Of a stretch of 64,000 nt of DNA, positions 1 through 64,000 are shown in pieces. The stretch is taken from NCBI RefSeq assembly GCF_901538265.1, contig NZ_LR593886.1, positions 6,779,738 through 6,843,737 on the forward strand, given 5' to 3'. Under the pieces are notes generated by a model. It had not been told where the DNA came from and ran no database searches. It saw only the letters and a list, made by a program, of their open reading frames with translations. The stretch comes from Gemmata massiliana. Its GTDB lineage: Bacteria; Planctomycetota; Planctomycetia; Gemmatales; Gemmataceae. A program made the translations under genes and the position numbers. The stretch's first letter is position 1, and the number at the start of each line of letters is the position of its first letter.

Positions 1-900
1 GCCCCGGTCGAAACCACCGCACTGCCCAGCGTGCAGGTCGGTAGCCGCCCCACCACCGCAGGCGAGCAGTTCGCTCAGATCGCGTCGGCCGCGTCGACGA
101 TCACCCAAAACAAGGCACCGGCCACAACCGGGACCGAGACCAGCCCGTTCGCCACGCTCCTGGCCTCGACAACGGTTCCGACGGCCATTCCCGCTCCCGC
201 GCCAACGACCACGGCGCCCGCAGCGGTCAGCGTTCCTGCAACGAACGCCCTCGCGACCAACGCACTCACGGCGACCGCTCTCACGAGCCCCACGGAAATC
301 AACGCGCCCTCTGTGACCCGTGCCCCCACACAACTGGCGGAGATCGGCGAACTGGCCCGAAAAGAGAGCAACTTCGGGGACGCGACCGGCACCACTGGTG
401 CGACCGCGGCGGGCACCTTCGCTCAGACCCTGACGACGCAATCCCCCACTGCTCCGCAACCGACCGCGACCGTCCAGGCCCCCACGCCGACCGCACAGGT
501 CGCGGACGGGATCATTACCCACGCTCACGTAATCGCCCGCGGCGGGAAGACGGAGTTCCAGATCCGCCTCGACCCGCCCGAGCTCGGCACGGTCCGCATC
601 CGCTTGACGTCCGATGGTGACGGAATTAACGGACAAGTGGTGGTGGCGAGTGACTCCGTTCGCCGAATGATTGAAAGTCAGTTGCCCGAGCTGCGGCAGC
701 GTCTTGAAGCAACGGGTGTGACGGTTCAGAACCTGAACATCGCAACGGACTCCGGAACCGGGGCCGGATCGGACGCCGGATCGCGAGCGTTCCGCTCGGA
801 AGCCCCGGCCGACACCGCTCGGCAAACCCCGGTAGCAACCGGCGCTCGGCCCAGACCACCGACGGTCCGAACCCCCGGCGCCCTCGACGTAATGGCCTAA
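1..900 (+). CDS. fliK: Flagellar hook-length control protein FliK, C-terminal part (5' end outside window)
   Basis: The frame is open from base 1, so the start lies upstream of the window. The visible 299 residues begin with a long low-complexity Ala/Thr/Pro region, typical of the extended FliK ruler. They end in a Flg_hook domain around residues 180-250, with the hallmark PPELGTVRIRL and a following SQLPELRQRLEATGV helix. FliK measures hook length and switches the export gate from hook to filament substrates. It is followed after 41 nt by flgD and then flgE, the usual hook-assembly order. The repeat-rich N-terminus cannot be fully judged because it is truncated by the window edge. Confidence 0.9.
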   Translation, partial: APVETTALPSVQVGSRPTTAGEQFAQIASAASTITQNKAPATTGTETSPFATLLASTTVPTAIPAPAPTTTAPAAVSVPATNALATNALTATALTSPTEINAPSVTRAPTQLAEIGELARKESNFGDATGTTGATAAGTFAQTLTTQSPTAPQPTATVQAPTPTAQVADGIITHAHVIARGGKTEFQIRLDPPELGTVRIRLTSDGDGINGQVVVASDSVRRMIESQLPELRQRLEATGVTVQNLNIATDSGTGAGSDAGSRAFRSEAPADTARQTPVATGARPRPPTVRTPGALDVMA

Positions 901-941
901 GCCCGATCCCTTAAACAAGTTAACGACAGGAGAACGTTACA

Positions 942-1301
942 ATGGCCACCAGCAGTCTCGCCGGCATCGGGCAGGACCAGTTCCTCCAACTGCTCATCGC
1001 ACAGCTCAAGAACCAGGACCCGCTGTCGCCGGTTGATAACAGCCAGTTCATCACCCAACTGGCCCAACTGAACACGGTTCAAGGTCTCCAAGATCTGAAT
1101 GCGAGCTTCTCACAGCAACTGAAACTGCAACAGCTCACCCAGGGAGCGGACCTGATCGGTAAGACGGTCGAGTACCTTCCGGCCGGTGCGACCGAGTTCA
1201 AGACCGGGAAGGTCACCTCGGTCGAAGCCCAAAACGGCAGCTTCGTGCTGCAAGTCGGGTCCGACTCCGTGGGCCTCGATCAGATCCAATCGGTCCGTTA
1301 A
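942..1301 (+). CDS. flgD: Flagellar hook capping protein FlgD (short form)
   Basis: The 119-residue protein contains the diagnostic FlgD N-terminal signature FLQLLIAQLKNQDPLSPVDN at about residues 12-31, followed by QFITQLAQLNTVQ. FlgD caps the growing hook and promotes FlgE polymerisation. It is much shorter than the enterobacterial protein (about 230 residues): only a small beta-rich tail (GKTVEYLPAG...LDQIQSVR) follows the conserved part, so the usual Ig-like/tudor C-terminal domains are absent or reduced. A clear AGGAG ribosome-binding site lies about 11 nt before the ATG. It sits between fliK and flgE. Confidence 0.93.
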   Translation: MATSSLAGIGQDQFLQLLIAQLKNQDPLSPVDNSQFITQLAQLNTVQGLQDLNASFSQQLKLQQLTQGADLIGKTVEYLPAGATEFKTGKVTSVEAQNGSFVLQVGSDSVGLDQIQSVR

Positions 1302-1385
1302 ACAATAACCCGAACTCATACTGTTTTTTAACCTAGACTCACAACCAGTTTCCACAACACTCGAACACACCAGGAGTTACTCACA

Positions 1386-2642
1386 ATGTCTTTGAACGCT
1401 CTCTTCATCGGTTCCAGCGGCCTGACCACGAACTCGTCCGCTCTCGACGTGATCGGTAACAACCTCGCGAACCTCAACACGACCGGTTTCAAGAGCCAGC
1501 GGATGTTGTTCAAGGACGTCGTGTACCAGACGATCAACAGTGGGTCGACCGCGACGAACAGCGTCGGCGGCACGAACCCGACCCAGTTCGGGTTCGGTGT
1601 CGGCACCGGGTCGATCGGGACGATGTTCGCCCAGGGCAACCTGAACCCGACCGGCCGCAACCTAGACGCCGGTATCCAGGGCAGCGGGTTCTTCGTGCTG
1701 AAGAGCAGTAACAGCGTGTCGTACTCGCGGGCCGGCGGGTTCGACGTGGACGCGGCCGGCTACTTGGTCGACCCGAGCACCGGGTTCCGCGTGCAGCGGT
1801 TCGGGGCGGTGGGCGAGGGCACCGCGACCACCCCGGCGTTCCAGACCCCGGGTAACCTGGACATCCAGATCCCGTTCGGCACCGGCGTCGCGGGCTTCGC
1901 GACAACGAACGTGAGCTACCAGGGCAACCTGAGCACCTCAATGCAGGTCGGCGACGTGGCCACCACCGCGATCCAGGTCTACGACTCGCAGAGCACCCCC
2001 CGCGCCCTGACCGTCACGTTCACCAAGACGGCCGCGAACACCTACTCCGCGACCGCGACCGTCAGCGGCGGGACCGCGACGGTCACCGGCGGGCCGATCA
2101 CGTTCAACACGGCCGGCCAGTTGGTCAGCCCGGCGACCCTGACCGTGGCCCTCTCCGGGATTGCCGGGGCCGCCGCGACCCAGAACATCACGCTGGACCT
2201 CGGCACCCCCCTGGCCTCGGACGGGCTGTCGCAGTTCGGCGGGGCCACGACCGCCAGCGCCGTGAACCAGGACGGGGCCGGGTTCGGCACCCTGACGGAC
2301 GTGTCGATCGGTTCGGACGGGGTGCTCTCGGGCAAGTTCAGCAACGGGCGCACGCTCTCGCTGGCCCAACTCGCGATCGCCGGTTTCAACAACGAGGGCG
2401 GCCTGATCCGGACCGGGAACAACTACTTCCAGTCGTCGGTCTCGTCGGGCGAGGCCCTGGTCGGGGTCGCCGGACAGGGCGGCCGCGGCACGCTGGTGGG
2501 CGGCTCGCTGGAAGCCTCGAACGTGGACATCGCGAGCGAGTTCGCGAAGCTCATCATCGCCCAGCGCGGGTTCGAGGTGAACGCGAAGACGGTCTCCACG
2601 ACCAGCGACACGCTCCAGTCGCTGGTGGCGATCCTCCGCTAA
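1386..2642 (+). CDS. flgE: Flagellar hook protein FlgE
   Basis: This 418-residue axial protein has the conserved flagellar rod/hook N-terminus (SALDVIGNNLANLNTTGFKS near residue 18) and the matching C-terminus (EFAKLIIAQRGFEVNAKTV...SLVAIL) that together form the D0 coiled-coil. The Gly/Thr-rich middle is the exposed D1/D2 part. FlgE polymerises into the hook connecting rod and filament. An AGGAG site precedes the ATG (caccaggagttactcaca). Its stop codon is only 3 nt from the stop of convergent fliO, so there is no room for a separate terminator between them. Confidence 0.95.
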   Translation: MSLNALFIGSSGLTTNSSALDVIGNNLANLNTTGFKSQRMLFKDVVYQTINSGSTATNSVGGTNPTQFGFGVGTGSIGTMFAQGNLNPTGRNLDAGIQGSGFFVLKSSNSVSYSRAGGFDVDAAGYLVDPSTGFRVQRFGAVGEGTATTPAFQTPGNLDIQIPFGTGVAGFATTNVSYQGNLSTSMQVGDVATTAIQVYDSQSTPRALTVTFTKTAANTYSATATVSGGTATVTGGPITFNTAGQLVSPATLTVALSGIAGAAATQNITLDLGTPLASDGLSQFGGATTASAVNQDGAGFGTLTDVSIGSDGVLSGKFSNGRTLSLAQLAIAGFNNEGGLIRTGNNYFQSSVSSGEALVGVAGQGGRGTLVGGSLEASNVDIASEFAKLIIAQRGFEVNAKTVSTTSDTLQSLVAILR

Positions 2643-2645
2643 CGC

Positions 2646-3275
2646 TTAACGAAGGGCGGCGTCTCGTGAGATGATCGGCTCGTCGTTCGGGCGGTTGACG
2701 AGGCGCTGCAAGAGTTGTTGGACCTCGTCGGGAGACCACTTCGGCACCGCCGGCGCCACGGGCGCGGGTGGTGCCGGTTCCTTTTCCGGCACCGGTTCGG
2801 CCGCCGTGTTCAGCGTGGCTGAAAAGGAGAACACCTGCGGCCGAACCGGTGCCGGCCGTTCCGCCGGTTCGAGCGTCTCGTTCGCTTCGTTCAGCGCGGC
2901 ATCAAACGGCTCGGCCAAAACGACCATCGAGCGGAGCCCGGTCCCGTCGGTGGTTACCGCGACCGTCTGGCCGTCCACCGAGATCACGTGAACGGCACAC
3001 ACCCGGTCGAGCGCGAGCGTTCCCTCGTGCTTCAGGCGCCCGCCCCCGTCGCCCGCGCCGCCCATCGGCTGATTGAGCCGGCGCGCGAGCCACAAAACCA
3101 CCGCACACAGCCCGATGAGAACGACCGTCATCAAGACGAGCCGGACCACCAGCGCGCCGATGTCCGGCGGGGCCGGGGCCGCGGGCGGGGCGTACTCCAG
3201 CCCGCTCGTCGGACCCGCGAACAACGGGGAAGCGGTCCCCAGCGACACCGCGAGTGCGACGAGCGTCCGTGTCAC
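2646..3275 (-). CDS. fliO: Flagellar biosynthesis protein FliO
   Basis: The 209-residue protein has a signal-like N-terminus (ends near SPLFAGP), one strong membrane segment at about residues 40-66 (IGALVVRLVLMTVVLIGLCA onward) and a cytoplasmic beta-rich region with LALDRVCAVHVISVDGQTV, the usual FliO pattern. A Pro/Glu-rich tail follows. FliO helps assemble the FliPQR export channel. The start is a GTG inside the last codons of fliN (GTGA overlap of 4 nt) with an AAGGA site upstream, so translation is probably coupled. It is last in the fliL-fliM-fliN-fliO operon; fliP and fliQ are not in this window. Confidence 0.85.
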   Translation of the reverse strand: MTRTLVALAVSLGTASPLFAGPTSGLEYAPPAAPAPPDIGALVVRLVLMTVVLIGLCAVVLWLARRLNQPMGGAGDGGGRLKHEGTLALDRVCAVHVISVDGQTVAVTTDGTGLRSMVVLAEPFDAALNEANETLEPAERPAPVRPQVFSFSATLNTAAEPVPEKEPAPPAPVAPAVPKWSPDEVQQLLQRLVNRPNDEPIISRDAALR

Positions 3276-3634
3276 AAGTCGGTCCTTCCGATTCGGGGCG
3301 GGAGCAGGTTCTTGATGCGCACGGCGAAGTGCTCGTTAACGACCACCACTTCGCCGACCGCGAACGGAACCCCGCGAACGGTCAGTTCGATCGGGGCGTT
3401 AATGAGTTCGTCCAGTTCAACGACCGAGCCGGGGCCGAGCGTGAGGATCTCCGCGATCGGCAGGACCGTGTGGCCGAGCCGGGCGGTAATGGTGATGGGC
3501 ACGTCGCGCAGTGAGTCCAGCGTGCCCCCCGAGCCGCTCGCGGCGGCGGGGTCCAGTTGCGGGAACTGCGGGTGCTTGGCCACCACCGCGGGGTCAACGT
3601 CGGTGGGGTCGGTCGTGGTCGTCGGTTCGGCCAT
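3272..3634 (-). CDS. fliN: Flagellar motor switch protein FliN
   Basis: The 120-residue protein carries a complete SpoA/FliN domain at about residues 40-115: VPITITARLGHTVLPIAEIL, then LGPGSVVELDELINAPIEL and a GEVVVVNEHFAVRI end. FliN forms the base of the C-ring, which controls rotor direction and docks export substrates. The first 35 residues are an acidic, variable extension. It starts 25 nt downstream of the fliM stop and overlaps fliO by 4 nt. Confidence 0.94.
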   Translation of the reverse strand: MAEPTTTTDPTDVDPAVVAKHPQFPQLDPAAASGSGGTLDSLRDVPITITARLGHTVLPIAEILTLGPGSVVELDELINAPIELTVRGVPFAVGEVVVVNEHFAVRIKNLLPPRIGRTDL

Positions 3635-3659
3635 AGGTCGCGTCTCGCTCGCGGGTCGG

Positions 3660-4511
3660 TCAATCTCCGGTAATGGTATCGACTACGACCGCCGCCCGGT
3701 CGCCGACAACCCCCGGCCACACGCGGAACTTCCGCGTCCCGGACACCAGCCCCTCGAGGGGCTGGGTCACCTTCTGATCAAAAACAACGACGTCCCCGGG
3801 CACTAGACTCGTGACGTCGTGCATTGTGAGATCGGCTTTACCGAGCACCACCGTCATTTCTACATTCATTTCGCGAACTAAAGTCTCGATCACCTCGCGC
3901 GGCACCGGCGCAACCTGTTCAACCGGTGCGGCCCCGAGATCCTCCCACGGACCGGTCCGAGCGAGCATCAGGTAAACGGGGTGGGTGCCGAACGGCCCGG
4001 TAATCGTAACGGTCGCGACCATCACGCGCTCGTTCCCGGCGCGCCACACGGCCGACGGGATCGACGGGGCGCTCACGTTGAGCGCGGGCGGCACGCGGGC
4101 CGGCCAGCTCTTCGTCAGCGGGTTGATGAACAGTTCGCGGACCAGGTGGGGGACGAGCGAGAGTTCGAGCGGGGTCGCTTCGCGCCCGACCGGGAGTTCG
4201 GCCGGGGCCTCACCGACGAGGCCGGAGAGCAGTGCGAGAAAGAGCGGATTGGGGAACGCGAGGAGCGCGGCGCCGGTGCCGATGATATCGGGCGTGGCCA
4301 GCACGATCCCGACGGCCCCCTCGGGGAGGGCGTGGATGCTGGCCGTCGCGGTCGGCGTCTCGAGGCCCGCGAACTGGAACGTCGCGGGATAGGGAAGAGT
4401 GCCGGAGGCGGCTTCGGTGGCCCAGCGACAGGCGCTCGTGAGCCACGCCGAAACATTGCGTTCGATCTGCCCAAGCGGGGGCTTCCGGAAGTCGAACTCG
4501 GCCGGGATCAT
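3660..4511 (-). CDS. fliM: Flagellar motor switch protein FliM (lacks the CheY-binding N-terminus)
   Basis: The 283-residue protein starts almost directly at the FDFRKP element that opens the FliM middle domain, followed by a FliG-interacting middle domain and a C-terminal SpoA-like domain (VEMTVVLGKADLTMHDVTSLVPGD as split motif near residues 215-240). FliM links FliG to FliN in the C-ring. The short N-terminal peptide that normally binds phosphorylated CheY (LSQxEIDALL type) is missing, and the protein is shorter than the usual 320-340 residues. The ATG overlaps the fliL stop (ATGA), which fixes the start, so the missing peptide is not simply a mis-called start. Confidence 0.88.
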   Translation of the reverse strand: MIPAEFDFRKPPLGQIERNVSAWLTSACRWATEAASGTLPYPATFQFAGLETPTATASIHALPEGAVGIVLATPDIIGTGAALLAFPNPLFLALLSGLVGEAPAELPVGREATPLELSLVPHLVRELFINPLTKSWPARVPPALNVSAPSIPSAVWRAGNERVMVATVTITGPFGTHPVYLMLARTGPWEDLGAAPVEQVAPVPREVIETLVREMNVEMTVVLGKADLTMHDVTSLVPGDVVVFDQKVTQPLEGLVSGTRKFRVWPGVVGDRAAVVVDTITGD

Positions 4512-5008
4512 TGGACTACGTACTCTTCAAATAAGACGGCCCGGATGCGGCTGTTGCCGTCGGGGTAGAGAACTTCCTCGATCCGTTCGAGGAGCTCCCG
4601 CTGCATCCGCTGAACACCGACCGATCCGCTCACGTCCTTCGTGTTCTTCCCGGCCAGGTGCCCGATCAGCGTGCTCTTCACGGCCGCCTTCTTCTTGGTC
4701 ACCAGGTCGGTCATTTCCTTCTCAGCCTCGGCGTCGACGAGGATCGCGATCTTCGTCCGCAGGTAGCGCTGCTGGCGCTCCTCGGCCAAGTTCACGGTCA
4801 CCTCGCCGAACGGCACGATCGCGGTCTTGTTGTCCTTACCCTTGGCCTTGCTCTTCTCTTTGTCCTTGTCCGCGGACTTACCGAACGGGAGCGCCCCGCC
4901 CATTGCCATCGGAACTACGGCGCCGCCCGCGATCGCGGCGAGGCACACAACGATTAGGATCAGTTTACGGCTTTTCTTGCGCGGGGCTCCGGCGGCGGGT
5001 GCAGACAC
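4508..5008 (-). CDS. fliL: Flagellar basal body-associated protein FliL
   Basis: The 166-residue protein has one membrane segment near residues 15-32 (KLILIVVCLAAIAGGAVV), a Lys/Asp-rich linker, and a periplasmic FliL domain with FGEVTVNLAEERQQRYLRTK and a C-terminal RIEEVLYPDGNSRIRAVLFE. FliL surrounds the stators and supports motor torque. The start is GTG with a GAGGAG-like site upstream. It heads the fliL-fliM-fliN-fliO operon with an ATGA overlap into fliM. The upstream 171 nt up to the next gene hold no other coding sequence and probably contain the operon promoter. Confidence 0.9.
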   Translation of the reverse strand: MSAPAAGAPRKKSRKLILIVVCLAAIAGGAVVPMAMGGALPFGKSADKDKEKSKAKGKDNKTAIVPFGEVTVNLAEERQQRYLRTKIAILVDAEAEKEMTDLVTKKKAAVKSTLIGHLAGKNTKDVSGSVGVQRMQRELLERIEEVLYPDGNSRIRAVLFEEYVVQ

Positions 5009-5179
5009 GGTACGAACTCCTCGTTGAGTGTTGGCTCATGGTTCGCATCCGTGCGAGTGAAAAATTTGTGTGGAGCCGGAACATCGGCCCCCGAAGCGTC
5101 CCTACTTCGTGTAACTCTGAATATCTCTAGGACACTGATGCTCGGATCGGTGGCACAAACCACCTTTACGAGCGACGGT

Positions 5180-6010
5180 TTACTTCATAGTTCCTGCCGC
5201 GGGCACAACTGGCGCGCCGGGCGCGAGAGCCGGGGCACAACCCACCTGGCAGTTCCCCGCCGCGCCTCCCATCGTTCCCGGCCCCGCCCCTGCTCCGGCG
5301 CCCATCACGACGCCGGGAACGGGCAGCCCCAGGAGCGTGAGCACCGTCTCGCGGCCCACGAACCGGCGGAACAGGGCCGGCGAATCGAGCGCGATATCGG
5401 CGGCGAAACTGTCGTCGCTCGCGATCACATGGTTCCGGATCCACGGCGGGCGCTCGCGTGCGCGCTCCCGGTAGGTGACCCGGACCCGTTCCGCGATCGC
5501 CAAGTCGGTCGAGTCCCACAACCCGTCCACCGACGCAACGACCTTACCCTCTTGCGACCCGACCGCCTGAATCACGAGCCCCAGGCGCGGCCGCGGGTAC
5601 GGCGAGTAGTTCGACACGGTGCCGTGGATCACCACGTCCGCGTTCGTGGCCATCGCGATGTCGTACAGCAGCACCTCGTCGAAGCGCCCGCCGCACCGCA
5701 CCTGGGCCGCGAGGATCGCGCGGTCGTCGGGCGGGGTCGAGATCACCTCGAACCGGCCGGCCCGCTGCAATTCTGCCGCGAACGCGTCCCGGGCCTCTTC
5801 GCCGGCCCGCGTGTAGCCCGACTCATTTCGGAACGGCAACACGGCCACCCGGCGGACGTTCTCCCACTGCCACCCGTCGAGGTGGTACTGACTGAACGTC
5901 GGCGGCGCGGGCGGAACCCGATCCCTCTGTTTCACCTTTTCGAGCAGCCCGCAGCCGCCCGCGAGGGCCGCGGTCAGCACCGCGGCGGCCCCCATCAGTC
6001 GCTTTTTCAT
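5180..6010 (-). CDS. Putative outer-membrane lipoprotein with CsgG/FlgO-like fold, inside flagellar cluster
   Basis: The 276-residue protein has a signal peptide ending in ALAGGC, a plausible though imperfect lipobox. The mature part has the pattern RVAVLPFRNESGY, then a helix FAAELQRAGRFEVI and TNADVVIHGTVSNYSPY. This is the strand-helix arrangement of CsgG, FlgO/FlgT and LpoB-type periplasmic proteins. A Gly/Ala/Pro-rich tail closes it. It overlaps the upstream lipoprotein gene by 4 nt, so the two form a transcription unit placed between fliL and flgL. A role in outer-membrane anchoring or as an accessory ring of the flagellum is inference from fold pattern and position only. Confidence 0.6.
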   Translation of the reverse strand: MKKRLMGAAAVLTAALAGGCGLLEKVKQRDRVPPAPPTFSQYHLDGWQWENVRRVAVLPFRNESGYTRAGEEARDAFAAELQRAGRFEVISTPPDDRAILAAQVRCGGRFDEVLLYDIAMATNADVVIHGTVSNYSPYPRPRLGLVIQAVGSQEGKVVASVDGLWDSTDLAIAERVRVTYRERARERPPWIRNHVIASDDSFAADIALDSPALFRRFVGRETVLTLLGLPVPGVVMGAGAGAGPGTMGGAAGNCQVGCAPALAPGAPVVPAAGTMK

Positions 6011-6861
6011 GGCTCCCTCCGGGCGGGCGGGAGCAGTTTTTCGAGCGCCCCGATCATCAGCTTCAGCATCTCGATGTCCTCGCGCTCCAGTTGGCGGATC
6101 TTCTCCTGGAGTGCGGTGATATCGGACTTCTGCGTCGAGATGATGCCCCGGGCCTTGTCGACCTCGGCTTGGGCCGCCTCGACCTCGCGCATCGCTTCCA
6201 CGAGCGCCTGTTCGCGTTTGAGCCCCTGGGTCTCCAGTTCCTTGATGCGGGCCACGAGCTCGCGGTTCTGCTGGAAGACCAGTTCCAACTGCCGCGTCAA
6301 CTCGACGACACGGTCAGTGGGCACCTCGTTGGGTCCGAGGTTCCAGGTCTTGCCGTACACGGTCGGGGCCGGCAACACGTTCGGGTTCGGCGCGCCCGGA
6401 GTACCGAAAGTGCCCGGGGCACCCGGACCGCCCGGAGCGGCGCCTCCGGGAGCACCCGGCGCGGCGGGATTTCCGGGAGCGCCCGGACCCGTGACCGGCG
6501 GTGCCGACCCGGTGCCATTGCCGTTACCCGTTGCACCGGGGACCGGAGGCAAGTTCGCCGGCGGGAGCGTCGTCGGGCGCGGTTGCGCGAGCGGCTGACC
6601 CGGGGGCGAGGATTGATACCCGACCGGCTGACCGCCGGTCAACTCGAACTTGTTCGCACCGACGATCGGCTCGCCGGGTTCCTTCGCCCCGGCCTGGATC
6701 ACGCCGCCGGGAGCGGACTTGTCGGGGCTTCCGAAAGCGGACTTGCCGTATGGCGGCGGGACCACCGTCGCATCGGGTCGGGAACCGCGAAGCGGGGTGC
6801 AGCCCGCCGCGACCGCGGCGAGTGCGAACAAGCCCGACAGAATGATGTACCGTCGGTTCAC
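6007..6861 (-). CDS. Putative lipoprotein with collagen-like segment and C-terminal coiled coil
   Basis: The 284-residue protein begins with a lipoprotein-like signal (LFALAAVAAGC). Residues about 110-160 are Gly/Pro/Ala-rich with many G-x-P or G-A-P triplets resembling a short collagen-like stretch. From about residue 180 a long heptad-patterned helix runs to near the end (VELTRQLELVFQQNRELVAR, KELETQGLKREQALVEAMRE, QEKIRQLEREDIEMLKLMIG). It probably makes an elongated periplasmic oligomer. It is co-transcribed with the following CsgG/FlgO-like lipoprotein through a 4-nt overlap. No family name is recognised; involvement with the flagellum is suggested only by location. Confidence 0.65.
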   Translation of the reverse strand: MNRRYIILSGLFALAAVAAGCTPLRGSRPDATVVPPPYGKSAFGSPDKSAPGGVIQAGAKEPGEPIVGANKFELTGGQPVGYQSSPPGQPLAQPRPTTLPPANLPPVPGATGNGNGTGSAPPVTGPGAPGNPAAPGAPGGAAPGGPGAPGTFGTPGAPNPNVLPAPTVYGKTWNLGPNEVPTDRVVELTRQLELVFQQNRELVARIKELETQGLKREQALVEAMREVEAAQAEVDKARGIISTQKSDITALQEKIRQLEREDIEMLKLMIGALEKLLPPARREP

Positions 6862-6915
6862 CGCTCCCTCCCTGGAGCCTGAGCCATGATCGTCAACCGG
6901 CCGCGCGGCCGGTCC

Positions 6916-7125
6916 TCAATATTCGCACCGGATGCGAATCCGTTCCCCACAGGAACAGACCACTTCGATCGCCTGAATCACATCGCCTTCACGAATCACG
7001 CGGACCGTCGGTTCACCCGGCGCCCCTTCCGGGGCCGGCGCACCGATCCGAACCGCTTCTTCGGAGACCCGCACGCGAGTGGCGCGTACCACCGGGCTGC
7101 CGGCCCCGGCTCGTCCCTCGTCCAT
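6916..7125 (-). CDS. Small conserved-looking protein in flagellar cluster (69 aa)
   Basis: The start is set by a near-perfect ribosome-binding site (GGAGG, 8 nt before the ATG at 7125). A longer upstream extension in the same frame lacks such a site. The product has a variable N-terminus and a compact C-terminal half, TVRVIREGDVIQAIEVVCSC followed by GERIRIRCEY, which looks like a small beta-barrel or zinc-binding fold with three Cys (CSC and RCEY). The 3' end is 54 nt upstream of the start of the coiled-coil lipoprotein gene, so the three may be co-transcribed. No family is recognised. Confidence 0.7.
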   Translation of the reverse strand: MDEGRAGAGSPVVRATRVRVSEEAVRIGAPAPEGAPGEPTVRVIREGDVIQAIEVVCSCGERIRIRCEY

Positions 7126-7287
7126 GCCCCGCCTCCTGCAAGCACTGACGCATTCAATTGTGTAAAGTAGGCCCGCGATATAACGGCCCCCGAGTGTCGT
7201 GTCAACACACGCTGGCGCGCGGGGTGCTACAAACGAACGAAGGCACACGCACGTGTGCCTCCGAGGGGAACCGGGCGGTTCCAAAGG

Positions 7288-8229
7288 TTAACGGCCGATG
7301 AACGCGAGCAGCCCCGGGTCGGCGAGTTGTGCGGTCACGGCGTAGATCGCGTCGAGCGCGGTCTTCTGCTCCTGAATTTTCACGATCGCCATCGGGTAGT
7401 CCGTGCCGACCAGGTCGTTGACGCGCGAGTCCGAGTCCAGTTTCGCGTTGCTGACGACCAGATCCTGCGACTCGAGGGTCGCGAGGTTCGAAGCCTGTTC
7501 GCCGGTCGTTTCGCCGATCGCGGTGCGGGCCGCGTCGAGGTCCGCGAGGCGCTGGTTCATGGCCAGGGAGTAGTCCGAGCCGGTGGACGGGTTGTTGCGC
7601 AGCTCGTCCCGCAGTGCGATGAGGGACGCGAACGTGTCCGCCCCGGACTGCTGGAACACGGCGCTCCCGACGTAGCGGGTGTCCGTGGTCGTGTTGCGGG
7701 CGGTCACCGTGCGGGCGCGCTGGTCCGCGCCGTCGTAGGCGATCGTCGCCGGGCGCCCGGCGGCGTCCGTGGTGGCGACGCGGAACGCGGCCGTGTTGGT
7801 CGCGGTCCCGGAGAACAGGGACTGCCCGTCCGGGCGCGCGTTCACCGTGGCGAGCACCCGGCTGATGAGCCCGTCCACCTGGGTCGCCAGGGCCTCGCGG
7901 TTGGCCGGTTCGCCCGCGGTGTCGGCGCTGGCCCCCTCGATCGCGATCTGGCGCGCCGTGGTGAGCGCGCTGGTCACGTCCTGGAGGGCGCTGACGCCCG
8001 CGTTGAGCGTGGTGGTCGCGTTGGAGATGCTCTGGGAGTAGGACTCCAGGCGGGCCGACGCGGACTTCGCCCGGGCCAGTTGCGGGTACGCGGTGGGGTC
8101 GTCGGAGGCGCGCTTGATCCGCACGCCGGACGAGACCTGGTCCTGATACTTCGCGAGGTCGGCGCTCCGCGCGCGCATGTTCGCGATCGCGTCGCCGGTC
8201 CGGGTCTGAGCTGTTACGCGGAGGTTCAT
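7288..8229 (-). CDS. flgL: Flagellar hook-filament junction protein FlgL
   Basis: The 313-residue protein has flagellin-type ends. The N-terminal helix carries LAKYQDQVSSGVRIKRASDD and YPQLARAKSASARLESY; the C-terminus carries LESQDLVVSNAKLDSDSRVN and YPMAIVKIQEQKTALDAIYA. FlgL (HAP3) joins the hook-FlgK ring to the filament. It lies 10 nt downstream of flgK, the standard flgK-flgL order, with AAGGT about 10 nt before the ATG. The centre is variable, as expected for the exposed domain. Confidence 0.92.
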   Translation of the reverse strand: MNLRVTAQTRTGDAIANMRARSADLAKYQDQVSSGVRIKRASDDPTAYPQLARAKSASARLESYSQSISNATTTLNAGVSALQDVTSALTTARQIAIEGASADTAGEPANREALATQVDGLISRVLATVNARPDGQSLFSGTATNTAAFRVATTDAAGRPATIAYDGADQRARTVTARNTTTDTRYVGSAVFQQSGADTFASLIALRDELRNNPSTGSDYSLAMNQRLADLDAARTAIGETTGEQASNLATLESQDLVVSNAKLDSDSRVNDLVGTDYPMAIVKIQEQKTALDAIYAVTAQLADPGLLAFIGR

Positions 8230-8239
8230 GGGGTGTACC

Positions 8240-9931
8240 TTACGGGAGGATGTTCATGAGTTCGTCCATCGCGGTGTTCACGACGGACAGGTATTTCGAG
8301 GCGCCCTGGATCTGGCGCTGGTAGTCGAGCAAGTGGAGCAGTTCTTCGTTCGTGTCCACGCCCGTGACGGACAGTTCCTGGTTGCTCAGGTTCTGGAGCG
8401 TGCTGTCCTGGGCCGTCTGCTGGTCGCTGATGTTGTTGATGTCGGTGCCGAGCGTGGACGCGATGTCGGCGAACTCTTCCGTCAGGGTGCGGGTACCGAA
8501 GACCGCCTGGTCCCGGATCGCCCCGAGGCGCTCCAGGTTGGTCCCGTCGCCCGGTTGCCCGGTGCGGCCCGCCGCGAGCAGTGCGGGGTTGTTCGAGATC
8601 GTCGGGTTCACCTTGATACCGACCGCGGTCGAACCGACGAACAGCCCGTTCACGCCGAGGGCGGACAGGATGTTCGAGGTGTCCGAGTTCGCCACCGCAC
8701 CGGACCCGGCCGGGACCGAGTCGCGCCCGGCGAAGTCGAAGGTGAAGCCCGCCTGCCCCTGGATATCGAGCGTGTTCGTCGTTGTGTTGACGGTCGCTTG
8801 CAGCCCCGGGACGGCGCTGAGCGCGGTCGCGATGTCGTTCAGGCTCTGGGTCGCCGGGTCGATCGTGATTGCCGTGTTCGTGCGGGTACTGGGGTTGACG
8901 TTGCTGTTGGTCACGCTCACGGTGAGCGTCCCGGATTGGATCGGGAACGGGAGCCCCGCCGCGTTGAGGAGCGCCGTGGGGGAGGACACCGCGTTGGTGC
9001 TGCTCGTCGAGGCGAGCGGCCCGCTCGACCCGAGGCCCGTCGCCTGGACCTGGTTCACCTGCTGGGCCAGCGAGCCGGCGAGGGCGTCGAGGCGCCCGCG
9101 GATCGCCGGGATGGTCGTGTTGTGGTCCTGCACCAGGGCACCCAGGGTGCCCCCATTGAACGTAACCGGTTGCGCCACACCCGTCTGAGTGATGACGACG
9201 TTGCCCGTCGCGTCGTTCGCGGCCTGGAACTGGTTCGCGTACTGGCCCACGACGACCGCGGCCCCGGACGCGATCACGTTGATCTCGCCGGACGGCTGCT
9301 CGACGGTCTTCACGTCCACGCGCTTCGAGAGCTCGTTGATGAGCTGGTCGCGCTGGTCGCGGAGGTCGTTGGTCGGGTTCCCGCGGTTCTCGGTCGTCAG
9401 GATGCGGTTGTTCAGGTCCGCGATCTTGGTGGCGTAGTCGTTGAGTTCGGTGACCGTCGACGTGATCTGCTTGTTGATGTCCGAGCGAAGCCGGTCGATG
9501 TCGCCCGCGGTGGAGTTCAGTTGCTGTGCGACCGAGCCCGCGGCCGTGAGGATCGCCCGGCGCGACGCCAGGCTGTCGGGCTGCGAGGTCAGTTGTTCGA
9601 TCTGGTTGAACAGACTGTCGAGCCGGTCCCCGACCCCGCCCTCGCCGCTGGCGAGCGTCGTCTCGATCTGCCGGCGCGAGTCGAGCTGGGTCGCAAAGTA
9701 CGACGAGTTCGCGTTCCCACTGATGATCGCCGTGCGGACCGGGGCCGCGGTGTAGCGCGTGATGGACGCGATGTCCACCCCGGTGCCCGCGGAGCCCGTC
9801 ACCGTGTTGATGAGGTTCACCGACTGCCGGTGGTACCCGGGTGTGGTCGCGTTGGCGATGTTCTGGCCGATCAGTTGCAGCGCCTTTTGCGCCGTCTGGA
9901 TGGCCGATGTACCGATGGGGAAAGCGTTCAT
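8240..9931 (-). CDS. flgK: Flagellar hook-associated protein FlgK
   Basis: The 563-residue protein has the FlgK N-terminus (QTAQKALQLIGQNIANATTP then GYHRQSVNL) and C-terminus (LQNLSNQELSVTGVDTNEEL, then LLDYQRQIQGASKYLSVVNT). The internal DLRDQRDQLINELSKRVDVK segment is a FlgK hallmark. FlgK (HAP1) sits between hook and FlgL. Its ATG overlaps the flgN stop by 4 nt, coupling the substrate to its export chaperone. Length agrees with the 500-600 residue norm. Confidence 0.94.
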   Translation of the reverse strand: MNAFPIGTSAIQTAQKALQLIGQNIANATTPGYHRQSVNLINTVTGSAGTGVDIASITRYTAAPVRTAIISGNANSSYFATQLDSRRQIETTLASGEGGVGDRLDSLFNQIEQLTSQPDSLASRRAILTAAGSVAQQLNSTAGDIDRLRSDINKQITSTVTELNDYATKIADLNNRILTTENRGNPTNDLRDQRDQLINELSKRVDVKTVEQPSGEINVIASGAAVVVGQYANQFQAANDATGNVVITQTGVAQPVTFNGGTLGALVQDHNTTIPAIRGRLDALAGSLAQQVNQVQATGLGSSGPLASTSSTNAVSSPTALLNAAGLPFPIQSGTLTVSVTNSNVNPSTRTNTAITIDPATQSLNDIATALSAVPGLQATVNTTTNTLDIQGQAGFTFDFAGRDSVPAGSGAVANSDTSNILSALGVNGLFVGSTAVGIKVNPTISNNPALLAAGRTGQPGDGTNLERLGAIRDQAVFGTRTLTEEFADIASTLGTDINNISDQQTAQDSTLQNLSNQELSVTGVDTNEELLHLLDYQRQIQGASKYLSVVNTAMDELMNILP

Positions 9932-10452
9932 TGAGGGTATCCGGGTGTCAGGAGCGCTGAGCCGGCCGAGGGGGCCAACCAGTTACCAGAGGGGCCGTAA
10001 CGCGCCGGAGTGTCGTCCGCCGTGAGGTCGGCCAACACGTCTCGGAAGAAGGATCGAAGGTGGGCGAGAAGATTTGCGTTCCGCGTCTGAACCGCCGCGA
10101 GTTCGGCGGTCGCCGCGGTGAGTCGGGCGCGCGCCGCGTCGACGTCCGCGCGGAGCGGGTCGGGCAGGTTCTCGACGAGGAGCGTAAGTTTAAGATCCTG
10201 GACGGGCAGTCCGAGGGCGCGGGCGAGGTCCGCCGCAACCACGGCCCGCTGCGCGCTCGCGGCCCGGAGCCCGGCCGCGTCCGCGGTGAGTTGTGGGGTG
10301 ACCGCGTTGGCGGCCCTCATATCGCCGGCGCGTAGGGCCGCGTAAACGTCGTTCGCCTTAGCCAGCACTTCGGCGAGGAACTGCTCCTCAACCCGCAGGT
10401 GCTGGAGGAACGTCTCGGTGATGATCGAAAGCGGTTGGGGCACTGTGTGCAT
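9928..10452 (-). CDS. flgN: FlgN-type export chaperone for FlgK/FlgL
   Basis: The 174-residue, almost wholly helical protein begins with LSIITETFLQHLRVEEQFLA, a FlgN-like N-terminal helix, and continues with amphipathic helices up to LLAHLRSFFRDVLADL. FlgN binds the C-termini of FlgK and FlgL before export. Support is mainly from position directly before flgK with a 4-nt overlap and from the helical pattern. Its 5' end overlaps the 3' end of flgJ by 65 nt. No ATG lies between the one used and residue 60, so this overlap is probably real. Confidence 0.78.
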   Translation of the reverse strand: MHTVPQPLSIITETFLQHLRVEEQFLAEVLAKANDVYAALRAGDMRAANAVTPQLTADAAGLRAASAQRAVVAADLARALGLPVQDLKLTLLVENLPDPLRADVDAARARLTAATAELAAVQTRNANLLAHLRSFFRDVLADLTADDTPARYGPSGNWLAPSAGSALLTPGYPQ

Positions 10453-10795
10453 CGGTCGGGGTTACCGTTTTCGGCACGGCGCCGGCGTTCTGCATCTGCC
10501 GGACTAGCGCGGTCGCCAGCCCGATGCCCCCGCCGTCGGCCATGTGCCGACCCAAGTACAGGTCAAACAGGCCGCCCTGCACGTCGCCGGAGTCGCCGGG
10601 GAACATGCCGCCGCCCTCTTCGGGGTCGAGGGTCTGGCGCATTTCCTTCAGCAGCATCGAGAGGAAGGTCGCTTCCATCTCGCCGGCCATGTTCTTCAAG
10701 CGCGAGTCGGCCTTGCTCTGAACCGTAGCACCGGACTTGGCCGCGTAGGGGTCAGAAATTGTGGTCATAGACGCAATACTTTCCGTCCCGATCAT
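10388..10795 (-). CDS. flgJ: Rod-binding protein FlgJ, N-terminal domain only
   Basis: The start is placed at 10795 because AGGAGG lies 8 nt upstream. The 135-residue product has the rod-binding domain MEATFLSMLLKEMRQTLDP followed by GLFDLYLGRHMADGGGIGLA, both FlgJ signatures. The C-terminal peptidoglycan hydrolase domain found in gammaproteobacterial FlgJ is absent, so another enzyme must open the wall for the rod. The last 23 residues are Pro/Ala/His-rich and overlap the flgN start. Confidence 0.88.
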   Translation of the reverse strand: MIGTESIASMTTISDPYAAKSGATVQSKADSRLKNMAGEMEATFLSMLLKEMRQTLDPEEGGGMFPGDSGDVQGGLFDLYLGRHMADGGGIGLATALVRQMQNAGAVPKTVTPTDAHSAPTAFDHHRDVPPAPAG

Positions 10796-10983
10796 AATTT
10801 TCCCCTCCTGTTTTGAAATTGGGCTCACGTTCGGAGCCCGTGGCGTCCCGAAGAGTGAGTTCCCGAGCCCCCAGATTCACGCTTCACAGGTTCGACTGCG
10901 CCATAGCGAAGAGCACACCGGTTTCGCCAGAGCACAATTCTCAGCTTGGAACGTGGAACTTCGGGACACGGGAACTCCCGACC

Positions 10984-12090
10984 TCACTCGATAATCAGTT
11001 CCGCGTGGAGCGCACCGGCCTTCTTCATGGCCTGGAAGATGGCGATCAAGTCGCGCGGGGTGACGCCGAGGGCGTTCATGGTCCGCGCCACGTCCGACAC
11101 CGTTGTGGATTTGGGCAGCGGAACGAGGCGCGCCTGCTGCTCGCTGCTCGCGACCTGCACCCGCGGGACGACCGTAGTCACCCCGCCGGAGAACGGCGCG
11201 GGCTGCGACACGAGCGGGTTAATCGAGACCCCGATGTACAGGTTCCCGTGAGCCACCGCGGTGGGAGAAAGCGCGACGTGTTCGCCCGCCACGATCGTTC
11301 CGGTGCGCTCGTTAATTACGATCCGGGCCGGTATGTCCGGGCGCACCTCCAGCAGCCCAACCTCGGCAATGAGCTGGGTCGCCGACTTGGTCAGGTCGGT
11401 CGGCTGGCACAGCACCACTGCGCCGGGATCGGCGGCACTCGCGGTCCCGGGGTAGCGCTCGTTGATCGTCTTCGCGATCAGTCGCGCCGTGTTGAAATCG
11501 GGGTCTTTCAGGAGCAGCGTGGCCTTCCCGTCGCGGACGAGTTCACCGGGTGCTTCCTTCTCGATGAGCCCGCCGCTCGGGATGCGGCCGACGTTTACGT
11601 GGTTCTTCTGTACGCCGCCACCGCCCACCGTCACCGAGAAACCACCGATGGACAGCGGCCCCTGGGCGAGCGCGTACACGTTACCGTCGGCCCCGCGGAG
11701 AGGGGTGAAGATCAGTGTACCGCCCTGAAGACTCCGGGCGTCGTCGATCGCGGACACGGTGACGTCCACCTTCCCGCCCTTTCGCGCGAACGGTCCGAGT
11801 TCGGCCGTCACCATCACCGCCGAAATACTCGTGGAGCGGAGGACCGACTCGGCCGGGAGCTGGCTGAAGATCTGCGTCGTCGTGCCCATGCGCTGGAGCA
11901 TGTCCACCGCGATCTGCTGGGTGAACGTGCTGCGGCTCCCGGTGCCGTCCAGCCCGACCACCAGACCGAACCCGAACAACTGGTTCCCGCGCGCCCCGGA
12001 CACGTCGGTGATGTCCTTGATCCGCACCTGGGCGGACGCCTGGGACGTCACCACGAGTGCGGTGGCGGCGGCGATCAACAGCCGGTACAT
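10984..12090 (-). CDS. flgI: Flagellar P-ring protein FlgI
   Basis: The start at 12090 is chosen because it gives a clean signal peptide (MYRLLIAAATALVV..ASA) and has AAGGGGG just upstream; 16 extra residues are possible in frame. The 368-residue product shows RIKDITDVSGARGNQLFGFG and VVGLDGTGSRSTFT, the strongly conserved FlgI opening, and ends LIAIFQAMKKAGALHAELIIE. FlgI forms the P ring around the rod in the peptidoglycan layer. Length is as expected. A 188-nt gap separates it from flgJ downstream. Confidence 0.95.
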   Translation of the reverse strand: MYRLLIAAATALVVTSQASAQVRIKDITDVSGARGNQLFGFGLVVGLDGTGSRSTFTQQIAVDMLQRMGTTTQIFSQLPAESVLRSTSISAVMVTAELGPFARKGGKVDVTVSAIDDARSLQGGTLIFTPLRGADGNVYALAQGPLSIGGFSVTVGGGGVQKNHVNVGRIPSGGLIEKEAPGELVRDGKATLLLKDPDFNTARLIAKTINERYPGTASAADPGAVVLCQPTDLTKSATQLIAEVGLLEVRPDIPARIVINERTGTIVAGEHVALSPTAVAHGNLYIGVSINPLVSQPAPFSGGVTTVVPRVQVASSEQQARLVPLPKSTTVSDVARTMNALGVTPRDLIAIFQAMKKAGALHAELIIE

Positions 12091-12166
12091 ATATCCCCCT
12101 TGTGGGAACGACCGACGGGCCGATGACCCGTCGGTCATGAATGATTTTCCGTTCGCGGCGCCCGGC

Positions 12167-12805
12167 TCACGGCCGCAGCAGGTTGCCGAGGCGCCCGAGG
12201 TAGCCCTGGCGCGTCGTGCGCGTCGACGGACCGTTCCCCAGGTAACTGATGTTGAAGTTCGCGACGAACCCGGACGTGATGACGTTCCCGACCCCGATGT
12301 CGGCCGGGCGCACGATGCCGGTGATGCGCAGCACGCGCTCTTCGCCCTGCACGACGCGCCGCCGGTACCCCTCGACGACGAGGTTGCCGTTGGGCATCAC
12401 GTCCACCACCGTCACCGCCATCCGATCCGTGAACACGCGGTTGACCGTGTTTTGCGCGTTCCCGGTGAACGACATGTTGCTGGTCTGGTTCGGGTACACG
12501 AACCCGACGCCCGGCGCGGTCACGGTGCCGGCCCCGCCCGCGGTGCCGGTGCCGACCGGCCCGCCGCCGAACACCTGCACCTGACCGCTCGACGTGGTCG
12601 CGCGGTTCAGGGCCTTCTGGTCCTGCTCGTTCGCGACGGTCGATTCGGTGATGGTGATCGTTAGCACGTCACCGATGTTCCGGGCGCGGTTGTCCTGGAA
12701 CAGGAACCCGTACCGCGGGTCGCGCCGCTCCCAGAGCGAATCGGCCCGCCCGGTCGCGGCGATCGCGCCGAGGAGCCCGACGGAAGCTAATATCCAGCGC
12801 CTCAT
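12167..12805 (-). CDS. flgH: Flagellar L-ring protein FlgH (no lipobox seen)
   Basis: The 212-residue protein matches FlgH in its core: LFQDNRARNIGDVLTITITE, then FTGNAQNTVNRVFTDRMAVT, VDVMPNGNLVVEGYRRRVVQ and RITGIVRPADI. It forms the L ring in the outer membrane. In enterobacteria FlgH is a lipoprotein, but here the signal sequence (LLGAIAATGRADS) has no Cys near the cleavage site. The ATG overlaps the flgA stop by 4 nt and has GGAGG upstream. Confidence 0.93.
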   Translation of the reverse strand: MRRWILASVGLLGAIAATGRADSLWERRDPRYGFLFQDNRARNIGDVLTITITESTVANEQDQKALNRATTSSGQVQVFGGGPVGTGTAGGAGTVTAPGVGFVYPNQTSNMSFTGNAQNTVNRVFTDRMAVTVVDVMPNGNLVVEGYRRRVVQGEERVLRITGIVRPADIGVGNVITSGFVANFNISYLGNGPSTRTTRQGYLGRLGNLLRP

Positions 12806-13713
12806 GGCGATTTCCCTCCGATTTCGATCTCGAGCTTGCCGGGGCCAACGACCTTCGCGGGAACCAGCTTCTTCGAGTCGAGGTTCTGCACGAAAACGGT
12901 CTGGCCGAGGCGCCCGTCCTGCTGGGCCTCTCCGACCATCACGACCTTGAGGTCGCCGTTCTGGACCTGTACTTCCACCCGCTGCCGGGAGCGCACAAGC
13001 ACTTCATTGGTGACCGGTGCGGTCCCCACCGCGCTCGCGGGGAGCACGGCAGCGCCGGGCATGGACGAGACGCTCGCGCTCGTCCCACCGGCGCGCACCA
13101 CCGCACCCGGGTCCGGGCGCGCGTTCGACCGCACGTCGAGGTGGATGGCGAAGGCGAGGAGCGTTTCCCCGGTGCTACTGGCGATGGTCATGTCCATTTG
13201 CACGCGACCGGTCGCGCCGGCTTTCGCGCGCGGTTTCGCGGTGATCGAGATGCGCTCGTCCCGGGGGATCTCCGGGAGCTTCACCACGAGCGGCGTAGCG
13301 AGTTCGATCGCGAGCCCCGGCGTATCTGCCGAGTGGCGAAAGAGTTCCGCCCGCGCCACCGCGACGACCTCGTCGGCCGTGACGGTCCGGCGCACCACCG
13401 TGACGGTCGAGCGCTCGGCCCCGATGACCCGCACCGCGTCCGTTCCGGCCAGTTGAATTCGGTACTCGACCGACCGGCGCCCGATGACGACGTTCTGGTC
13501 GCGCGGTTTGAGGTCCGCGAGGTCGAGCCGCGCCACCCGAACGCGGGCGTCCGCGTCGCCCCCGGACACGACCGCGACGTCGCCGACCGTGACCATCATG
13601 GTCCCGGCGGTCGAGCGCTCGAGAACTTCGACCACGACCGGATCGGCCGCGCGCAGGCCCGTGTGAACAAGGGCCGCGCCCAGAAGGGCGAGCAGGAACC
13701 GAGAACTTCGCAT
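12802..13713 (-). CDS. flgA: Flagella basal body P-ring formation protein FlgA
   Basis: The protein has a signal peptide at its start (MRSSRFLLALLGAALVHTGLRA), which is why 13713 is preferred over an in-frame GTG at 13830 directly after flgG. The C-terminal SAF-like FlgA domain shows VLVRSRQRVEVQVQNGDLKV then VMVGEAQQDGRLGQTVFVQN and LDSKKLVPAKVVGPGKLEIE, the FlgA signature. FlgA is the periplasmic chaperone for P-ring assembly. The 303 residues exceed enterobacterial FlgA (about 220); the extra part is an N-terminal beta-rich region. It overlaps flgH by 4 nt. Confidence 0.88.
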   Translation of the reverse strand: MRSSRFLLALLGAALVHTGLRAADPVVVEVLERSTAGTMMVTVGDVAVVSGGDADARVRVARLDLADLKPRDQNVVIGRRSVEYRIQLAGTDAVRVIGAERSTVTVVRRTVTADEVVAVARAELFRHSADTPGLAIELATPLVVKLPEIPRDERISITAKPRAKAGATGRVQMDMTIASSTGETLLAFAIHLDVRSNARPDPGAVVRAGGTSASVSSMPGAAVLPASAVGTAPVTNEVLVRSRQRVEVQVQNGDLKVVMVGEAQQDGRLGQTVFVQNLDSKKLVPAKVVGPGKLEIEIGGKSP

Positions 13714-13830
13714 CCGTGCGTTCCCCGTTGAGATCGAAGTGATCCGCCCGCGCCGCGAGCGGTTCCGGCCCGAGCGCGCGAGTCCCCCGACCCGCGCCGC
13801 GACCGAAAGAGTAAGATTCGCCCCGAGCAC

Positions 13831-14622
13831 TTACCGGATCAGGTCCGTCGTCGAGGCCAGCATGTTGTCCGCGGTGCGCACGGCGCGCGTGTTGAACTCG
13901 TAGGCCCGCTGCGCGAGGATCAGGTTCACGAGTTCGGTCACCACGTCCACGTTGGAGCGCTCGAGGAACCCCTGGCGCGTCAGGCCGACGCCGTTCTGCC
14001 CGGGGGTCGCGATGAGCGGCGCCCCGGACGACGCGGTTTCCGCGAACAGGTTCCGGCCCTCGGCGCTGAGGCCGGCCGGGTTCTGGAACCGCACGAGCGT
14101 GAGCTGACCCAGCACGGTCGAAGCGTTGAGCGCACCGGCGTTCTGCACAGAAATGGTGCCGTCGGACCCGACCGACACCGCCACCGCGGACGTCGGGATC
14201 GTGATCTGCGGGGAGATCAGGAACCCGTCGCTCGTGACGAGGCTCCCCTGAGCGTTCAGGCGCAGCGCACCGTCGCGCGTGTACCGCAGCTCACCGCTCG
14301 GCAGCGTGACCTGGAAGAACCCCTCACCTTCCACCGCAACGTCGAACGGGTTCTGCGTGTTCACGAGCGCGCCGGTGGTGAACACTTTCGTGATGCCCGC
14401 CACCCGTGCCCCGCTACCGATCTGCAAGCCGGTCGGTACCTGGAGCCCCTGGGCCGCGTCGGACCCGGGGGCGCGCTGGTTGATGTAGATGAGATCCTGG
14501 AAGTCCGCCTGACCCTTCTTGAAGCCGTTGGTGTTGACGTTGGCAATGTTGTTCGACGTGTTGTCGATCGACGTGGTCTGGACGCTCATACCCGTCGCGC
14601 TGGTGAACAGGGCCTTAATCAC
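13831..14622 (-). CDS. flgG: Flagellar distal rod protein FlgG
   Basis: The 263-residue protein is a textbook FlgG: LFTSATGMSVQTTSIDNTSN then NIANVNTNGFKKGQADFQDL, central YTRDGALRLNAQGSLVTSDG and C-terminal VVTELVNLILAQRAYEFNTR. The length matches FlgG (about 260). It forms the distal rod. The start is GTG, supported by a GGAGG site 9 nt upstream. It is followed downstream by flgA and flgH, a common rod/ring order. Confidence 0.95.
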   Translation of the reverse strand: MIKALFTSATGMSVQTTSIDNTSNNIANVNTNGFKKGQADFQDLIYINQRAPGSDAAQGLQVPTGLQIGSGARVAGITKVFTTGALVNTQNPFDVAVEGEGFFQVTLPSGELRYTRDGALRLNAQGSLVTSDGFLISPQITIPTSAVAVSVGSDGTISVQNAGALNASTVLGQLTLVRFQNPAGLSAEGRNLFAETASSGAPLIATPGQNGVGLTRQGFLERSNVDVVTELVNLILAQRAYEFNTRAVRTADNMLASTTDLIR

Positions 14623-14727
14623 GGGGAACCCTCCGGTTACCGGTTAAATGCGTATCGCGTGGTCCGAAAACCGCGCCGCACCGCCAGCACACAACATGCG
14701 GCGTGCGACCACGTTAGGGCATCAGCC

Positions 14728-15456
14728 CTAGGCGTTTTGCGGGCGCGTGTTCAGTTGAATCGTTTCGGCGAGCGAACGCAGCGAGCGCTGCGCGGCGTCG
14801 TAGTAGCGAGCGCCGATGATGAGGCGCACCATCGCGTCGGCGGGGTGTACGTTCGAGCTCTCGCGATACCCCTGCGAGACCAGACCGGGGGCGTCCTGGA
14901 GCCCCGCACCGGGCTGAGCGGTGTAGAGCGTAGGTCCAGCGGCCGTAAGCTGTTGCGGGTTCGCGAACCGCACCATCTGGAGCCGCCCGAGCGGTTGCCC
15001 GTCGGCCGTGATGGTCCCGTCGGACGCGACAATGAAGCGACTGGTGTTCGGCGGGACCGTGATCTCCCCGTTGTCGCTCTGGAGCGCGTACCCGCCCTGG
15101 CTGACGAGCCGCCCCGCCGCGTCCGGGAAGAAGCAGCCGTTGCGCGTGTAGATCGGCCCGTTCGGGCCGGCCAAAACGAAGAAGCGATCGGGGTCGCCGA
15201 GCGCGAGGTCGTAGCGGTGGTTGGTTTGCTGGAGCGCGCCGGGACGGAAGTCGTGATAGGCCTGGACGGTGCGCACGCCGGTGATGTCACCGGTCGGTTC
15301 GGTGGTGCGCCCGAGGACGCGGTCGAACGTCTCGAACACCAGCCCGCGCTCGCGGTAACCCGGTGTCGACGAGTGGGCGAGATTGTGGGCGGTGACCTCT
15401 TGCTGTTCCGAGGCGACCACCAGTGCGGAGGCCGCGCTGTACATTCCGCGGATCAT
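14728..15456 (-). CDS. flgF: Flagellar proximal rod protein, FlgF-like
   Basis: The 242-residue rod protein has MIRGMYSAASALVVASEQQE and VTAHNLAHSSTPGYRERG at the N-terminus and ends with MVRLIIGARYYDAAQRSLRS. The middle contains YTRNGCFFPDAAGRLVSQGG, as in FlgF/FlgG proteins. Being shorter and more divergent than the adjacent FlgG (for instance AHSSTPGY in place of ANVNTNGF), it is best called FlgF, though a second FlgG-type protein is possible. Start 15456 is favoured by a GGAG-like site; 12 more residues are possible. Confidence 0.85.
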   Translation of the reverse strand: MIRGMYSAASALVVASEQQEVTAHNLAHSSTPGYRERGLVFETFDRVLGRTTEPTGDITGVRTVQAYHDFRPGALQQTNHRYDLALGDPDRFFVLAGPNGPIYTRNGCFFPDAAGRLVSQGGYALQSDNGEITVPPNTSRFIVASDGTITADGQPLGRLQMVRFANPQQLTAAGPTLYTAQPGAGLQDAPGLVSQGYRESSNVHPADAMVRLIIGARYYDAAQRSLRSLAETIQLNTRPQNA

Positions 15457-15569
15457 GGCAGATCGCTCCGTTGGGTCGGGTCCACGGACCATATCGACCC
15501 CACACGATCTGCACGTTCACTTCTTTTGCGCGATCTCACCCGATCGGTAAAATCGCCCCAACTGTAACA

Positions 15570-15992
15570 TTACGCGGTCGCGCTAAGAATCTGACCGTTC
15601 TGCATGGCCGCGACCCGGCCGGAGCGTTCCATTTCGTTCGCTTCCACCCGGACCGCCTCGAACCCCTCGCGGAGCGTGCGGAGGATCTTCCGCACGCTCG
15701 CGACGTTCGCAACGGAGGGCTGGCTCAGAGTTGTCACTGCGAACTCGTAGAGTCGCAGGATGTTCGTGTTGGCTTCGGGGTTCACCTCGACCCGGACCCC
15801 GTCTGCGAGCGCCATGATCACGGTCTGAGCTTTGCTCAGGCGCCCCACCGCTCCGGACATGTCCCCCGCGCCAAGCGCGGCCTCGGCCTTGTCGAGGTGC
15901 TCCAGCGCCTTGTCGTACAGCGCGAGGAGCAGGTCCATGCGGGTCCATCCGGTGTCCGGTTGCGTCTGCTGGTAGCGGCGATAGGCGTTCAT
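15570..15992 (-). CDS. fliS: Flagellin export chaperone FliS
   Basis: The 140-residue helical protein begins NAYRRYQQTQPDTGWTRMDL and LLALYDKALEHLDKAEAAL, the FliS pattern (xAYxxxQ then L..LYDxAL). The C-terminal LRTLREGFEAVRV helix fits the flagellin-binding face. FliS caps the flagellin C-terminus and prevents premature polymerisation. It lies 32 nt downstream of fliD, the standard fliD-fliS pair. Confidence 0.93.
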   Translation of the reverse strand: MNAYRRYQQTQPDTGWTRMDLLLALYDKALEHLDKAEAALGAGDMSGAVGRLSKAQTVIMALADGVRVEVNPEANTNILRLYEFAVTTLSQPSVANVASVRKILRTLREGFEAVRVEANEMERSGRVAAMQNGQILSATA

Positions 15993-16024
15993 GGGGGTCC
16001 GTATTGGGTTACTGGAGATTTTTT

Positions 16025-18028
16025 TTAGCTGGAAGAACTCGATGCGGACGCGGTCAGGGACGAGAGCTGGGTCTGAATCCCCTTCAGGTTGTTAACCGCG
16101 GTCTCCATCGCCGCGAACTGCGACTGGAGCTGAGCGGTCTTGGCGTCAACAAGCGCTTGCTGCTTGGCGACGTTCGCATCGATGTCCGACGTTTGCTTCG
16201 TGAACACGTCGTTGATCTGCTTGAACCGGCCGTTCACGGGGTCGAGGTACTTGTTGAGTACCGCCCCGAGCCGGCTGGCCAAACCCTGGGTCACGGTCAC
16301 GTTCGCGGAGCCGGGGGCCGACAGCGTGGAGGTCACCTGGAGCCCGTCGGTATTCGCGTTCCCCGGGGAGCCGGAGAGGATCTGGCCGGAACCGGTCGCG
16401 GCCTCGGTCACGCCGTTGACCACGAAGTTCCCGGCCACGTCCGTACCGGTCGCGGTTTCGGTCCCGTTGAACCCGAGGGCCGTGAGCAGGTCGGACGACC
16501 CGCCGGTGATCGCGACATTGGCCGCGGAGCCATACTTCTGGGTGGTGATCTGAACCTTACCGTCGCCATTAACCGAAGCCGTGACGAGATTTCCGTTCAG
16601 AGACGGGGCCGAGTTGATCGCCTTCTGGACCGCGGCGAGCAGGTCGTCCGTGCTCGCGTAAGGACCGCCCGGAATGGTGACCCCGATCGAGGCCAGGCTG
16701 TTCAACTTGACCTGGAGCGTGGTCGGGGCCGAGCCGCTCAGGATTACCGGCGGGTTGGACCCGATCAGCACCGCCCGCTTCGCCGGGGCCGTGATGTTGA
16801 CCTGGTACGGGGTGCCCGCCGTGGCCTTGGTCTTGTTCGTGCCGACGAGGAAATCGACCCCGGTCGCGTCCGATTTACCCGAGAGCGAGAACAGGCGCTT
16901 GAAATCGGCCTGGGCCGTGTCGCTGGTGTTCAGTGCGCTGGTGAACTTGTCGGAGTCGAACGTCAGCTTCCCGTCGTCGTCGAACGCGAGCCCGACGGTG
17001 GAGAGCCGGTTCGAGCTCGTGCTCAGCCCGGGGATGGTGGCCGCGAGCGCGCTCGACAGTTCGTTGGTCAGCGCGGACACGTCGCCGTTCCCGAGCAGCG
17101 CCCCGGCCGTCGAGCTGTCGGCGTCGAATTTCGTTTGCTCGGTGATGAAATCGCGCACCGCGTTGTACGAGGTGACGAAATCCTGGACCGCCTGGACGGT
17201 AGCAGAGGTGTCGGCCTTCACCGTCACGCTGATGGTCTTGGTCGCGTCCGCCTGAAGCACGTTCAGGCTGACACCCGTAATCAGGTTGTTCACCTGGTTG
17301 GTCGCGCTCGTGACGGTGATCGCACCGGCCCCGCTCCCGACCTTCACCTGGGCGTCCGTCGCGGCTTGGACCACGGTCGCACCCGGGTCGATCGCAGCGC
17401 CGGTGCCGGTGCTCAAGTTGTTCGTCACTGTAATAGCGTTGGCCGCACCCGTCTTGGCGGACGTGAGGAGCAACCGGTAGGGCGTCCCGCCCGTACCGTC
17501 GTTGACCACGGACGCCCGGAGGTCGCCGCCGGCCGTGTTGATCGAGTCGGCAAGGCCCTGGAGCGTGTTGTTGCGGCTGTCGACCGTCACGGTCGTCGCG
17601 GTCCCGCTCCCGACCTGGAGGGTCAGCGTGCCTTCTTTGATCTGAGCGTTGGGGTCGGAGAACCCAGCAGACGAGACCTGCGCGGCCTTCGCGAGGCTCA
17701 CAACGGACAGCGAGTACGTGCCCGCGACCGCGGCCGTTCCTGCGACAGCGGACACCGCCGTACTATCGGAGCTGGTTGCGGTGCGCCCGTCGAATGCCCC
17801 GCCCCCCGAACGGGCCAGGGCGTTGGTCTTGGATTGCAGGTCGTACAGTTTGCCCTGCAGCGTGGCAAACGTAGCCTGCTTGCTGATGACTTCGGTTTTC
17901 TGGACCTTGAACCGGTCGATCCGCTGTTGGCTGATCGAGTTCAAGCCGTCGATGATTTTGGCGGTATCGATACCGGTGGCCAGGCCGGAGAAGTTGAGTC
18001 CGTTGCTGTTAACACTACTGATGGCCAT
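16025..18028 (-). CDS. fliD: Flagellar filament cap protein FliD
   Basis: Start at 18028 gives GAGG 7 nt upstream; a longer frame begins at 18079. The 667-residue protein opens with SGLATGIDTAKIIDGLNSIS (FliD N-terminal helix) and closes with QTSDIDANVAKQQALVDAKT followed by AQLQSQFAAMETAVNNLKGI, the FliD C-terminal coiled coil. FliD caps the filament and folds incoming flagellin. It is longer than enterobacterial FliD (about 470) because of added Thr/Ala/Gly-rich central domains, in line with the enlarged flagellin nearby. Confidence 0.93.
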   Translation of the reverse strand: MAISSVNSNGLNFSGLATGIDTAKIIDGLNSISQQRIDRFKVQKTEVISKQATFATLQGKLYDLQSKTNALARSGGGAFDGRTATSSDSTAVSAVAGTAAVAGTYSLSVVSLAKAAQVSSAGFSDPNAQIKEGTLTLQVGSGTATTVTVDSRNNTLQGLADSINTAGGDLRASVVNDGTGGTPYRLLLTSAKTGAANAITVTNNLSTGTGAAIDPGATVVQAATDAQVKVGSGAGAITVTSATNQVNNLITGVSLNVLQADATKTISVTVKADTSATVQAVQDFVTSYNAVRDFITEQTKFDADSSTAGALLGNGDVSALTNELSSALAATIPGLSTSSNRLSTVGLAFDDDGKLTFDSDKFTSALNTSDTAQADFKRLFSLSGKSDATGVDFLVGTNKTKATAGTPYQVNITAPAKRAVLIGSNPPVILSGSAPTTLQVKLNSLASIGVTIPGGPYASTDDLLAAVQKAINSAPSLNGNLVTASVNGDGKVQITTQKYGSAANVAITGGSSDLLTALGFNGTETATGTDVAGNFVVNGVTEAATGSGQILSGSPGNANTDGLQVTSTLSAPGSANVTVTQGLASRLGAVLNKYLDPVNGRFKQINDVFTKQTSDIDANVAKQQALVDAKTAQLQSQFAAMETAVNNLKGIQTQLSSLTASASSSSS

Positions 18029-18096
18029 GAGAAACCTCGGGGTAGTTATGTGGGGCGCGAAAAGCGCGGAACGCGACAACCATAGTGTGCGGAATC

Positions 18097-18130
18097 GGGT
18101 GCGGGGCGAAGTTTCCTCCGCTCCGCACCC
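18097..18130 (-). terminator. Weak candidate terminator after fliC
   Basis: An 8-bp perfect stem (GGGTGCGG with CCGCACCC, 18097-18104 and 18123-18130) lies 36 nt beyond the fliC stop on the minus strand. It has an 18-nt loop and no U-run on that strand, so termination here is doubtful. Confidence 0.35.
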
Positions 18131-18166
18131 TTTTGGTTATCTTTTTTCAACTAGCGGCTCGTTCGA

Positions 18167-20347
18167 TTAGCCCCGGAGGAGCTGGGCGACGAGGGCCGTC
18201 GTCTGGTTGGCGTTGCCGAGCACCGTCGCACCGGCTTGTTGCTGCGTCTGGAGGCGGGTGAAGTTCGCGATTTCGGACGCGAAGTCCGTGTCGCGGATGA
18301 CCGACTGGGCCGCGGTCGTGTTTTCCAGGGTGTTACGCAGGCTGTTGGTGTTGGACTCGAGGCTGTTCGTCTGGAAGGCCCCGAGCTTCGCACGGATCGT
18401 GGACACGTCGGTGATCGCCTGGTCGATGATCTTGATCGCGTCTTGGGCCCCGTTCGAGGTCGTGACGTTGATCAGGCTCAGGTCGGTCGTGGCGACGTTG
18501 TTCAGCCCGCTCACCCCGGTGCCGAGGCGGTCCGCGGTCACCTTGTCGATCGAGATCTTCGAGAACTCACCCGCGTTCGCCCCGATCTGGAAGCTCAGCG
18601 AGTTGTCGGTCACGTTCACCGTGTTGCTGCCCGAGGTCGCCTTCCCGCTGGCCACCCCGACGTTGAACGTCAGGCCGGTGGTCGCGTCGCCCAGGGTCAC
18701 CGCGTTGCCCAGCCCTTGCGAGCCGGTCGACACGGTGGCTTCCGTCGCCCCGACGAACACCCGGAGGGCGTTCCCGGCCACACCGACGTCGGCCGAGCCG
18801 TTGCTCACGCCGGTCACCGCGGCGGTCGCGGCGGAGTCGGACTGGATGTTGATCGCGGACGAGCCGAGCACGTTGCTCTGGATCGTCAGCTTGCCGCCGA
18901 CGGAGCCGCTGACGGTGAACTTGCCCGAGCCGCCGCCGTTGGCGGAAGCGTTGTCCAGGGCCGCCTGCACCTTGCTCACGATGGTCGCGGAGCTGTCGCC
19001 GGTGGCCAGCGAGACCACGATCGAGGTGCTGTTGGTCAGGCTGCCACCCGAGATGGTCAGCGTGCCCGAGCTCGTGAGGGCGGCGCTGGTGATGTTGTTC
19101 GCCCCGGTGCCGCGGCCGCCGGTCGCGGTCCCGTTGGTCACCGACGTGCTGCTCACCGTCGCACCCGCGGAGCCGACTTCGGCCGCCGCGTTCGCGACCC
19201 CGGTGATCGCCGCGGTCGCGGCGTTGCCGGACTGGAGAGTCACGGCCGCGGTGCTCAACTTGCTCGTGACTTGCAGCTTACCACCGGACAGGGCGACCGA
19301 GAAGTTGCCCGTCCCAGCGGCCGCGTCGAGTTGAGCCTGAACGGTGTTCACGACGGTGGCGTTGGTGGACGCACCGGTCAGCCCGGACAGGTCCACGACC
19401 ACGCCCGCGGTGGCCAAACCGCCGCCCTTCACGGTCAGCGTCGCCGCACCCGCCGTACCGGTCGTCGTCCCGGCCGTGATGCCGAGGTTCGTGGAGGTCT
19501 GAGCAGTTGCAGCCGTGATCGTGAGAGCCTGGTTGCTGTCCTTGGCGGTGATCACGAGCGGGGCGCTGGTGGCCGTCGCGGTGACGGTGAAGCCGCTACC
19601 CAACTGGTTCTGGATCGCGGTGACCGCACCGGCGACCGTGGTCTGGGCACTCAGGTCCACGAACACCGAAGCGCTGAGCCCGCCGCCGCTGATCGTCAGC
19701 CCGGCCCCGGCCCCGAACGCCGCGTCCGCGGCCGCGTTACCGGCCCCGGTGTACACCGAGCCGTCCAGGTTCGCCGCAGCGACGTTACCCGAACCGGTGA
19801 TCGTGCCGCCACCAGCCGCACCAACCGCAATCGTCTGGTTGCCGGTCGGGGCCGTCGCACCGGCCTTGATCTGGCCCAGGGTGCTGGGGTTGGTGATGGT
19901 CGTCGCCAGAACCCCGGCCTGGCCGTTGAGCAGCAACTTGTTGCTACCGAACTTGGTCGTGTTGGCGATGTTGTTGATGGTGCTGAGGGCGTTCGTGATT
20001 TCGGCCTGGTTCGCGGCGAGGGCCGCGGAGTCCTGCACGCCGCTGTTGGCGGAGTCGAGGGCCAACCCGCGGGCCTTCGTGAGGAGGGTGTTGAGTTCGT
20101 TCAGCGCGCCTTCAGCGGTCTGCACCAGCGAGACGGCCTTGTTCGAGTTGTCGATAGCGGTCGTGAGGCCGGCGATCTGGGCCCGTTGTTGTTCCGAGAT
20201 CACGAGTCCGGCGGGGCCGTCCGCACCGCGGTTGATCTTGAGACCGGTCGAGAGCCGTTCCAGCGACTTCGACAGAGCGGTGCTGGTGCGGTTGAGGTTC
20301 TGCTGAGCGTTGAGCGAGGCGTTGTTGTTGACGACTGACAGAGCCAT
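18167..20347 (-). CDS. fliC: Flagellin, enlarged with internal repeat domains
   Basis: The 726-residue protein has conserved flagellin ends: N-terminal SLNAQQNLNRTSTALSKSLE, LERLSTGLKINRGADGPAGL and VQTAEGALNELNTLLTKA; C-terminal TDFASEIANFTRLQTQQQAG and a terminal LVAQLLRG. Between them (about residues 180-600) lie three similar blocks of roughly 90-100 residues, each beginning LTxxGGxL and ending in an ITG(V)..N/AEVG-like stretch, forming the exposed D2/D3 domains. E. coli-type flagellin is about 500 residues. Start 20347 has GGAG upstream. A sigma-28-like promoter motif lies 60 nt upstream of the start. Confidence 0.94.
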   Translation of the reverse strand: MALSVVNNNASLNAQQNLNRTSTALSKSLERLSTGLKINRGADGPAGLVISEQQRAQIAGLTTAIDNSNKAVSLVQTAEGALNELNTLLTKARGLALDSANSGVQDSAALAANQAEITNALSTINNIANTTKFGSNKLLLNGQAGVLATTITNPSTLGQIKAGATAPTGNQTIAVGAAGGGTITGSGNVAAANLDGSVYTGAGNAAADAAFGAGAGLTISGGGLSASVFVDLSAQTTVAGAVTAIQNQLGSGFTVTATATSAPLVITAKDSNQALTITAATAQTSTNLGITAGTTTGTAGAATLTVKGGGLATAGVVVDLSGLTGASTNATVVNTVQAQLDAAAGTGNFSVALSGGKLQVTSKLSTAAVTLQSGNAATAAITGVANAAAEVGSAGATVSSTSVTNGTATGGRGTGANNITSAALTSSGTLTISGGSLTNSTSIVVSLATGDSSATIVSKVQAALDNASANGGGSGKFTVSGSVGGKLTIQSNVLGSSAINIQSDSAATAAVTGVSNGSADVGVAGNALRVFVGATEATVSTGSQGLGNAVTLGDATTGLTFNVGVASGKATSGSNTVNVTDNSLSFQIGANAGEFSKISIDKVTADRLGTGVSGLNNVATTDLSLINVTTSNGAQDAIKIIDQAITDVSTIRAKLGAFQTNSLESNTNSLRNTLENTTAAQSVIRDTDFASEIANFTRLQTQQQAGATVLGNANQTTALVAQLLRG

Positions 20348-20406
20348 TGCGAGGCACTCCAAGTTGGATGTTTCTTGCGGGTTAGTGAGTCCAACCCGTC
20401 TGCATG

Positions 20407-20435
20407 AGTTATCGAAGTCGGTACTCGAAATTTGC
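20407..20435 (-). promoter_or_regulatory. Sigma-28-like promoter of fliC
   Basis: On the minus strand GCAAATTT (20428-20435) and TCGATAACT (20407-20415) are separated by 12 nt. The arrangement resembles the FliA consensus TAAA-N15-GCCGATAA. The same two blocks with the same spacing precede the flgM-like gene, which is the main support. The predicted 5' untranslated region is about 60 nt. Confidence 0.7.
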
Positions 20436-20505
20436 CCCCGTTTTTTTCGTCACCCGGCCCCGGCATGTGACACACTGTGTCCCGAAATCCGGCGCCCAAA
20501 ACGCC

Positions 20506-20542
20506 GACGGCCCCGGAGAGCATCGTGCTCTCCGGGGCCGTC
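20506..20542 (-). terminator. Strong hairpin terminator of the flgM-like gene
   Basis: A perfect 17-bp stem (20506-20522 with 20526-20542) and 3-nt loop lies 26 nt past the stop of the flgM-like gene. On the minus strand a GTTTT tract follows within a few bases. It separates that gene from fliC, which then depends on its own promoter. Confidence 0.8.
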
Positions 20543-20568
20543 GTGTTTGGTCGTTCTGTTAGGACAAG

Positions 20569-20892
20569 TTACTCGACGTCGGGAGCGGGGAGCACGCCCG
20601 CGTTCACCATCGACCGGGCGGCCGCGGCTGCGGCTTCCGGAGTGTTGAAGTCGCCAGCGGCGAGCCGGGCGGCCGCGACCGCGACGACGTCGGGCCGGAC
20701 CTCGGGGCTCTGGCGGACGGCGGCCAGCAGCGTGGCCAGCTTGCCGGTCAGCGCGAATTCCTTCGTGCTACCGGGCTGAGCGGTCGGCTGCGGTGCCACG
20801 ACCGGGGCCGTCTCGGACGTGCGGTTGCTGGACCGGACAGCGGGGGTTTGTTGGGGGGCGGTTTGTTGGGCTCCAGATGGTTCGATTCTCAT
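20569..20892 (-). CDS. flgM: FlgM-like anti-sigma-28 factor
   Basis: The 107-residue protein has a disordered Gln/Thr/Pro N-terminal half and a C-terminal helical part KLATLLAAVRQSPEVRPDVV then AVAAARLAAGDFNTPEAAAA. This matches the FlgM pattern (V..L...I..G.Y......IA..L). FlgM holds sigma-28 inactive until the hook is finished and FlgM is exported. The gene lies directly upstream of fliC and shares the same promoter-like motif, as expected for a class-3 gene. The identification rests on pattern and context. ATG at 20892 is chosen; 4 more residues are possible. Confidence 0.72.
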   Translation of the reverse strand: MRIEPSGAQQTAPQQTPAVRSSNRTSETAPVVAPQPTAQPGSTKEFALTGKLATLLAAVRQSPEVRPDVVAVAAARLAAGDFNTPEAAAAAARSMVNAGVLPAPDVE

Positions 20893-20944
20893 GACTCGAC
20901 TCACGTTTCAGGTGTGGGTGCCGGTGTTCGCGGCCTACAGAAAT

Positions 20945-20973
20945 AGTTATCGAGGGAGGCTCAGAAAATTTGC
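20945..20973 (-). promoter_or_regulatory. Sigma-28-like promoter of the flgM-like gene
   Basis: On the minus strand GCAAATTT (20966-20973) and TCGATAACT (20945-20953) are separated by 12 nt, identical blocks and spacing to the motif before fliC. The distance to the start codon at 20892 is about 52 nt. Confidence 0.7.
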
Positions 20974-21059
20974 CCCAAATTACCGGCAATAATCTCGGAG
21001 GGGTGTTTTCGATCATACCTTTGGAGCAAACCCCGCACAACTTCAACCGGTTTAATAGC

Positions 21060-23336
21060 ATGAGCGACACCCCTCTACCGCCCCCACCATCAGCCGAAGC
21101 CCTCGCGGCCTGGGCCGCCGCGGAAGCCGAGGCCGAGCGCGAGCTCGCCGAAATGGACGCCCGGGCCGCAGCAGAAGCGGCCGCGGCCGCAGCCGCCGGC
21201 AGTAACGCGGCCCCCAGCGCCCCGACCGGCGGGCACAGCGGCCATGGCCCGCGCCCCCCGTTCTTCCTCAAACTCATCGCGAAGTCGCGCCGGCTCGTCG
21301 GCGTGGGCCTCTTCCTATTGTGCGCGGGCGGCGGGACGGCCGCGGGCATCGCCTACACGAACAAAATCAAACACGCGGAAGCCGCAGCAGCCGCGGCCGA
21401 AGCCGAGGAACACGCGGACGCGCACGCGGGCGACGCCCATGCAAAGGACGCTCACGGGAAGGGCGCCCACGGGAAGGGCGCCCACGGCCCCGCGGACGCC
21501 TCTCTCGCCACGCGCATCGACACGCTGATCCGCTCGGGCTCTTATTCGGAAGCTCTTGGGTTGGTCCGCACGGCCCCGCCCAAGACATTCGGTCACGACG
21601 CGGCCCCGCTCGCGTATCGCGAGGCCCTGTGCCTCGAAGGGCTGGGGAAGTGGAAGGACGCGGACGCGGCGTTTAAGAAGGCCGAGGCCGACACGAACGT
21701 GGGCGCGTGGGCGCGGGCGCTTCTGGGTCGGGCGCGGTGCGCGGTCGCGACGGACGAATCCCAGACGGCACGGGCGCTCGCGGACCGCGTGCTGGTGCGC
21801 TCCGGGCACCCGGAGTGCCGGGGCACGAAGGTCTACGAAGAAGCGCTCCACCTGCGGGCACAACTCGCCGTGCGCGAACTCGGCGGCGGGCGCGACGTCG
21901 ACCCGCTCGACGCGGACGCGCTCGCGTGGCCGGTAATGCTCCTGAGCCCGGACAAGAGCCTCGACTGGCTCACGACCGACACACCGCCCGTCAGCCCGAT
22001 CCCGGACGCCGGGCGTGACCTCGTGGAGTTCCACCGCACGGATTCGCACGGCACTGCCGAAATCACCGCGCGCCTGTCGGTGCGGCCCGCGATCCAGGTG
22101 CTGCGAGCCATCGCGAAGGCCGCGGGGCTGGCGGTGCGGGCCGAGAACGACGTCATCGCGGCCCTGGCCGCCCCCATCGGGCCGATCGAGGTCGAGCGCC
22201 TGCCGCTCGGTGAGGTGCTCTCCGCGGTCACCGACCGGGCCGGAGTGGTGTGGGACATCCGGGGCGAAACGCTGATCCTCACGCGCGGCTCGCGCCCGAC
22301 CGAAGCCGGGACCACCGCGGAGGCGATCCGCCGACTCCTCGTGCTCGCCCCCGAGCACCCGATGGGCGAGGCCACGCGAGTGACGCTCGCGAACATCGAC
22401 CTCCGGGCCGGCCGGTTCCGCGCCGCGACCTCCGGGTACAAACAGGTTCTGGAGAGCGCAGGCAACAGCCAGGACGTCACGCACGCGGCCTTTAACTTGG
22501 GGCTGCTCGAACTCAAGGACGGCGTCCGGAACGCGGCCCGGGCGCGGTTCCTGGAAGTCATCGACCGCGCGCCGGGCACCCGCTGGGCGGACACCGCGTG
22601 GTACTGGATCGGGCGCACGTACCTCGACGGCGACGCCCCCGAACTGGCGCGCCGCGCGTACATGACCGCACTGGAAGGCAAGACGAAAGAAGTGACCTCG
22701 GGCGCGGCCCTCGCGGTGATCGCGTGCGACCTGCTCACCGGGGACGACGAGACCGCCACGGACCGGCTCCGCGACACCCGGTTCAGTAACCGAGAAGCGC
22801 ACGCGAACCTGGCAGCCTTCTTCGAGCGGCTCGTGCAGTACCGGATCGCCCCGACCGAGAGCCGGCGCGAGCTGCTCCTCACCGCGCTCAAGGGCGCGAA
22901 CGAGGTCCGCGGGCTGGGGCCGGCGGGCGCGTACCTCGCGGGCCGCGTGTACCTCGAACTCGGCATGGGGCAGCAGATGAGCAATCTGTACGACGCGACC
23001 GTTGAAACCGCACGCGGGCCGATCGCCCTGCGAATGCTGTTCGACACGGCCGAGCGGTACGACCGCCTGGGAGCACACAAGCCAGCCCGGTCGCGGTACC
23101 TGGCCATCGCCGCCGCGGACCCGGAAGGGCTCGGCGCGCTGGCAGAACTGCGGCTCGCGGCGATGGCCGCCCGCGAGGGCCAGGGCGTGGAAGCCGTCCG
23201 CCGGTGCCGGACCATTGTGGACCGCGCGGCCGTCTCGCGCTCGGAACTGTTGGCCGTCATGGGCCGCGGCTACGAGATCCAGAAGAAGCATGGGCTGGCC
23301 GCTGAGTGCTTCTCCGGCCGCGTTCCCGCCGAGTAA
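21060..23336 (+). CDS. Single-pass membrane protein with His-rich linker, STN-like domain and TPR repeats
   Basis: The 758-residue protein starts at an ATG 30 codons inside a longer open frame, because the upstream part overlaps the promoter region of the divergent flgM-like gene. Residues 11-50 are an Ala/Glu helix, 79-98 a membrane segment (LVGVGLFLLCAGGGTAAGIA) and 117-143 a His/Ala/Gly-rich linker with repeated DAHAKD or AHGKG units. Around 315-400 is a beta-alpha domain (LSVRPAIQVLRAIAKAAGLA and VERLPLGEVLSAVTDRAGVV) like the STN domain of secretins. The remainder is TPR-like helical repeats. The large part is predicted periplasmic. Function is unknown; it may be a scaffold. Confidence 0.8.
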   Translation: MSDTPLPPPPSAEALAAWAAAEAEAERELAEMDARAAAEAAAAAAAGSNAAPSAPTGGHSGHGPRPPFFLKLIAKSRRLVGVGLFLLCAGGGTAAGIAYTNKIKHAEAAAAAAEAEEHADAHAGDAHAKDAHGKGAHGKGAHGPADASLATRIDTLIRSGSYSEALGLVRTAPPKTFGHDAAPLAYREALCLEGLGKWKDADAAFKKAEADTNVGAWARALLGRARCAVATDESQTARALADRVLVRSGHPECRGTKVYEEALHLRAQLAVRELGGGRDVDPLDADALAWPVMLLSPDKSLDWLTTDTPPVSPIPDAGRDLVEFHRTDSHGTAEITARLSVRPAIQVLRAIAKAAGLAVRAENDVIAALAAPIGPIEVERLPLGEVLSAVTDRAGVVWDIRGETLILTRGSRPTEAGTTAEAIRRLLVLAPEHPMGEATRVTLANIDLRAGRFRAATSGYKQVLESAGNSQDVTHAAFNLGLLELKDGVRNAARARFLEVIDRAPGTRWADTAWYWIGRTYLDGDAPELARRAYMTALEGKTKEVTSGAALAVIACDLLTGDDETATDRLRDTRFSNREAHANLAAFFERLVQYRIAPTESRRELLLTALKGANEVRGLGPAGAYLAGRVYLELGMGQQMSNLYDATVETARGPIALRMLFDTAERYDRLGAHKPARSRYLAIAAADPEGLGALAELRLAAMAAREGQGVEAVRRCRTIVDRAAVSRSELLAVMGRGYEIQKKHGLAAECFSGRVPAE

Positions 23337-23485
23337 CAACGAGCAATCTCCCCTTCCCCGCGGCACCCACCGCGGGGAAGCACCTCCCGCAGCCCAACAC
23401 GTCACACGTCCGCTCTCAAATACCTCTTCGATCTTTTCACCACGCCAACAAGCCGCACCGATTCAAGGCGCGCGAACACATCGCG

Positions 23486-23905
23486 TCACTTGATCTGCCC
23501 GAGCGCGGCCACGACCAGAAGCACCGCGAGCACCGTGCTGAAGACGGCCCCCATCACGATCGCGAAAATCGCCCGCACCTTCCCGTCGAGCTTCGGGTTC
23601 TTCTTCAGGTGAACGAGCGCCAGGATACCGAATAGCAGCGCGAACGGGGCCGGAAGACAGAGCACGGAAACCAGCCCGATGTAGCCCGCGATGATGGCGA
23701 GGGCCGAGGTGTTGAGCGGCACCACCATCTTCAGCGCCGGGTCGAGTTCGTCTTCACGCGGGCGGCGCCGCGGGCGCGGGTAATCGTCATACTCGTCACC
23801 GTCTTCGGGCGGGCGCCGCGGGCGCTCATCGGACTCGTCCCCGTCGCGCTCGCGGGGCGGCCTTCGGTTCGGGCGGTCTTCGGGAAAAGGGGTATCGTCG
23901 GACAC
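23486..23905 (-). CDS. DUF4190-like small membrane protein
   Basis: The 139-residue protein has a charged, disordered N-terminal half rich in Arg, Asp and Pro, then two membrane segments at about residues 68-97 and 112-136, joined by ALVHLKKNPKLDGKVRAIFA. This two-helix arrangement with a GILALVHLKK-type turn is typical of DUF4190. It stands alone between convergent neighbours. No function can be assigned. Confidence 0.75.
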   Translation of the reverse strand: MSDDTPFPEDRPNRRPPRERDGDESDERPRRPPEDGDEYDDYPRPRRRPREDELDPALKMVVPLNTSALAIIAGYIGLVSVLCLPAPFALLFGILALVHLKKNPKLDGKVRAIFAIVMGAVFSTVLAVLLVVAALGQIK

Positions 23906-23953
23906 TGTGCCTCCTGATTACGGTTCGTGATTCAGGGGGTGCGAAAAGACGAA

Positions 23954-23977
23954 GCCCGCCCGGTGAACCGGACGGGC
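23954..23977 (-). terminator. Terminator downstream of gene 24008
   Basis: A GC-rich stem (23954-23963 with 23968-23977, one mismatch, 4-nt loop) is followed on the minus strand by TTCGTCTTTTCGC. It lies 30 nt past the stop of the minus-strand gene at 24008. Confidence 0.7.
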
Positions 23978-24007
23978 CAGTCGGCCGTTCAGAGACCGGA
24001 GCCGGGG

Positions 24008-24793
24008 TCAGTCTTTCTTCGGGAACGTCGGGCGCAGCTTGGCCGTGTCGAACGGCTCACCCACGAGCCCCTTCCACGCGGTCTTCTGGGTCGCGTCGAG
24101 GGCCTCTTCGACCTTCGCCCACGTTTCCTTACGGAGCTTGTCCACCTTCTTGTTCGCGGCGTCGAACTTCTCCGGGTCGAACTGCCCCTTGCCGCCGGCT
24201 TCGGCGAACAGTTCGCGGCTCTCCTTGTTGAACTCGTCGACGAGCCCCTTCACAGTGCTCTTCTGCGAGTCGCTCAGTTTGAGGGCCTCGGCGACTTCCT
24301 TCATGACCGCCTTCTGCGCGTCGGTCGGACCGAAGTTGAAGCCGCCCTTGTTCTTGTTACCGCCCTTGTTGCCGCCCTTGGCTTCCGGGTCGTTGAACAC
24401 GGTGAAGTTCATCACCTGGATCGAGATCTGCTTCAGCCGCTTCTTCTGGTCGGCGTTAAGGGTCTCGTCCACGACCTTCTTGACCTCTTCGGTCACTTTC
24501 GCCCCTTCCTCGGTAAGTTCGGCGATCTTGTCCTTGTCGACGTTTTTGAAACCCTGGGAAAATAGTTCCGTGCGCTTCTTGTTGAGCTCGGCTTGTTTCT
24601 CGACGGCCGGCTTGAGTTTGTCCTTCTGCGCGTTGGTCAACTTGATCTCTTCCTGGAGGGCCACATTGGTCAACACCAGGGAGTTCACGTCTTGGCCGCC
24701 GAACCCGAACCCGCCCCGTCCCGGTTGGGCCGCCACGACTGTGACGATACCTGCGGCCAGCAGAGCCGCGACCAGACACCGAATCGCTCGCAT
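24008..24793 (-). CDS. Secreted Spy/CpxP-like helical protein
   Basis: The 261-residue product has a signal peptide (MRAIRCLVAALLAAGIVTVVAA) and then Gly-rich and Lys/Glu-rich helical segments. LTNAQKDKLKPAVEKQ and LSDSQKSTVKGLVDEFNKES repeat an L(T/S)xxQKxxxKxLV pattern, similar to the LTxxQ motifs of Spy/CpxP periplasmic chaperones, and DATQKTAWKGLVGEPF may be a third. Similar proteins are frequent in planctomycetes. It is flanked by its own terminator. Confidence 0.65.
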   Translation of the reverse strand: MRAIRCLVAALLAAGIVTVVAAQPGRGGFGFGGQDVNSLVLTNVALQEEIKLTNAQKDKLKPAVEKQAELNKKRTELFSQGFKNVDKDKIAELTEEGAKVTEEVKKVVDETLNADQKKRLKQISIQVMNFTVFNDPEAKGGNKGGNKNKGGFNFGPTDAQKAVMKEVAEALKLSDSQKSTVKGLVDEFNKESRELFAEAGGKGQFDPEKFDAANKKVDKLRKETWAKVEEALDATQKTAWKGLVGEPFDTAKLRPTFPKKD

Positions 24794-24911
24794 GACGTCC
24801 CCTTGGGTAGAGAGGTGAATCGTTCGCCGGTGCGGGGTACGAGTTCCCGTCGGCTGTCCACATCGTTACGCCGAGAGAGTGAAAAGGGGATGAGAAAGTG
24901 ACAAAATGAAG

Positions 24912-24939
24912 GAAGCCCGCGACCTCGGCCACGGGCTTC
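24912..24939 (-). terminator. Terminator downstream of gene 24964
   Basis: An 8-bp perfect stem GAAGCCCG/CGGGCTTC (24912-24919 with 24932-24939) with a 12-nt loop, followed on the minus strand by CTTCATTTTGTC. It lies 25 nt past the stop of the gene at 24964. Confidence 0.65.
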
Positions 24940-24963
24940 TCACAAAAGCAATCGGCAGAGGTG

Positions 24964-25806
24964 CTACGGTTTGCCCGGACGCACCGCCCCCCCGGCCGGG
25001 ATCGCGCCATTATTAGGGGCCGGCGCGGGCGGGGCCTCCTGCACCTTCCACCCCTTGATATCCACGAACTGGAAGAGCTTCGCTTCCACACCCGGAACGT
25101 CCACCTGCGGGTTCGCGAACTTCCACACTTCCGTGTCACCGTTCGGCTTGAGCATGTACACTTGGGCCGGCAAGTATGAGAACTTGGCCGTGTTCGGTCC
25201 CGGGCCGTACAGGGCCAGGCGCAGGTGCTTGAACTCCTGTTGGTCCTTGCCCAGGCGCGGCTTGATGTCCAGGTAGATGTAGTTCTCGTCGGTCTTGAAC
25301 AGCGCGATGTCGAACCGCTCCTTGACCTCCTTGGCCTTCATCCCGGCGAGGAAGTCGATCATCAGGTTGTCCACGCCGGCGCCGGCCTTCGGGATCTTGA
25401 ACGCGGTAATGGTCTTCGCGATCCCGTTGTAAGCGTACACGGCCTTGCCGTCACAAATGAACGCTTCGTAGTCGGCCTTCGTCGAGTCACCAATGTTGTT
25501 GAGCCGGAGGATCGCGTAGTTCGGCTTCATGCACAGAACCACGGACTCCGGTCCCCCGAAGTTAGTCGTCTTCTTGAAGACCGCGTCGGTACGAGCGAGC
25601 GCCACTTCCGTCCGGAAGTTGACGACGTTCGCCATCCGCTTTTCCCACTCGATGAGGTGTGCATCGAGCTTGGGGTCGGCTTGCGGTGCAGGCTGTGCGG
25701 CCGGGGGTTGACCCGCAACGGGTGCGCCGGGCACCGCGGGCGGCTGCGCCCACCCCGCCGAGCCGGTGACCAACAGAGCTGTTAGGGTGAAGCCAGCGGA
25801 TCGCAT
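24964..25806 (-). CDS. Secreted LolA-like protein (TIGR03009-type planctomycete family)
   Basis: The 280-residue product has a signal peptide ending near AGWAQ and a Pro/Ala/Gln-rich linker. A beta-rich domain follows, with LIEWEKRMANVVNFRTEVAL, FICDGKAVYAYNGIAKTITA and LPAQVYMLKPNGDTEVWKFA. The arrangement (curved sheet, DGKxxYxY turn) resembles the LolA/LppX fold and the planctomycete domain catalogued as TIGR03009. It may bind lipid or act in the periplasm, but that is inferred from fold only. Start 25806 is used; 3 more residues are possible. Confidence 0.65.
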   Translation of the reverse strand: MRSAGFTLTALLVTGSAGWAQPPAVPGAPVAGQPPAAQPAPQADPKLDAHLIEWEKRMANVVNFRTEVALARTDAVFKKTTNFGGPESVVLCMKPNYAILRLNNIGDSTKADYEAFICDGKAVYAYNGIAKTITAFKIPKAGAGVDNLMIDFLAGMKAKEVKERFDIALFKTDENYIYLDIKPRLGKDQQEFKHLRLALYGPGPNTAKFSYLPAQVYMLKPNGDTEVWKFANPQVDVPGVEAKLFQFVDIKGWKVQEAPPAPAPNNGAIPAGGAVRPGKP

Positions 25807-26101
25807 CGGAAGCACCTCCTCATTCGGTACGGGCGGACGGAACCGTTGCGGCCTTATAACTTCCGCCCCGCGCCGGGAAAAGGCCGGACCGAGAGGGCGC
25901 CCGATTCGCTGTTACAAAGCGCAAATCGCTGCGGCCCAACGGCATTTTTCGCGCGGGTCGCGCTCGGTCCCAACTCGGGAGCCGGGTGCGAAACTTGGAA
26001 CTTCTCGGAGCGGGTGGACTTGTAGCGGGTGTGCCGGGTACGGATAGTGATCTGGTGGGGCGCGAGCGAACTCGCCCCGTTGTCACCGTGTCCACACAGC
26101 T

Positions 26102-26710
26102 ATGCTTGAAAAAACACAAGTTCGGATCGTTGCTGGGTCGCTCCGCGGTCGGAAACTCACGGTCGTGGTCCACGACGGGATGAGACCGACACCGCAAATG
26201 GTGCGCGAGGCGCTCTTTAGCATCCTCGGTAACGCGATACCGGACCGCGTCTTTTACGACATCTTCGCGGGGACCGGGGTCGTCGGTCTGGAAGCGGTGA
26301 GCCGCGGGGCCACGTCCGCCCGCCTCATCGAAAAGGACCAGCGCCAGGGCGCGGACATTCAGAAGTACGCAGAAGAGTTCGGCGTCGGCGACAAGGTACA
26401 AGTGCTGAGGGCCGATGTGTACCGCTGGGCCGAGCGCTGGATCGCGCCCAAGGACGCGGTGAACCTGTTCCTCAGCCCGCCGTTCCCGGACCTGAGTCAG
26501 AAAGCCGAAGAGTTCCTCACGCTGGTGAACGTGCTCCTCAGCAAAGCCCCGCCCGATTCCGTGCTCACCATCCAGGCCGAAGACGGCTTCCCCGCGGAGC
26601 GGCTCCCCACCCCAGGAGCATGGGACATCCGCAGCTACGGTCGGAACATGCTGCTCTTTTATGTGGTTCCGCGCCCCGGCGAGGCGCCCGAGGTACCCGC
26701 CTCGATGTAA
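26102..26710 (+). CDS. rsmD: RsmD-like 16S rRNA guanine-N2 methyltransferase, altered motif
   Basis: The 202-residue protein matches RsmD. It has VRIVAGSLRGRKL at residues 7-19, RPTPQMVREALFSIL at 28-42 and the SAM-binding DIFAGTGVVGLEAVSRGA at 53-70. RsmD methylates G966 of 16S rRNA in assembled 30S subunits. The catalytic (D/N)PPY motif appears here as SPPF (residues 125-128), with Ser replacing the normally invariant acid or amide. The rest of the fold looks intact, so the protein may act differently or on another target. The gene stands alone, followed by a palindromic repeat pair. Confidence 0.85.
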   Translation: MLEKTQVRIVAGSLRGRKLTVVVHDGMRPTPQMVREALFSILGNAIPDRVFYDIFAGTGVVGLEAVSRGATSARLIEKDQRQGADIQKYAEEFGVGDKVQVLRADVYRWAERWIAPKDAVNLFLSPPFPDLSQKAEEFLTLVNVLLSKAPPDSVLTIQAEDGFPAERLPTPGAWDIRSYGRNMLLFYVVPRPGEAPEVPASM

Positions 26711-26712
26711 TG

Positions 26713-26894
26713 TCCGATCTGCGTCACCCGCTCGTTGACACTCGCGGTTCGCCTGGAGTCTCTTGGCGAACCGCGAGTGTCAACGAGCGGGTGACGCTCC
26801 CATTCCGATCTGCGTCACCCGCTCGTTGACACTCGCGGTTCGCCTGGAGTCTCTTGGCGAACCGCGAGTGTCAACGAGCGGGTGACGCTCCCAT
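26713..26894. repeat. Tandem pair of 91-bp units, each a long perfect palindrome
   Basis: Unit 1 is 26713-26803 and unit 2 is 26804-26894; as read they differ in a single base near the end. Each holds a perfect 33-bp inverted repeat (26721-26753 with 26765-26797; 26812-26844 with 26856-26888) around the same 11-nt loop TGGAGTCTCTT. It occupies almost the whole gap between rsmD and gene 26940. It looks like a REP- or MITE-type mobile palindrome that duplicated in tandem. Confidence 0.9.
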
Positions 26895-26939
26895 CCCGAG
26901 AACGGCCCCACCGCAGCAGTCGAATCAGAGCAGAAAAAG

Positions 26940-27281
26940 ATGAATTTCACGGACGCACTGCGGGCCTACGACACACCCGAATTTCGCGACGCGCTGACCG
27001 GTCAACTGGAGAAGCACTACAGCGCGCTGCCATTGGGATCGGGCTGTAAGCGCGGCGGGTACCCTCAAACGGGGGCGACGATCACCGTTCGCGATGTCGC
27101 CGCCAACCACGCGCAAATCACAGCCGACGTCACCATCCGCTTTACGGAAGCCTTCAGTTCAGGTTGCTCCGAAGCTCCCAGCGAAGAGTTGCGGTGGATC
27201 GATTGCCGCGTCTTCATCCAGAGAGTCGACGGCTCCGCAACCATCGAAGCGGTTGAACCCGAACGGCCAGAAGAGTTCTGA
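26940..27281 (+). CDS. Hypothetical protein (113 aa)
   Basis: A small soluble protein with no signal peptide. It has a helical start (MNFTDALRAYDTPEFRDAL) and a beta-rich centre (ATITVRDVAANHAQITADVT). Four Cys (GCKRGGY, SGCSE, DCRVF region) could suggest metal binding but no clear motif is seen. It lies directly after the palindrome pair and converges on the amylase gene, with 15 nt between stops. No family recognised. Confidence 0.6.
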   Translation: MNFTDALRAYDTPEFRDALTGQLEKHYSALPLGSGCKRGGYPQTGATITVRDVAANHAQITADVTIRFTEAFSSGCSEAPSEELRWIDCRVFIQRVDGSATIEAVEPERPEEF

Positions 27282-27296
27282 TCCTGGTCCGCCGAC

Positions 27297-28778
27297 TTAT
27301 TCCTGAACCCAGACCGAAACCGAACCGCCTTTACATCGAAACTCACCGAACCCTTCGTCGTTGACCACGACCCGCTCTTCGATGTGCCCGGTGAGATCAC
27401 GGAACGTTGTTCCACCCGGGCGCCCGGTCCCCATCCACTTCGTGCCCTCGGACTTGTCACTCAAGAGCACTGCCATCGCCTTCGGGTGTTCCTCGTTCCC
27501 CATCCGCACCCACCCGATCCGGTTCCAGTGATCGAAGTAGTCGACCTGTTCGCCGTAGGCGTATTCCTTCCGCGCCTTCAGGAACGTATCGATTAGCACC
27601 CGGTGCGACGGCAATACGACTTTGTGCCGGTTCCCGTCGTGACCGAAGTCCTCGTACTCGGAGCCGTAATAATCCGGGTAGAACAGGCACGGGTACCCGT
27701 CGCGGCGCAGGAGGATGGCCGCATACGCGAGCGAAACGAACCACGGTTCGATCACCGATTCGAGCGACTGCAACGGCTGCGAGTCGTGATTGGTCACGAA
27801 CGTGACCGCTTGCAACGGGCGCTCCTTCACGAGCGTCCCATCGAACAGTTGGCGCATGTCGTAGTTCCCGTTGGACCGACTCGCCGTGTGGAAGTTGTAA
27901 TGCAGTGGCACGTCGAACGCGGTGAACAGCGGGCCGGCTTCGTCCAGGAACCAGTGCAACTCGGCCAGGTTCCCGGACCAGTATTCCGCGACCGTGAACA
28001 GCTCCTTGCCGGCGTGCTTCTGCATGTGCTCGAGCCACGCGGGGAAGATCGGGGCCGAGATGTGCTTGACCGCGTCGAACCGGAACCCGTCCACCCCGGT
28101 GGTGTCCATAAACCACCGACCCCACGTGTTCAGTTCGTCGTTCACCTCCTGTGACTCGAAATCCAGATCGGCCCCCATCAGGAAGGCGTAACTCCCGAAT
28201 TCGAGCGACGTGCGGTCGTCCCACTTCTTGCCCTCGAACAGGTATACCGTGCTCTTGTCTTCAGGATTGTTGTGGTCGTAATCGCACCCGTCGAAGTGGC
28301 GCCAGCTCCACTCGAAGGCCGAGTGCGTCTTGTTGCGCCCCGGGAACGTGAACGACGTGGGTACCCGAATCTCGCGCGGCTCGCCCTTTGGCGTGCGCCG
28401 GTCGTCGATCGGGAACGGAGTGGCGCGCACGGTCTCGAACCCGTCGGCCCCGAGGCGGTGGTTCAAAACAATGTCGGCGTAAACCCGAACCCCCGCTGCC
28501 TGAAGCGCCTTGATCGCCGCGAGATACTGAGCGCGCGTACCGTACCTGGTGCGCACGGTTCCCTTCTGATCGAACTCTCCGAGATCGTACAGATCGTACA
28601 CCCCGTACCCGACGTCCTTGGTGCCGTTCGTGCCCTTCGAGGCGGGCGGGAGCCAGAGAGCGTCGATCCCGGCCGCGGCCAGTTCGGGCGCGCGCTGAGC
28701 GACCTCGTCCCAAAACGCTCCGTCGTCGCGCGTGTACCAGTGGAAGAACTGCATCATGACCGCGTTGTGCTCGCTCAT
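27297..28778 (-). CDS. Cytoplasmic alpha-amylase, GH13 family
   Basis: The 493-residue protein has no signal peptide. Its length and sequence are close to cytoplasmic AmyA-type alpha-amylases (about 495 residues, GH13 subfamily 5). Conserved regions are ADIVLNHRLG (101-110), GFRFDAVKHI with nucleophile D235, FTVAEYWSGN with acid/base E265, and FVTNHDSQPLQSLE with D332. It hydrolyses internal alpha-1,4 bonds in starch, glycogen or maltodextrins. The ATG at 28778 aligns with the family start; a much longer frame upstream has no such support. It is a single gene, convergent with gene 26940. Confidence 0.92.
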   Translation of the reverse strand: MSEHNAVMMQFFHWYTRDDGAFWDEVAQRAPELAAAGIDALWLPPASKGTNGTKDVGYGVYDLYDLGEFDQKGTVRTRYGTRAQYLAAIKALQAAGVRVYADIVLNHRLGADGFETVRATPFPIDDRRTPKGEPREIRVPTSFTFPGRNKTHSAFEWSWRHFDGCDYDHNNPEDKSTVYLFEGKKWDDRTSLEFGSYAFLMGADLDFESQEVNDELNTWGRWFMDTTGVDGFRFDAVKHISAPIFPAWLEHMQKHAGKELFTVAEYWSGNLAELHWFLDEAGPLFTAFDVPLHYNFHTASRSNGNYDMRQLFDGTLVKERPLQAVTFVTNHDSQPLQSLESVIEPWFVSLAYAAILLRRDGYPCLFYPDYYGSEYEDFGHDGNRHKVVLPSHRVLIDTFLKARKEYAYGEQVDYFDHWNRIGWVRMGNEEHPKAMAVLLSDKSEGTKWMGTGRPGGTTFRDLTGHIEERVVVNDEGFGEFRCKGGSVSVWVQE

Positions 28779-29091
28779 TGGTGCTCGGCTTGTTGAGGGC
28801 GACCAACGGGCCGCCGCTCGGCGTCGGTCGAATTTGGTTAACCCAGAATAAATCGAGCGGCCCCGGCAATCACGCGCCGGGGCCGCTCTAAAAGTCCGAT
28901 CAATGCACACGGCGCGCCGAAAGTGAGTTCTGGCACTCGACCCACGAATTCGTTGCGAGCTTCCGAACTCAGTAGAAGCTGACTGAACCCGCTCGCTCAA
29001 AAAGCGGAACTTCGGTTCTCGCCACTCCACCCAGCCAAACACCCAAGCGGGCCTTCGTACCGACACAGGCACATCGCGGTACAATGACCGC
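28779..29091. other. Divergent intergenic region between amylase and mtfA-like gene
   Basis: A 313-bp gap between divergent starts. It must hold promoters for both genes; none is obvious by eye. It contains the hairpin at 28855-28888. A short minus-strand open frame across 28969-29190 overlaps the mtfA-like start and is not credible. Confidence 0.6.
28855..28888. other. Perfect 13-bp GC hairpin in a divergent promoter region
   Basis: GAGCGGCCCCGGC at 28855-28867 pairs with 28876-28888, leaving an 8-nt loop. It lies 77 nt upstream of the amylase start, where no upstream gene needs a terminator. It resembles terminator hairpins elsewhere in the window, so it may be a transcript leader structure, a barrier or a remnant. 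Confidence 0.7.
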
Positions 29092-29901
29092 ATGCTGTTT
29101 TCCTGGCTCCGCACCCGCCGTCGGCGCAAACTGCTCGCCGAACCGTTTCCGCTCCGGTGGACCGAGTTCCTCGAACGGAACGTCGGGCACTACGCGCGTT
29201 TACCTCTTTCCGATCAGGCGCGCGTCCGAGATGCGACCCGCATTCTCATCGCCGAGAAGCAGTGGCTCGGGCGCGGCGGGCTGTTCATTACCGAGGAAAT
29301 GCGCGTCACGATCGCGGCGCAAGCGGCCCTGCTGCTCCTCGACTCCGATCGCGGCTTTTATCCGTGGGTGCGCGAGGTCGTCGTGTTCCCAACCGAGTTC
29401 CGAACGCCGGTCGCGGGGGACGACTGGGAAGACGACTGGCTGTCCGACCAGCCACTCGCCGGGCAAGCGGTCGACCGCGGTCCGGTGCTTCTGGCGTGGG
29501 ACGAGGTGCTGAGCGAGGGCCGAGCGCCGGACGCGGGGTACAACGTCGTCCTCCACGAGTTCGCCCACCAGCTCGATTTCCTCGACGGCGCCTCCGCGGG
29601 TGCTCCGAATCTCAACGACCGCGCGCTCGAAACGCGATGGAAGTACGTGATGCGCGTCGCGTTCGAGGACCACCGCCGGGCCATACGCGAGAGCAACCCG
29701 GACACTCTCTTCACACCCCACGCGGCCGACAATGAGATGGAGTTTTTCGCCGACGCGACCGAAGCCTTCTTCTGTCGCGCGATCGACCTGAAGGAACTGC
29801 ACCCGGAAATGTACGCACTCCTCGCGGCGTACTACGGCATCGACCCGGTTGCCCGGTTCGGAACCGGAGAACGGGAAGAAAAATTCAAGATTAACCCCTG
29901 A
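29092..29901 (+). CDS. mtfA: MtfA-like zinc peptidase (M90 family)
   Basis: The 269-residue protein has the metallopeptidase motif VVLHEFAHQLDFLDG (HEFAH at 155-159), preceded by the MtfA-type region WVREVVVFPTEF and followed by EFFADATEAFF, which supplies the third ligand. MtfA (YeeI) family proteins are cytosolic peptidases linked to the Mlc glucose regulator in E. coli. The N-terminal WLRTRRRRKLLAEPFP start also fits. The gene is monocistronic. Whether an Mlc-like partner exists cannot be seen here. Confidence 0.9.
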   Translation: MLFSWLRTRRRRKLLAEPFPLRWTEFLERNVGHYARLPLSDQARVRDATRILIAEKQWLGRGGLFITEEMRVTIAAQAALLLLDSDRGFYPWVREVVVFPTEFRTPVAGDDWEDDWLSDQPLAGQAVDRGPVLLAWDEVLSEGRAPDAGYNVVLHEFAHQLDFLDGASAGAPNLNDRALETRWKYVMRVAFEDHRRAIRESNPDTLFTPHAADNEMEFFADATEAFFCRAIDLKELHPEMYALLAAYYGIDPVARFGTGEREEKFKINP

Positions 29902-30041
29902 CCCTCCCGCGAGCCGAAATCACTCCTGACTTGCCTTTTCTGCCTTTTTGTTGCGTCCCGCTCAGTCGATAGATATTGAACCGGGCCAGTAACGCGGAAG
30001 GCGCACCGGGAACGCTTGTACTTCGACGGAAGGAGCCGTCC

Positions 30042-30578
30042 GTGGACATACCACCGCATGTTCGGGCACGCGGGTACGAGCGGGATTCACCGGACGACCC
30101 GTTGTTCGGGCGGTACATCCGCATCGACCTGGCCGAGCGCCCGGACCTCGAACTAACGTTCGACGCGGTCGCGCACATGGTCGTGTACGGGCAGCAGGCT
30201 TCCGAAGTGGTACCGTTCTCGCGGGTCGCGTGGGCAGTCCTGGTGTTCGGCATCGAGCCGCACGAGCGCGAGCGCATCGCGGAAGTCCAGAACCAGTACA
30301 GCGCGATGTGGGAGCGCTACCCCAACCTGTGGCCGAAGTTGCGCGAGCGCGAGTGCGTGTTCAGCGTGTGGTTCGTGGACCGCGCGACGCGCCCGTTCCT
30401 CGGCTGCCTGTGCGACGAGAACCCGTGGGACGTGTGGGCGTCCGGGCGCGACGTGCGCGAAGAGCGCTTCTTCCGCAAACTGCTCTCCAGCCGCCAGCCC
30501 CCCATCCTGATGGCCCTGAACGCGGTCCACCCCGCGGAACTCCGGGGATCGTGGGGCACTCTCGGTCAGGCCGCGTAA
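30042..30578 (+). CDS. Hypothetical protein (178 aa)
   Basis: The start is taken as GTG at 30042 because GAAGGAG lies 6 nt upstream; an in-frame ATG at 29976 has none. The product is soluble and rich in Trp and Arg, with segments LELTFDAVAHMVVYGQQASE, IAEVQNQYSAMWERYPNLWP and VREERFFRKLLSSRQPP. No known domain or motif is recognised. It sits between the mtfA-like gene and an MFS transporter, all on the plus strand, but gaps of about 140-180 nt argue against a tight operon. Confidence 0.6.
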   Translation: MDIPPHVRARGYERDSPDDPLFGRYIRIDLAERPDLELTFDAVAHMVVYGQQASEVVPFSRVAWAVLVFGIEPHERERIAEVQNQYSAMWERYPNLWPKLRERECVFSVWFVDRATRPFLGCLCDENPWDVWASGRDVREERFFRKLLSSRQPPILMALNAVHPAELRGSWGTLGQAA

Positions 30579-30756
30579 AGATTGTTCTTCCCAGGGCGCG
30601 TTCGCACAACGAACCGCCCTGGGATCATGTTCCACCTCGTGATGACTCCGCGTTCAAGCTCAATCGGGTGATTTCCGGTTGCCCCTTGCCCATCTCGCGC
30701 GGTTCCGCCATTCTGCACATCATCCCACCCGCTTGCTCCGTTTGGACACCATCTCA

Positions 30757-32277
30757 ATGAGTCTGCCCGCAGCCACGTCCCGCGGTCGCAACCTCGCGCT
30801 CCTCGCCGCACTGCTCGGCTGGATGTTCGACGGCATGGAAATGGGTCTGTTCCCGCTCCTCGGGCGCGACGCACTGCGCGAACTGCTGCACTCCGGCGCC
30901 GACAAAGACACCGTGAACCGCTGGTACGGCGTGATCCTCGCGTGCTTCCTCGTCGGGGCCGCGACCGGGGGCGTGCTGTTTGGCTGGCTGGGGGACAAGA
31001 TCGGGCGCGTTCGCGCGATGACGATAAGCGTGCTGCTGTACTCGTTATGTAGCGGGCTGAGTGCGCTGTCACAAGAAGCGTGGCACCTGGGATTGCTCCG
31101 CTTCGTCGGCGCACTGGGAATGGGCGGCGAGTGGGCGCTGGGGGTCGCGCTGGTGATGGAACTGTGGCCGAACACGTCGCGTGCGTGGTTGGCCGGTTGG
31201 ATCGGGGCGTTCGGGAACCTCGGGTACCTGATTTGTGGTGGCATCGCGCTGGGCTTGAACCACACGGAACCCGGTCAGCTTCCGCGGTGGCTCACCAGCG
31301 TCGGTATCCCCGGCGATTGGGCAACAGCTCTCACAGCGCACCGGAACTGGCGCCTGTTGATGCTCGTCGGCGCGATTCCGGCTCTTATGACGCTTCTGAT
31401 TCGACTGTTCGTGCCCGAATCCGACAAGTGGACGAAGGAGAAAGAAGCGGGGCGCGCGTCGCACTGGTCGGAAGTGGACCTACTCGGCGTAGTCGTGGGG
31501 GCCGCGGCAGCATTGGGGGTGATCTACCTGTGGGCACTCCCGCCGGGAGAACTCGCGTTTGCGGTGCGCATCGCGGGTTCGGTCGTGGGATTGGTGGTGG
31601 TCATCGTCGGCTATCTGCACCCGGTGCGCGGGTACCTGTCGCGCGGGTCTCTCCCGGTCGAAGTTCGCAGCAAAACGCTCCGGCGCATGCTGCTCGCGGC
31701 CGGGTTGAGCGGCGTCCCGCTCCTCGGCACCTGGGCCGGGCTGATGTGGATGTATATGTGGGTGGACAAGATCCCCGGCGGTAACGTGCCCGACGCGAAG
31801 CCCTGGATGCAAATGACGTCGTCGGTGGGGGCGGCAATCGGGTGCGTGGTCGCCGCGGTGGTCGGCGGCTACTTCGGGCGCCGACCGGTGTACGCGGTCC
31901 TGTGTGTTGTCTCGATGGTGACGATGATCGCGTTCTACCAGCAGGGGCGACTCTACGCCGAAGGCGCCCCGCCCTTCGACGTGACGTTCGTGTTGTTCTC
32001 GGGGCTACTCGGGCTGATTTCGGCCGCGTTTTACGGCTGGCTGCCGCTCTACTTGCCGGAACTGTTCCCCACCGCGGTTCGTGCCACCGGGCAAGGGTTC
32101 GGCTTCAACTTCGGGCGTATCATCGCGGCCGTCGGGCAACTCCAAATGGCGAACTTGCTTCGCGCCTTCAACGACGACTACGCGCAGGCGTGCGCCGTGG
32201 TCGCGGGCGTTTACCTCGTGGGTCTGGTGCTCATCATGTTCGCACCTGAGACGAAGGGACAACCACTACCGGAGTGA
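30757..32277 (+). CDS. MFS transporter
   Basis: The 506-residue protein has about 12 membrane helices and the MFS signature GWLGDKIGRVRAM between helices 2 and 3. The opening LLGWMFDGMEMGLFPLLGRD resembles the metabolite/H+ symporter and aromatic acid transporter groups, and a GYFGRRPVYAVLC loop marks the second half. Substrate cannot be read from sequence. The start at 30757 begins just before helix 1; a longer frame from 30679 would add a non-conserved tail. The C-terminus PETKGQPLPE is the usual MFS ending. Confidence 0.88.
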   Translation: MSLPAATSRGRNLALLAALLGWMFDGMEMGLFPLLGRDALRELLHSGADKDTVNRWYGVILACFLVGAATGGVLFGWLGDKIGRVRAMTISVLLYSLCSGLSALSQEAWHLGLLRFVGALGMGGEWALGVALVMELWPNTSRAWLAGWIGAFGNLGYLICGGIALGLNHTEPGQLPRWLTSVGIPGDWATALTAHRNWRLLMLVGAIPALMTLLIRLFVPESDKWTKEKEAGRASHWSEVDLLGVVVGAAAALGVIYLWALPPGELAFAVRIAGSVVGLVVVIVGYLHPVRGYLSRGSLPVEVRSKTLRRMLLAAGLSGVPLLGTWAGLMWMYMWVDKIPGGNVPDAKPWMQMTSSVGAAIGCVVAAVVGGYFGRRPVYAVLCVVSMVTMIAFYQQGRLYAEGAPPFDVTFVLFSGLLGLISAAFYGWLPLYLPELFPTAVRATGQGFGFNFGRIIAAVGQLQMANLLRAFNDDYAQACAVVAGVYLVGLVLIMFAPETKGQPLPE

Positions 32278-32324
32278 GGCAAATAGCAGAACCGCAGATA
32301 AACGCAGATCACGCGGATCAAAAA

Positions 32325-32366
32325 GCACGGTGCCCACAAAGGTTGTGTCCTTTGTGGGCACCGTGC
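32325..32366 (-). terminator. Strong terminator of zinc-ribbon gene 32395
   Basis: A perfect 18-bp stem (32325-32342 with 32349-32366) with 6-nt loop, followed on the minus strand by TTTTTGATCC. It lies between convergent genes and has a U-run only for the minus strand. Confidence 0.85.
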
Positions 32367-32394
32367 GTTCAATCGGTTACGAAAGGCAATCAGC

Positions 32395-32829
32395 TCAGAT
32401 CAACACTTTTCCAGCGCGTTGGCACCCACAAGCGGCGCACACCGGGCACACGCGCCACTTGTACGCCTTCTCGCTGCACGACGGGCACTCGTCGTTGAAT
32501 CGCTCGTCGACTGGGGTCTTGCACCGCCAGCAGTGGTCGAGCTTGTCGCCCTTCCGCTTGGCCTTCTTGGTGTGACTTGCCTTCGGTTCGTGTGCCGCGA
32601 GCCGCTCCCCCAAATAACCGCGGAGAACATTCGCGTAGCGCACGTCTTCCGCCGTAAACACGTCCTTGATTTCGGCGTACAGTGCGTTTAGTTGCTCGAT
32701 GGCATCCGCGGCCTCTTCCGCGACCGCCGCGGAGCCACGGGATTTAACGACGACCACACGAAGCTGCTCGATCGCGGCCTCTACACGGCGCTGCTGTTTC
32801 TCGGTCGCCGAGAGGGTAGCATTTGGCAT
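32395..32829 (-). CDS. Zinc-ribbon protein with helical N-terminus (144 aa)
   Basis: The start at 32829 (MPNATLSATEKQQRRVEAA) is used since upstream residues look non-coding. The first half is predicted helical (RRVEAAIEQLRVVVVKSRGS, EAADAIEQLNALYAEI). The C-terminal part has paired cysteines CWRCKTP, CPSC and CPVCAACGC, a double zinc ribbon. A basic stretch KASHTKKAKRKGDK links the two. It may bind nucleic acid, but no family is recognised. It ends at a strong terminator. Confidence 0.7.
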   Translation of the reverse strand: MPNATLSATEKQQRRVEAAIEQLRVVVVKSRGSAAVAEEAADAIEQLNALYAEIKDVFTAEDVRYANVLRGYLGERLAAHEPKASHTKKAKRKGDKLDHCWRCKTPVDERFNDECPSCSEKAYKWRVCPVCAACGCQRAGKVLI

Positions 32830-33011
32830 TGGGTACTCGAGTTGGTTCGTCAGTTGGTAGCGAGACGCATTCTTATTGTACCTAAATTGCGCAATCATTT
32901 CGCTCCGAGTCCGTGAAAACGACCCGAGCACCTTCAAACGCAGGTGCAACGGAGCGAAATCGCGTCACAATTCCGGTGAAAATACGGACACTGAGTTCGG
33001 ATCAAACTCGT

Positions 33012-36000
33012 TCAAAATGCGTGCTGAACGCCAAACCAGAATTGCAGCGGTCCCCCGCCGTTAAGTGGCTTACCCACGTCGAACCGCAGCGTGGCGCGTT
33101 CGATGAAGCTGAACACCGCGATATCTACACGAAGTCCCGCACCGACCGCGTGGGCCACGTTTCCGCCAACGAGTCGGCCGTTCGCGTAGACACCGCCCAC
33201 GTCGTAAAAGGTCGCGAGCCAGACGTTCCGCGCACCAATGCTGTGATCGAGTGCGTCCCAGGTCACGTTCCGCGCGAGCGGCCAACGCATTTCCAGGTTC
33301 GCCACCCACAGGGCGCTCCCCTGGCGTTCCGCGAGGTCGAACCCGCGGAACAGCGTGCCGCCCCCGAGCGCAAAGAACTGTCCGCGGTCCGGCGTCGCGA
33401 ACTGCCCCACGACGCGCCCCGCGATCCGCGCGACGCGGAGCGGTCCGGTCCATTCCGGTAACGTGTGGACCGCGGCAAGCTCCGCGCGCCCCTGCGCCAT
33501 CGGCTTCCAGCCGTCCGCGAAATTCGCCTGCCCACCGGCTGCCATCGCGTCGGCCCAGAGTCCGCACTCGGGATCCCAGTACGGCGTGTACAGGTTCAGG
33601 CGCACGTGCCAGCCCGCCATCCAGATCCGGTCCCAGCGATCGCCCTCGGGCCGGCGGGCGAACGGCAGGAAGTTGTCCTGGTAGGTCACGAACCCTTCGT
33701 CATAGAACATCGGCGGCAGATAAAGGCTCGACGACTCTCGGTGAATGTTCCGCATGTAGATCGAGCCGCGTTGTGCCCCGCTCGCGCCGTCCAAGCCGCC
33801 CCACGGCCCGCCGATCCGCGTTTCCCAGTTCGCACCGACCTCGCGGTGCTCGAACAGCAACTTACCGTCGACGCCCACGACCGCGTCGCGGTAGTCCGAG
33901 CGGACCGCGGTATACGCCCCGGCCGTGTAGCGTTCGGTGCGGAGCCCGCCCGCCCGCAGCCCGGCCATCGTGGAGCGCGTGTACCACGGGTCTTGCGCGG
34001 TTGGTCCCCACACCCACGGCCCGACGGTTAAGTTCCAGCGATCGTAATCGGACGTGAGCCCCGTCTCGTCGAGCATCGTGTACAGCGGCGTGACGCGCGC
34101 CTTGATCGACGGTTTCCACCGGTTGTTATTGGGGTTCGCATCGAGCAACACGTGGTCGGGGTCAACGGTCACCTGCTCCGGCTCGAACGGCAGTTCCAGG
34201 TCCACGCGCCATCTGTTGTCACTGAGCGGTGTCGCAGTCGCGTTGTGCTGCTCGAATTTCACCGGTTCCGAGAACGGGCCAACCGGAACCCGAACGCTGT
34301 TGGTACCGCGCGTGAATTCGAGGAGCGTCGGTTCGGTGAACTCGCGGCTCTGCTTCACCGTAACGGACACGGAATAGCCGGCCCGGGAGCGCGGACCGTT
34401 CATCGCCTCAACGGTGACCCGGTCGACCGACCAATCCGTGACTCCTTTACCGAACACCCAGCGCTGAAAAAACTCACCCCAATTCCGGCCGGTATAGGCT
34501 TCGAGTTCGGCCCGCAAGAGTTCCGATGTGAGAATGGACCACGAATACTTCTTCACGATGCCGCGAATGAAGTCGAAAAACGCGGCTTCGCCGAGCCGGT
34601 CCTCGATCATCCCGAACACCCGCGACCCGCGGTCGTAAGCCCCCGTGAACAGGCCGAACAGGTGTTTGTACTGGGGCAGTTCCTGCGCCGCGGGGGGCAT
34701 CTCGTTGTTGCGGAGCGCGTGATACATGCTGCCGTTGCGATAGTTCTCGCGATAAATGTTCGGCAGCCACTCCAGGCCCTTCGGCCACGCCAGGAACGTG
34801 TTGTTCTTACCGTGTTTGGTGTTGATGAGCCGGTGCGTGAAGTACGTAGCCGCGCCCTCGTCCAAGTAGGGCTCTGTGAACCCGTTCGTGCCGATCATGT
34901 TGTACCACCACTGGTGGCACGTCTCGTGTGACACGAGGTATTCGACGTACCCGCGTGCGAGGTGCGGCATCCCGAAGACGCGGTCGTCGACCATGATGAG
35001 CCCGCCGCACTCGTTCCCGTTCCACCCGAAGTAGGACTCCGCGACGGTGAACTGCGAGTACGGGTACGGCCCGAACCACTGCGAGAAGGTCGAGATCGCC
35101 TCGCCGACGATCTTCAGAATTTCCGTGGCGTAGAACTCGTGCTGTGCGAACGCGAGGCACCGCAACTTTACTTCGCGGCCGTCCGGGAGTTTCGTGGAAC
35201 TGGTGAACTCCTGGTAGCGCGCGGACGAGAGGATCGCGAAATCGCGACCCAGGAACGGCTCGAACAAAACCTTTTTCTTGTTTCCGGGAAGTTTCTGTTC
35301 GGACTTGATGACTGCCGAGCACGCGACCTTCTCGTTTTCCGGCACCGTGACTGTCGCACGGAAAACGCCGGCTTCGTTGTACCAGGGCTGGTGCCACGGC
35401 ACGAACGGCATCGGCTTCCACCCGCCGTCGTCGCACACCGCGAGCAACGGGAGCGCGTTCGTGAGGAACGTCACACCCTCGTAATACCCCCAGCGCCCCT
35501 GCTTGTTGGGCAACAAGATATCACACACCAACTCGATCGTGACGCTCTGCCCCGGTTGCACCGCGTTCGGAAGGCTGAAGCGCAGAGCGGTCGTGTTCTT
35601 CTCGTCGTAGCTGTAGCTCAGGGGAGTGGGAGCGGAGTTAGCACCGAGAAGGTGCGCGCTGGTGACATTCCCGGCCTTCCCGTGACGATCGATGCCCAAC
35701 GACGGCTGGAGGCGCAACAGTTCGAGCGTCTTCGCAAATAACAGCGATTCGCCCGCAGGCACCTGGAAGTGCGGGTAGAAGTTAAAAACGAGCTGATCGG
35801 TCGCTGTTTTGGTCGTGTTGGTCCACGTCACGCGCTCGCGGATCGTTGCGCGGTGCGTGGTATCGTCGATGGTAACATCGAGGTCGTACTGCGGACGGGC
35901 CGGTGGCGCAGCAGCCAACGCAGGTGCGTCCGCTGCTTTGCTTGGAGGTGCGAACAAGGCGAGCGCCGCGGCAAGAAGCGCGAGCCGCGTCGTCCGCGAC

Positions 36001-36059
36001 GAAAGAGTAAAGTAAATGGTCCTCACGGCCGTGGCATAGCGTGAGGTGACCGAAGACAC
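33012..36059 (-). CDS. M1-type aminopeptidase fused to a C-terminal outer-membrane barrel
   Basis: The 1015-residue protein has a signal peptide (LALLAAALALFAPPSKA) and an M1 gluzincin domain, with HETCHQWW (H378, E379, H382) and the third ligand E401 in YLDEGAATYF. The classic GAMEN exopeptidase motif is replaced by GNECGGLIMV near 348. From about residue 660 the sequence is rich in alternating aromatic strands. It contains GGGTLFRGFDLAER (RGF at 905-907), like the RGF/RGY motif of Omp85/D15 proteins, and ends in FWFGVQHAF, a terminal-Phe beta-signal. A surface- or periplasm-facing peptidase carried on its own barrel is inferred. The GTG start lies 4 nt after the Trm112-like gene. Confidence 0.8.
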   Translation of the reverse strand: MSSVTSRYATAVRTIYFTLSSRTTRLALLAAALALFAPPSKAADAPALAAAPPARPQYDLDVTIDDTTHRATIRERVTWTNTTKTATDQLVFNFYPHFQVPAGESLLFAKTLELLRLQPSLGIDRHGKAGNVTSAHLLGANSAPTPLSYSYDEKNTTALRFSLPNAVQPGQSVTIELVCDILLPNKQGRWGYYEGVTFLTNALPLLAVCDDGGWKPMPFVPWHQPWYNEAGVFRATVTVPENEKVACSAVIKSEQKLPGNKKKVLFEPFLGRDFAILSSARYQEFTSSTKLPDGREVKLRCLAFAQHEFYATEILKIVGEAISTFSQWFGPYPYSQFTVAESYFGWNGNECGGLIMVDDRVFGMPHLARGYVEYLVSHETCHQWWYNMIGTNGFTEPYLDEGAATYFTHRLINTKHGKNNTFLAWPKGLEWLPNIYRENYRNGSMYHALRNNEMPPAAQELPQYKHLFGLFTGAYDRGSRVFGMIEDRLGEAAFFDFIRGIVKKYSWSILTSELLRAELEAYTGRNWGEFFQRWVFGKGVTDWSVDRVTVEAMNGPRSRAGYSVSVTVKQSREFTEPTLLEFTRGTNSVRVPVGPFSEPVKFEQHNATATPLSDNRWRVDLELPFEPEQVTVDPDHVLLDANPNNNRWKPSIKARVTPLYTMLDETGLTSDYDRWNLTVGPWVWGPTAQDPWYTRSTMAGLRAGGLRTERYTAGAYTAVRSDYRDAVVGVDGKLLFEHREVGANWETRIGGPWGGLDGASGAQRGSIYMRNIHRESSSLYLPPMFYDEGFVTYQDNFLPFARRPEGDRWDRIWMAGWHVRLNLYTPYWDPECGLWADAMAAGGQANFADGWKPMAQGRAELAAVHTLPEWTGPLRVARIAGRVVGQFATPDRGQFFALGGGTLFRGFDLAERQGSALWVANLEMRWPLARNVTWDALDHSIGARNVWLATFYDVGGVYANGRLVGGNVAHAVGAGLRVDIAVFSFIERATLRFDVGKPLNGGGPLQFWFGVQHAF

Positions 36060-36063
36060 CAGT

Positions 36064-36294
36064 TCAGTTGGAATTCTTCCGGCGATTCGCTCGACGGTGG
36101 CAGGGAAGTTGGCTCACTTCGCGCATCCCGGCCGGCAAATCAGCCTCGTCCGGTACGAGCACAGGTAAGCCCTGTTTGATGGGGAAATGCACCGAACACC
36201 CGGAACAAACGAGTTGCTGCTCGTCGCGCCGAAGAGTGGCTTCGCGCTCGGGATCAAGCGGACAGCGAAGTTGTGCGAGGAAAGCGTCGTCCAT
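36064..36294 (-). CDS. Trm112/UPF0434-like zinc-ribbon protein
   Basis: The 76-residue protein matches the Trm112/YcaR pattern: LRCPLDPEREATLRRDEQQL, VCSGCSVHFPIKQGLPVLVP, DEA. Such proteins stabilise or activate methyltransferases, or are of unknown role in many bacteria. Only three of the usual four Cys are present (the first CPxC pair is CPLD). The start is ATG 36294. It is followed after 4 nt by the M1-barrel gene, suggesting an operon, although a functional link is unclear. Confidence 0.8.
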   Translation of the reverse strand: MDDAFLAQLRCPLDPEREATLRRDEQQLVCSGCSVHFPIKQGLPVLVPDEADLPAGMREVSQLPCHRRANRRKNSN

Positions 36295-36407
36295 AAAGTT
36301 TAATGTACGCGGTCCGGCCGAAACGTGGACAATTTCGTTGCGCGAACAAGGCAACCCAGCCTACTCGGTTGTTCCGGCAGGTAGTCCACACACCAGCGAT
36401 GAGCCAG

Positions 36408-36849
36408 TTAATCGTCTTCGGCCCAAGTCGAGCACATCGCTCGCAAATCCTCGATCAGCCACGTCTCGTAACTCAGGAGCCAGCTCGTTAAACGGCGTCT
36501 TACGGAATGGCATGTGGTAAACCACCGGATGCTCGCCATCGGGCGCGGTGCGACTGAAGTCCAAGCACTTGAAGCCATCTTTGTCGGGCTGCACAACGAG
36601 GTAGTGTTCCGGAAATTGGCACCACCCACGGGCGCGCTGCGTGTCGGTCCAAGCCGATCCGCGAGCACCGTCAATTGTGCCACAGATGATTCCCGAATAC
36701 GGCGAATCAACGATGCTGAATCCACCGAAGTGCGTTAAGAAAGCCCGGTAGCTCGTTGGCATCGGGCGCCGGAATGCCGCTTCGAGTTGCTGGATCATCT
36801 CCTCAGTAGCCGGTCCAGCAATATGTACTTCCGGCTCCAGCTCTCGCAT
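36408..36849 (-). pseudogene. SMI1/KNR4-family gene with apparent 3' frameshift
   Basis: The uninterrupted frame continues to 36361 and gives TEEMIQQLEAAFRRPMPTSY, FLTHFGGFSIVDSPYSG and QFPEHYLVVQPDKDGFKCLD, a SMI1/KNR4 pattern as in immunity or scaffold proteins. After PFNELAP the frame turns into unconvincing Arg-rich sequence. The neighbouring frame at that point reads LSYETWLIEDLRAMCSTWAE and then stops at 36408. Joining the two gives a normal SMI1 C-terminus, so a one-base indel near 36480-36490 is likely (real or sequencing error). The N-terminal start is uncertain; ATG 36849 is used to avoid overlap with the rRNA terminator. Confidence 0.6.
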
Positions 36850-36963
36850 TCGGGAGAGCAAGGCTGCGATCTCATCTGCGCATCCCAGCCCGACTTCAGA
36901 AACGGAGACGCCAGCGATTGATGTGTGTTTTGCGTGCGAGATGCGTACTCTAGGTACGTAAAA

Positions 36964-36997
36964 AATTCCCCCTGGGTCTTTCGACCCAGGGGGAATT
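36964..36997 (-). terminator. Rho-independent terminator of the 16S rRNA gene
   Basis: A perfect 15-bp stem (36964-36978 with 36983-36997) and TTTC-type 4-nt loop lie about 100 nt past the 16S 3' end. On the minus strand the stem runs straight into TTTTTACG. No 23S, 5S or tRNA gene lies between, so the transcript carries 16S alone. Confidence 0.9.
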
Positions 36998-37099
36998 GTA
37001 TATCTCGGCAAGTCGGTAGCGATAGCTGTTCGGTGTGGGTGATATGGGATTCATCACGCTGCTCAAGGCGTGCGATCCGGTACTTGTTAACATCCTTAG

Positions 37100-38602
<1,503 letters not shown>

Positions 38603-38906
38603 TATTACACCACGGCACTCTCGCGCCGCGGATCTTGTTGAGTTCAAAACTTGCCGTTGTTCGGTCATCAACTCAAAAGACTTTGACCGGTCTGGCACCA
38701 GCTGATAACCCTCGCGGGCCAGCAACTGGCTCCTTACTTGGTCAGAGATCCGGGTCGATGCCGATTCAACGACAACAACCCACACCTCTCAGCTATCGCT
38801 ACCGACTTGTCAAAGATCGTCTGTTGCTTCGCGTGACTCGTTCCAGTCTTGCGACTTTCATCTCGTCTTCGCGTCGCGTTCACCACCGCGGTGCAGTGGT
38901 AACGGA
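38603..38906 (-). other. 16S rRNA leader
   Basis: About 300 nt between the promoter and the mature 16S 5' end, with no credible coding sequence. It contains short inverted repeats such as TTGAGTT at 38638-38644 with AACTCAA at 38670-38676, possible processing or antitermination structures. Confidence 0.7.
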
Positions 38907-38935
38907 ATGATAAGAGCGAGCCCGGGGGGTGTCAA
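38907..38935 (-). promoter_or_regulatory. Sigma-70-type promoter of 16S rRNA
   Basis: On the minus strand a perfect -35 TTGACA (38930-38935) is followed after exactly 17 nt by TATCAT (38907-38912), five of six bases matching TATAAT. The spacer is GC-rich (CCCCCCGGGCTCG). Nothing else drives the 16S gene from upstream, so this is the natural rRNA promoter. Confidence 0.85.
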
Positions 38936-39611
38936 CCGGGCGGCAAAAAAAATTGGGAAAGCGTCCCAGAACCCTGCTTTTCCAAGGGTTTCCGGTGGTT
39001 GCGAGATGAGTCTAGCCAGAACCAGAGCGACTTACGTTACAGAGGACAGTCGTTCTGGGTGGTTCTGACCAAGGGTTGGGGAGCAACCAACTCCCGCCCG
39101 GCGACTGATACGTCCCCACACTTTCCGTGAGAACCATCAACCATCGAAAAAAGACCGACACAATCTTCTAGCACTCACCGGAGCCACGTCTCAACGAAAT
39201 ACCGCTCGGGATTTACCGTTCCTACCGCGTGGTTGCTACTTAATACGCTTATTCCAGCCTTAGCGCCCACTTGCCAACTTGTACGGCGGCAACTTTCACA
39301 GTTTCCAAACACAGAGACAGCAAATACTTCGAGACACGGATTGAGATGCGTCTGGGCAAAAGCCCCAGCGGATCAGACGTCCTTACTCCCAGAAACATGG
39401 GCCATCAATTCACGAAATTTCGCGATCAACTTGACGCAATATCGTAAATGACGAAATTTCGCGTCCGTTATCCGGCCAAAACTCTTGCTCTAAACCACTA
39501 TAGATTCGCAACTTGCATCATGATTTGCATTTTGGCATGTGCCCTGCTTCACGAACTGGGGCTGCGGGTTCAGAAATGCTCCGCAATTCAAGCACATAGG
39601 AGGAACCTCAA
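38936..39611. other. Gene-free region upstream of the 16S promoter
   Basis: About 675 bp with no protein-coding frame of credible composition and no tRNA recognised. GC content falls below the surrounding genes. It separates the 16S promoter from the divergent Cys-rich gene at 39612 and holds the paired palindromes at 39412-39463. Upstream activating sites for the rRNA promoter could lie here but are not identifiable by eye. Confidence 0.6.
39412..39463. repeat. Paired ACGAAATTTCGCG sites
   Basis: The 13-mer ACGAAATTTCGCG occurs at 39412-39424 and 39451-39463, 39 bp apart. Each has the 10-bp palindrome CGAAATTTCG at its core. The spacing (nearly four helical turns) and position 150-200 bp upstream of gene 39612 suggest a dimeric regulator binding twice on one face. 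Confidence 0.6.
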
Positions 39612-39890
39612 ATGGCAGCGTCTATCCGGTGTCACTGTCAGGGGAACCCTGAGTGCAAGCTCTGCTTCGGGAAGAAGTTCTACCCCTACCAGCCCGGACC
39701 GCGCGGTTGGATGCCGTTCCGTTGCCCGACGTGTCAGGGGGCTCGGAATCTTCCTGGCTCACCAAACATAGAGACGCCCTGCTTTACTTGCGCGGGAACT
39801 GGGGGAATTGATCCGGCGAACCCGCCGTTTGCGAAAGGTTGGTGGGGGGCGCTGCGTGTTGGTTGGAAGGCGTTTTTCGGTGGCGGATAA
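39612..39890 (+). CDS. Small Cys-rich protein with DnaJ-like zinc motifs (92 aa)
   Basis: An AGGAGG-type site (aggaggaacctcaa) precedes the ATG. The product has IRCHCQGNPECKLCFGKKFY, FRCPTCQGARNLPG and CFTCAGTGG, i.e. CxxCxG repeats like the DnaJ zinc-finger region. It has a short hydrophobic aromatic tail (GWWGALRVGWKAFFGGG). It lacks a J domain. A zinc-binding chaperone-like or protein-interaction role is plausible but unproven. It stands alone. Confidence 0.75.
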   Translation: MAASIRCHCQGNPECKLCFGKKFYPYQPGPRGWMPFRCPTCQGARNLPGSPNIETPCFTCAGTGGIDPANPPFAKGWWGALRVGWKAFFGGG

Positions 39891-39943
39891 GCAGCCTCGC
39901 GCAAGAGGCGCGTCCCAAAGACCGATTTCCGTGCGAAGCTAAA

Positions 39944-39971
39944 GGCGCGATCACGTAAGACGGATCGCGCC
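39944..39971 (-). terminator. Terminator of gene 39980
   Basis: A perfect 9-bp stem GGCGCGATC/GATCGCGCC (39944-39952 with 39963-39971), 10-nt loop, followed on the minus strand by TTTAGC. It begins 9 nt past the stop of the gene at 39980. Confidence 0.6.
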
Positions 39972-39979
39972 CGAGATAG

Positions 39980-40411
39980 TTATTTCTTCTTGACGTACAC
40001 AGCCACGCCGTACCCGGAGTCGGCGGTTGTTTTGAACCCGGTCGGGCGTTCCTTTTTCGGGTCGTGTTGCACGCACACCCACAGCTTTCCGTCTTCCAGT
40101 TTGTAGATGGCTTTCCGCTCGAAATCTTTACCGAGCATGTCCATCCCTTTTGGGGCCTTCGACGGGTCGAGCACGAGCTTCACTTCTGACGTGTGCGTTG
40201 CCGCTCCTCGCTTGAACGTGTTGGTCGCTTTGTCCCCCTCCACTAGCAACGTCCGATCCAGTTTCTCTTTCGGGGTCACCACGCCGTTCAGTTCCTCCGA
40301 CTCGGCCACCCACGAACCTTGAAGTGCCTTCAGTTCTGTTTGGGGCGTCGGATCAGCTCCGTACCCGGTCGTACACATTGCCAAAACCACCGCGCTGGTC
40401 ACCCACTTCAT
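39980..40411 (-). CDS. Secreted TIGR03067-type planctomycete protein
   Basis: The 143-residue product has a signal peptide (MKWVTSAVVLAMCTTGYGA) and the pattern ELKALQGSWVAESEELNGVV, KLVLDPSKAPKGMDM, AIYKLEDGKLWVCVQ and RPTGFKT. This matches the lipocalin-like planctomycete domain catalogued as TIGR03067 (LQGxWxxxSxExNG). Function is unknown; the fold suggests a small-molecule or cell-wall ligand-binding beta-barrel. Confidence 0.8.
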   Translation of the reverse strand: MKWVTSAVVLAMCTTGYGADPTPQTELKALQGSWVAESEELNGVVTPKEKLDRTLLVEGDKATNTFKRGAATHTSEVKLVLDPSKAPKGMDMLGKDFERKAIYKLEDGKLWVCVQHDPKKERPTGFKTTADSGYGVAVYVKKK

Positions 40412-40501
40412 TGTTACGCCCTCAAAAGCACTGAGCGCCAGTTGCGCCCACGTGCCCGGGATGGTACGCGAGTGCCCGAAACGGGTCTTGGCGTTTCTTG
40501 A

Positions 40502-41281
40502 CTACCCCGGCACATAGGTGCCCGGAGATGTTCGCGTAATCGCTCGGAACTGCTTGTAAAAGCGGCTCAGATCCCCGAATCCGACGTCGAACCCGACCTG
40601 CGCGATTTTGTCCCCAGCGAGCAATTTCATGATCGCGTGCAGCACCCGCAAGCGGTGCCGATACACGCGGGGCGGAACGCCGTAATCGCGCTTGAACGCT
40701 CGACTGAACTGCGTGGGGCAGACGTGAAGTGCTTGGGCCAGTTCGGACAGCGGCACGGCCGAATCGAAGTGTCGATCGATCACGTTTTTGCACGCGGAGC
40801 CAAGCGCAGTTGGGGTTTGCGATCGGCTGATCTGAATCGACTTCCCCGCACCCACGACCAGCGCCGCAATCGCTTCGGGCGTTTCTGGACTTGGGTCCAC
40901 CGGCGCTTCAAACAGAATTGGTTCGTTCCCAACGCCTTCGGGAAGCGGGCCGCTGCAAAAGACGCCCGTCGAAACGCAGTGGAACTCCTGAAATCGAAGT
41001 TCCACAAGTGAATAAGGTGGGAGGAACCAACAGAACCGATCGAACGGTACCCACGCCACTTCGTCCGGGCGCTGACAGCCGATCGCACCGGCGTCCCGTT
41101 CGATCCGCGCGAAGAACCAGTACGGCCCCGTCCCCATCACCGCCCGGTGTGCGACCGGCACAGTGATCTCTTCCGACATTCCGACCAAGCCACCGCGAAC
41201 AAATCGAACTTTACGCCGGATGTGGACCGTGTCGCGGTCCGAATCAAATGCGGGCAGGTTTGGGATATTCATGTGCGTCAC
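40502..41281 (-). CDS. AraC-family transcriptional regulator
   Basis: The 259-residue protein has a cupin-like N-terminal half and a C-terminal double helix-turn-helix. The latter contains PLSELAQALHVCPTQFSRAF, RDYGVPPRVYRHRLRVLHA and QVGFDVGFGDLSRFYKQFRA, the AraC signature. It lies divergently from the His-rich secreted protein and the RND efflux genes, with a 153-bp shared intergenic region, so it may control them; this is inference. An ATG two codons further in is an alternative start. Confidence 0.9.
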   Translation of the reverse strand: MTHMNIPNLPAFDSDRDTVHIRRKVRFVRGGLVGMSEEITVPVAHRAVMGTGPYWFFARIERDAGAIGCQRPDEVAWVPFDRFCWFLPPYSLVELRFQEFHCVSTGVFCSGPLPEGVGNEPILFEAPVDPSPETPEAIAALVVGAGKSIQISRSQTPTALGSACKNVIDRHFDSAVPLSELAQALHVCPTQFSRAFKRDYGVPPRVYRHRLRVLHAIMKLLAGDKIAQVGFDVGFGDLSRFYKQFRAITRTSPGTYVPG

Positions 41282-41434
41282 GCGGAGGGAGGGACGTCAT
41301 TGTAGAACCCGCACCGAGTGCCTCACCCGGCGGTCGGAACGGGTTCGCGTCGCCCGCGGAATACTTGACAGCACGTGAGATCGAGTTACCCTTAATCCAC
41401 GTGGGATTCACGCGGTACCGAGATCGTTGACCTC

Positions 41435-41881
41435 ATGGTGCGGCTCGTTGTCACGCTGTTGCTGATTCCGAGTGTGCTGCTCACGCAGCTCGCCGCGGCG
41501 CCGCACGTCCACACCGGTTCAGAGCAAGAATCGACCCAGCACACCCAACCGCACCTCCACTTCCACCTGTTCCGTTCGGCTGCTTCGCACCCGGGTACGG
41601 GTTCTCGTTGCGATTGTGGCTCTAACTCTTCGGCAATCCAGGCCGACGAAGACACTCCTTGGGACCACGACGCCGACGCACTTTACGTCGAAGCCGCGAC
41701 GGTTGCTCCCGAGCGCGCGAAACAGGATGTGAGTGACAGCCACCTGTTCGCGGCGCCCGTCGCGCAAGTGCTGTCACTCGACGGCAGCGTCCGCGTGTCG
41801 GCGCACCTCACGCAGCACAGTGACCGGCTCCGCTCCCAGAACTGCCCGCTGTACCTCCGCTATCTCACGCTCACGATTTAG
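41435..41881 (+). CDS. Secreted His-rich protein preceding RND efflux genes
   Basis: The 148-residue product has a signal peptide (MVRLVVTLLLIPSVLLTQLAAA) and immediately a His cluster: PHVHTG, then HTQPHLHFHLFRSAASH and CDCGSN. Such a run of His and Cys is typical of periplasmic metal binding. The C-terminal half is less distinctive (HLTQHSDRLRSQNCPLYLR). It is followed by the RND adaptor after 234 nt. A metal-scavenging or sensing role in the same resistance unit is inferred from composition and position. Confidence 0.7.
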   Translation: MVRLVVTLLLIPSVLLTQLAAAPHVHTGSEQESTQHTQPHLHFHLFRSAASHPGTGSRCDCGSNSSAIQADEDTPWDHDADALYVEAATVAPERAKQDVSDSHLFAAPVAQVLSLDGSVRVSAHLTQHSDRLRSQNCPLYLRYLTLTI

Positions 41882-42115
41882 CCACTCGCACTGGCCCCGC
41901 GACTCGTTCCGCGCGTACCGGTCTCACGCCTGGTAGTAGTGCAGGTGGTGTTCCACCGAACTTATCCGTCGCTGGGCTGTTCCAACTGTTCGCACAAACC
42001 GTTGTTCGTTCCGTGACCGCGCCACGCGCGTGTTCCGGGCCTTCACACCGAGCGCGTTCGACCGCGGCCTGAGTGCCGGTCGCTGCGCACGCACGCGATG
42101 CAACGAGGGAACACA

Positions 42116-43621
42116 ATGAGCGAAGTGATTATTCGCCGAGAACCGGCGTCGGGCGCGTTACCCGCACGGGTCCGGCGCTGGTGGATCGCGGCGCTACTAT
42201 TCCTGGTGCTTGGTGCCGGAGGTGCGGGGGTCATCGCCTCCGGCGCGCTGCGTGCGCCCTCCCCAGCTAAACCTGACGACTCCGAAAAACGTGCCGAGAG
42301 CGCCAAAGACACCATCACGATGGCCAAGGACAAGCTGTCCGCGGCGGGAGTCGATACGGCCCTCGTTTCGGCCGCTCCGCTCCGGGTGAACACCTGGCGC
42401 ACGGGCCGCGTGGCTCTCAACGACGAGCGCGTCGCCCACATCTGCCCGCCGGTTGAAGGGATCGTGCGCGAAGTTCCCGTGCGACTCGGGCACAATGTCG
42501 CGGCCGGCGACGTACTAGTCGTCATCGATTGCCGCGAGCTGAGTTCCCTGAAGCTGGAACTGGTCCGAGCGCGAGCGGCCCTCGCCACCGAGCGCGAAGC
42601 GGCCACGCGCACCCGAACGACGACCACTAACGCGGCCGAACTGCTGAAACTCCTTGCGGCCGACACGCCGCTGACCGAGATCGAGAAAAAGCTGACAGAC
42701 AAGCCGATCGGTGACTGGCGCGCCCAACTCTTAGGCGCGTACACGCGAAAGGAACAACTTCGCACACAACTCGCGTCGCTCCGGTCCTCGGCCGGCGCCG
42801 TGCCCGAATCCGTCGCGCTCAAGGTGCAGTCCGAAACGGACGCGGCCAGCGCGACCTACACCAGCCTCGTTGAAGACCTCCGCTACCAGGTGAAGTACCA
42901 GGTCCGACAAGCGGAACTCAAACTCCGGGAAGCGGAAACGGCGGTGGACATCACCCGGGCCAAACTTGTGGCCCTCGGACTGGTCACTGAAACTATCGAC
43001 ACTCTCGACCCACTTGCAGAAGGCGCGAAGGCGTCTCTGCTCACGATCCGGGCGCCGTTTGCGGGCACCGTGGTCGAAAAGCACGTGGTACTGTCCGAGC
43101 GCGTCGGGCCGCAGTCGCAACTGTTCGTGTTGTCCGACCTGTCGACCGTCTGGATTCAGGCGGACGTGTTCGAGGCCGACCTGCCCCTGATTCGCAGGCT
43201 CACAGGCCGAACAATCGCGTTCCGTTCGGAACTGGCAGGTATCCCCGAGCGAACGGCGACGGTTGTGTACACCGGCGATGTCATCGACAAGTCATCCCGG
43301 ACGCTGACACTGACCGCCGAAACACCAAACCCTGAGCGAGCGCTGAAGCCCGGCACGATGGTCGAGGTCGGGTTCGACACCGGCACGTCCGACCCGGTGA
43401 TCCAGGTACCCGCATCGGCGGTCTTCCGGCACGAGAACAAACCGTTCGTGTTCGTGGTCACCGGCACGGATACGTTCACCAAGCGCGAAGTAGCACTGGG
43501 CCGACAAGCGGGCGACGCGGTCGAAATAACCGACGGAGTTCGGGTCGGTGAAGCGGTGGTCGTGCGGGGCGGGTTCGTGCTCAAGTCCGAGCTGCTCAAA
43601 GACCAAATGGTGGGGGAATAA
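42116..43621 (+). CDS. RND efflux periplasmic adaptor (CzcB/CusB-like)
   Basis: The 501-residue protein has one N-terminal membrane segment (WWIAALLFLVLGAGGAGVIA) and then the adaptor architecture: a barrel-sandwich part HICPPVEGIVREVPVRLGHN, a long coiled-coil hairpin (ELVRARAALATEREAATRTR to LKLREAETAVDITRAKLVAL), the second half IRAPFAGTVVEKHVVLSERV and the beta-barrel STVWIQADVFEADLPLI. It bridges the inner-membrane pump to an outer-membrane channel. A GAGGGA site precedes the ATG. The pump gene begins 5 nt downstream. No TolC-like outer-membrane gene is seen. Confidence 0.9.
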   Translation: MSEVIIRREPASGALPARVRRWWIAALLFLVLGAGGAGVIASGALRAPSPAKPDDSEKRAESAKDTITMAKDKLSAAGVDTALVSAAPLRVNTWRTGRVALNDERVAHICPPVEGIVREVPVRLGHNVAAGDVLVVIDCRELSSLKLELVRARAALATEREAATRTRTTTTNAAELLKLLAADTPLTEIEKKLTDKPIGDWRAQLLGAYTRKEQLRTQLASLRSSAGAVPESVALKVQSETDAASATYTSLVEDLRYQVKYQVRQAELKLREAETAVDITRAKLVALGLVTETIDTLDPLAEGAKASLLTIRAPFAGTVVEKHVVLSERVGPQSQLFVLSDLSTVWIQADVFEADLPLIRRLTGRTIAFRSELAGIPERTATVVYTGDVIDKSSRTLTLTAETPNPERALKPGTMVEVGFDTGTSDPVIQVPASAVFRHENKPFVFVVTGTDTFTKREVALGRQAGDAVEITDGVRVGEAVVVRGGFVLKSELLKDQMVGE

Positions 43622-43626
43622 GCGCG

Positions 43627-46600
43627 ATGTTTGTGCGCGTTATTGACTTCGCCATTGCGAATCGTTTCCTCGTGATCCTCGGCACGTTCCTCCTTCTGGC
43701 CGCGGGTGTCTACGCCGCGGGCCGGTTACCGGTCGATGCCGTACCCGACGTGACTAACGTCCAGGTCCAGGTCATGACGACCGCGCCGGCCCTCGGTCCG
43801 TTGGAAGTGGAGCAGGCGGTCACGATTCCCGTCGAGACGTCCATGAGCGGACTTCCTCGCGTGGAGGAGATTCGTTCGGTGTCCCAGTTCGGCCTCTCGG
43901 TTGTCACGGTCGTGTTCGAGGAAGGGACGGACATTTACTGGGCGCGGCAACAGGTTAACGAACGGCTCACCGAAGCGCGCGAGAAGATCCCGCCCGGTGT
44001 CCCCGCGCCGAAACCCGGCCCCATCGCCACCGGGCTGGGCGAAATCTACCAGTTCGAGGTCCGCAACAAGCCGGGCTATGCGCACTCGCTCATGCGCTTG
44101 CGGGAGATCCTGGACTGGCAGATCGCCCCGCAGCTCCGAGGAGTGCCCGGCGTCACCGAGGTGAACACCAACGGGGGGCAATCGCGCGCCTATCAGGTCC
44201 GGCCCGACCCGGAAAAGCTCCGGGCGTACAACATCTCGCTCGAAAAGCTGTTCACCGCGCTCCAACAGAACAACACGAACGAGGGCGGCGGGTACCTGCT
44301 GCTGCGCTCCCAGGAACAGCGCATCGTGCGCGGCGAGGGGCTGATTCGCTCGCTCGACGACGTGCGCAACGTGGTGTTGGACGCACGCGGAGACGGCACG
44401 CCGGTCTACGTCCACCAGGTCGCCGACGTTCAGTTCGCGCCCGTACTGCGGCAAGGCGCTACGACCCGCGACGGAACGGGAGAAACTGTTGTCGGGATCG
44501 TCATGCTGCTCGCGGGGGAAAACTCGCGCGAAGTGGTGCGTGCCAGCAAAGAGAAGATGGAGCACATCAAGAAAACGCTCCCGGAAGGTGTGGAAATCGA
44601 CGTCGTCTACGACCGGACGGAACTGGTCGAGCGCACGGTTCACACGCTGAAAACAAACCTTCTAGAAGGTGGCGTACTCGTTGCGATCGTGTTGCTCGTG
44701 CTTCTGGGGAGTCTGCGGGCCGGTCTGATCGTCGCACTGGCGGTCCCGCTCGCGATGGCCGGCGCGTTCGTGGGGATGTGGGCCGCGGGGTTGTCCGGCA
44801 ATCTAATGAGTCTCGGTGCGATCGACTTCGGGCTGATCGTAGACGGCAGCGTCGTGCTGATCGAGAACGTCGTTCGCCGGGTGGCCGAGCACCGGCACCA
44901 CAACCGGGACGAACGCGCGCCGATCGAGGTCATTCGCGCCGCGTGCGGCGAGGTCGCCCGACCGGTCGTGTTCGGGGTGGGTATCATTTTGCTCGTGTAC
45001 CTCCCGATCCTCTCGCTCCGCGGGGTGGAGGGGAAGATGTTCCGGCCGATGGCACTTACGGTCATCTTCGCGCTTCTCACGTCCCTCGCGCTGGCACTCG
45101 TACTGATGCCGGTGCTGGCGTCCATCTTCCTCCGCAGCGTGTCCGAACACGAACCGCTCCTGGTGCGGTGGGCGAAAGCGGTTTACCAACCGCTCCTGCA
45201 CCTCGCGGTACGGTTCCCGCGCACGGTTCTGGCGACGTCTGCCGGGGTGTTCGCGCTGAGCGCGTGGACGGCGCTGCACATGGGGGCCGTGTTCATCCCG
45301 AAGCTGGATGAAGGGTCGGTCGCGATCCAGGCCACGCGGCTCCCCAGCGCGTCGCTCGAAACCTCTGTCGAAATGACGACGCGGATCGAGAAATGCCTCC
45401 GGGAGATGCCCGAAGTCGAGTCCGTCATTTCCAAGAGCGGTCGGCCCGAAATCGCCAACGACCCGATGACGATTAACCTCACCGACGTGATCGTCGCGCT
45501 GAAACCACGCGATTCGTGGCGCTTCGCCAGCAAGGAGGAACTGGTCAAGGCGATGGAGGAGAAGTTGGAGAGCGAGGTGCCCGGACAGGTCTACGCCTTC
45601 TCGCAGCCGATCGAGTTGCGCGTGGCAGAACTGATTGCCGGGGTCAAATCGGACGTGGGCATCAGCGTTTACGGCGACGATCTCGAAACGCTGCGCGCGA
45701 CCGCAGAAAAAGTCGCGGCCACGGTCAGTAAGGTACCGGGCGCGGCAGACGTCGCGGTCGAACAGACGGGCGGCTTACCGTACCTGCGCGTAATTCTGCG
45801 CAGAGACGCGATTGCGCGCCACGGAATTAACGTGCGGGCGGTTCTTGATACCGTGGCCGTCATGGGCGGGAGAGAAGTGGGGGAGGTGTTCGAGGGGCAG
45901 CGCCGGTTCCCGCTCCAGGTGCGGTTCCCGGAATCCGTGCGGGAAGACCTGGACCGACTCAAGCGCGTCACCGTGCCCGATACGCAGGGGCGTCCCATTC
46001 CCCTTGAGCACTTGGCGGAACTGAAGTTCGACGACGGCCCCGCACAGATCAGCCGCGACGCGATCCGGCGCCGGGCGGTGATCTCGTGCAACGTGCGCGG
46101 GCGCGACCTCGCCGGGTTCGTTGCGGAAGCACAAAAGACCGTGGACGAGAAGGTGAAGCTGCCCACCGGCTACTCGGTCGCGTGGGGCGGGCAGTTCAAG
46201 AACTTGCAGGAAGCCACGCGGCGGCTCTCCGTGGCCGTGCCGGTCGCGCTGTTGCTCATCTTCGTGCTCCTGCACTCCACGTTCAATTCGACCAAATTGG
46301 CGGCACTCATCTTCCTGAACGTGCCGCTAGCCGCGTCCGGCGGGGTGTTCGCGCTGTGGGTTCGGGGAATGGACCTGTCCATCTCCGCCGGCGTCGGGTT
46401 CATTGCACTGTTCGGGGTCGCGGTGCTGAACGGGGTCGTGCTCGTGACTTACGTTGTGGAGTTGCGCAAATCGGGCCAGGACGCGCACGAGGCCGCCTTC
46501 GGAGGCGCCATGATGCGCGTGCGCCCGGTGCTCATGACGGCCCTCGTCGCGATGCTCGGGTTTATCCCAATGGCGTTTTCCAGCGGGTCCGGGGCCGAAG

Positions 46601-46770
46601 TACAGAAGCCCCTGGCTACAGTTGTTATCGGTGGGCTCGTGACGTCCACATTATTGACCCTATTCGTCATCCCGGCCGTTTACCGCTGGTTCGATCCGGA
46701 AACGGGAAGCCCCAGGGCCGGCGCACTTCATTTAGTCGTCAGAATCTTAAGCACTTTGAGCAGGTATTGA
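43627..46770 (+). CDS. czcA: Heavy-metal RND pump, CzcA type, 3' end altered by IS insertion
   Basis: The 1047-residue pump has the RND layout of 12 membrane helices and two periplasmic loops. In helix 4, DFGLIVDGSVVLIEN gives D400, D406 and E413. This matches the DFGxxVDGAVVxxEN motif of CzcA-type divalent-cation (Co/Zn/Cd/Ni) pumps rather than the CusA monovalent motif. It starts 5 nt after the adaptor stop. The last 17 residues (from AGALHLVV to the end) are encoded by the inserted ISAs1-type element. Without the insertion the frame would read SPEQEGL and stop at 47944, so only about five native residues were replaced. Confidence 0.92.
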   Translation: MFVRVIDFAIANRFLVILGTFLLLAAGVYAAGRLPVDAVPDVTNVQVQVMTTAPALGPLEVEQAVTIPVETSMSGLPRVEEIRSVSQFGLSVVTVVFEEGTDIYWARQQVNERLTEAREKIPPGVPAPKPGPIATGLGEIYQFEVRNKPGYAHSLMRLREILDWQIAPQLRGVPGVTEVNTNGGQSRAYQVRPDPEKLRAYNISLEKLFTALQQNNTNEGGGYLLLRSQEQRIVRGEGLIRSLDDVRNVVLDARGDGTPVYVHQVADVQFAPVLRQGATTRDGTGETVVGIVMLLAGENSREVVRASKEKMEHIKKTLPEGVEIDVVYDRTELVERTVHTLKTNLLEGGVLVAIVLLVLLGSLRAGLIVALAVPLAMAGAFVGMWAAGLSGNLMSLGAIDFGLIVDGSVVLIENVVRRVAEHRHHNRDERAPIEVIRAACGEVARPVVFGVGIILLVYLPILSLRGVEGKMFRPMALTVIFALLTSLALALVLMPVLASIFLRSVSEHEPLLVRWAKAVYQPLLHLAVRFPRTVLATSAGVFALSAWTALHMGAVFIPKLDEGSVAIQATRLPSASLETSVEMTTRIEKCLREMPEVESVISKSGRPEIANDPMTINLTDVIVALKPRDSWRFASKEELVKAMEEKLESEVPGQVYAFSQPIELRVAELIAGVKSDVGISVYGDDLETLRATAEKVAATVSKVPGAADVAVEQTGGLPYLRVILRRDAIARHGINVRAVLDTVAVMGGREVGEVFEGQRRFPLQVRFPESVREDLDRLKRVTVPDTQGRPIPLEHLAELKFDDGPAQISRDAIRRRAVISCNVRGRDLAGFVAEAQKTVDEKVKLPTGYSVAWGGQFKNLQEATRRLSVAVPVALLLIFVLLHSTFNSTKLAALIFLNVPLAASGGVFALWVRGMDLSISAGVGFIALFGVAVLNGVVLVTYVVELRKSGQDAHEAAFGGAMMRVRPVLMTALVAMLGFIPMAFSSGSGAEVQKPLATVVIGGLVTSTLLTLFVIPAVYRWFDPETGSPRAGALHLVVRILSTLSRY

Positions 46771-47915
46771 TCGTCCCAGGCGGCCTTCATGCGTCGAGTA
46801 CGAATGCTGCCCTTGGTGTCCGCCCGCTGGAGCAGGGACAGGGCAACCCGGCGAATCATGCCCAGGTTGGCCCCGGCGTGTCCGGCCCGAGCCCGGCTGT
46901 CGTCTTCCCGGAACGCGATGTCCAGACACCAATGGAGCCCGTTCTCAATGCCCCAATGGTTGCGGATGTACCCCGCCAGCTCGACCGCCCCGATCCGCAA
47001 GCTGGTGAGGTAGTAATGGGCGGTGCTCTCATTCGGCTTCCCGTTCACCACCCGCTCCCGGCACACCAGGGCCACGGCCCCAACATCGGCCCACCCGCTC
47101 GGTAGCCCTTCCGGATCTTCAACCACCGTCACGTACCGCTCTTCCTCGTGCTGCCCGTCCTCGACCGCGGACCCCATGGCACACCCGGCGAACGCGTCCT
47201 CCCCGGCCCGCGCGAACACCTCCGCCACCGCGCCGCGCAACCCCTTCTGGTTCCCCTTCACGCACACCACGTAATGCCCGCCCTGGGTGCGGATCTGGGA
47301 CACCAACTCCTTCTGGCAAAAGGCCGCGTCGACGGTCACCACCGCGCCCGTCAGATCCAGGGCGCCCAACAGATCTGGGGCCGTGGTGATCTCGTGTCCG
47401 CCCTCGGGCACGGACCGCTGGCCCAGGATCAACCGGTTCTCCACGGCCCACGCCTCGACCAGATGCAAGCACCCGGTGAACGTGTTCTTGGTGGACCGCC
47501 GGGCGCTCTTACCATCGATCGCCACGTGCACCAGGCCGGTACTCTCGCATGCGGCTGCCATCCAGCGCCCGAACCGGTCCGCGAACGCGTCCGGGTCCAG
47601 CTTGGCGAACACGCGCTCGAACGTGTCCGGGCTCGGAACCCCGTGGGGCAACCGCAGGTACGGGGCGAACAACGTTTGCTTGGCCCGACCGAACGCGGCC
47701 ACCTGGTCCCACCCGTCGGCCCCGGCGATCACCGCACACGTGGCCAACGTGAGGATATCCACCAGCTCATGCAACTTGTTCTTCGTTTCGCGGCGCGGGT
47801 CTGGCACATCCGCAAACACCGCCAGCAGCGGAATACTCATCGGGGTTCCTCCATAACAACCCCGATATAGACGTAAATGCGGCTGCCGTCACGGGTTCAT
47901 AGTGCGCCAACCCTG
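46713..47915 (-). mobile_element. ISAs1-family insertion sequence, copy 1
   Basis: The 1203-bp element has terminal inverted repeats beginning CAGGG(CC/TT)GGCGCAC and is bounded by a perfect 10-bp target duplication CGGGAAGCCC (46703-46712 and 47916-47925). It encodes one DDE transposase on the minus strand. It interrupts the 3' end of the CzcA-type gene. Intact ends, transposase and duplication point to a recent insertion. Confidence 0.97.
46728..47840 (-). CDS. ISAs1-family transposase, copy 1
   Basis: The 370-residue transposase has the family N-terminus LLAVFADVPDPRRETKNKLH, catalytic D109 in HVAIDGKSARRS, D171 in VVTVDAAFCQKE and E299 in NHWGIENGLHWCLD, followed by DIAFREDDSRAR. A GGAGG site precedes the ATG. 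It ends 15 bp from the left end of the element. Compared with copy 2 it differs only in a short stretch around residues 209-232 and is one residue shorter. Confidence 0.96.
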   Translation of the reverse strand: MSIPLLAVFADVPDPRRETKNKLHELVDILTLATCAVIAGADGWDQVAAFGRAKQTLFAPYLRLPHGVPSPDTFERVFAKLDPDAFADRFGRWMAAACESTGLVHVAIDGKSARRSTKNTFTGCLHLVEAWAVENRLILGQRSVPEGGHEITTAPDLLGALDLTGAVVTVDAAFCQKELVSQIRTQGGHYVVCVKGNQKGLRGAVAEVFARAGEDAFAGCAMGSAVEDGQHEEERYVTVVEDPEGLPSGWADVGAVALVCRERVVNGKPNESTAHYYLTSLRIGAVELAGYIRNHWGIENGLHWCLDIAFREDDSRARAGHAGANLGMIRRVALSLLQRADTKGSIRTRRMKAAWDDQYLLKVLKILTTK

Positions 47916-47988
47916 CGGGAAGCCCAGAACAAGAAGGGCTGTGAACGGTACTTCCCGGTCAAAAAATCTGCACAATGCGCGCAACAAA

Positions 47989-48019
47989 AAAGGATGCGGG
48001 AACGGTTCCCACACCCTTT
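47989..48019 (-). terminator. Terminator of gene 48043
   Basis: An almost perfect hairpin (47989-48003 with 48005-48019, two mismatches or wobble pairs) whose minus-strand side runs directly into TTTTTTGTTGC. It begins 23 nt past the stop of the gene at 48043. Confidence 0.75.
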
Positions 48020-48042
48020 GCGCAGCTACTGGGGTGAACGAG

Positions 48043-48576
48043 TTAGAACGGGGCCTCGTTATTCACGATGAACGTCCCGCCCTTCCCCCAACTGTTTTCG
48101 ACGTGGATGATGTCGTAAGCGTTCCCGCCGTCGAGCACCAGCGCGCCGCCAGCGATCACGCCCGATGCGAACAGCGTGTCGTTGGCCTCACCGCTGTGAA
48201 CCTCGATGTTCCCGGACGCCCCGACGTTCCACAGGTACAGACCGTCGCCGTCGTTCCCGCCCTGAACGTTAATCGTCCCGGCATACACGCCGACCATCTC
48301 CAGGTAGTCCTGACCGTTGCCCAGATCGACGAATACGCCGGACGGAATCCCCTGACCGATGTAGACCGCCGATTGCCCGTTTACCGTGGTCCCCTCCAGA
48401 CCGATCACGGACAGGTTCCCGGCGCCGTCCTGTTCGATCCGGACGCGGTTGAAATCGTCGTCGCCCGTAACGATCAGCGCCCCACCCGACAGCATCGCGG
48501 TGACGTTCCCGGCCGGTGTATCGCGGTCTTCGAGATATTCGCACGTCAGGTTGGTGTGACTATCGTGCCCCGTCAT
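48043..48576 (-). CDS. Planctomycete surface-type repeat protein with LEDRDTPAGN N-terminus
   Basis: An AGGAGG site lies just upstream of the ATG (ggaggatagcc). The 177-residue protein starts with TCEYLEDRDTPAGNVTA, the short N-terminal tract found on many Gemmata extracellular proteins. Then come beta-rich repeats with Gly-Asn-Asp turns (SGGALIVTGDDDFNRVRIEQ, DLGNGQDYLEMVGVYAG, QGGNDGDGLYLWN, HSGEANDTLFASG, DGGNAYDIIHVEN). The pattern resembles RTX/haemolysin-type Ca-binding or right-handed helix repeats. No classical signal peptide is seen. It lies between the two IS copies. Confidence 0.75.
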   Translation of the reverse strand: MTGHDSHTNLTCEYLEDRDTPAGNVTAMLSGGALIVTGDDDFNRVRIEQDGAGNLSVIGLEGTTVNGQSAVYIGQGIPSGVFVDLGNGQDYLEMVGVYAGTINVQGGNDGDGLYLWNVGASGNIEVHSGEANDTLFASGVIAGGALVLDGGNAYDIIHVENSWGKGGTFIVNNEAPF

Positions 48577-48909
48577 GGCTATCCTCCTACGGTTGGGGCG
48601 AACGTAGGAGAGAGTGTTGCAACCAGCGTGCCCATAACGATCACCGTTCGGACCGAGTCTCGGTCACCGGTCGTGTCCGAAATCGACTAATAGCAACAGC
48701 GATTACGCCTCGGCGCGACCCGGATCGAGAATTGAAAGCTGAGAGACAGAAGAGGTTCTGATCAGGATCAGTGAAGAAATGCACCAGCCAACGTAACTCG
48801 TTCGGCAGCGTGAACGAAACCTACACCGCCAACAGATAGAGTCAACGACATCACAAAGAACGGGCCGCGCTTCCGCAAGTTAACGGGGAAGCGCGGCCCG
48901 AACTCCGCA
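48577..48909. other. Intergenic region with upstream signals of gene 48043
   Basis: About 330 bp without a credible gene. It contains the ribosome-binding site and presumed promoter of the minus-strand gene at 48043 and, at its far end, the terminator hairpin of gene 48910. Nothing else is recognised. Confidence 0.55.
48861..48900 (-). terminator. Terminator of gene 48910
   Basis: A 14-bp perfect GC-rich stem (48861-48874 with 48887-48900) with a 12-nt loop, followed on the minus strand by TTCTTTGTGATG. It begins 9 nt past the stop of the gene at 48910. Confidence 0.75.
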
Positions 48910-49197
48910 CTAGCGCTGGGGCGCGGACACCCGCGGCTTCAGTTGGAACTCGTACTCACCGTACTCGGCCGCGTGCTGACCCTTTTCGGTCAGCGCGTAA
49001 GTGGCCTCGAACGGATCGGTAGCGTTACCGGTAGCACGCGCAAGAAGCCCTTCTTCAACAAGGGCCGTCAGGAACGAACCGTCCTTGGTCTTCGCGGTCG
49101 GGGCGAGCCGCAGGGTGCGGCCGACGGGTGCCTTCTTGCTACGCTTGACTGCTCGTAAAACTTGCCAGGTAAAGTGGGTCGTGGAACGGACGGGCAC
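48910..49197 (-). CDS. Small winged-helix-like hypothetical protein (95 aa)
   Basis: The basic 95-residue protein has a pattern of helices and a wing: FTWQVLRAVKRSKKAPVGRT, FLTALVEEGLLARATGNATD, PFEATYALTEKGQHAAEYGE. The segment LVEEGLLxR...YxLTEKGQxA is typical of small MarR/PadR-like winged-helix proteins, so DNA binding is possible. No partner is evident. It has its own terminator. Confidence 0.65.
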   Translation of the reverse strand: MPVRSTTHFTWQVLRAVKRSKKAPVGRTLRLAPTAKTKDGSFLTALVEEGLLARATGNATDPFEATYALTEKGQHAAEYGEYEFQLKPRVSAPQR

Positions 49198-49406
49198 TGT
49201 GAACGCTCGCTGTCAGGGTGATGGGCGGACAGTAAAGGCGAGAGAGGATGGCGGGCGAAGAAAGTGTATACCCGAAACCGGGAAGTAGCAACTCCGTTCC
49301 ACACTCGCAATCCAAGTAAATCGCGAGAATAACTGTTCCTGTTCGGACGGAACGGAATCTTGCGCCAACATCTTCCGAACTCTCTCATTTATCCGTCGCT
49401 GGAACT

Positions 49407-49832
49407 TCACCGCGACACACCGAACACGAACTGATCGGGGTCACAGACCCGCACCACGGTCGGTGCGGTCTTGAAGATCGGGAGGCTGACGTCCTTCTTC
49501 CCCGCCTTGTCGCCGGCCTTAATATCGATCAATTCCAACTTCCCGTCCTTCAGTTTCCACGAACCGGTGATCTCGTCGCCCGTGATGCCCTCGGGGAGCA
49601 GCTTCTCGATCAGGTGCTTGGGGATCGGCCCGGCGCCCTTTTTAATCGTGAACTCAGATTTGGTGAACGTCCACGTGAAGTCCGGCTCGTGGTTCTTCTT
49701 GTCCGGGGTGAAGTAATGGTTCAACTTCATCCCCGGTACGTCGGCCACGGCGATCGCGGACGGTTGTGCGTGAGCGTGCCCGGTCAGCACCGCAATTGCC
49801 ACACCAACGATGAGCACTCGACGGTCGATCAT
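49407..49832 (-). CDS. Secreted hypothetical protein with IS copy 2 just upstream
   Basis: The 141-residue product has a signal peptide (MIDRRVLIVGVAIAVLTGHAHA) and a beta-rich mature part with WTFTKSEFTIKKGAGPIPKH, EITGSWKLKDGKLELIDIKA and FKTAPTVVRVCDPDQFVFGV. The GSWKLKDGKLELID stretch resembles planctomycete lipocalin-like secreted proteins such as TIGR03067, but the match is weak. The second IS lies 14 bp upstream of the ATG; the ribosome-binding site (GAGAGGGTG) survives inside the duplicated target. The original promoter probably remains beyond 51053, now about 1.2 kb away. Confidence 0.7.
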   Translation of the reverse strand: MIDRRVLIVGVAIAVLTGHAHAQPSAIAVADVPGMKLNHYFTPDKKNHEPDFTWTFTKSEFTIKKGAGPIPKHLIEKLLPEGITGDEITGSWKLKDGKLELIDIKAGDKAGKKDVSLPIFKTAPTVVRVCDPDQFVFGVSR

Positions 49833-49846
49833 TTCACACCCTCTCA

Positions 49847-51052
49847 CAGGGCCGGCGCACTTCATTTAGTCGTCAGAATCTTAAGCACTTTGAGCAGGTA
49901 TTGATCGTCCCAGGCGGCCTTCATGCGTCGAGTACGAATGCTGCCCTTGGTGTCCGCCCGCTGGAGCAGGGACAGGGCAACCCGGCGAATCATGCCCAGG
50001 TTGGCCCCGGCGTGTCCGGCCCGAGCCCGGCTGTCGTCTTCCCGGAACGCGATGTCCAGACACCAATGGAGCCCGTTCTCAATGCCCCAATGGTTGCGGA
50101 TGTACCCCGCCAGCTCGACCGCCCCGATCCGCAAGCTGGTGAGGTAGTAATGGGCGGTGCTCTCATTCGGCTTCCCGTTCACCACCCGCTCCCGGCACAC
50201 CAGGGCCACGGCCCCAACATCGGCCCACCCGCTCGGTAGCCCTTCCGGATCTTCAACCACCGTCACGTACCGCTCTTCCTCGCGCCCGTGCCCGTCCTCG
50301 ACCGCGGACCCCATGTCACCCCCGGCGAACGCGTCCTCCCCGGCCCGCGCCAACACCTCCGCCACCGCGCCGCGCAACCCCTTCTGGTTCCCCTTCACGC
50401 ACACCACGTAATGCCCGCCCTGGGTGCGGATCTGGGACACCAACTCCTTCTGGCAAAAGGCCGCGTCGACGGTCACCACCGCGCCCGTCAGATCCAGGGC
50501 GCCCAACAGATCTGGGGCCGTGGTGATCTCGTGTCCGCCCTCGGGCACGGACCGCTGGCCCAGGATCAACCGGTTCTCCACGGCCCACGCCTCGACCAGA
50601 TGCAAGCACCCGGTGAACGTGTTCTTGGTGGACCGCCGGGCGCTCTTACCATCGATCGCCACGTGCACCAGGCCGGTACTCTCGCATGCGGCTGCCATCC
50701 AGCGCCCGAACCGGTCCGCGAACGCGTCCGGGTCCAGCTTGGCGAACACGCGCTCGAACGTGTCCGGGCTCGGAACCCCGTGGGGCAACCGCAGGTACGG
50801 GGCGAACAACGTTTGCTTGGCCCGACCGAACGCGGCCACCTGGTCCCACCCGTCGGCCCCGGCGATCACCGCACACGTGGCCAACGTGAGGATATCCACC
50901 AGCTCATGCAACTTGTTCTTCGTTTCGCGGCGCGGGTCTGGCACATCCGCAAACACCGCCAGCAGCGGAATACTCATCGGGGTTCCTCCATAACAACCCC
51001 GATATAGACGTAAATGCGGCTGCCGTCACGGGTTCATAGTGCGCCAACCCTG
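49847..51052 (-). mobile_element. ISAs1-family insertion sequence, copy 2
   Basis: The 1206-bp element is bounded by a perfect 10-bp duplication CACCCTCTCA (49837-49846 and 51053-51062). It has the same terminal inverted repeats and orientation as copy 1. It differs from copy 1 only in a stretch of roughly 75 bp within the transposase gene, including a net 3-bp difference. The target duplications are different, so the two are separate insertions and not one composite event. Confidence 0.97.
49862..50977 (-). CDS. ISAs1-family transposase, copy 2
   Basis: The 371-residue protein equals the copy 1 transposase except near residues 209-233. There it has VLARAGEDAFAGGDMG and GHGREEERY where copy 1 has VFARAGEDAFAGCAMG and GQHEEERY. 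The DDE residues (D109, D171, E300) are intact, as are the ends of the element, so it is probably active. Confidence 0.96.
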   Translation of the reverse strand: MSIPLLAVFADVPDPRRETKNKLHELVDILTLATCAVIAGADGWDQVAAFGRAKQTLFAPYLRLPHGVPSPDTFERVFAKLDPDAFADRFGRWMAAACESTGLVHVAIDGKSARRSTKNTFTGCLHLVEAWAVENRLILGQRSVPEGGHEITTAPDLLGALDLTGAVVTVDAAFCQKELVSQIRTQGGHYVVCVKGNQKGLRGAVAEVLARAGEDAFAGGDMGSAVEDGHGREEERYVTVVEDPEGLPSGWADVGAVALVCRERVVNGKPNESTAHYYLTSLRIGAVELAGYIRNHWGIENGLHWCLDIAFREDDSRARAGHAGANLGMIRRVALSLLQRADTKGSIRTRRMKAAWDDQYLLKVLKILTTK

Positions 51053-51147
51053 CACCCTCTCATGAGAAATAGGTGAGACGATTCTACGCCGATGAAATGT
51101 GTCCGGTTGTAACGACCGTTTGCACAGCGGGTATTCGATGACGGTGC

Positions 51148-51894
51148 TTACAGCGGCCACTCGGGGCCGACCGCGTCGCGTAGTTGGTCCATCAACTCCA
51201 TCGACACCGGCCCGACGTGTTGAACCAGGTCCGTGCGATTGGGGAAAGTGTGGTGGCAGTCCCAACGCATCGGCGCGATTGGTCGGCGTAGTGGTTCTTC
51301 GGGGTTGGGTTGTAGAGCCCCGCGGCGCCGGTGCCGACGCGGAGAAACGGTGAACGTTGCCATCAGCCGCCACGGGTGATCGATTGCGGGGGCTTCGATC
51401 GAAAAAACCAGCCCCTCGGCGTTGGTGATCTCGGCGCGTTCCAGGGGCCACGCGGCGAGCGCTAGCGGAATGAGTTCGTACCAGTCTGCGAGTGGCGCGA
51501 TCAGTTCGGACAACAGTCCGCGTGCGAACACCCCAGACACGCTCCCGATGCGGACCGTCACTCGGTCGGCCGTGTTATCCCACACCCAGTCGCCGAAGTT
51601 AAGTGGCCTCGGACCGACTCCGAGTTCCGACAACCAGTAGGCGGGCCACCCACTCGTGGTCACCGCGGCGAGGTCGCCAAGTGCGGAATAGTAATCAGGG
51701 TCGTCAATCAGCGCTTCGTCGCGGAACCGGGACGCGGTGACTCCGGCTCGCAGGAACCGGCCGAATACGTCTTCGCCGTGCTCATCGAGCCAGTCGGCCA
51801 GAACGAGGCGCGCGGTGTCGTCCGATGGGTTTTCCAGCACGTTCGCGAATAAGGCGCTGCGCTCGTTCACGTCAACCGCTCCGTCGATCGTCAC
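51148..51894 (-). CDS. TIGR02996-type N-terminal domain protein
   Basis: Residues about 9-50 (ERSALFANVLENPSDDTARL, VLADWLDEHGEDVFGRFLRA) match the roughly 42-residue planctomycete N-terminal domain catalogued as TIGR02996 (ALLxAIxxNPxDDxxRLVxADWLEExG). The rest, about 200 residues, has no recognised domain; it includes GWPAYWLSELGVGPRPLNFG and a Trp-rich stretch. The start is GTG at 51894; a GTG 8 codons further in is equally possible and closer to the domain border. The 3' end is 50 residues of Arg/Pro-rich, variable sequence. Confidence 0.75.
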   Translation of the reverse strand: MTIDGAVDVNERSALFANVLENPSDDTARLVLADWLDEHGEDVFGRFLRAGVTASRFRDEALIDDPDYYSALGDLAAVTTSGWPAYWLSELGVGPRPLNFGDWVWDNTADRVTVRIGSVSGVFARGLLSELIAPLADWYELIPLALAAWPLERAEITNAEGLVFSIEAPAIDHPWRLMATFTVSPRRHRRRGALQPNPEEPLRRPIAPMRWDCHHTFPNRTDLVQHVGPVSMELMDQLRDAVGPEWPL

Positions 51895-51934
51895 AGAGCA
51901 GTTTATGCGATACTCGGTCCTCGGGACCGCCGAT

Positions 51935-52930
51935 CTACTTCCCGCGAGGCAACCTGTAGAGATCAGATCCCATCTTCATCACGTAGAGGGCGTCGCTCTT
52001 CGGATCATACTCCAACCACGTTAGTGTCGAAACGCCCTTCAACTCTTTCGGCACGGCCACTGGCTTCGCCCACGACGCACCGGCGTCGGTGGTCTCGATT
52101 ACACCGGCCGTGGTGAGCACGAACAGGTGTTTCGCGTCCCGACCGAACACGGGACCGTAGCGCGCGTCCTTCACGTCGCTCACTTTCTCCCACTTCGCGC
52201 CTTTCTCCGTGCCCCTCAGCAGCGCACCTTCAACGAGCCAGAACAGCGCATCACTCTGGAGCTTGGGAAGTGAAACCGGGTTGTACTCGGAAACAGGGCA
52301 GAACGTTTTCCCGCCGTCGGCGGTGCGAAGAATTCCACCGGTCGCCCTCTGCCGCGACTTCTCTCGCGCGACAACAGCGGTGTCCGCGTCGAAGACCCAC
52401 GCCCCCAATCCGTACCCCTTACCGGCCTCGGAAAATGACTTTCCGCCGTCGCGTGAGAGGAGTAAAAGCCCGCCGGATTCGTGCTTGAAGGCGAGCGCGA
52501 ACTTCATTTCCGGGTCGGTCCAGTCGACCGCGCACCAATCGACGTGTTCGCACTTTTTGTCCATCGTGCGCCACGCGGTCGCGGGATCGGTGGACGCGAC
52601 GATAACCGACCCGCCGTACACCGTGGCCATCAGGAGCTTTTTAGTCTTCCCGGTGGGGTCGAGTTGCAGACAACCGGGCGTTTCTGTCCGGCCCTTCGGT
52701 ACGTCTTTGCCGTGTCGCTCCCAGGTTTTGCCCGAATCGGTCGAGCGGAACACGCCGCGATCACTGAGGCACACGAACAGCGTGCCGGTGTCACGATCGA
52801 CCGCAACTCCGGACAGTCCGCCGAAGCCCGTCTTCTCGCGCGCGAGGAGTTCGGTCGCAACCGGTTGCCATTCGCCCGCACGTACCGTGGGTGCCACCAG
52901 AAGGGTGAGCGCAAGGAGAGCCAAACGCAT
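51935..52930 (-). CDS. Secreted BNR/sialidase-type beta-propeller protein
   Basis: The 331-residue product has a signal peptide (MRLALLALTLLVAPTVRA). It shows repeated Asp-box motifs of the S-x-D-x-G-x-x-W type, such as FRSTDSGKTWERHG, LLSRDGGKSF, LRTADGGKTF and IETTDAGASWAKP. Such proteins fold as sialidase-like or photosystem-stability-like propellers. It lies 40 nt from the TIGR02996 gene and about 60 nt from the PQQ-propeller gene, all on the minus strand. Its substrate or role is unknown. Confidence 0.8.
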   Translation of the reverse strand: MRLALLALTLLVAPTVRAGEWQPVATELLAREKTGFGGLSGVAVDRDTGTLFVCLSDRGVFRSTDSGKTWERHGKDVPKGRTETPGCLQLDPTGKTKKLLMATVYGGSVIVASTDPATAWRTMDKKCEHVDWCAVDWTDPEMKFALAFKHESGGLLLLSRDGGKSFSEAGKGYGLGAWVFDADTAVVAREKSRQRATGGILRTADGGKTFCPVSEYNPVSLPKLQSDALFWLVEGALLRGTEKGAKWEKVSDVKDARYGPVFGRDAKHLFVLTTAGVIETTDAGASWAKPVAVPKELKGVSTLTWLEYDPKSDALYVMKMGSDLYRLPRGK

Positions 52931-52989
52931 GGTGAGAGGTCCGATGTGTTCCCCTCTTTACAGAGAGGAGATGGGGGTAGGGTTTTTCG

Positions 52990-54261
52990 CTATTCCTTCG
53001 TGCCGACACAGTACAGCATCTTCCGGCCCTTGAGAAACAGTTTGCCGTCCGCGACCGCGGGTGAGGCGGGTGCGTCGTCGCCGAGATCGTTGATCGAAAG
53101 CACCTCGAACTTCTCACCGGCCTGCACGACGAACGTCTTCCCGGCGCTCGCGAAGTAGACGCGCCCGCCCGGGGCCGCGACCGGGCTCGCGTGAATCGAA
53201 ACGCCCGCGAGCCGCTCGCTATACAGCACTTCGCCGTTGGAGAGCTTGAGGCACTTCAGAACCCCCGGCGAATGCAGTCGGTAAAGGTGTTCGCCAACAA
53301 TGACCGGCGACCCGTACCCTTCGGGCATCGTTCCGGTCTTCCATTTCAGATTGGTTTTGGTCACGTCGCCCGAACCGGTGGGGTCGACCGCGACGCCGGT
53401 TCCCCCGCGCCCGCTATCGAGGTACACCAGTCCGCCACCGAGTACGGGCGAGACGGTATCGCCGCTCGCGGTACAGGACCACACCACCTTGCCGGTACCG
53501 GGATCGACGCCCTGTAGCGCATTCGATGCGGCCACGAGTAACTGTTTCTTCCCCGCAATATCTGCAAGTACGGGCGTGCTGTGCGCGAAGCCGTGCGCCG
53601 GCCGAAGCTGCTCCCATTTCACGTCGCCGGTCTTGCGGTCGAAGCCGACCAATCGCGACTGCTTGTCGGTCTGATCGCACTGCATCACCACCACGTCGCC
53701 GACGAGAATCGGGCTGGCTGCGAGCGCGACATCGAACTTGAACGGCTTGATTTCTTTCCGCCAAAGGTGTTTGCCGTCGTGATCGAGCGCGGCGATGACG
53801 GATGACCCGAATACCACATAGACGCGATCGTCGTCCGCGGCGGGCGTGGGCGCGGTGTACCCGCCGCGGAGGTCGGCGAAGGTCCACGGCCCCGGTTCGA
53901 CCTTCACGTCCCAGAGCTGTTTGCCGTCATCCGCTCGGTAGCACGCGACGTGGTGCTCGGGTTGCTGTTTGGGATCGACCTTCCCGGGCCAATAACTCAC
54001 GGTGACGAACACGCGCCCGCGGTACACGATGGGGCTGGACTGGTTCTGATCCTGCGCAGCCTTCTCTTCAGTGCCCGGCAGAGGCGACTTCCAGCGAACA
54101 TTCTCGCCGGTCTTACCGTTCCAGGTGAGCGGTAAGTTCTTGTCGTCCGTCTGCCCCATTCCGGTCGGCCCGCGCCAGCCAGACCAGTCGGCGGCCGTAG
54201 CACCGCCAGCACTCACGACGCAAACGAGAAGCGCCAGGAGCGTTGGTCGCAAGGCGAGCAT
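52990..54261 (-). CDS. Secreted PQQ-like beta-propeller protein
   Basis: The 423-residue product starts at an ATG giving a signal peptide (MLALRPTLLALLVCVVSAGGATA). It begins with DWSGWRGPTGMGQTDDKNLP, a very common planctomycete opening for such proteins. Repeats of the type LVGFDRKTGDVKWEQLRP, LQGVDPGTGKVVWSCTA and IAALDHDGKHLWRKEI indicate an eight-bladed PQQ-type propeller (BamB/quinoprotein fold). No catalytic quinone-binding pattern is evident, so it may be a structural or polysaccharide-binding protein. Confidence 0.85.
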   Translation of the reverse strand: MLALRPTLLALLVCVVSAGGATAADWSGWRGPTGMGQTDDKNLPLTWNGKTGENVRWKSPLPGTEEKAAQDQNQSSPIVYRGRVFVTVSYWPGKVDPKQQPEHHVACYRADDGKQLWDVKVEPGPWTFADLRGGYTAPTPAADDDRVYVVFGSSVIAALDHDGKHLWRKEIKPFKFDVALAASPILVGDVVVMQCDQTDKQSRLVGFDRKTGDVKWEQLRPAHGFAHSTPVLADIAGKKQLLVAASNALQGVDPGTGKVVWSCTASGDTVSPVLGGGLVYLDSGRGGTGVAVDPTGSGDVTKTNLKWKTGTMPEGYGSPVIVGEHLYRLHSPGVLKCLKLSNGEVLYSERLAGVSIHASPVAAPGGRVYFASAGKTFVVQAGEKFEVLSINDLGDDAPASPAVADGKLFLKGRKMLYCVGTKE

Positions 54262-54349
54262 GTCGGTTACTCGAAGCGGGGAGGGCGGCGGGAATGCAAC
54301 CGAGTGTACCCGCCGATTCGGTGAGGAGCAACGCTCCGGCGCCGCGTTG

Positions 54350-55498
54350 CTAACTGCACTGCATGAAAGCACGGATGTGAGGTTCGCGGTGGTTGCGGCA
54401 CACGAAAACGTACATTCTTCCCGCGTCGCCGAAAGTGCATCCGTGAGCGCGGTGAACCGACTCTTGCTCACGGAACGCCGCGCTCAAAATAGGGCGGTCT
54501 TCGACCGCTACCCACCGCCCCCAATTGTTACCGCCCCATTCCCAACTCCCAAATGACAGAAGGTGCTCCATCTTGGCTCCGCAGCCGCAATTTGGATAGT
54601 GTGAGTCCTGAACCCAGTCTGGATAGCCGCCGACCTTGGTACCCTCGACCGTACTGAGCCAGCATTGATACAAGTCATCTGCACCGGCAGGCGGCCGAAG
54701 CTCTCGAACTGCGGGTTGGCTCTGAGCGACCGCGAGAGCGGCGCAGAGATTTGGGCTTTCGTTCCCTTCGATGTCGTACCCAATCCCGGCAGGGTAGAAC
54801 TCGAACGGATCGGGATATTCAGTCACTCGCTCAGGGTAAAGTACGCACGGGCGCGGGAAGTACTCGTACTCGATATCGGCCGGTTCAGGCGCGGCAGCAA
54901 GCGGCCGCTTCACGCTTGTGTGCTTGCGCCAGTACACAGCCGGCTTCGGGCAGTACATTTCGTCTTCGTCGTGCCCCTGCGGGCACCACAGCAGTTGGAA
55001 CAAGTCCGTGCCGATTGGGAAGCCGAGTTCGGGTACATCCTCTTTGCGAAGTTGCAACGCGGTCACATACGGGATGTTGCCGTGAGTCGGGCAGACCGGC
55101 CACGGTTCATTTTTCGGCCACAGAAACATTCCGCCGATCTTGCTCGCGTCGACCGGCGCTTCACCCGGACGCGGGTGGAGCCTCACGGCGGTCTTCGCCT
55201 TGCCGCGCAGGTCCGGTAGCGCCTCCTCCACGTTTACTGGCGGCGCGGGTGTAGTACAGCGGCGCACCGTCGCGAGCCAAGCAGAGTCGATACGGCTCGC
55301 GAGTTCCGCCATACGCGCGTAAATCTCGGTGCAGGGCTTGTCGTACCACCACTCGCGGACGAGTTCGACCTGGAGTCGCAGGTACGCAGCACGGTCCGGT
55401 TCACCGTTCTCATCGAGCCAGTCGGCGAATGCGAGGCGCGCGGTGTTGTCGCTGCGGTTCGCAGTGATCGCGTGGAGAAGCGCCGTTTCGGTAGACAT
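54350..55498 (-). CDS. TIGR02996 domain joined to a DUF1963-like domain
   Basis: The N-terminus (LLHAITANRSDNTARLAFAD then WLDENGEPDRAAYLR) is the TIGR02996-type domain. After a linker, residues from about 110 on read KIGGMFLWPKNEPWPVCPTH, VTALQLRKEDVPELGFP, LFQLLWCP, a pattern typical of DUF1963/YwqG proteins (KxGGxPxxP...WPxC). The C-terminal part has Cys/His pairs (NCGCGAKMEHLLSFG). The total length is 382 residues. The pairing suggests a lineage-specific attachment of TIGR02996 to a housekeeping-like domain. Function is unknown. Confidence 0.8.
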   Translation of the reverse strand: MSTETALLHAITANRSDNTARLAFADWLDENGEPDRAAYLRLQVELVREWWYDKPCTEIYARMAELASRIDSAWLATVRRCTTPAPPVNVEEALPDLRGKAKTAVRLHPRPGEAPVDASKIGGMFLWPKNEPWPVCPTHGNIPYVTALQLRKEDVPELGFPIGTDLFQLLWCPQGHDEDEMYCPKPAVYWRKHTSVKRPLAAAPEPADIEYEYFPRPCVLYPERVTEYPDPFEFYPAGIGYDIEGNESPNLCAALAVAQSQPAVRELRPPAGADDLYQCWLSTVEGTKVGGYPDWVQDSHYPNCGCGAKMEHLLSFGSWEWGGNNWGRWVAVEDRPILSAAFREQESVHRAHGCTFGDAGRMYVFVCRNHREPHIRAFMQCS

Positions 55499-55521
55499 CG
55501 CGATTCACCCCACCGCACAAA

Positions 55522-55557
55522 GAAAGGCCCGGAGGATGGAAGTCCTCCGGGCCTTTC
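55522..55557 (-). terminator. Terminator of gene 55585
   Basis: A 15-bp perfect stem (55522-55536 with 55543-55557) with a 6-nt loop, running on the minus strand into TTTGTGCGG. It lies 27 nt past the stop of the gene at 55585. Confidence 0.8.
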
Positions 55558-55584
55558 AAATTACCACGCTAGCGCCGGAACGCA

Positions 55585-58110
55585 TTACTGGTTGAACCAG
55601 AACTCTTTGGTGTTCACCAGCGCCCACAGGATGTTCCCGTAGGCGATCTTCTTCCCGGCCGGGCCGCTCTTGGCTTCGAGTTTCTTGATGTGCTCGACGG
55701 CCCCGGCGAGATCGTCCTTCGTCGGCTTGCGGGCGAACGCCCACAGGAACAGGTCCGCTACCTTCTCTTCGTCCGATCGTTTGTCGTCCGCTCGGGTGAG
55801 CACGTCCACGCGCCCGCCGTCGCGCTTGATTTTGCCCTCCACCTCGTCGCTGTTGAGCATGTGCAGCACGGCCGCGAGATTCGCTTCACTCACGCGCTCG
55901 CACTCGCACGCACTGATGCGCTGGGGCCGCCCGTTCACGTCCAGGAAGTACGACTGGAACGACTCGTCCGGTAGCATGATCGCTCGGTTCGGGGCGTTCT
56001 TGTCCGCCGGCAGCCCGTTGAACCGCGACGGGCTGTCGGTCACCTGGCAGAGCGCGTCGAGCAGCACTTCCGCCTGGAGGCGCCGCGGGTAGTAACGGGC
56101 GTAGGTCTGTTTGTCGTGCTTGTTGAAATCGTTCGGCGCGCTGCTCAGTTGGTACGTCCGGCTCTTGCAAATCGTCTTGATGAGTGCTTTGAGGCTGTAC
56201 TTGTTGTCGACCAAGTTCTTCGCAAGTGCATCGAGCAATTCGGGGTTCGAGGGCGGGTTGGTGATGCGCATGTCGTCGAGCGGGTCGACGATCCCGCGCC
56301 CGAAGAAGTGCGCCCAGTACCGGTTCGCCACCGTCTTCGCGAAGAACGGATTCTTCGTATCCACCATCCAGTCCACGAGCTTCTGCCGCGGGTCGTCGTC
56401 GGTGGAAACGGTCATCGGGGCCGCGTCGAGCGGCTTCGGCTCGGCGGGCTTCTGCGTGCGCTTGTTCTGCACGCTCCCGATGGTGCGGATGTAGATCGTT
56501 TGAACTCGGTTGTCCTGGCGGTTCGGGTCGGCGCTGGGTACGCGAACCTCTTTGCGCCCCACCCGGCCGTAGAACGCGGCCAGCCCCCAGTAATCGTCCT
56601 GCGACCACTTTTCGTAGGGGTGGTGGTGACAGTTCGCGCACGCCAACCGCTGTCCCAAAAACACCTGGCTCACGTCGTCCACGAACTGCTCGGCCTTCTC
56701 GACCTCCTTGTACCACACGGTCGGCGGGCTCTTGCGCTCGTCGCCGCTGGACGCGATGATCGCCCGCGCGAAGTCGCTGTACGGCGTATCCGCAGCGACC
56801 TGTTCGCGAATCCATTCGTGGAACGCGAACGTGCCCGGCGCCCGATCGGATTGCTGCCGGCGTTTCACACGGAGGATGTCGGCCCACTTGTTCGCGAAAT
56901 AGTAGGCGTATTCCGACGAATCGAGGAGCTTATCGACCAGTTTGTCGCGCTTCGCCGGGTCCGGGTCCGCGGCGAACGCGAGCACGTCCTTGGGCGAGGG
57001 CAGTGACCCGGTGATATCGATCGACACACGCCGGATGAACTGCTCGTCGCTGCACAGTTCGGCGGGGACCAACCCGAGTTCCTTCCACTTCTTGGCCGTG
57101 AACTTGTCGACCACCGTCTTCTCGGCAAAGGACCACTCGGGCGTCTTCACGCCGAGTGGCACCGTGGCCCGAAACACCGCGACCATCCCCTGGTACCGGG
57201 CCATCACCGCAGCTTCGCCACTCATGGCGAGCGTGCGAACCAGCCCGCGTTCCTCGACCGTGGCGATTTCCGGGTCGTTGCTCTCGTACTGTGCCCGGCG
57301 CGTGATGTCCTCGACCGTGCCGTCGGTGTAGTGCGCGTACACCGCGAATTGCTGTTTACTCTGCCGGCTCAGCACGCGGTGCTCGGGGTACATGCTGATC
57401 TTGGTGACTTTGGGGTCTTTCTCGTCGCCCCACGGCATTCCGGCCGCGATCCAGCGCCGCACGAGTTTGTACTCGTCCGAATCGGGGTCCATTTTCTTGC
57501 CACCGCCGTGCGGTGCCCGACCGGTCGCCTTCATCAGAAAGAGGCTCGCGTCCGGGTTCGCGGGGAACAGGCGCCGGCCGCGTGCCTCTTTCACGAGCGT
57601 CATGAAGTCGAGGTCCGGCTCGAACCCGAGTAGTGACAGCCGAAACCCGTTCTGCCCCGCGAGTTTGCCGTGGCAACCGCCAGAATTGCACCCGAGCTTC
57701 GTGAAAATCGGTACCACCTGGTTCGTGAAGTTCAGCGGCAAGTTCTCGCCCAGGCTCTTGACCCCGAGCGGTACCCGCGCGGTCTGCCCTCCGAACGTCA
57801 CCACCACCTCCGACGAACCGTTCGCACGCGGAACGATACGCCCGCTGGCCAGCACGGTGGCCGATTTCCCATCGGCAACGGCGTAAGTCGCGTCGGGGGT
57901 GAGATCCACCAGACGCCCGTCGGCCAGAGTACCCGTCACGACGAACTGCGTCGCGTCATCGGCCCCGGTCAGGGCCACTTTTGCCGGATGGACCGCGAGA
58001 CTCTTCACATCAGACGGGTTGATTTCGGCGGCGCTGGTCTGGGTCGTGTTAACCCCTTGCGTCGCAACAAAGGCGAGGAGAGCGGCCCAAAGTTGGACGT
58101 GCTTCGGCAT
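55585..58110 (-). CDS. Large secreted DUF1549/DUF1553 protein with cytochrome-like motif
   Basis: The start 58110 gives a signal peptide (MPKHVQLWAALLAFVATQGV). The 841 residues comprise an Ig-like (Big2) domain, a cytochrome-like region with LGCNSGGCHGKLAGQNGFRL (C-x4-CH), then DUF1549 (FIRRVSIDITGSLPSPKDVL, ANKWADILRVKRR), a CANCHHHPYEKW heme-like CxxCH, and DUF1553 (NRYWAHFFGRGIVDPLDDMR, LKALIKTICKSRTYQLSS). Such proteins are a hallmark of planctomycetes and usually neighbour a DUF1501 gene; none is in view. Export and a redox or carbohydrate role are inferred. Confidence 0.9.
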   Translation of the reverse strand: MPKHVQLWAALLAFVATQGVNTTQTSAAEINPSDVKSLAVHPAKVALTGADDATQFVVTGTLADGRLVDLTPDATYAVADGKSATVLASGRIVPRANGSSEVVVTFGGQTARVPLGVKSLGENLPLNFTNQVVPIFTKLGCNSGGCHGKLAGQNGFRLSLLGFEPDLDFMTLVKEARGRRLFPANPDASLFLMKATGRAPHGGGKKMDPDSDEYKLVRRWIAAGMPWGDEKDPKVTKISMYPEHRVLSRQSKQQFAVYAHYTDGTVEDITRRAQYESNDPEIATVEERGLVRTLAMSGEAAVMARYQGMVAVFRATVPLGVKTPEWSFAEKTVVDKFTAKKWKELGLVPAELCSDEQFIRRVSIDITGSLPSPKDVLAFAADPDPAKRDKLVDKLLDSSEYAYYFANKWADILRVKRRQQSDRAPGTFAFHEWIREQVAADTPYSDFARAIIASSGDERKSPPTVWYKEVEKAEQFVDDVSQVFLGQRLACANCHHHPYEKWSQDDYWGLAAFYGRVGRKEVRVPSADPNRQDNRVQTIYIRTIGSVQNKRTQKPAEPKPLDAAPMTVSTDDDPRQKLVDWMVDTKNPFFAKTVANRYWAHFFGRGIVDPLDDMRITNPPSNPELLDALAKNLVDNKYSLKALIKTICKSRTYQLSSAPNDFNKHDKQTYARYYPRRLQAEVLLDALCQVTDSPSRFNGLPADKNAPNRAIMLPDESFQSYFLDVNGRPQRISACECERVSEANLAAVLHMLNSDEVEGKIKRDGGRVDVLTRADDKRSDEEKVADLFLWAFARKPTKDDLAGAVEHIKKLEAKSGPAGKKIAYGNILWALVNTKEFWFNQ

Positions 58111-58263
58111 GGGATGAGACCCTCGATTGGGGTAGCGATCGGTGGGTGCGGACGTTCGGCGGGGTGTTCGTGGCAGGTTGGTGTGATTGTCGCTTACGTG
58201 GAGCCACAGTGCAAGTGGGAGCAATAGAAAGCGAGGAGACACTCCCAAACGCGGACCGACACC

Positions 58264-58581
58264 ATGAGCGAGTACCTGTGCCTCACATTGATTGCCGAAG
58301 CGGGCGAAACCGAGAGCGCGTTCAAAGCGCGGCTCACCGCGTTCTGGTCACACGTGATCCGCACGCTGCCCGATAGGTATGAAGCCGTGTACGCAGAAGC
58401 GAAACACTTCGACGTGACCAATGGTCGCGTGTCACGTCAATACATGGTGGAATCAGACGCCACCACCGCAGTAACCGAAGCACTGACTCAGCAAGGAATT
58501 ACGACCGCCCCCGTAGACACAGACGATGTCTACACCAAGTACGAAGCGAGCGGGAGCGAGTGGTTCCAAATCGACCACTGA
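58264..58581 (+). CDS. Hypothetical protein (105 aa)
   Basis: The acidic 105-residue product starts SEYLCLTLIAEAGETESAFK and includes LTAFWSHVIRTLPDRYEAVY and YMVESDATTAVTEALTQQGI. No signal peptide or known domain is seen. Length and codon pattern are plausible for a real gene, but no good ribosome-binding site is visible. It diverges from the large DUF1549/DUF1553 gene. Confidence 0.5.
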   Translation: MSEYLCLTLIAEAGETESAFKARLTAFWSHVIRTLPDRYEAVYAEAKHFDVTNGRVSRQYMVESDATTAVTEALTQQGITTAPVDTDDVYTKYEASGSEWFQIDH

Positions 58582-58888
58582 CGCACGGACGAATCGCGTT
58601 ACCCTCTGCACGAGAAGCACTAGCGCATTGCGTCCGGTCTGTTAAAATGGCACGGAAGCGGTGGTCCACACATGGTTCGGGCGATTACCGCATTCCAGGT
58701 GGCAATCGCGGTTCTCGCGGATTAGAAGTCGGAATGGGCCGAATTGATCCACCGCTCCGCGATTGGATGTTGTGAATTGGGCAGCGGTTACTTAATACAG
58801 TATTCGTTCCGCAGCGTGGCCCTGTCGACTGGTTCCATACCGCTTTCGGGTGTGTTATCCTGGGGCTTCCTTCCGACCGAGAGCCGCC
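58582..58888. other. Region without a recognised gene upstream of the kinase gene
   Basis: About 300 bp, less GC-rich than the flanks. It includes AATACAGTATT near 58793-58803, a small palindrome that could be part of a promoter or operator. No coding frame is convincing. Confidence 0.5.
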
Positions 58889-60367
58889 ATGAGCGACACC
58901 GGTGACCGGCCCCCGACCGATACAGTGCCTGAACCCGCGCCCCTCGACATCCCTCAACCGGAGGCCCGTACCCGGTTCGCGCCCGGTGATCCGCTACCCA
59001 ACCTGGAAATGTGGGTTCTCGAACGGTGGCTCGGGGGCGGCGGGTTCGGCGAGGTCTGGCTCGCCCGGCACGAGCGCAAGGGCGTGGCCGCCGTCAAATT
59101 CTGCACCGATCCGACCGCCCGACACCAGCTCGTTACCCACGAACGAACCGTCGTCGCGCGCGTGATGAAGCACGGCGACCACCCGAACGTCGTCCCGCTC
59201 TTGGAGTGCAACCTCAGTGGGGACATTCCCTGGCTCATGTACGAGTTCGTCGAGGGCGGCACGCTGGCCGAGGCAGTCGAGGAGTGGAGCAAGCTCCCGG
59301 CCCCGCGCCGGCTCGGTCGGACCGTGCGCGTGCTCCACACCATCGCCAGCGCGATGGCCAAATTCCACCAACTCACCCCGCCGCTCGTTCACCGCGACCT
59401 GAAGCCTCAGAACGTGCTGATGTCGCGGGGCGTTCCGCGCATCACCGATTTCGGCATCGGTGGCGTGGCAGCAGAAGCGGCCCAGTCCGATCGACCAGAA
59501 GCCAACACCAGCATCCTCGCCCGCGTGCCGACGCTCCTCCGGGCAATGGGGAGTTCGCGTTACGCGCCCCAGGAGCAACTCTTTGGTAGCCCCCCGAACC
59601 CGCGCGACGACGTGTTCGCGATCGGCGTCTTGGCGTACCAGATGATGCTCAGCGACCTGAGCGCCGTCCCCGGTCCCGACGCCGCGGCCGAGTTGCGCGC
59701 GCTGAAGATCCCGGTGGAACTGGCGGCGCTCATCGTGCGGAGCGTGGCCTTCGACCCGGAACGGCGCCCCAAGGACGCGACCGAGTGGGAAGCAAAACTC
59801 GCGGCCGTGCTGCAAAAGAAAACGGTCGCGCACCCGTCGACTCAAAAACCGGGCGAGTCGCGCGACGATCCGACGGAAGAACTCGATGTCCCCAACGCTT
59901 CGGATTCGAGCGGGTCCATTGTGACGCAAATGCTCGATGTCCCCGCGCGGGGGCGCTGGTACTCGCGCCCGGCCGACAAATCCGGAGTCGAATGGCGCAT
60001 CGTCGCGACCACGCCCGCAGAGGTGCGACTCGCGACCGGCGAACTGTACCGGTTCTCGATCAAGTCCACCGCGACCGAAAAGGACGTGGCCGCGCTCGCC
60101 GTTTTGGGCGGGCTGCGCTCGCTCTATTACCTGAACTTGTCGTACTGTTCCGGTGTTACGGACGCCGGTTTAACGCAGCTCAAAAACTTCACCCACTTAC
60201 GGCAACTGTTCCTGCGTGCCTGCCCCAACATCACCGACGCCGGGTTGGTTAACTTGTACGGTCTTACGCACCTCCGCACACTCGAACTGACCGACTGCCC
60301 GAAGCTCACCTCCGCTGCGATCGACGCCGTTCAAAAGGCACTGCCGAAGTGCAAAATCCAGCGCTGA
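58889..60367 (+). CDS. Ser/Thr protein kinase with C-terminal leucine-rich repeats
   Basis: The 492-residue protein has all main kinase motifs: GGGGFGEVW (49-57), K70 in VAAVKFC, HRDLKPQN (168-175) and DFG (187-189), with GSSRYAPQEQ as the APE-like region. After a linker, residues about 400-492 are leucine-rich repeats of the F-box/cysteine-containing type (SLYYLNLSYCSGVTDAGLTQ, HLRQLFLRACPNITDAGLVN, HLRTLELTDCPKLTSAAID). No membrane helix separates the two parts, so it is predicted soluble. Such kinases are expanded in Gemmata. The LRRs may recognise substrates. Confidence 0.9.
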   Translation: MSDTGDRPPTDTVPEPAPLDIPQPEARTRFAPGDPLPNLEMWVLERWLGGGGFGEVWLARHERKGVAAVKFCTDPTARHQLVTHERTVVARVMKHGDHPNVVPLLECNLSGDIPWLMYEFVEGGTLAEAVEEWSKLPAPRRLGRTVRVLHTIASAMAKFHQLTPPLVHRDLKPQNVLMSRGVPRITDFGIGGVAAEAAQSDRPEANTSILARVPTLLRAMGSSRYAPQEQLFGSPPNPRDDVFAIGVLAYQMMLSDLSAVPGPDAAAELRALKIPVELAALIVRSVAFDPERRPKDATEWEAKLAAVLQKKTVAHPSTQKPGESRDDPTEELDVPNASDSSGSIVTQMLDVPARGRWYSRPADKSGVEWRIVATTPAEVRLATGELYRFSIKSTATEKDVAALAVLGGLRSLYYLNLSYCSGVTDAGLTQLKNFTHLRQLFLRACPNITDAGLVNLYGLTHLRTLELTDCPKLTSAAIDAVQKALPKCKIQR

Positions 60368-60411
60368 TTGTGGCTCAATTGGGCACTCGCTTTAACGGTG
60401 GACGCTACCCG

Positions 60412-62346
60412 TTATTTCTCCAACCCACTGAGCGGCCCACCGCGTGCGAACAGCGCGTCCACGCGCCGTGTAACGGCCGGGTCCGCGTCCAGTGGTGGGG
60501 GCATGTGTGGCTTCAGTCGCGCGTCGATGACGAGCGGTCCGCGACACCCCCAGTGCTTGTGTCGCATGGACGCTACCACACCGTGAACGTCGGTTGCGGG
60601 GTCGGAGCGCGTAAACACGGCCCACAAAAAGTTGTTCAGTGTGCGCGCGACGAATTCGCTGTCGTCGACCACAACGATAAGTGGAAGCCCTTCAAACGCG
60701 GAGTGGGAAACGCAAAACGCGGCGTTCAAGGACGTTAAAAGTCGGGCAATGTCGACATCTTCGTCTATTCGTGCGCCGCACTTTGGCCCCAAAATGGCCA
60801 ATACCCCCGGCATCACAAGCCGCGGATCGGCGAAACCGTCGGGCAGGCCCAGGTTCGCTGGCACCGTCGTTCCAAGTGCGCGCCGCGCGGGGCCGGCGGC
60901 GGCAATTACAAGCTTGCTCCCAGCGTTCAGCCCCAAGCCCGCCGAGTAATCGAGCGTGTCAATCGTCGTCCGCGTCTGGAAGTGCAGGTCCGCTTCCGGG
61001 TCAAAGCGTTCGAGCAAGTGCCGCAAAAACGCACCGATGTCGTGGATATCGAGGTCGGGGTTGTCTTCCTTCGCCACGATGAACAGGTACTTCGCGAGCG
61101 ACAACTGCCCCTGCCCCAGAACCGCGTTCGCGAGCGTGAGCAACTCCTGCGGGCGCCGAGTGCCAGCGTAAGGAACATACCGCTCCGAGCCGATCGCGAG
61201 CAACAGCGGGTGAACCCCCGCGGCATCCACCGCGTGTACCGCGTGTAGGCCGGGAATCACGGTGGGGATGACCGGGCCGGTCAATTCGTGAATCAGCTCG
61301 CCGAATGTCGTGTCTTCCTGCGGGGGCCGACCGACCACCGTGAAGGGCCAGATCGCCCCGGGTCGGTGGTACACCGCGTCCACCGTCATAACGGGGAAGT
61401 CGTGCGTCAGACTGTAGTAGCCGAGGTGGTCGCCGAACGGCCCCTCCGGTTTCGTCCGCGTGGGGTCGATCCACCCCGAAATGACGAAATCGGCCTCTGC
61501 GGGAAGTGGGAGAGAGAACCCCTCCCCAACCCCTCCCCCAAGGGGAGAGGGGCTTTGAAAGCCCCCTTCCTTCTTAGGGGAGGGGGTTTGGGGGTTAGGT
61601 CGTACCACTGTAAGCCTTCGCCCGCCCAGCGCGCCCGCGAACGCGAGCTCCGGCAACCCTTCGGGTAGCGGCATCACGGCCGCGACCGCCAGCGCGGGTG
61701 GTCCTCCCACGATCACGTTCACACGCAATCGCTCCCCGCGCCGAACGGCCGCCGCGTGGTGGACGCCGATGCCGCGGTGGATCTGGTAGTGCAGTCCCAC
61801 TTCGCGATCCGGCTCGAACTCGTTACCGCTCAACTGCACGCGGTACATCCCGAGGTTCGACTTCATCCAACCGGGAGTGTCCGGGTGCTCGGTGTACACT
61901 TGCGGGAGCGTCACGAACGCGCCGCCGTCGAGCGGCCAGCACTTCAATTGCGGGAGTTGCGAAACGGTCGTGGTGTGTTTGAGGATCGGCCCGGAGCGCA
62001 CAAACTTGGGGCGCAATCGCCACGCCAGGAGTGGCAGGTTCCAGTACCGCCACGGGCGCTTGCGGGCGCTCGCGGGATCGGTTTTCAGCTCCACGAGCTT
62101 GCGCACGCCGTCGAGCGCGTCGCGGAAGAGGAACCGGGCGCGTTCAACTGTGCCAAACAGATTCGACACCATCGGGAACGGCGAACCCTTCGTGCGCGCG
62201 AAGTAGATCGCCGGCCCTCCGGTCGCATAAACGCGCCGGTGGATCTCGGCTGCTTCCAGGTGCGGATCGATCTCCTGCTCGATGCGGACGAGGTGCCCGG
62301 CGCGTTCCAAATCGGCAACGGCAGCAGAGAGGTTGCGGTGGCCCAT
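60412..62346 (-). CDS. UbiD-family decarboxylase with in-frame insertion
   Basis: The 644-residue protein matches UbiD: RNLSAAVADLERAGHLVRIE at the start, LGMYRVQL with the family Arg (R169), and EGPFGDHLGYY with E301 and D306 in the positions of the catalytic acids. These enzymes use prenylated FMN to decarboxylate aromatic acids, for example in ubiquinone or menaquinone biosynthesis; the substrate cannot be read here. Family members are about 480-620 residues; part of the excess is an inserted palindromic segment at about residues 250-278 (PNPQTPSPKKEGGFQSPSPL onward). Confidence 0.88.
   Translation of the reverse strand: MGHRNLSAAVADLERAGHLVRIEQEIDPHLEAAEIHRRVYATGGPAIYFARTKGSPFPMVSNLFGTVERARFLFRDALDGVRKLVELKTDPASARKRPWRYWNLPLLAWRLRPKFVRSGPILKHTTTVSQLPQLKCWPLDGGAFVTLPQVYTEHPDTPGWMKSNLGMYRVQLSGNEFEPDREVGLHYQIHRGIGVHHAAAVRRGERLRVNVIVGGPPALAVAAVMPLPEGLPELAFAGALGGRRLTVVRPNPQTPSPKKEGGFQSPSPLGGGVGEGFSLPLPAEADFVISGWIDPTRTKPEGPFGDHLGYYSLTHDFPVMTVDAVYHRPGAIWPFTVVGRPPQEDTTFGELIHELTGPVIPTVIPGLHAVHAVDAAGVHPLLLAIGSERYVPYAGTRRPQELLTLANAVLGQGQLSLAKYLFIVAKEDNPDLDIHDIGAFLRHLLERFDPEADLHFQTRTTIDTLDYSAGLGLNAGSKLVIAAAGPARRALGTTVPANLGLPDGFADPRLVMPGVLAILGPKCGARIDEDVDIARLLTSLNAAFCVSHSAFEGLPLIVVVDDSEFVARTLNNFLWAVFTRSDPATDVHGVVASMRHKHWGCRGPLVIDARLKPHMPPPLDADPAVTRRVDALFARGGPLSGLEK
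61515..61598. repeat. Palindromic repeat inserted in frame within the UbiD gene
   Basis: An approximately 84-bp C-rich/G-rich inverted repeat of AACCCCTCCCC-like arms on the left and GGGGAGGGGGTT-like arms on the right, with GGGGCTTTGAAAGCCCC at its centre. It encodes a Pro/Gly/Ser-rich segment in the UbiD protein, between two beta strands that are adjacent in other members. Its low-complexity composition is unlike the surrounding gene. Confidence 0.75.
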
Positions 62347-62640
62347 CGATACTCGACTCGTAGAGCCCGGCGCGGGCGGGAACAGATAACAAACCGCTTC
62401 GGGATAACCCCAGGCAACACCGTGAATTCGCGCCCGGCGCGGACATTTCGTCCCGGTTGCTTAACGATTCCGGTCCATTTCAGAAGATTCCTGAACGGAC
62501 CCGAACAGGGGCCGTATGTTTCCCACCCCGAACGTTTGGAACCGGCCCAGTTCGGACTTATGGTAGCGTATGAACCCGACCCCGGGTTTCGCCCAACTTG
62601 GTCGCGTACCCCGCGAACCGAACTCCGCCTGGACTGTCGA

Positions 62641-64000
62641 GTGACATTTTCACCGCCCAATAAACCATTTCCGTGGCTCCCCGCTGCCCTTGTGGTAGTG
62701 GTGGCTGGCGGGGCCGCGGTGTGTGCGACCGCCGTCCCTCAACCGATCAGCGGCCCGCTCGTCGGGGTGCTCGTGATCGGAGCCGCCGCTCTGGGGTGGT
62801 GGGCTAATCGCTCCGCCCCTGCAACTCGCTCGGTAATCAACACCGGACCGCACGATACGCTTTCGGAATCCGAAACGCGTCTCCGACTGCTCGAATCGGC
62901 CGTGGTCCACGCGCACGACGCGGTGGCCATCGTCGAGGCGCGTCCCGGGGAAGGGCCGGGGCGGTCCGTGATGTATGTGAACGAAGCCTTCTGCCGGCTC
63001 ACCGGGTACGCGCGCGCGGATGTGATCGGGCGCTCGCTCTACATGCTCCGCGGCGCCGGGTCCGACCCCGACACGCTCGCGCGCCTCGGGGCGGCCATGA
63101 ACTCGGGCACGCCCCTGCGTGTGGAACTGCGCAACTACCGCAAAGACGGCACGCCCTTCTGGGTGGACCTGAGCGCGGTCCCGGTCCCGGACCCGGAAGG
63201 CAAATTGTCCCACTGGGTGATGATCCAGCGCGACATCGACCGGCGGAAGTCGGCCGAGCGCCGGGCGCGACAGACGGGTCAACTGCTCCGCGCCATTATC
63301 GATGCGTTCCCCGGACCGATCAGCGCCAAGGACCGGGACAGCCGGTACCTGGTAATGAACCAGTTCCAGGCCGAGCTTCTGGGCGTGACGCCCGAAGACG
63401 CCGTCGGCCGAACCGCGGCCGAACTGGTCGACGCGACCTACGGAGCGATGACGGTCGAGCGGGACCGCGAGGTGATGTCCACCTGTCGCCCGGTCCAGTT
63501 CGAGGCGCGTTATCCGGCCCCGATCGGCGACGGGCGCCCGTGGTTGACGAGCAAAGCCCCGCTGTGGATGCCCGACGGCGTCGACAGCGAACCGGCCGGT
63601 GCCCGCGGCGTGGTTACCGTGGCGCTCGATATTTCCGCACTCAAGGCCGCGGAAGATGCGCTGCGCCGGAGCGAGGAACGGTACCGACAGTTGTTCCGTG
63701 CGGTGCCGCACCCGGTGTTCGTGTACGACACCCAAACACTCCGCATTCTCGCGGTCAACGAGGCCGCGATCCGCAAATACGGGTACACGCGCGACGAGTT
63801 CCTGACCCTCACGGTGCCCGACATCCGCCTGGCGGACGAAGTGAGCTACTCCCTCGCGTCGGCCGGTGACAGCAGCCTGCCCGACGGCCCGCCCGCGATC
63901 CGGCGCCACCGGACCCGGACCGGCGCGCTCATCCACGTCGAGGTGTCCTCGTTCGCCCTCAGTTTGGAGGGGCGCGGGGTCAAACTGGCCCTCGTAAACG
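62641..64000 (+). CDS. Membrane PAS-domain sensor protein, C-terminus outside window
   Basis: The frame from GTG at 62641 is open to the window end (453 codons). The first 60 residues hold two membrane segments (WLPAALVVVVAGGAAVCATA and GPLVGVLVIGAAALGWWA). Then follow at least three PAS domains: VMYVNEAFCRLTGYARADVI with a PAC-like WVMIQRDIDRRKSAE, a second with YLVMNQFQAELLGVTPEDAV, a third starting ALRRSEERYRQLFRAVPHPV with ILAVNEAAIRKYGYTRDEFL. A histidine kinase or diguanylate cyclase output is likely beyond the edge but not visible. The start codon is tentative, as no strong ribosome-binding site is seen. Confidence 0.85.
   Translation, partial: MTFSPPNKPFPWLPAALVVVVAGGAAVCATAVPQPISGPLVGVLVIGAAALGWWANRSAPATRSVINTGPHDTLSESETRLRLLESAVVHAHDAVAIVEARPGEGPGRSVMYVNEAFCRLTGYARADVIGRSLYMLRGAGSDPDTLARLGAAMNSGTPLRVELRNYRKDGTPFWVDLSAVPVPDPEGKLSHWVMIQRDIDRRKSAERRARQTGQLLRAIIDAFPGPISAKDRDSRYLVMNQFQAELLGVTPEDAVGRTAAELVDATYGAMTVERDREVMSTCRPVQFEARYPAPIGDGRPWLTSKAPLWMPDGVDSEPAGARGVVTVALDISALKAAEDALRRSEERYRQLFRAVPHPVFVYDTQTLRILAVNEAAIRKYGYTRDEFLTLTVPDIRLADEVSYSLASAGDSSLPDGPPAIRRHRTRTGALIHVEVSSFALSLEGRGVKLALVN

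Follow-up and report, generated by a model that had tools for sequence, protein, structure and literature searches.

An M1 metallopeptidase fused to an Omp85-type barrel, predicted to be anchored in the outer membrane of Gemmata massiliana and its relatives

Introduction

What would a cell do with a zinc aminopeptidase that carries its own outer-membrane barrel, and on which side of the membrane would the enzyme stand? The question is raised by a gene in a window of 64,000 nucleotides from Gemmata massiliana (contig NZ_LR593886.1, positions 6,779,738 to 6,843,737), in which an earlier note, made from the letters alone, had seen the fusion of an M1 peptidase with an Omp85-like barrel. This fusion is borne out by the sequence and its conservation, by structure prediction and by comparison of folds. 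Omp85 proteins generally function in assembly or translocation, and architectures without POTRA domains have already been described among them (PMC4104836), so that the lack of POTRA does not exclude a protein from the superfamily. In its section on subfamilies, the 2014 catalogue of Omp85 proteins speaks of ten and names none with M1, and its main text contains no word that starts with "peptidase" (PMC4104836). Among the open-licence papers that our searches listed, we found no title or abstract opening on an M1-Omp85 fusion, and no experiment on its family.

Results

Gene, start codon and signal peptide

The coordinates and strand of the open reading frame are confirmed by the sequence.

33012..36059, minus strand: M1-Omp85 fusion gene, longest open reading frame, 1015 codons with a GTG start at 36059
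35934..36026, minus strand: putative signal peptide, about residues 12-42 in the 1015-residue numbering (used throughout), ending in SKA before ADAP; read from the sequence by eye

Matching GTG codons in relatives favour a shorter gene, and the true start is probably the GTG at 36026, with a product of 1004 amino acids. In four loci (L002, L003, L005 and L045) the GTG at this place is the sole start codon before the hydrophobic stretch, and a matching GTG is also found in L004, L006, L008 and L012, having been placed in L004, L006 and L012 by means of the V-G-N/K residues and not by frame position. The protein is 94% identical to its counterpart in Gemmata sp. IIL30. That orthologue (loci L008 and L044) is interrupted by one in-frame stop within the catalytic domain, which reflects either a sequencing error or a broken gene. 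The source genome (10.1 Mb, one contig) contains exactly one match to the Pfam family Peptidase_M1 (PF01433), the fusion itself, and two to the family Omp85 (PF01103), namely the fusion and an 812-residue frame that is taken to be BamA.

The M1 part

Peptidase_M1 matches the protein with 55 bits (E 1.1e-14; cut-off 27.7 bits). An AlphaFold2 model of residues 43-1015, computed with an alignment of 41 sequences, has a mean pLDDT of 90.1 and a pTM of 0.88; its residue numbers are those of the 1015-residue protein minus 42. The top Foldseek hits of this full-length model are to ERAP2, and VIA-align superimposes it on tricorn factor F3 (PDB code 1z1w) over 464 residues (Z = 33.2, rmsd 3.1), the matches to M1 structures beginning at model residue 11-12. 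The M1 part is thus predicted to be a three-domain metallopeptidase of the M1 fold, with the following features.

35148..35891, minus strand: M1 domain I, the beta "saddle", about residues 57-304 (strands in the AlphaFold2 model between model residues 15 and 262)
34455..35147, minus strand: M1 domain II, catalytic, about residues 305-535 (Pfam Peptidase_M1 at 318-534; helices in the AlphaFold2 model)
35007..35021, minus strand: NGNEC, residues 347-351, the GAMEN equivalent with E350
34914..34928, minus strand: HExxH zinc site, residues 378-382
34857..34859, minus strand: third zinc ligand E401, giving HExxH-x18-E
34635..34637, minus strand: catalytic-type tyrosine Y475, in YDRG
34164..34433, minus strand: M1 domain III, beta sandwich, about residues 543-632 (strands in the AlphaFold2 model between model residues 501 and 590)

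The zinc site that had been described as intact is indeed complete, with H378, E379, H382 and E401 all in place. Among 87 aligned rows, 86 of them distinct, H378 and E379 are each kept in 82, H382 and E401 in 86, and the whole HExxH motif in 82. Y475, which we take to correspond to the catalytic-type tyrosine of known M1 enzymes, is present in 86 of the 87. The GAMEN glutamate confers exopeptidase specificity in known M1 enzymes. The literal motif is absent from the source protein, as the earlier note had said, but its glutamate is not: most rows have NGNE(C/S) in its place, and E350 is retained in 84/87. In two loci (L207 and L123) position 350 is a glutamine, while HExxH, E401 and Y475 are kept.

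In its fold, in HExxH-x18-E, in the tyrosine and in the glutamate at the GAMEN position, the M1 part resembles the aminopeptidases PepN, ERAP, F3 and LTA4H and the two-domain M1 enzyme of Deinococcus; it differs from them in having NGNE(C/S) for GAMEN and in being, by its putative signal peptide, exported. In enzymes of the PepN type, a helical domain IV forms a cap over the active site. This domain is missing from the fusion, where the barrel follows directly after domain III and occupies the place of domain IV in the sequence.

The Omp85 barrel

The list returned by the fold search with the full-length model was filled by M1 enzymes, and the barrel was therefore folded and searched alone. 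The barrel-only model (pLDDT 85.4, pTM 0.80) is matched in Foldseek by TamA, BamA, Sam50 and FhaC, and its best VIA-align partner is TamA (PDB code 8us1; Z = 21.8, 280 residues, rmsd 3.6). Among the best 50 VIA-align rows, 49 are titled BamA/BAM, TamA, SAM or FhaC, and the remaining one, 5ayw ("a membrane complex"), is presumably also a BAM entry. The C-terminal region is accordingly predicted to be a 16-strand Omp85-type barrel and not a soluble domain, in agreement with the earlier proposal.

33015..34037, minus strand: 16-strand Omp85 beta barrel, residues 675-1015 (AlphaFold2, Foldseek, VIA-align)
33339..33350, minus strand: FRGF, residues 904-907, in loop L6 between strands 11 and 12
33195..33209, minus strand: FYDVG (FxDxG), residues 951-955, in strand 13
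33015..33017, minus strand: C-terminal Phe 1015 of the beta-signal

The Omp85 signatures of BamA and FhaC sit in L6 (RGF) and in strand 13 (FxDxG). Both are found here, and the RGF motif and the terminal phenylalanine on which the earlier note had relied are real. R905, D953 and G955 are invariant in the 87 rows, F951 is kept in 86 and G906 in 76; the final residue is phenylalanine in 86 rows and tyrosine in one. An alanine at 906 is seen in 11 of the 87, nine of which, all of one family (f6, L180-L188), read RAL in L6 and two (L078, L079) RAF, with R905 and the strand-13 aspartate unchanged.

The Pfam score is close to the limit. Over the whole protein, Omp85 reaches 21.8 bits (E 1.5e-4), below the cut-off of 24 bits, whereas the barrel alone (24.3 bits) and the genome search (25.1 bits) lie above it; at E 0.01 the family matches 32 of 41 relatives, with 38 bits in L122. 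No POTRA family is among the Pfam matches to the M1-Omp85 protein up to E 1, and only 42 residues separate domain III from strand 1. In its barrel fold, in the L6 RGF motif, in the FxDxG of strand 13 and in the terminal aromatic residue, the protein resembles TamA and BamA, from which it differs in carrying an enzyme, in having no POTRA domain that we could find and in occurring without a TamB match in the genomes searched.

The link between enzyme and barrel

34038..34163, minus strand: structured link from domain III to barrel strand 1, residues 633-674, at the position held by POTRA in other Omp85 proteins

Residues 632-674 form 43 gap-free positions in 87/87 aligned rows, and the link is ordered in the AlphaFold2 model (block pLDDT 83-92). 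With its identical length and its order in the model, the link does not look like the loose tether of a passenger. In PlpD, a fusion of a patatin with an Omp85 barrel, the enzyme domain was located to the periplasm (PMC11116518). The attachment of the enzyme to strand 1, the ordered link of invariant length and this precedent, taken together, speak for an enzyme on the periplasmic side, anchored in the outer membrane, more than for display at the surface. Of the two locations that had been offered, the cell surface or the periplasmic face, the latter is therefore preferred by model and analogy, and the surface is the weaker reading.

Genomic neighbourhood

36064..36354, minus strand: open reading frame of a Trm112-like zinc ribbon, the upstream neighbour (Pfam Trm112p, 27.3 bits; cut-off 22)

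The Trm112-like gene had been thought to be coupled to the fusion, with a puzzlingly tight spacing. The adjacency is real at this locus, but the gap of 4 nt holds for the longest-frame start only, and from the probable GTG at 36026 it becomes 37 nt. By tblastn, 20 of 81 loci, the source locus included, have a Trm112-like frame ahead of the fusion gene; the 81 are those of 91 distinct loci with at least 450 nt of upstream sequence. Cruder pattern counts gave 20/47 and, with a second pattern that misses L002, 0/27; L048, the twin locus of L002, does have the frame by tblastn, and L004, in which the first pattern count detects it, has a flank too short for inclusion among the 81. The adjacency is confined to the branches of the tree with Gemmata and its nearer genera, and not all members there show it. 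We regard it as a local arrangement, which says little on the function of the fusion, and have rejected a functional coupling.

Nor is there a conserved operon. Among the clusters found in at least four genomes across 23 neighbourhoods, the largest are the fusion gene itself and frames that overlap it; the Trm112-like frame is present in 7/23 and the next true neighbour in 6/23. TamB (PF04357) has no match in any of 21 genomes, the source included, while 6 of 14 control genomes, E. coli among them, do match, and a TamA replacement that works with TamB was rejected on this count.

Some further features of the window may be recorded here. A complete 16S rRNA gene (37100-38600, minus strand) lies upstream of the SUKH, Trm112-like and M1-Omp85 frames, and no 23S or 5S match was found within 35000-41000. 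The protein of the SMI1/KNR4 (SUKH) family (36361-37011, minus strand) is flanked by the 16S rRNA gene on one side and by the Trm112-like frame on the other. A second metallopeptidase, of type M90 (29092-29901, plus strand; 225 bits), is located about 3 kb from the fusion.

Spread among genomes

Within the family Gemmataceae, 85 of 95 genomes match with an E-value of at most 0.001. In 64 of the 95 a single unbroken match starts no later than query residue 150 and extends at least to residue 1010, which argues against a chance occurrence; the other matches are weak and M1-only in two genomes (G458, G468) and in pieces in the remainder. Homologous two-domain proteins, for which the earlier note had suggested a search, are found in the class Planctomycetia, where a barrel profile matches 104 of 297 sampled genomes, 103 of them strongly. 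The 108 strong matches fall in five families (f1, f102, f103, f6, f2), and 101 of them lie in frames of at least 800 amino acids. The seven in shorter frames are from G400, which has an internal stop, and from G470, G461, G398, G498, G567 and G457. A single strong match is the rule (98 of the 103 genomes).

In a sample of the phylum, 19 of 392 genomes match the barrel, three of them strongly. Of 19 places with a weak match, 16 were fetched, and in none of them does M1 match at E 0.01; these are ruled out as fusions and are probably of BamA type. Twenty plasmid records match, none over more than 80% of the query. A scan of the genomes of 84,980 species with six peptide patterns returned 12 loci, all from Planctomycetota-type records by title, with the proviso that such patterns detect close relatives only and that phyla beyond Planctomycetota are thus poorly sampled. 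The fusion is ancient within a part of the class Planctomycetia, and most sampled genomes of the class are without it. One genome of the genus Gemmata (G403), listed as 100% complete, has no match, so the fusion is not essential everywhere.

Copies without an active site

In five genomes the fusion has a further copy (L080, L178, L179, L194 and L195) that lacks HExxH and keeps its Omp85 motifs intact. The copy L080, from genome G418, has none of E350, H378, E379, H382, E401 and Y475, whereas in genomes G427-G430 one copy each has HExxH changed to QAxxH, with E350, E401 and Y475 kept. A live copy is also present in all five genomes. The two kinds of dead copy belong to separate clades (FastTree local supports 0.98-1.0), and neither kind has as its sister the live copy from the same genome, which is on another contig.

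By the NG86 method, dN/dS is 0.05-0.15 in both parts of the four dead copies of G427-G430 (two close pairs) and 0.02-0.16 in live copies; values with dS near or above 1 are unreliable, and the copy of G418, outside this comparison, sits on a long branch. On this sequence evidence, the dead copies of G427-G430 look like working proteins under purifying selection. Their maintenance in this genus is a hint of a role beyond cutting, or of hetero-oligomers, and the scaffold may serve a purpose other than proteolysis as well. In G418, some 1.1 kb beyond the dead copy, the last 31 residues of a barrel lie stray within another frame of 245 codons (L193:1557-2291, plus strand; G418:C206 near 9335-9430), perhaps as the remnant of a tandem duplication.

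Discussion

The M1-Omp85 protein is a pairing that the 2014 catalogue does not name, within the known class of enzyme-Omp85 fusions. It shares with the patatin-like Omp85 proteins, once called type Vd and represented by PlpD, an N-terminal enzyme followed by a C-terminal 16-strand Omp85 barrel, and in both the enzyme would stand on the periplasmic side, as found for PlpD and as is probable for M1-Omp85. It differs in that the enzyme is an M1 metallopeptidase and not a patatin (Pfam gives no patatin match), in that no POTRA was found, and in that, within the searches made, its members come only from Planctomycetota. Another likeness is to a subfamily whose enzyme belongs to PF00149, presumably the calcineurin-like metallophosphoesterases. 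This "Metallo" subfamily of Heinz and Lithgow (2014) likewise joins a metal-enzyme domain to an Omp85 barrel in a non-POTRA architecture, and periplasmic quality control is one proposal made for it (PMC4104836); the enzyme there is of PF00149 and here of M1.

From the computed domains and fold, the conserved catalytic set and the fixed link, we infer what is probably, if by no means assuredly, a zinc aminopeptidase anchored in the outer membrane on its periplasmic side. The precursor would be exported by means of its signal peptide, and the C-terminal Omp85-type barrel would be inserted into the outer membrane, presumably by BamA. The M1 enzyme would fold in the periplasm and be docked at the periplasmic mouth of the barrel through the fixed link that replaces POTRA. 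As the barrel takes the sequence place of the capping domain IV, the active-site cleft may be bounded by the barrel and the membrane. Its likely work would be the trimming of peptides or of exposed N-termini on the periplasmic side of the outer membrane, for which incoming peptides or the debris of outer-membrane proteins are candidate substrates.

The same architecture could also be read as an Omp85-type assembly or translocation factor in which the M1 domain replaces POTRA and binds, perhaps also trims, unfolded clients, catalysis being secondary. We think this unlikely, but it has real points in its favour: Omp85 proteins as a whole serve assembly or translocation (PMC4104836), all 87 rows keep the L6 arginine and the strand-13 aspartate, TamA scores highest as a fold match to the barrel, and copies devoid of HExxH exist in two clades, four of them in one genus with dN/dS values (0.05-0.15) much as in live copies. 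Against it, HExxH is kept in 82/87 rows; the missing TamB (0/21 genomes) shows that this is not the classical TAM, and besides the Trm112-like frame (7/23) no neighbouring gene is found in more than 6/23 neighbourhoods. The zinc-site-less second copies nonetheless show that there is more to the protein than peptidase activity in the clade where they are under purifying selection. A speculative and likewise rather unlikely synthesis would be a POTRA-less Omp85 protein that uses the aminopeptidase fold in place of POTRA as a periplasmic client-handling module, to capture and trim polypeptides at the outer membrane, the second copy in two lineages having become a non-catalytic subunit for binding or assembly.

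Surface display through an autotransporter of type Vd, in which the barrel would take its own M1 domain to the outside, strikes us as improbable. The architecture does recall the older model of PlpD (PMC4104836), but the PlpD enzyme was later found in the periplasm (PMC11116518), and the passenger here would be an enzyme of about 580 residues and three domains on a short, ordered link of invariant length. We are more sceptical of oligomers proposed by analogy with PlpD dimers, namely a homo-oligomer or, where a dead copy exists, a hetero-oligomer of active and inactive subunits, which we consider very improbable. That a live copy accompanies the dead one in 5/5 genomes would fit such a pairing, whereas 98 of the 103 strongly matching genomes have a single barrel match of this strength, and live and dead copies, on different contigs, do not pair as closest relatives in the tree.

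With this fusion, an M1 peptidase joins the short list of enzymes fused to Omp85, and the finding extends the idea drawn from PlpD that the Omp85 scaffold is reused for new functions. The apparent total lack of POTRA makes the need for these domains testable by comparison. Within a planctomycete genome of 10 Mb, no other frame matches M1 and only one other matches Omp85; the cell envelope of this phylum is a matter of long debate. The copies that lack an active site by nature offer a ready test for a role beyond the cutting of peptides.
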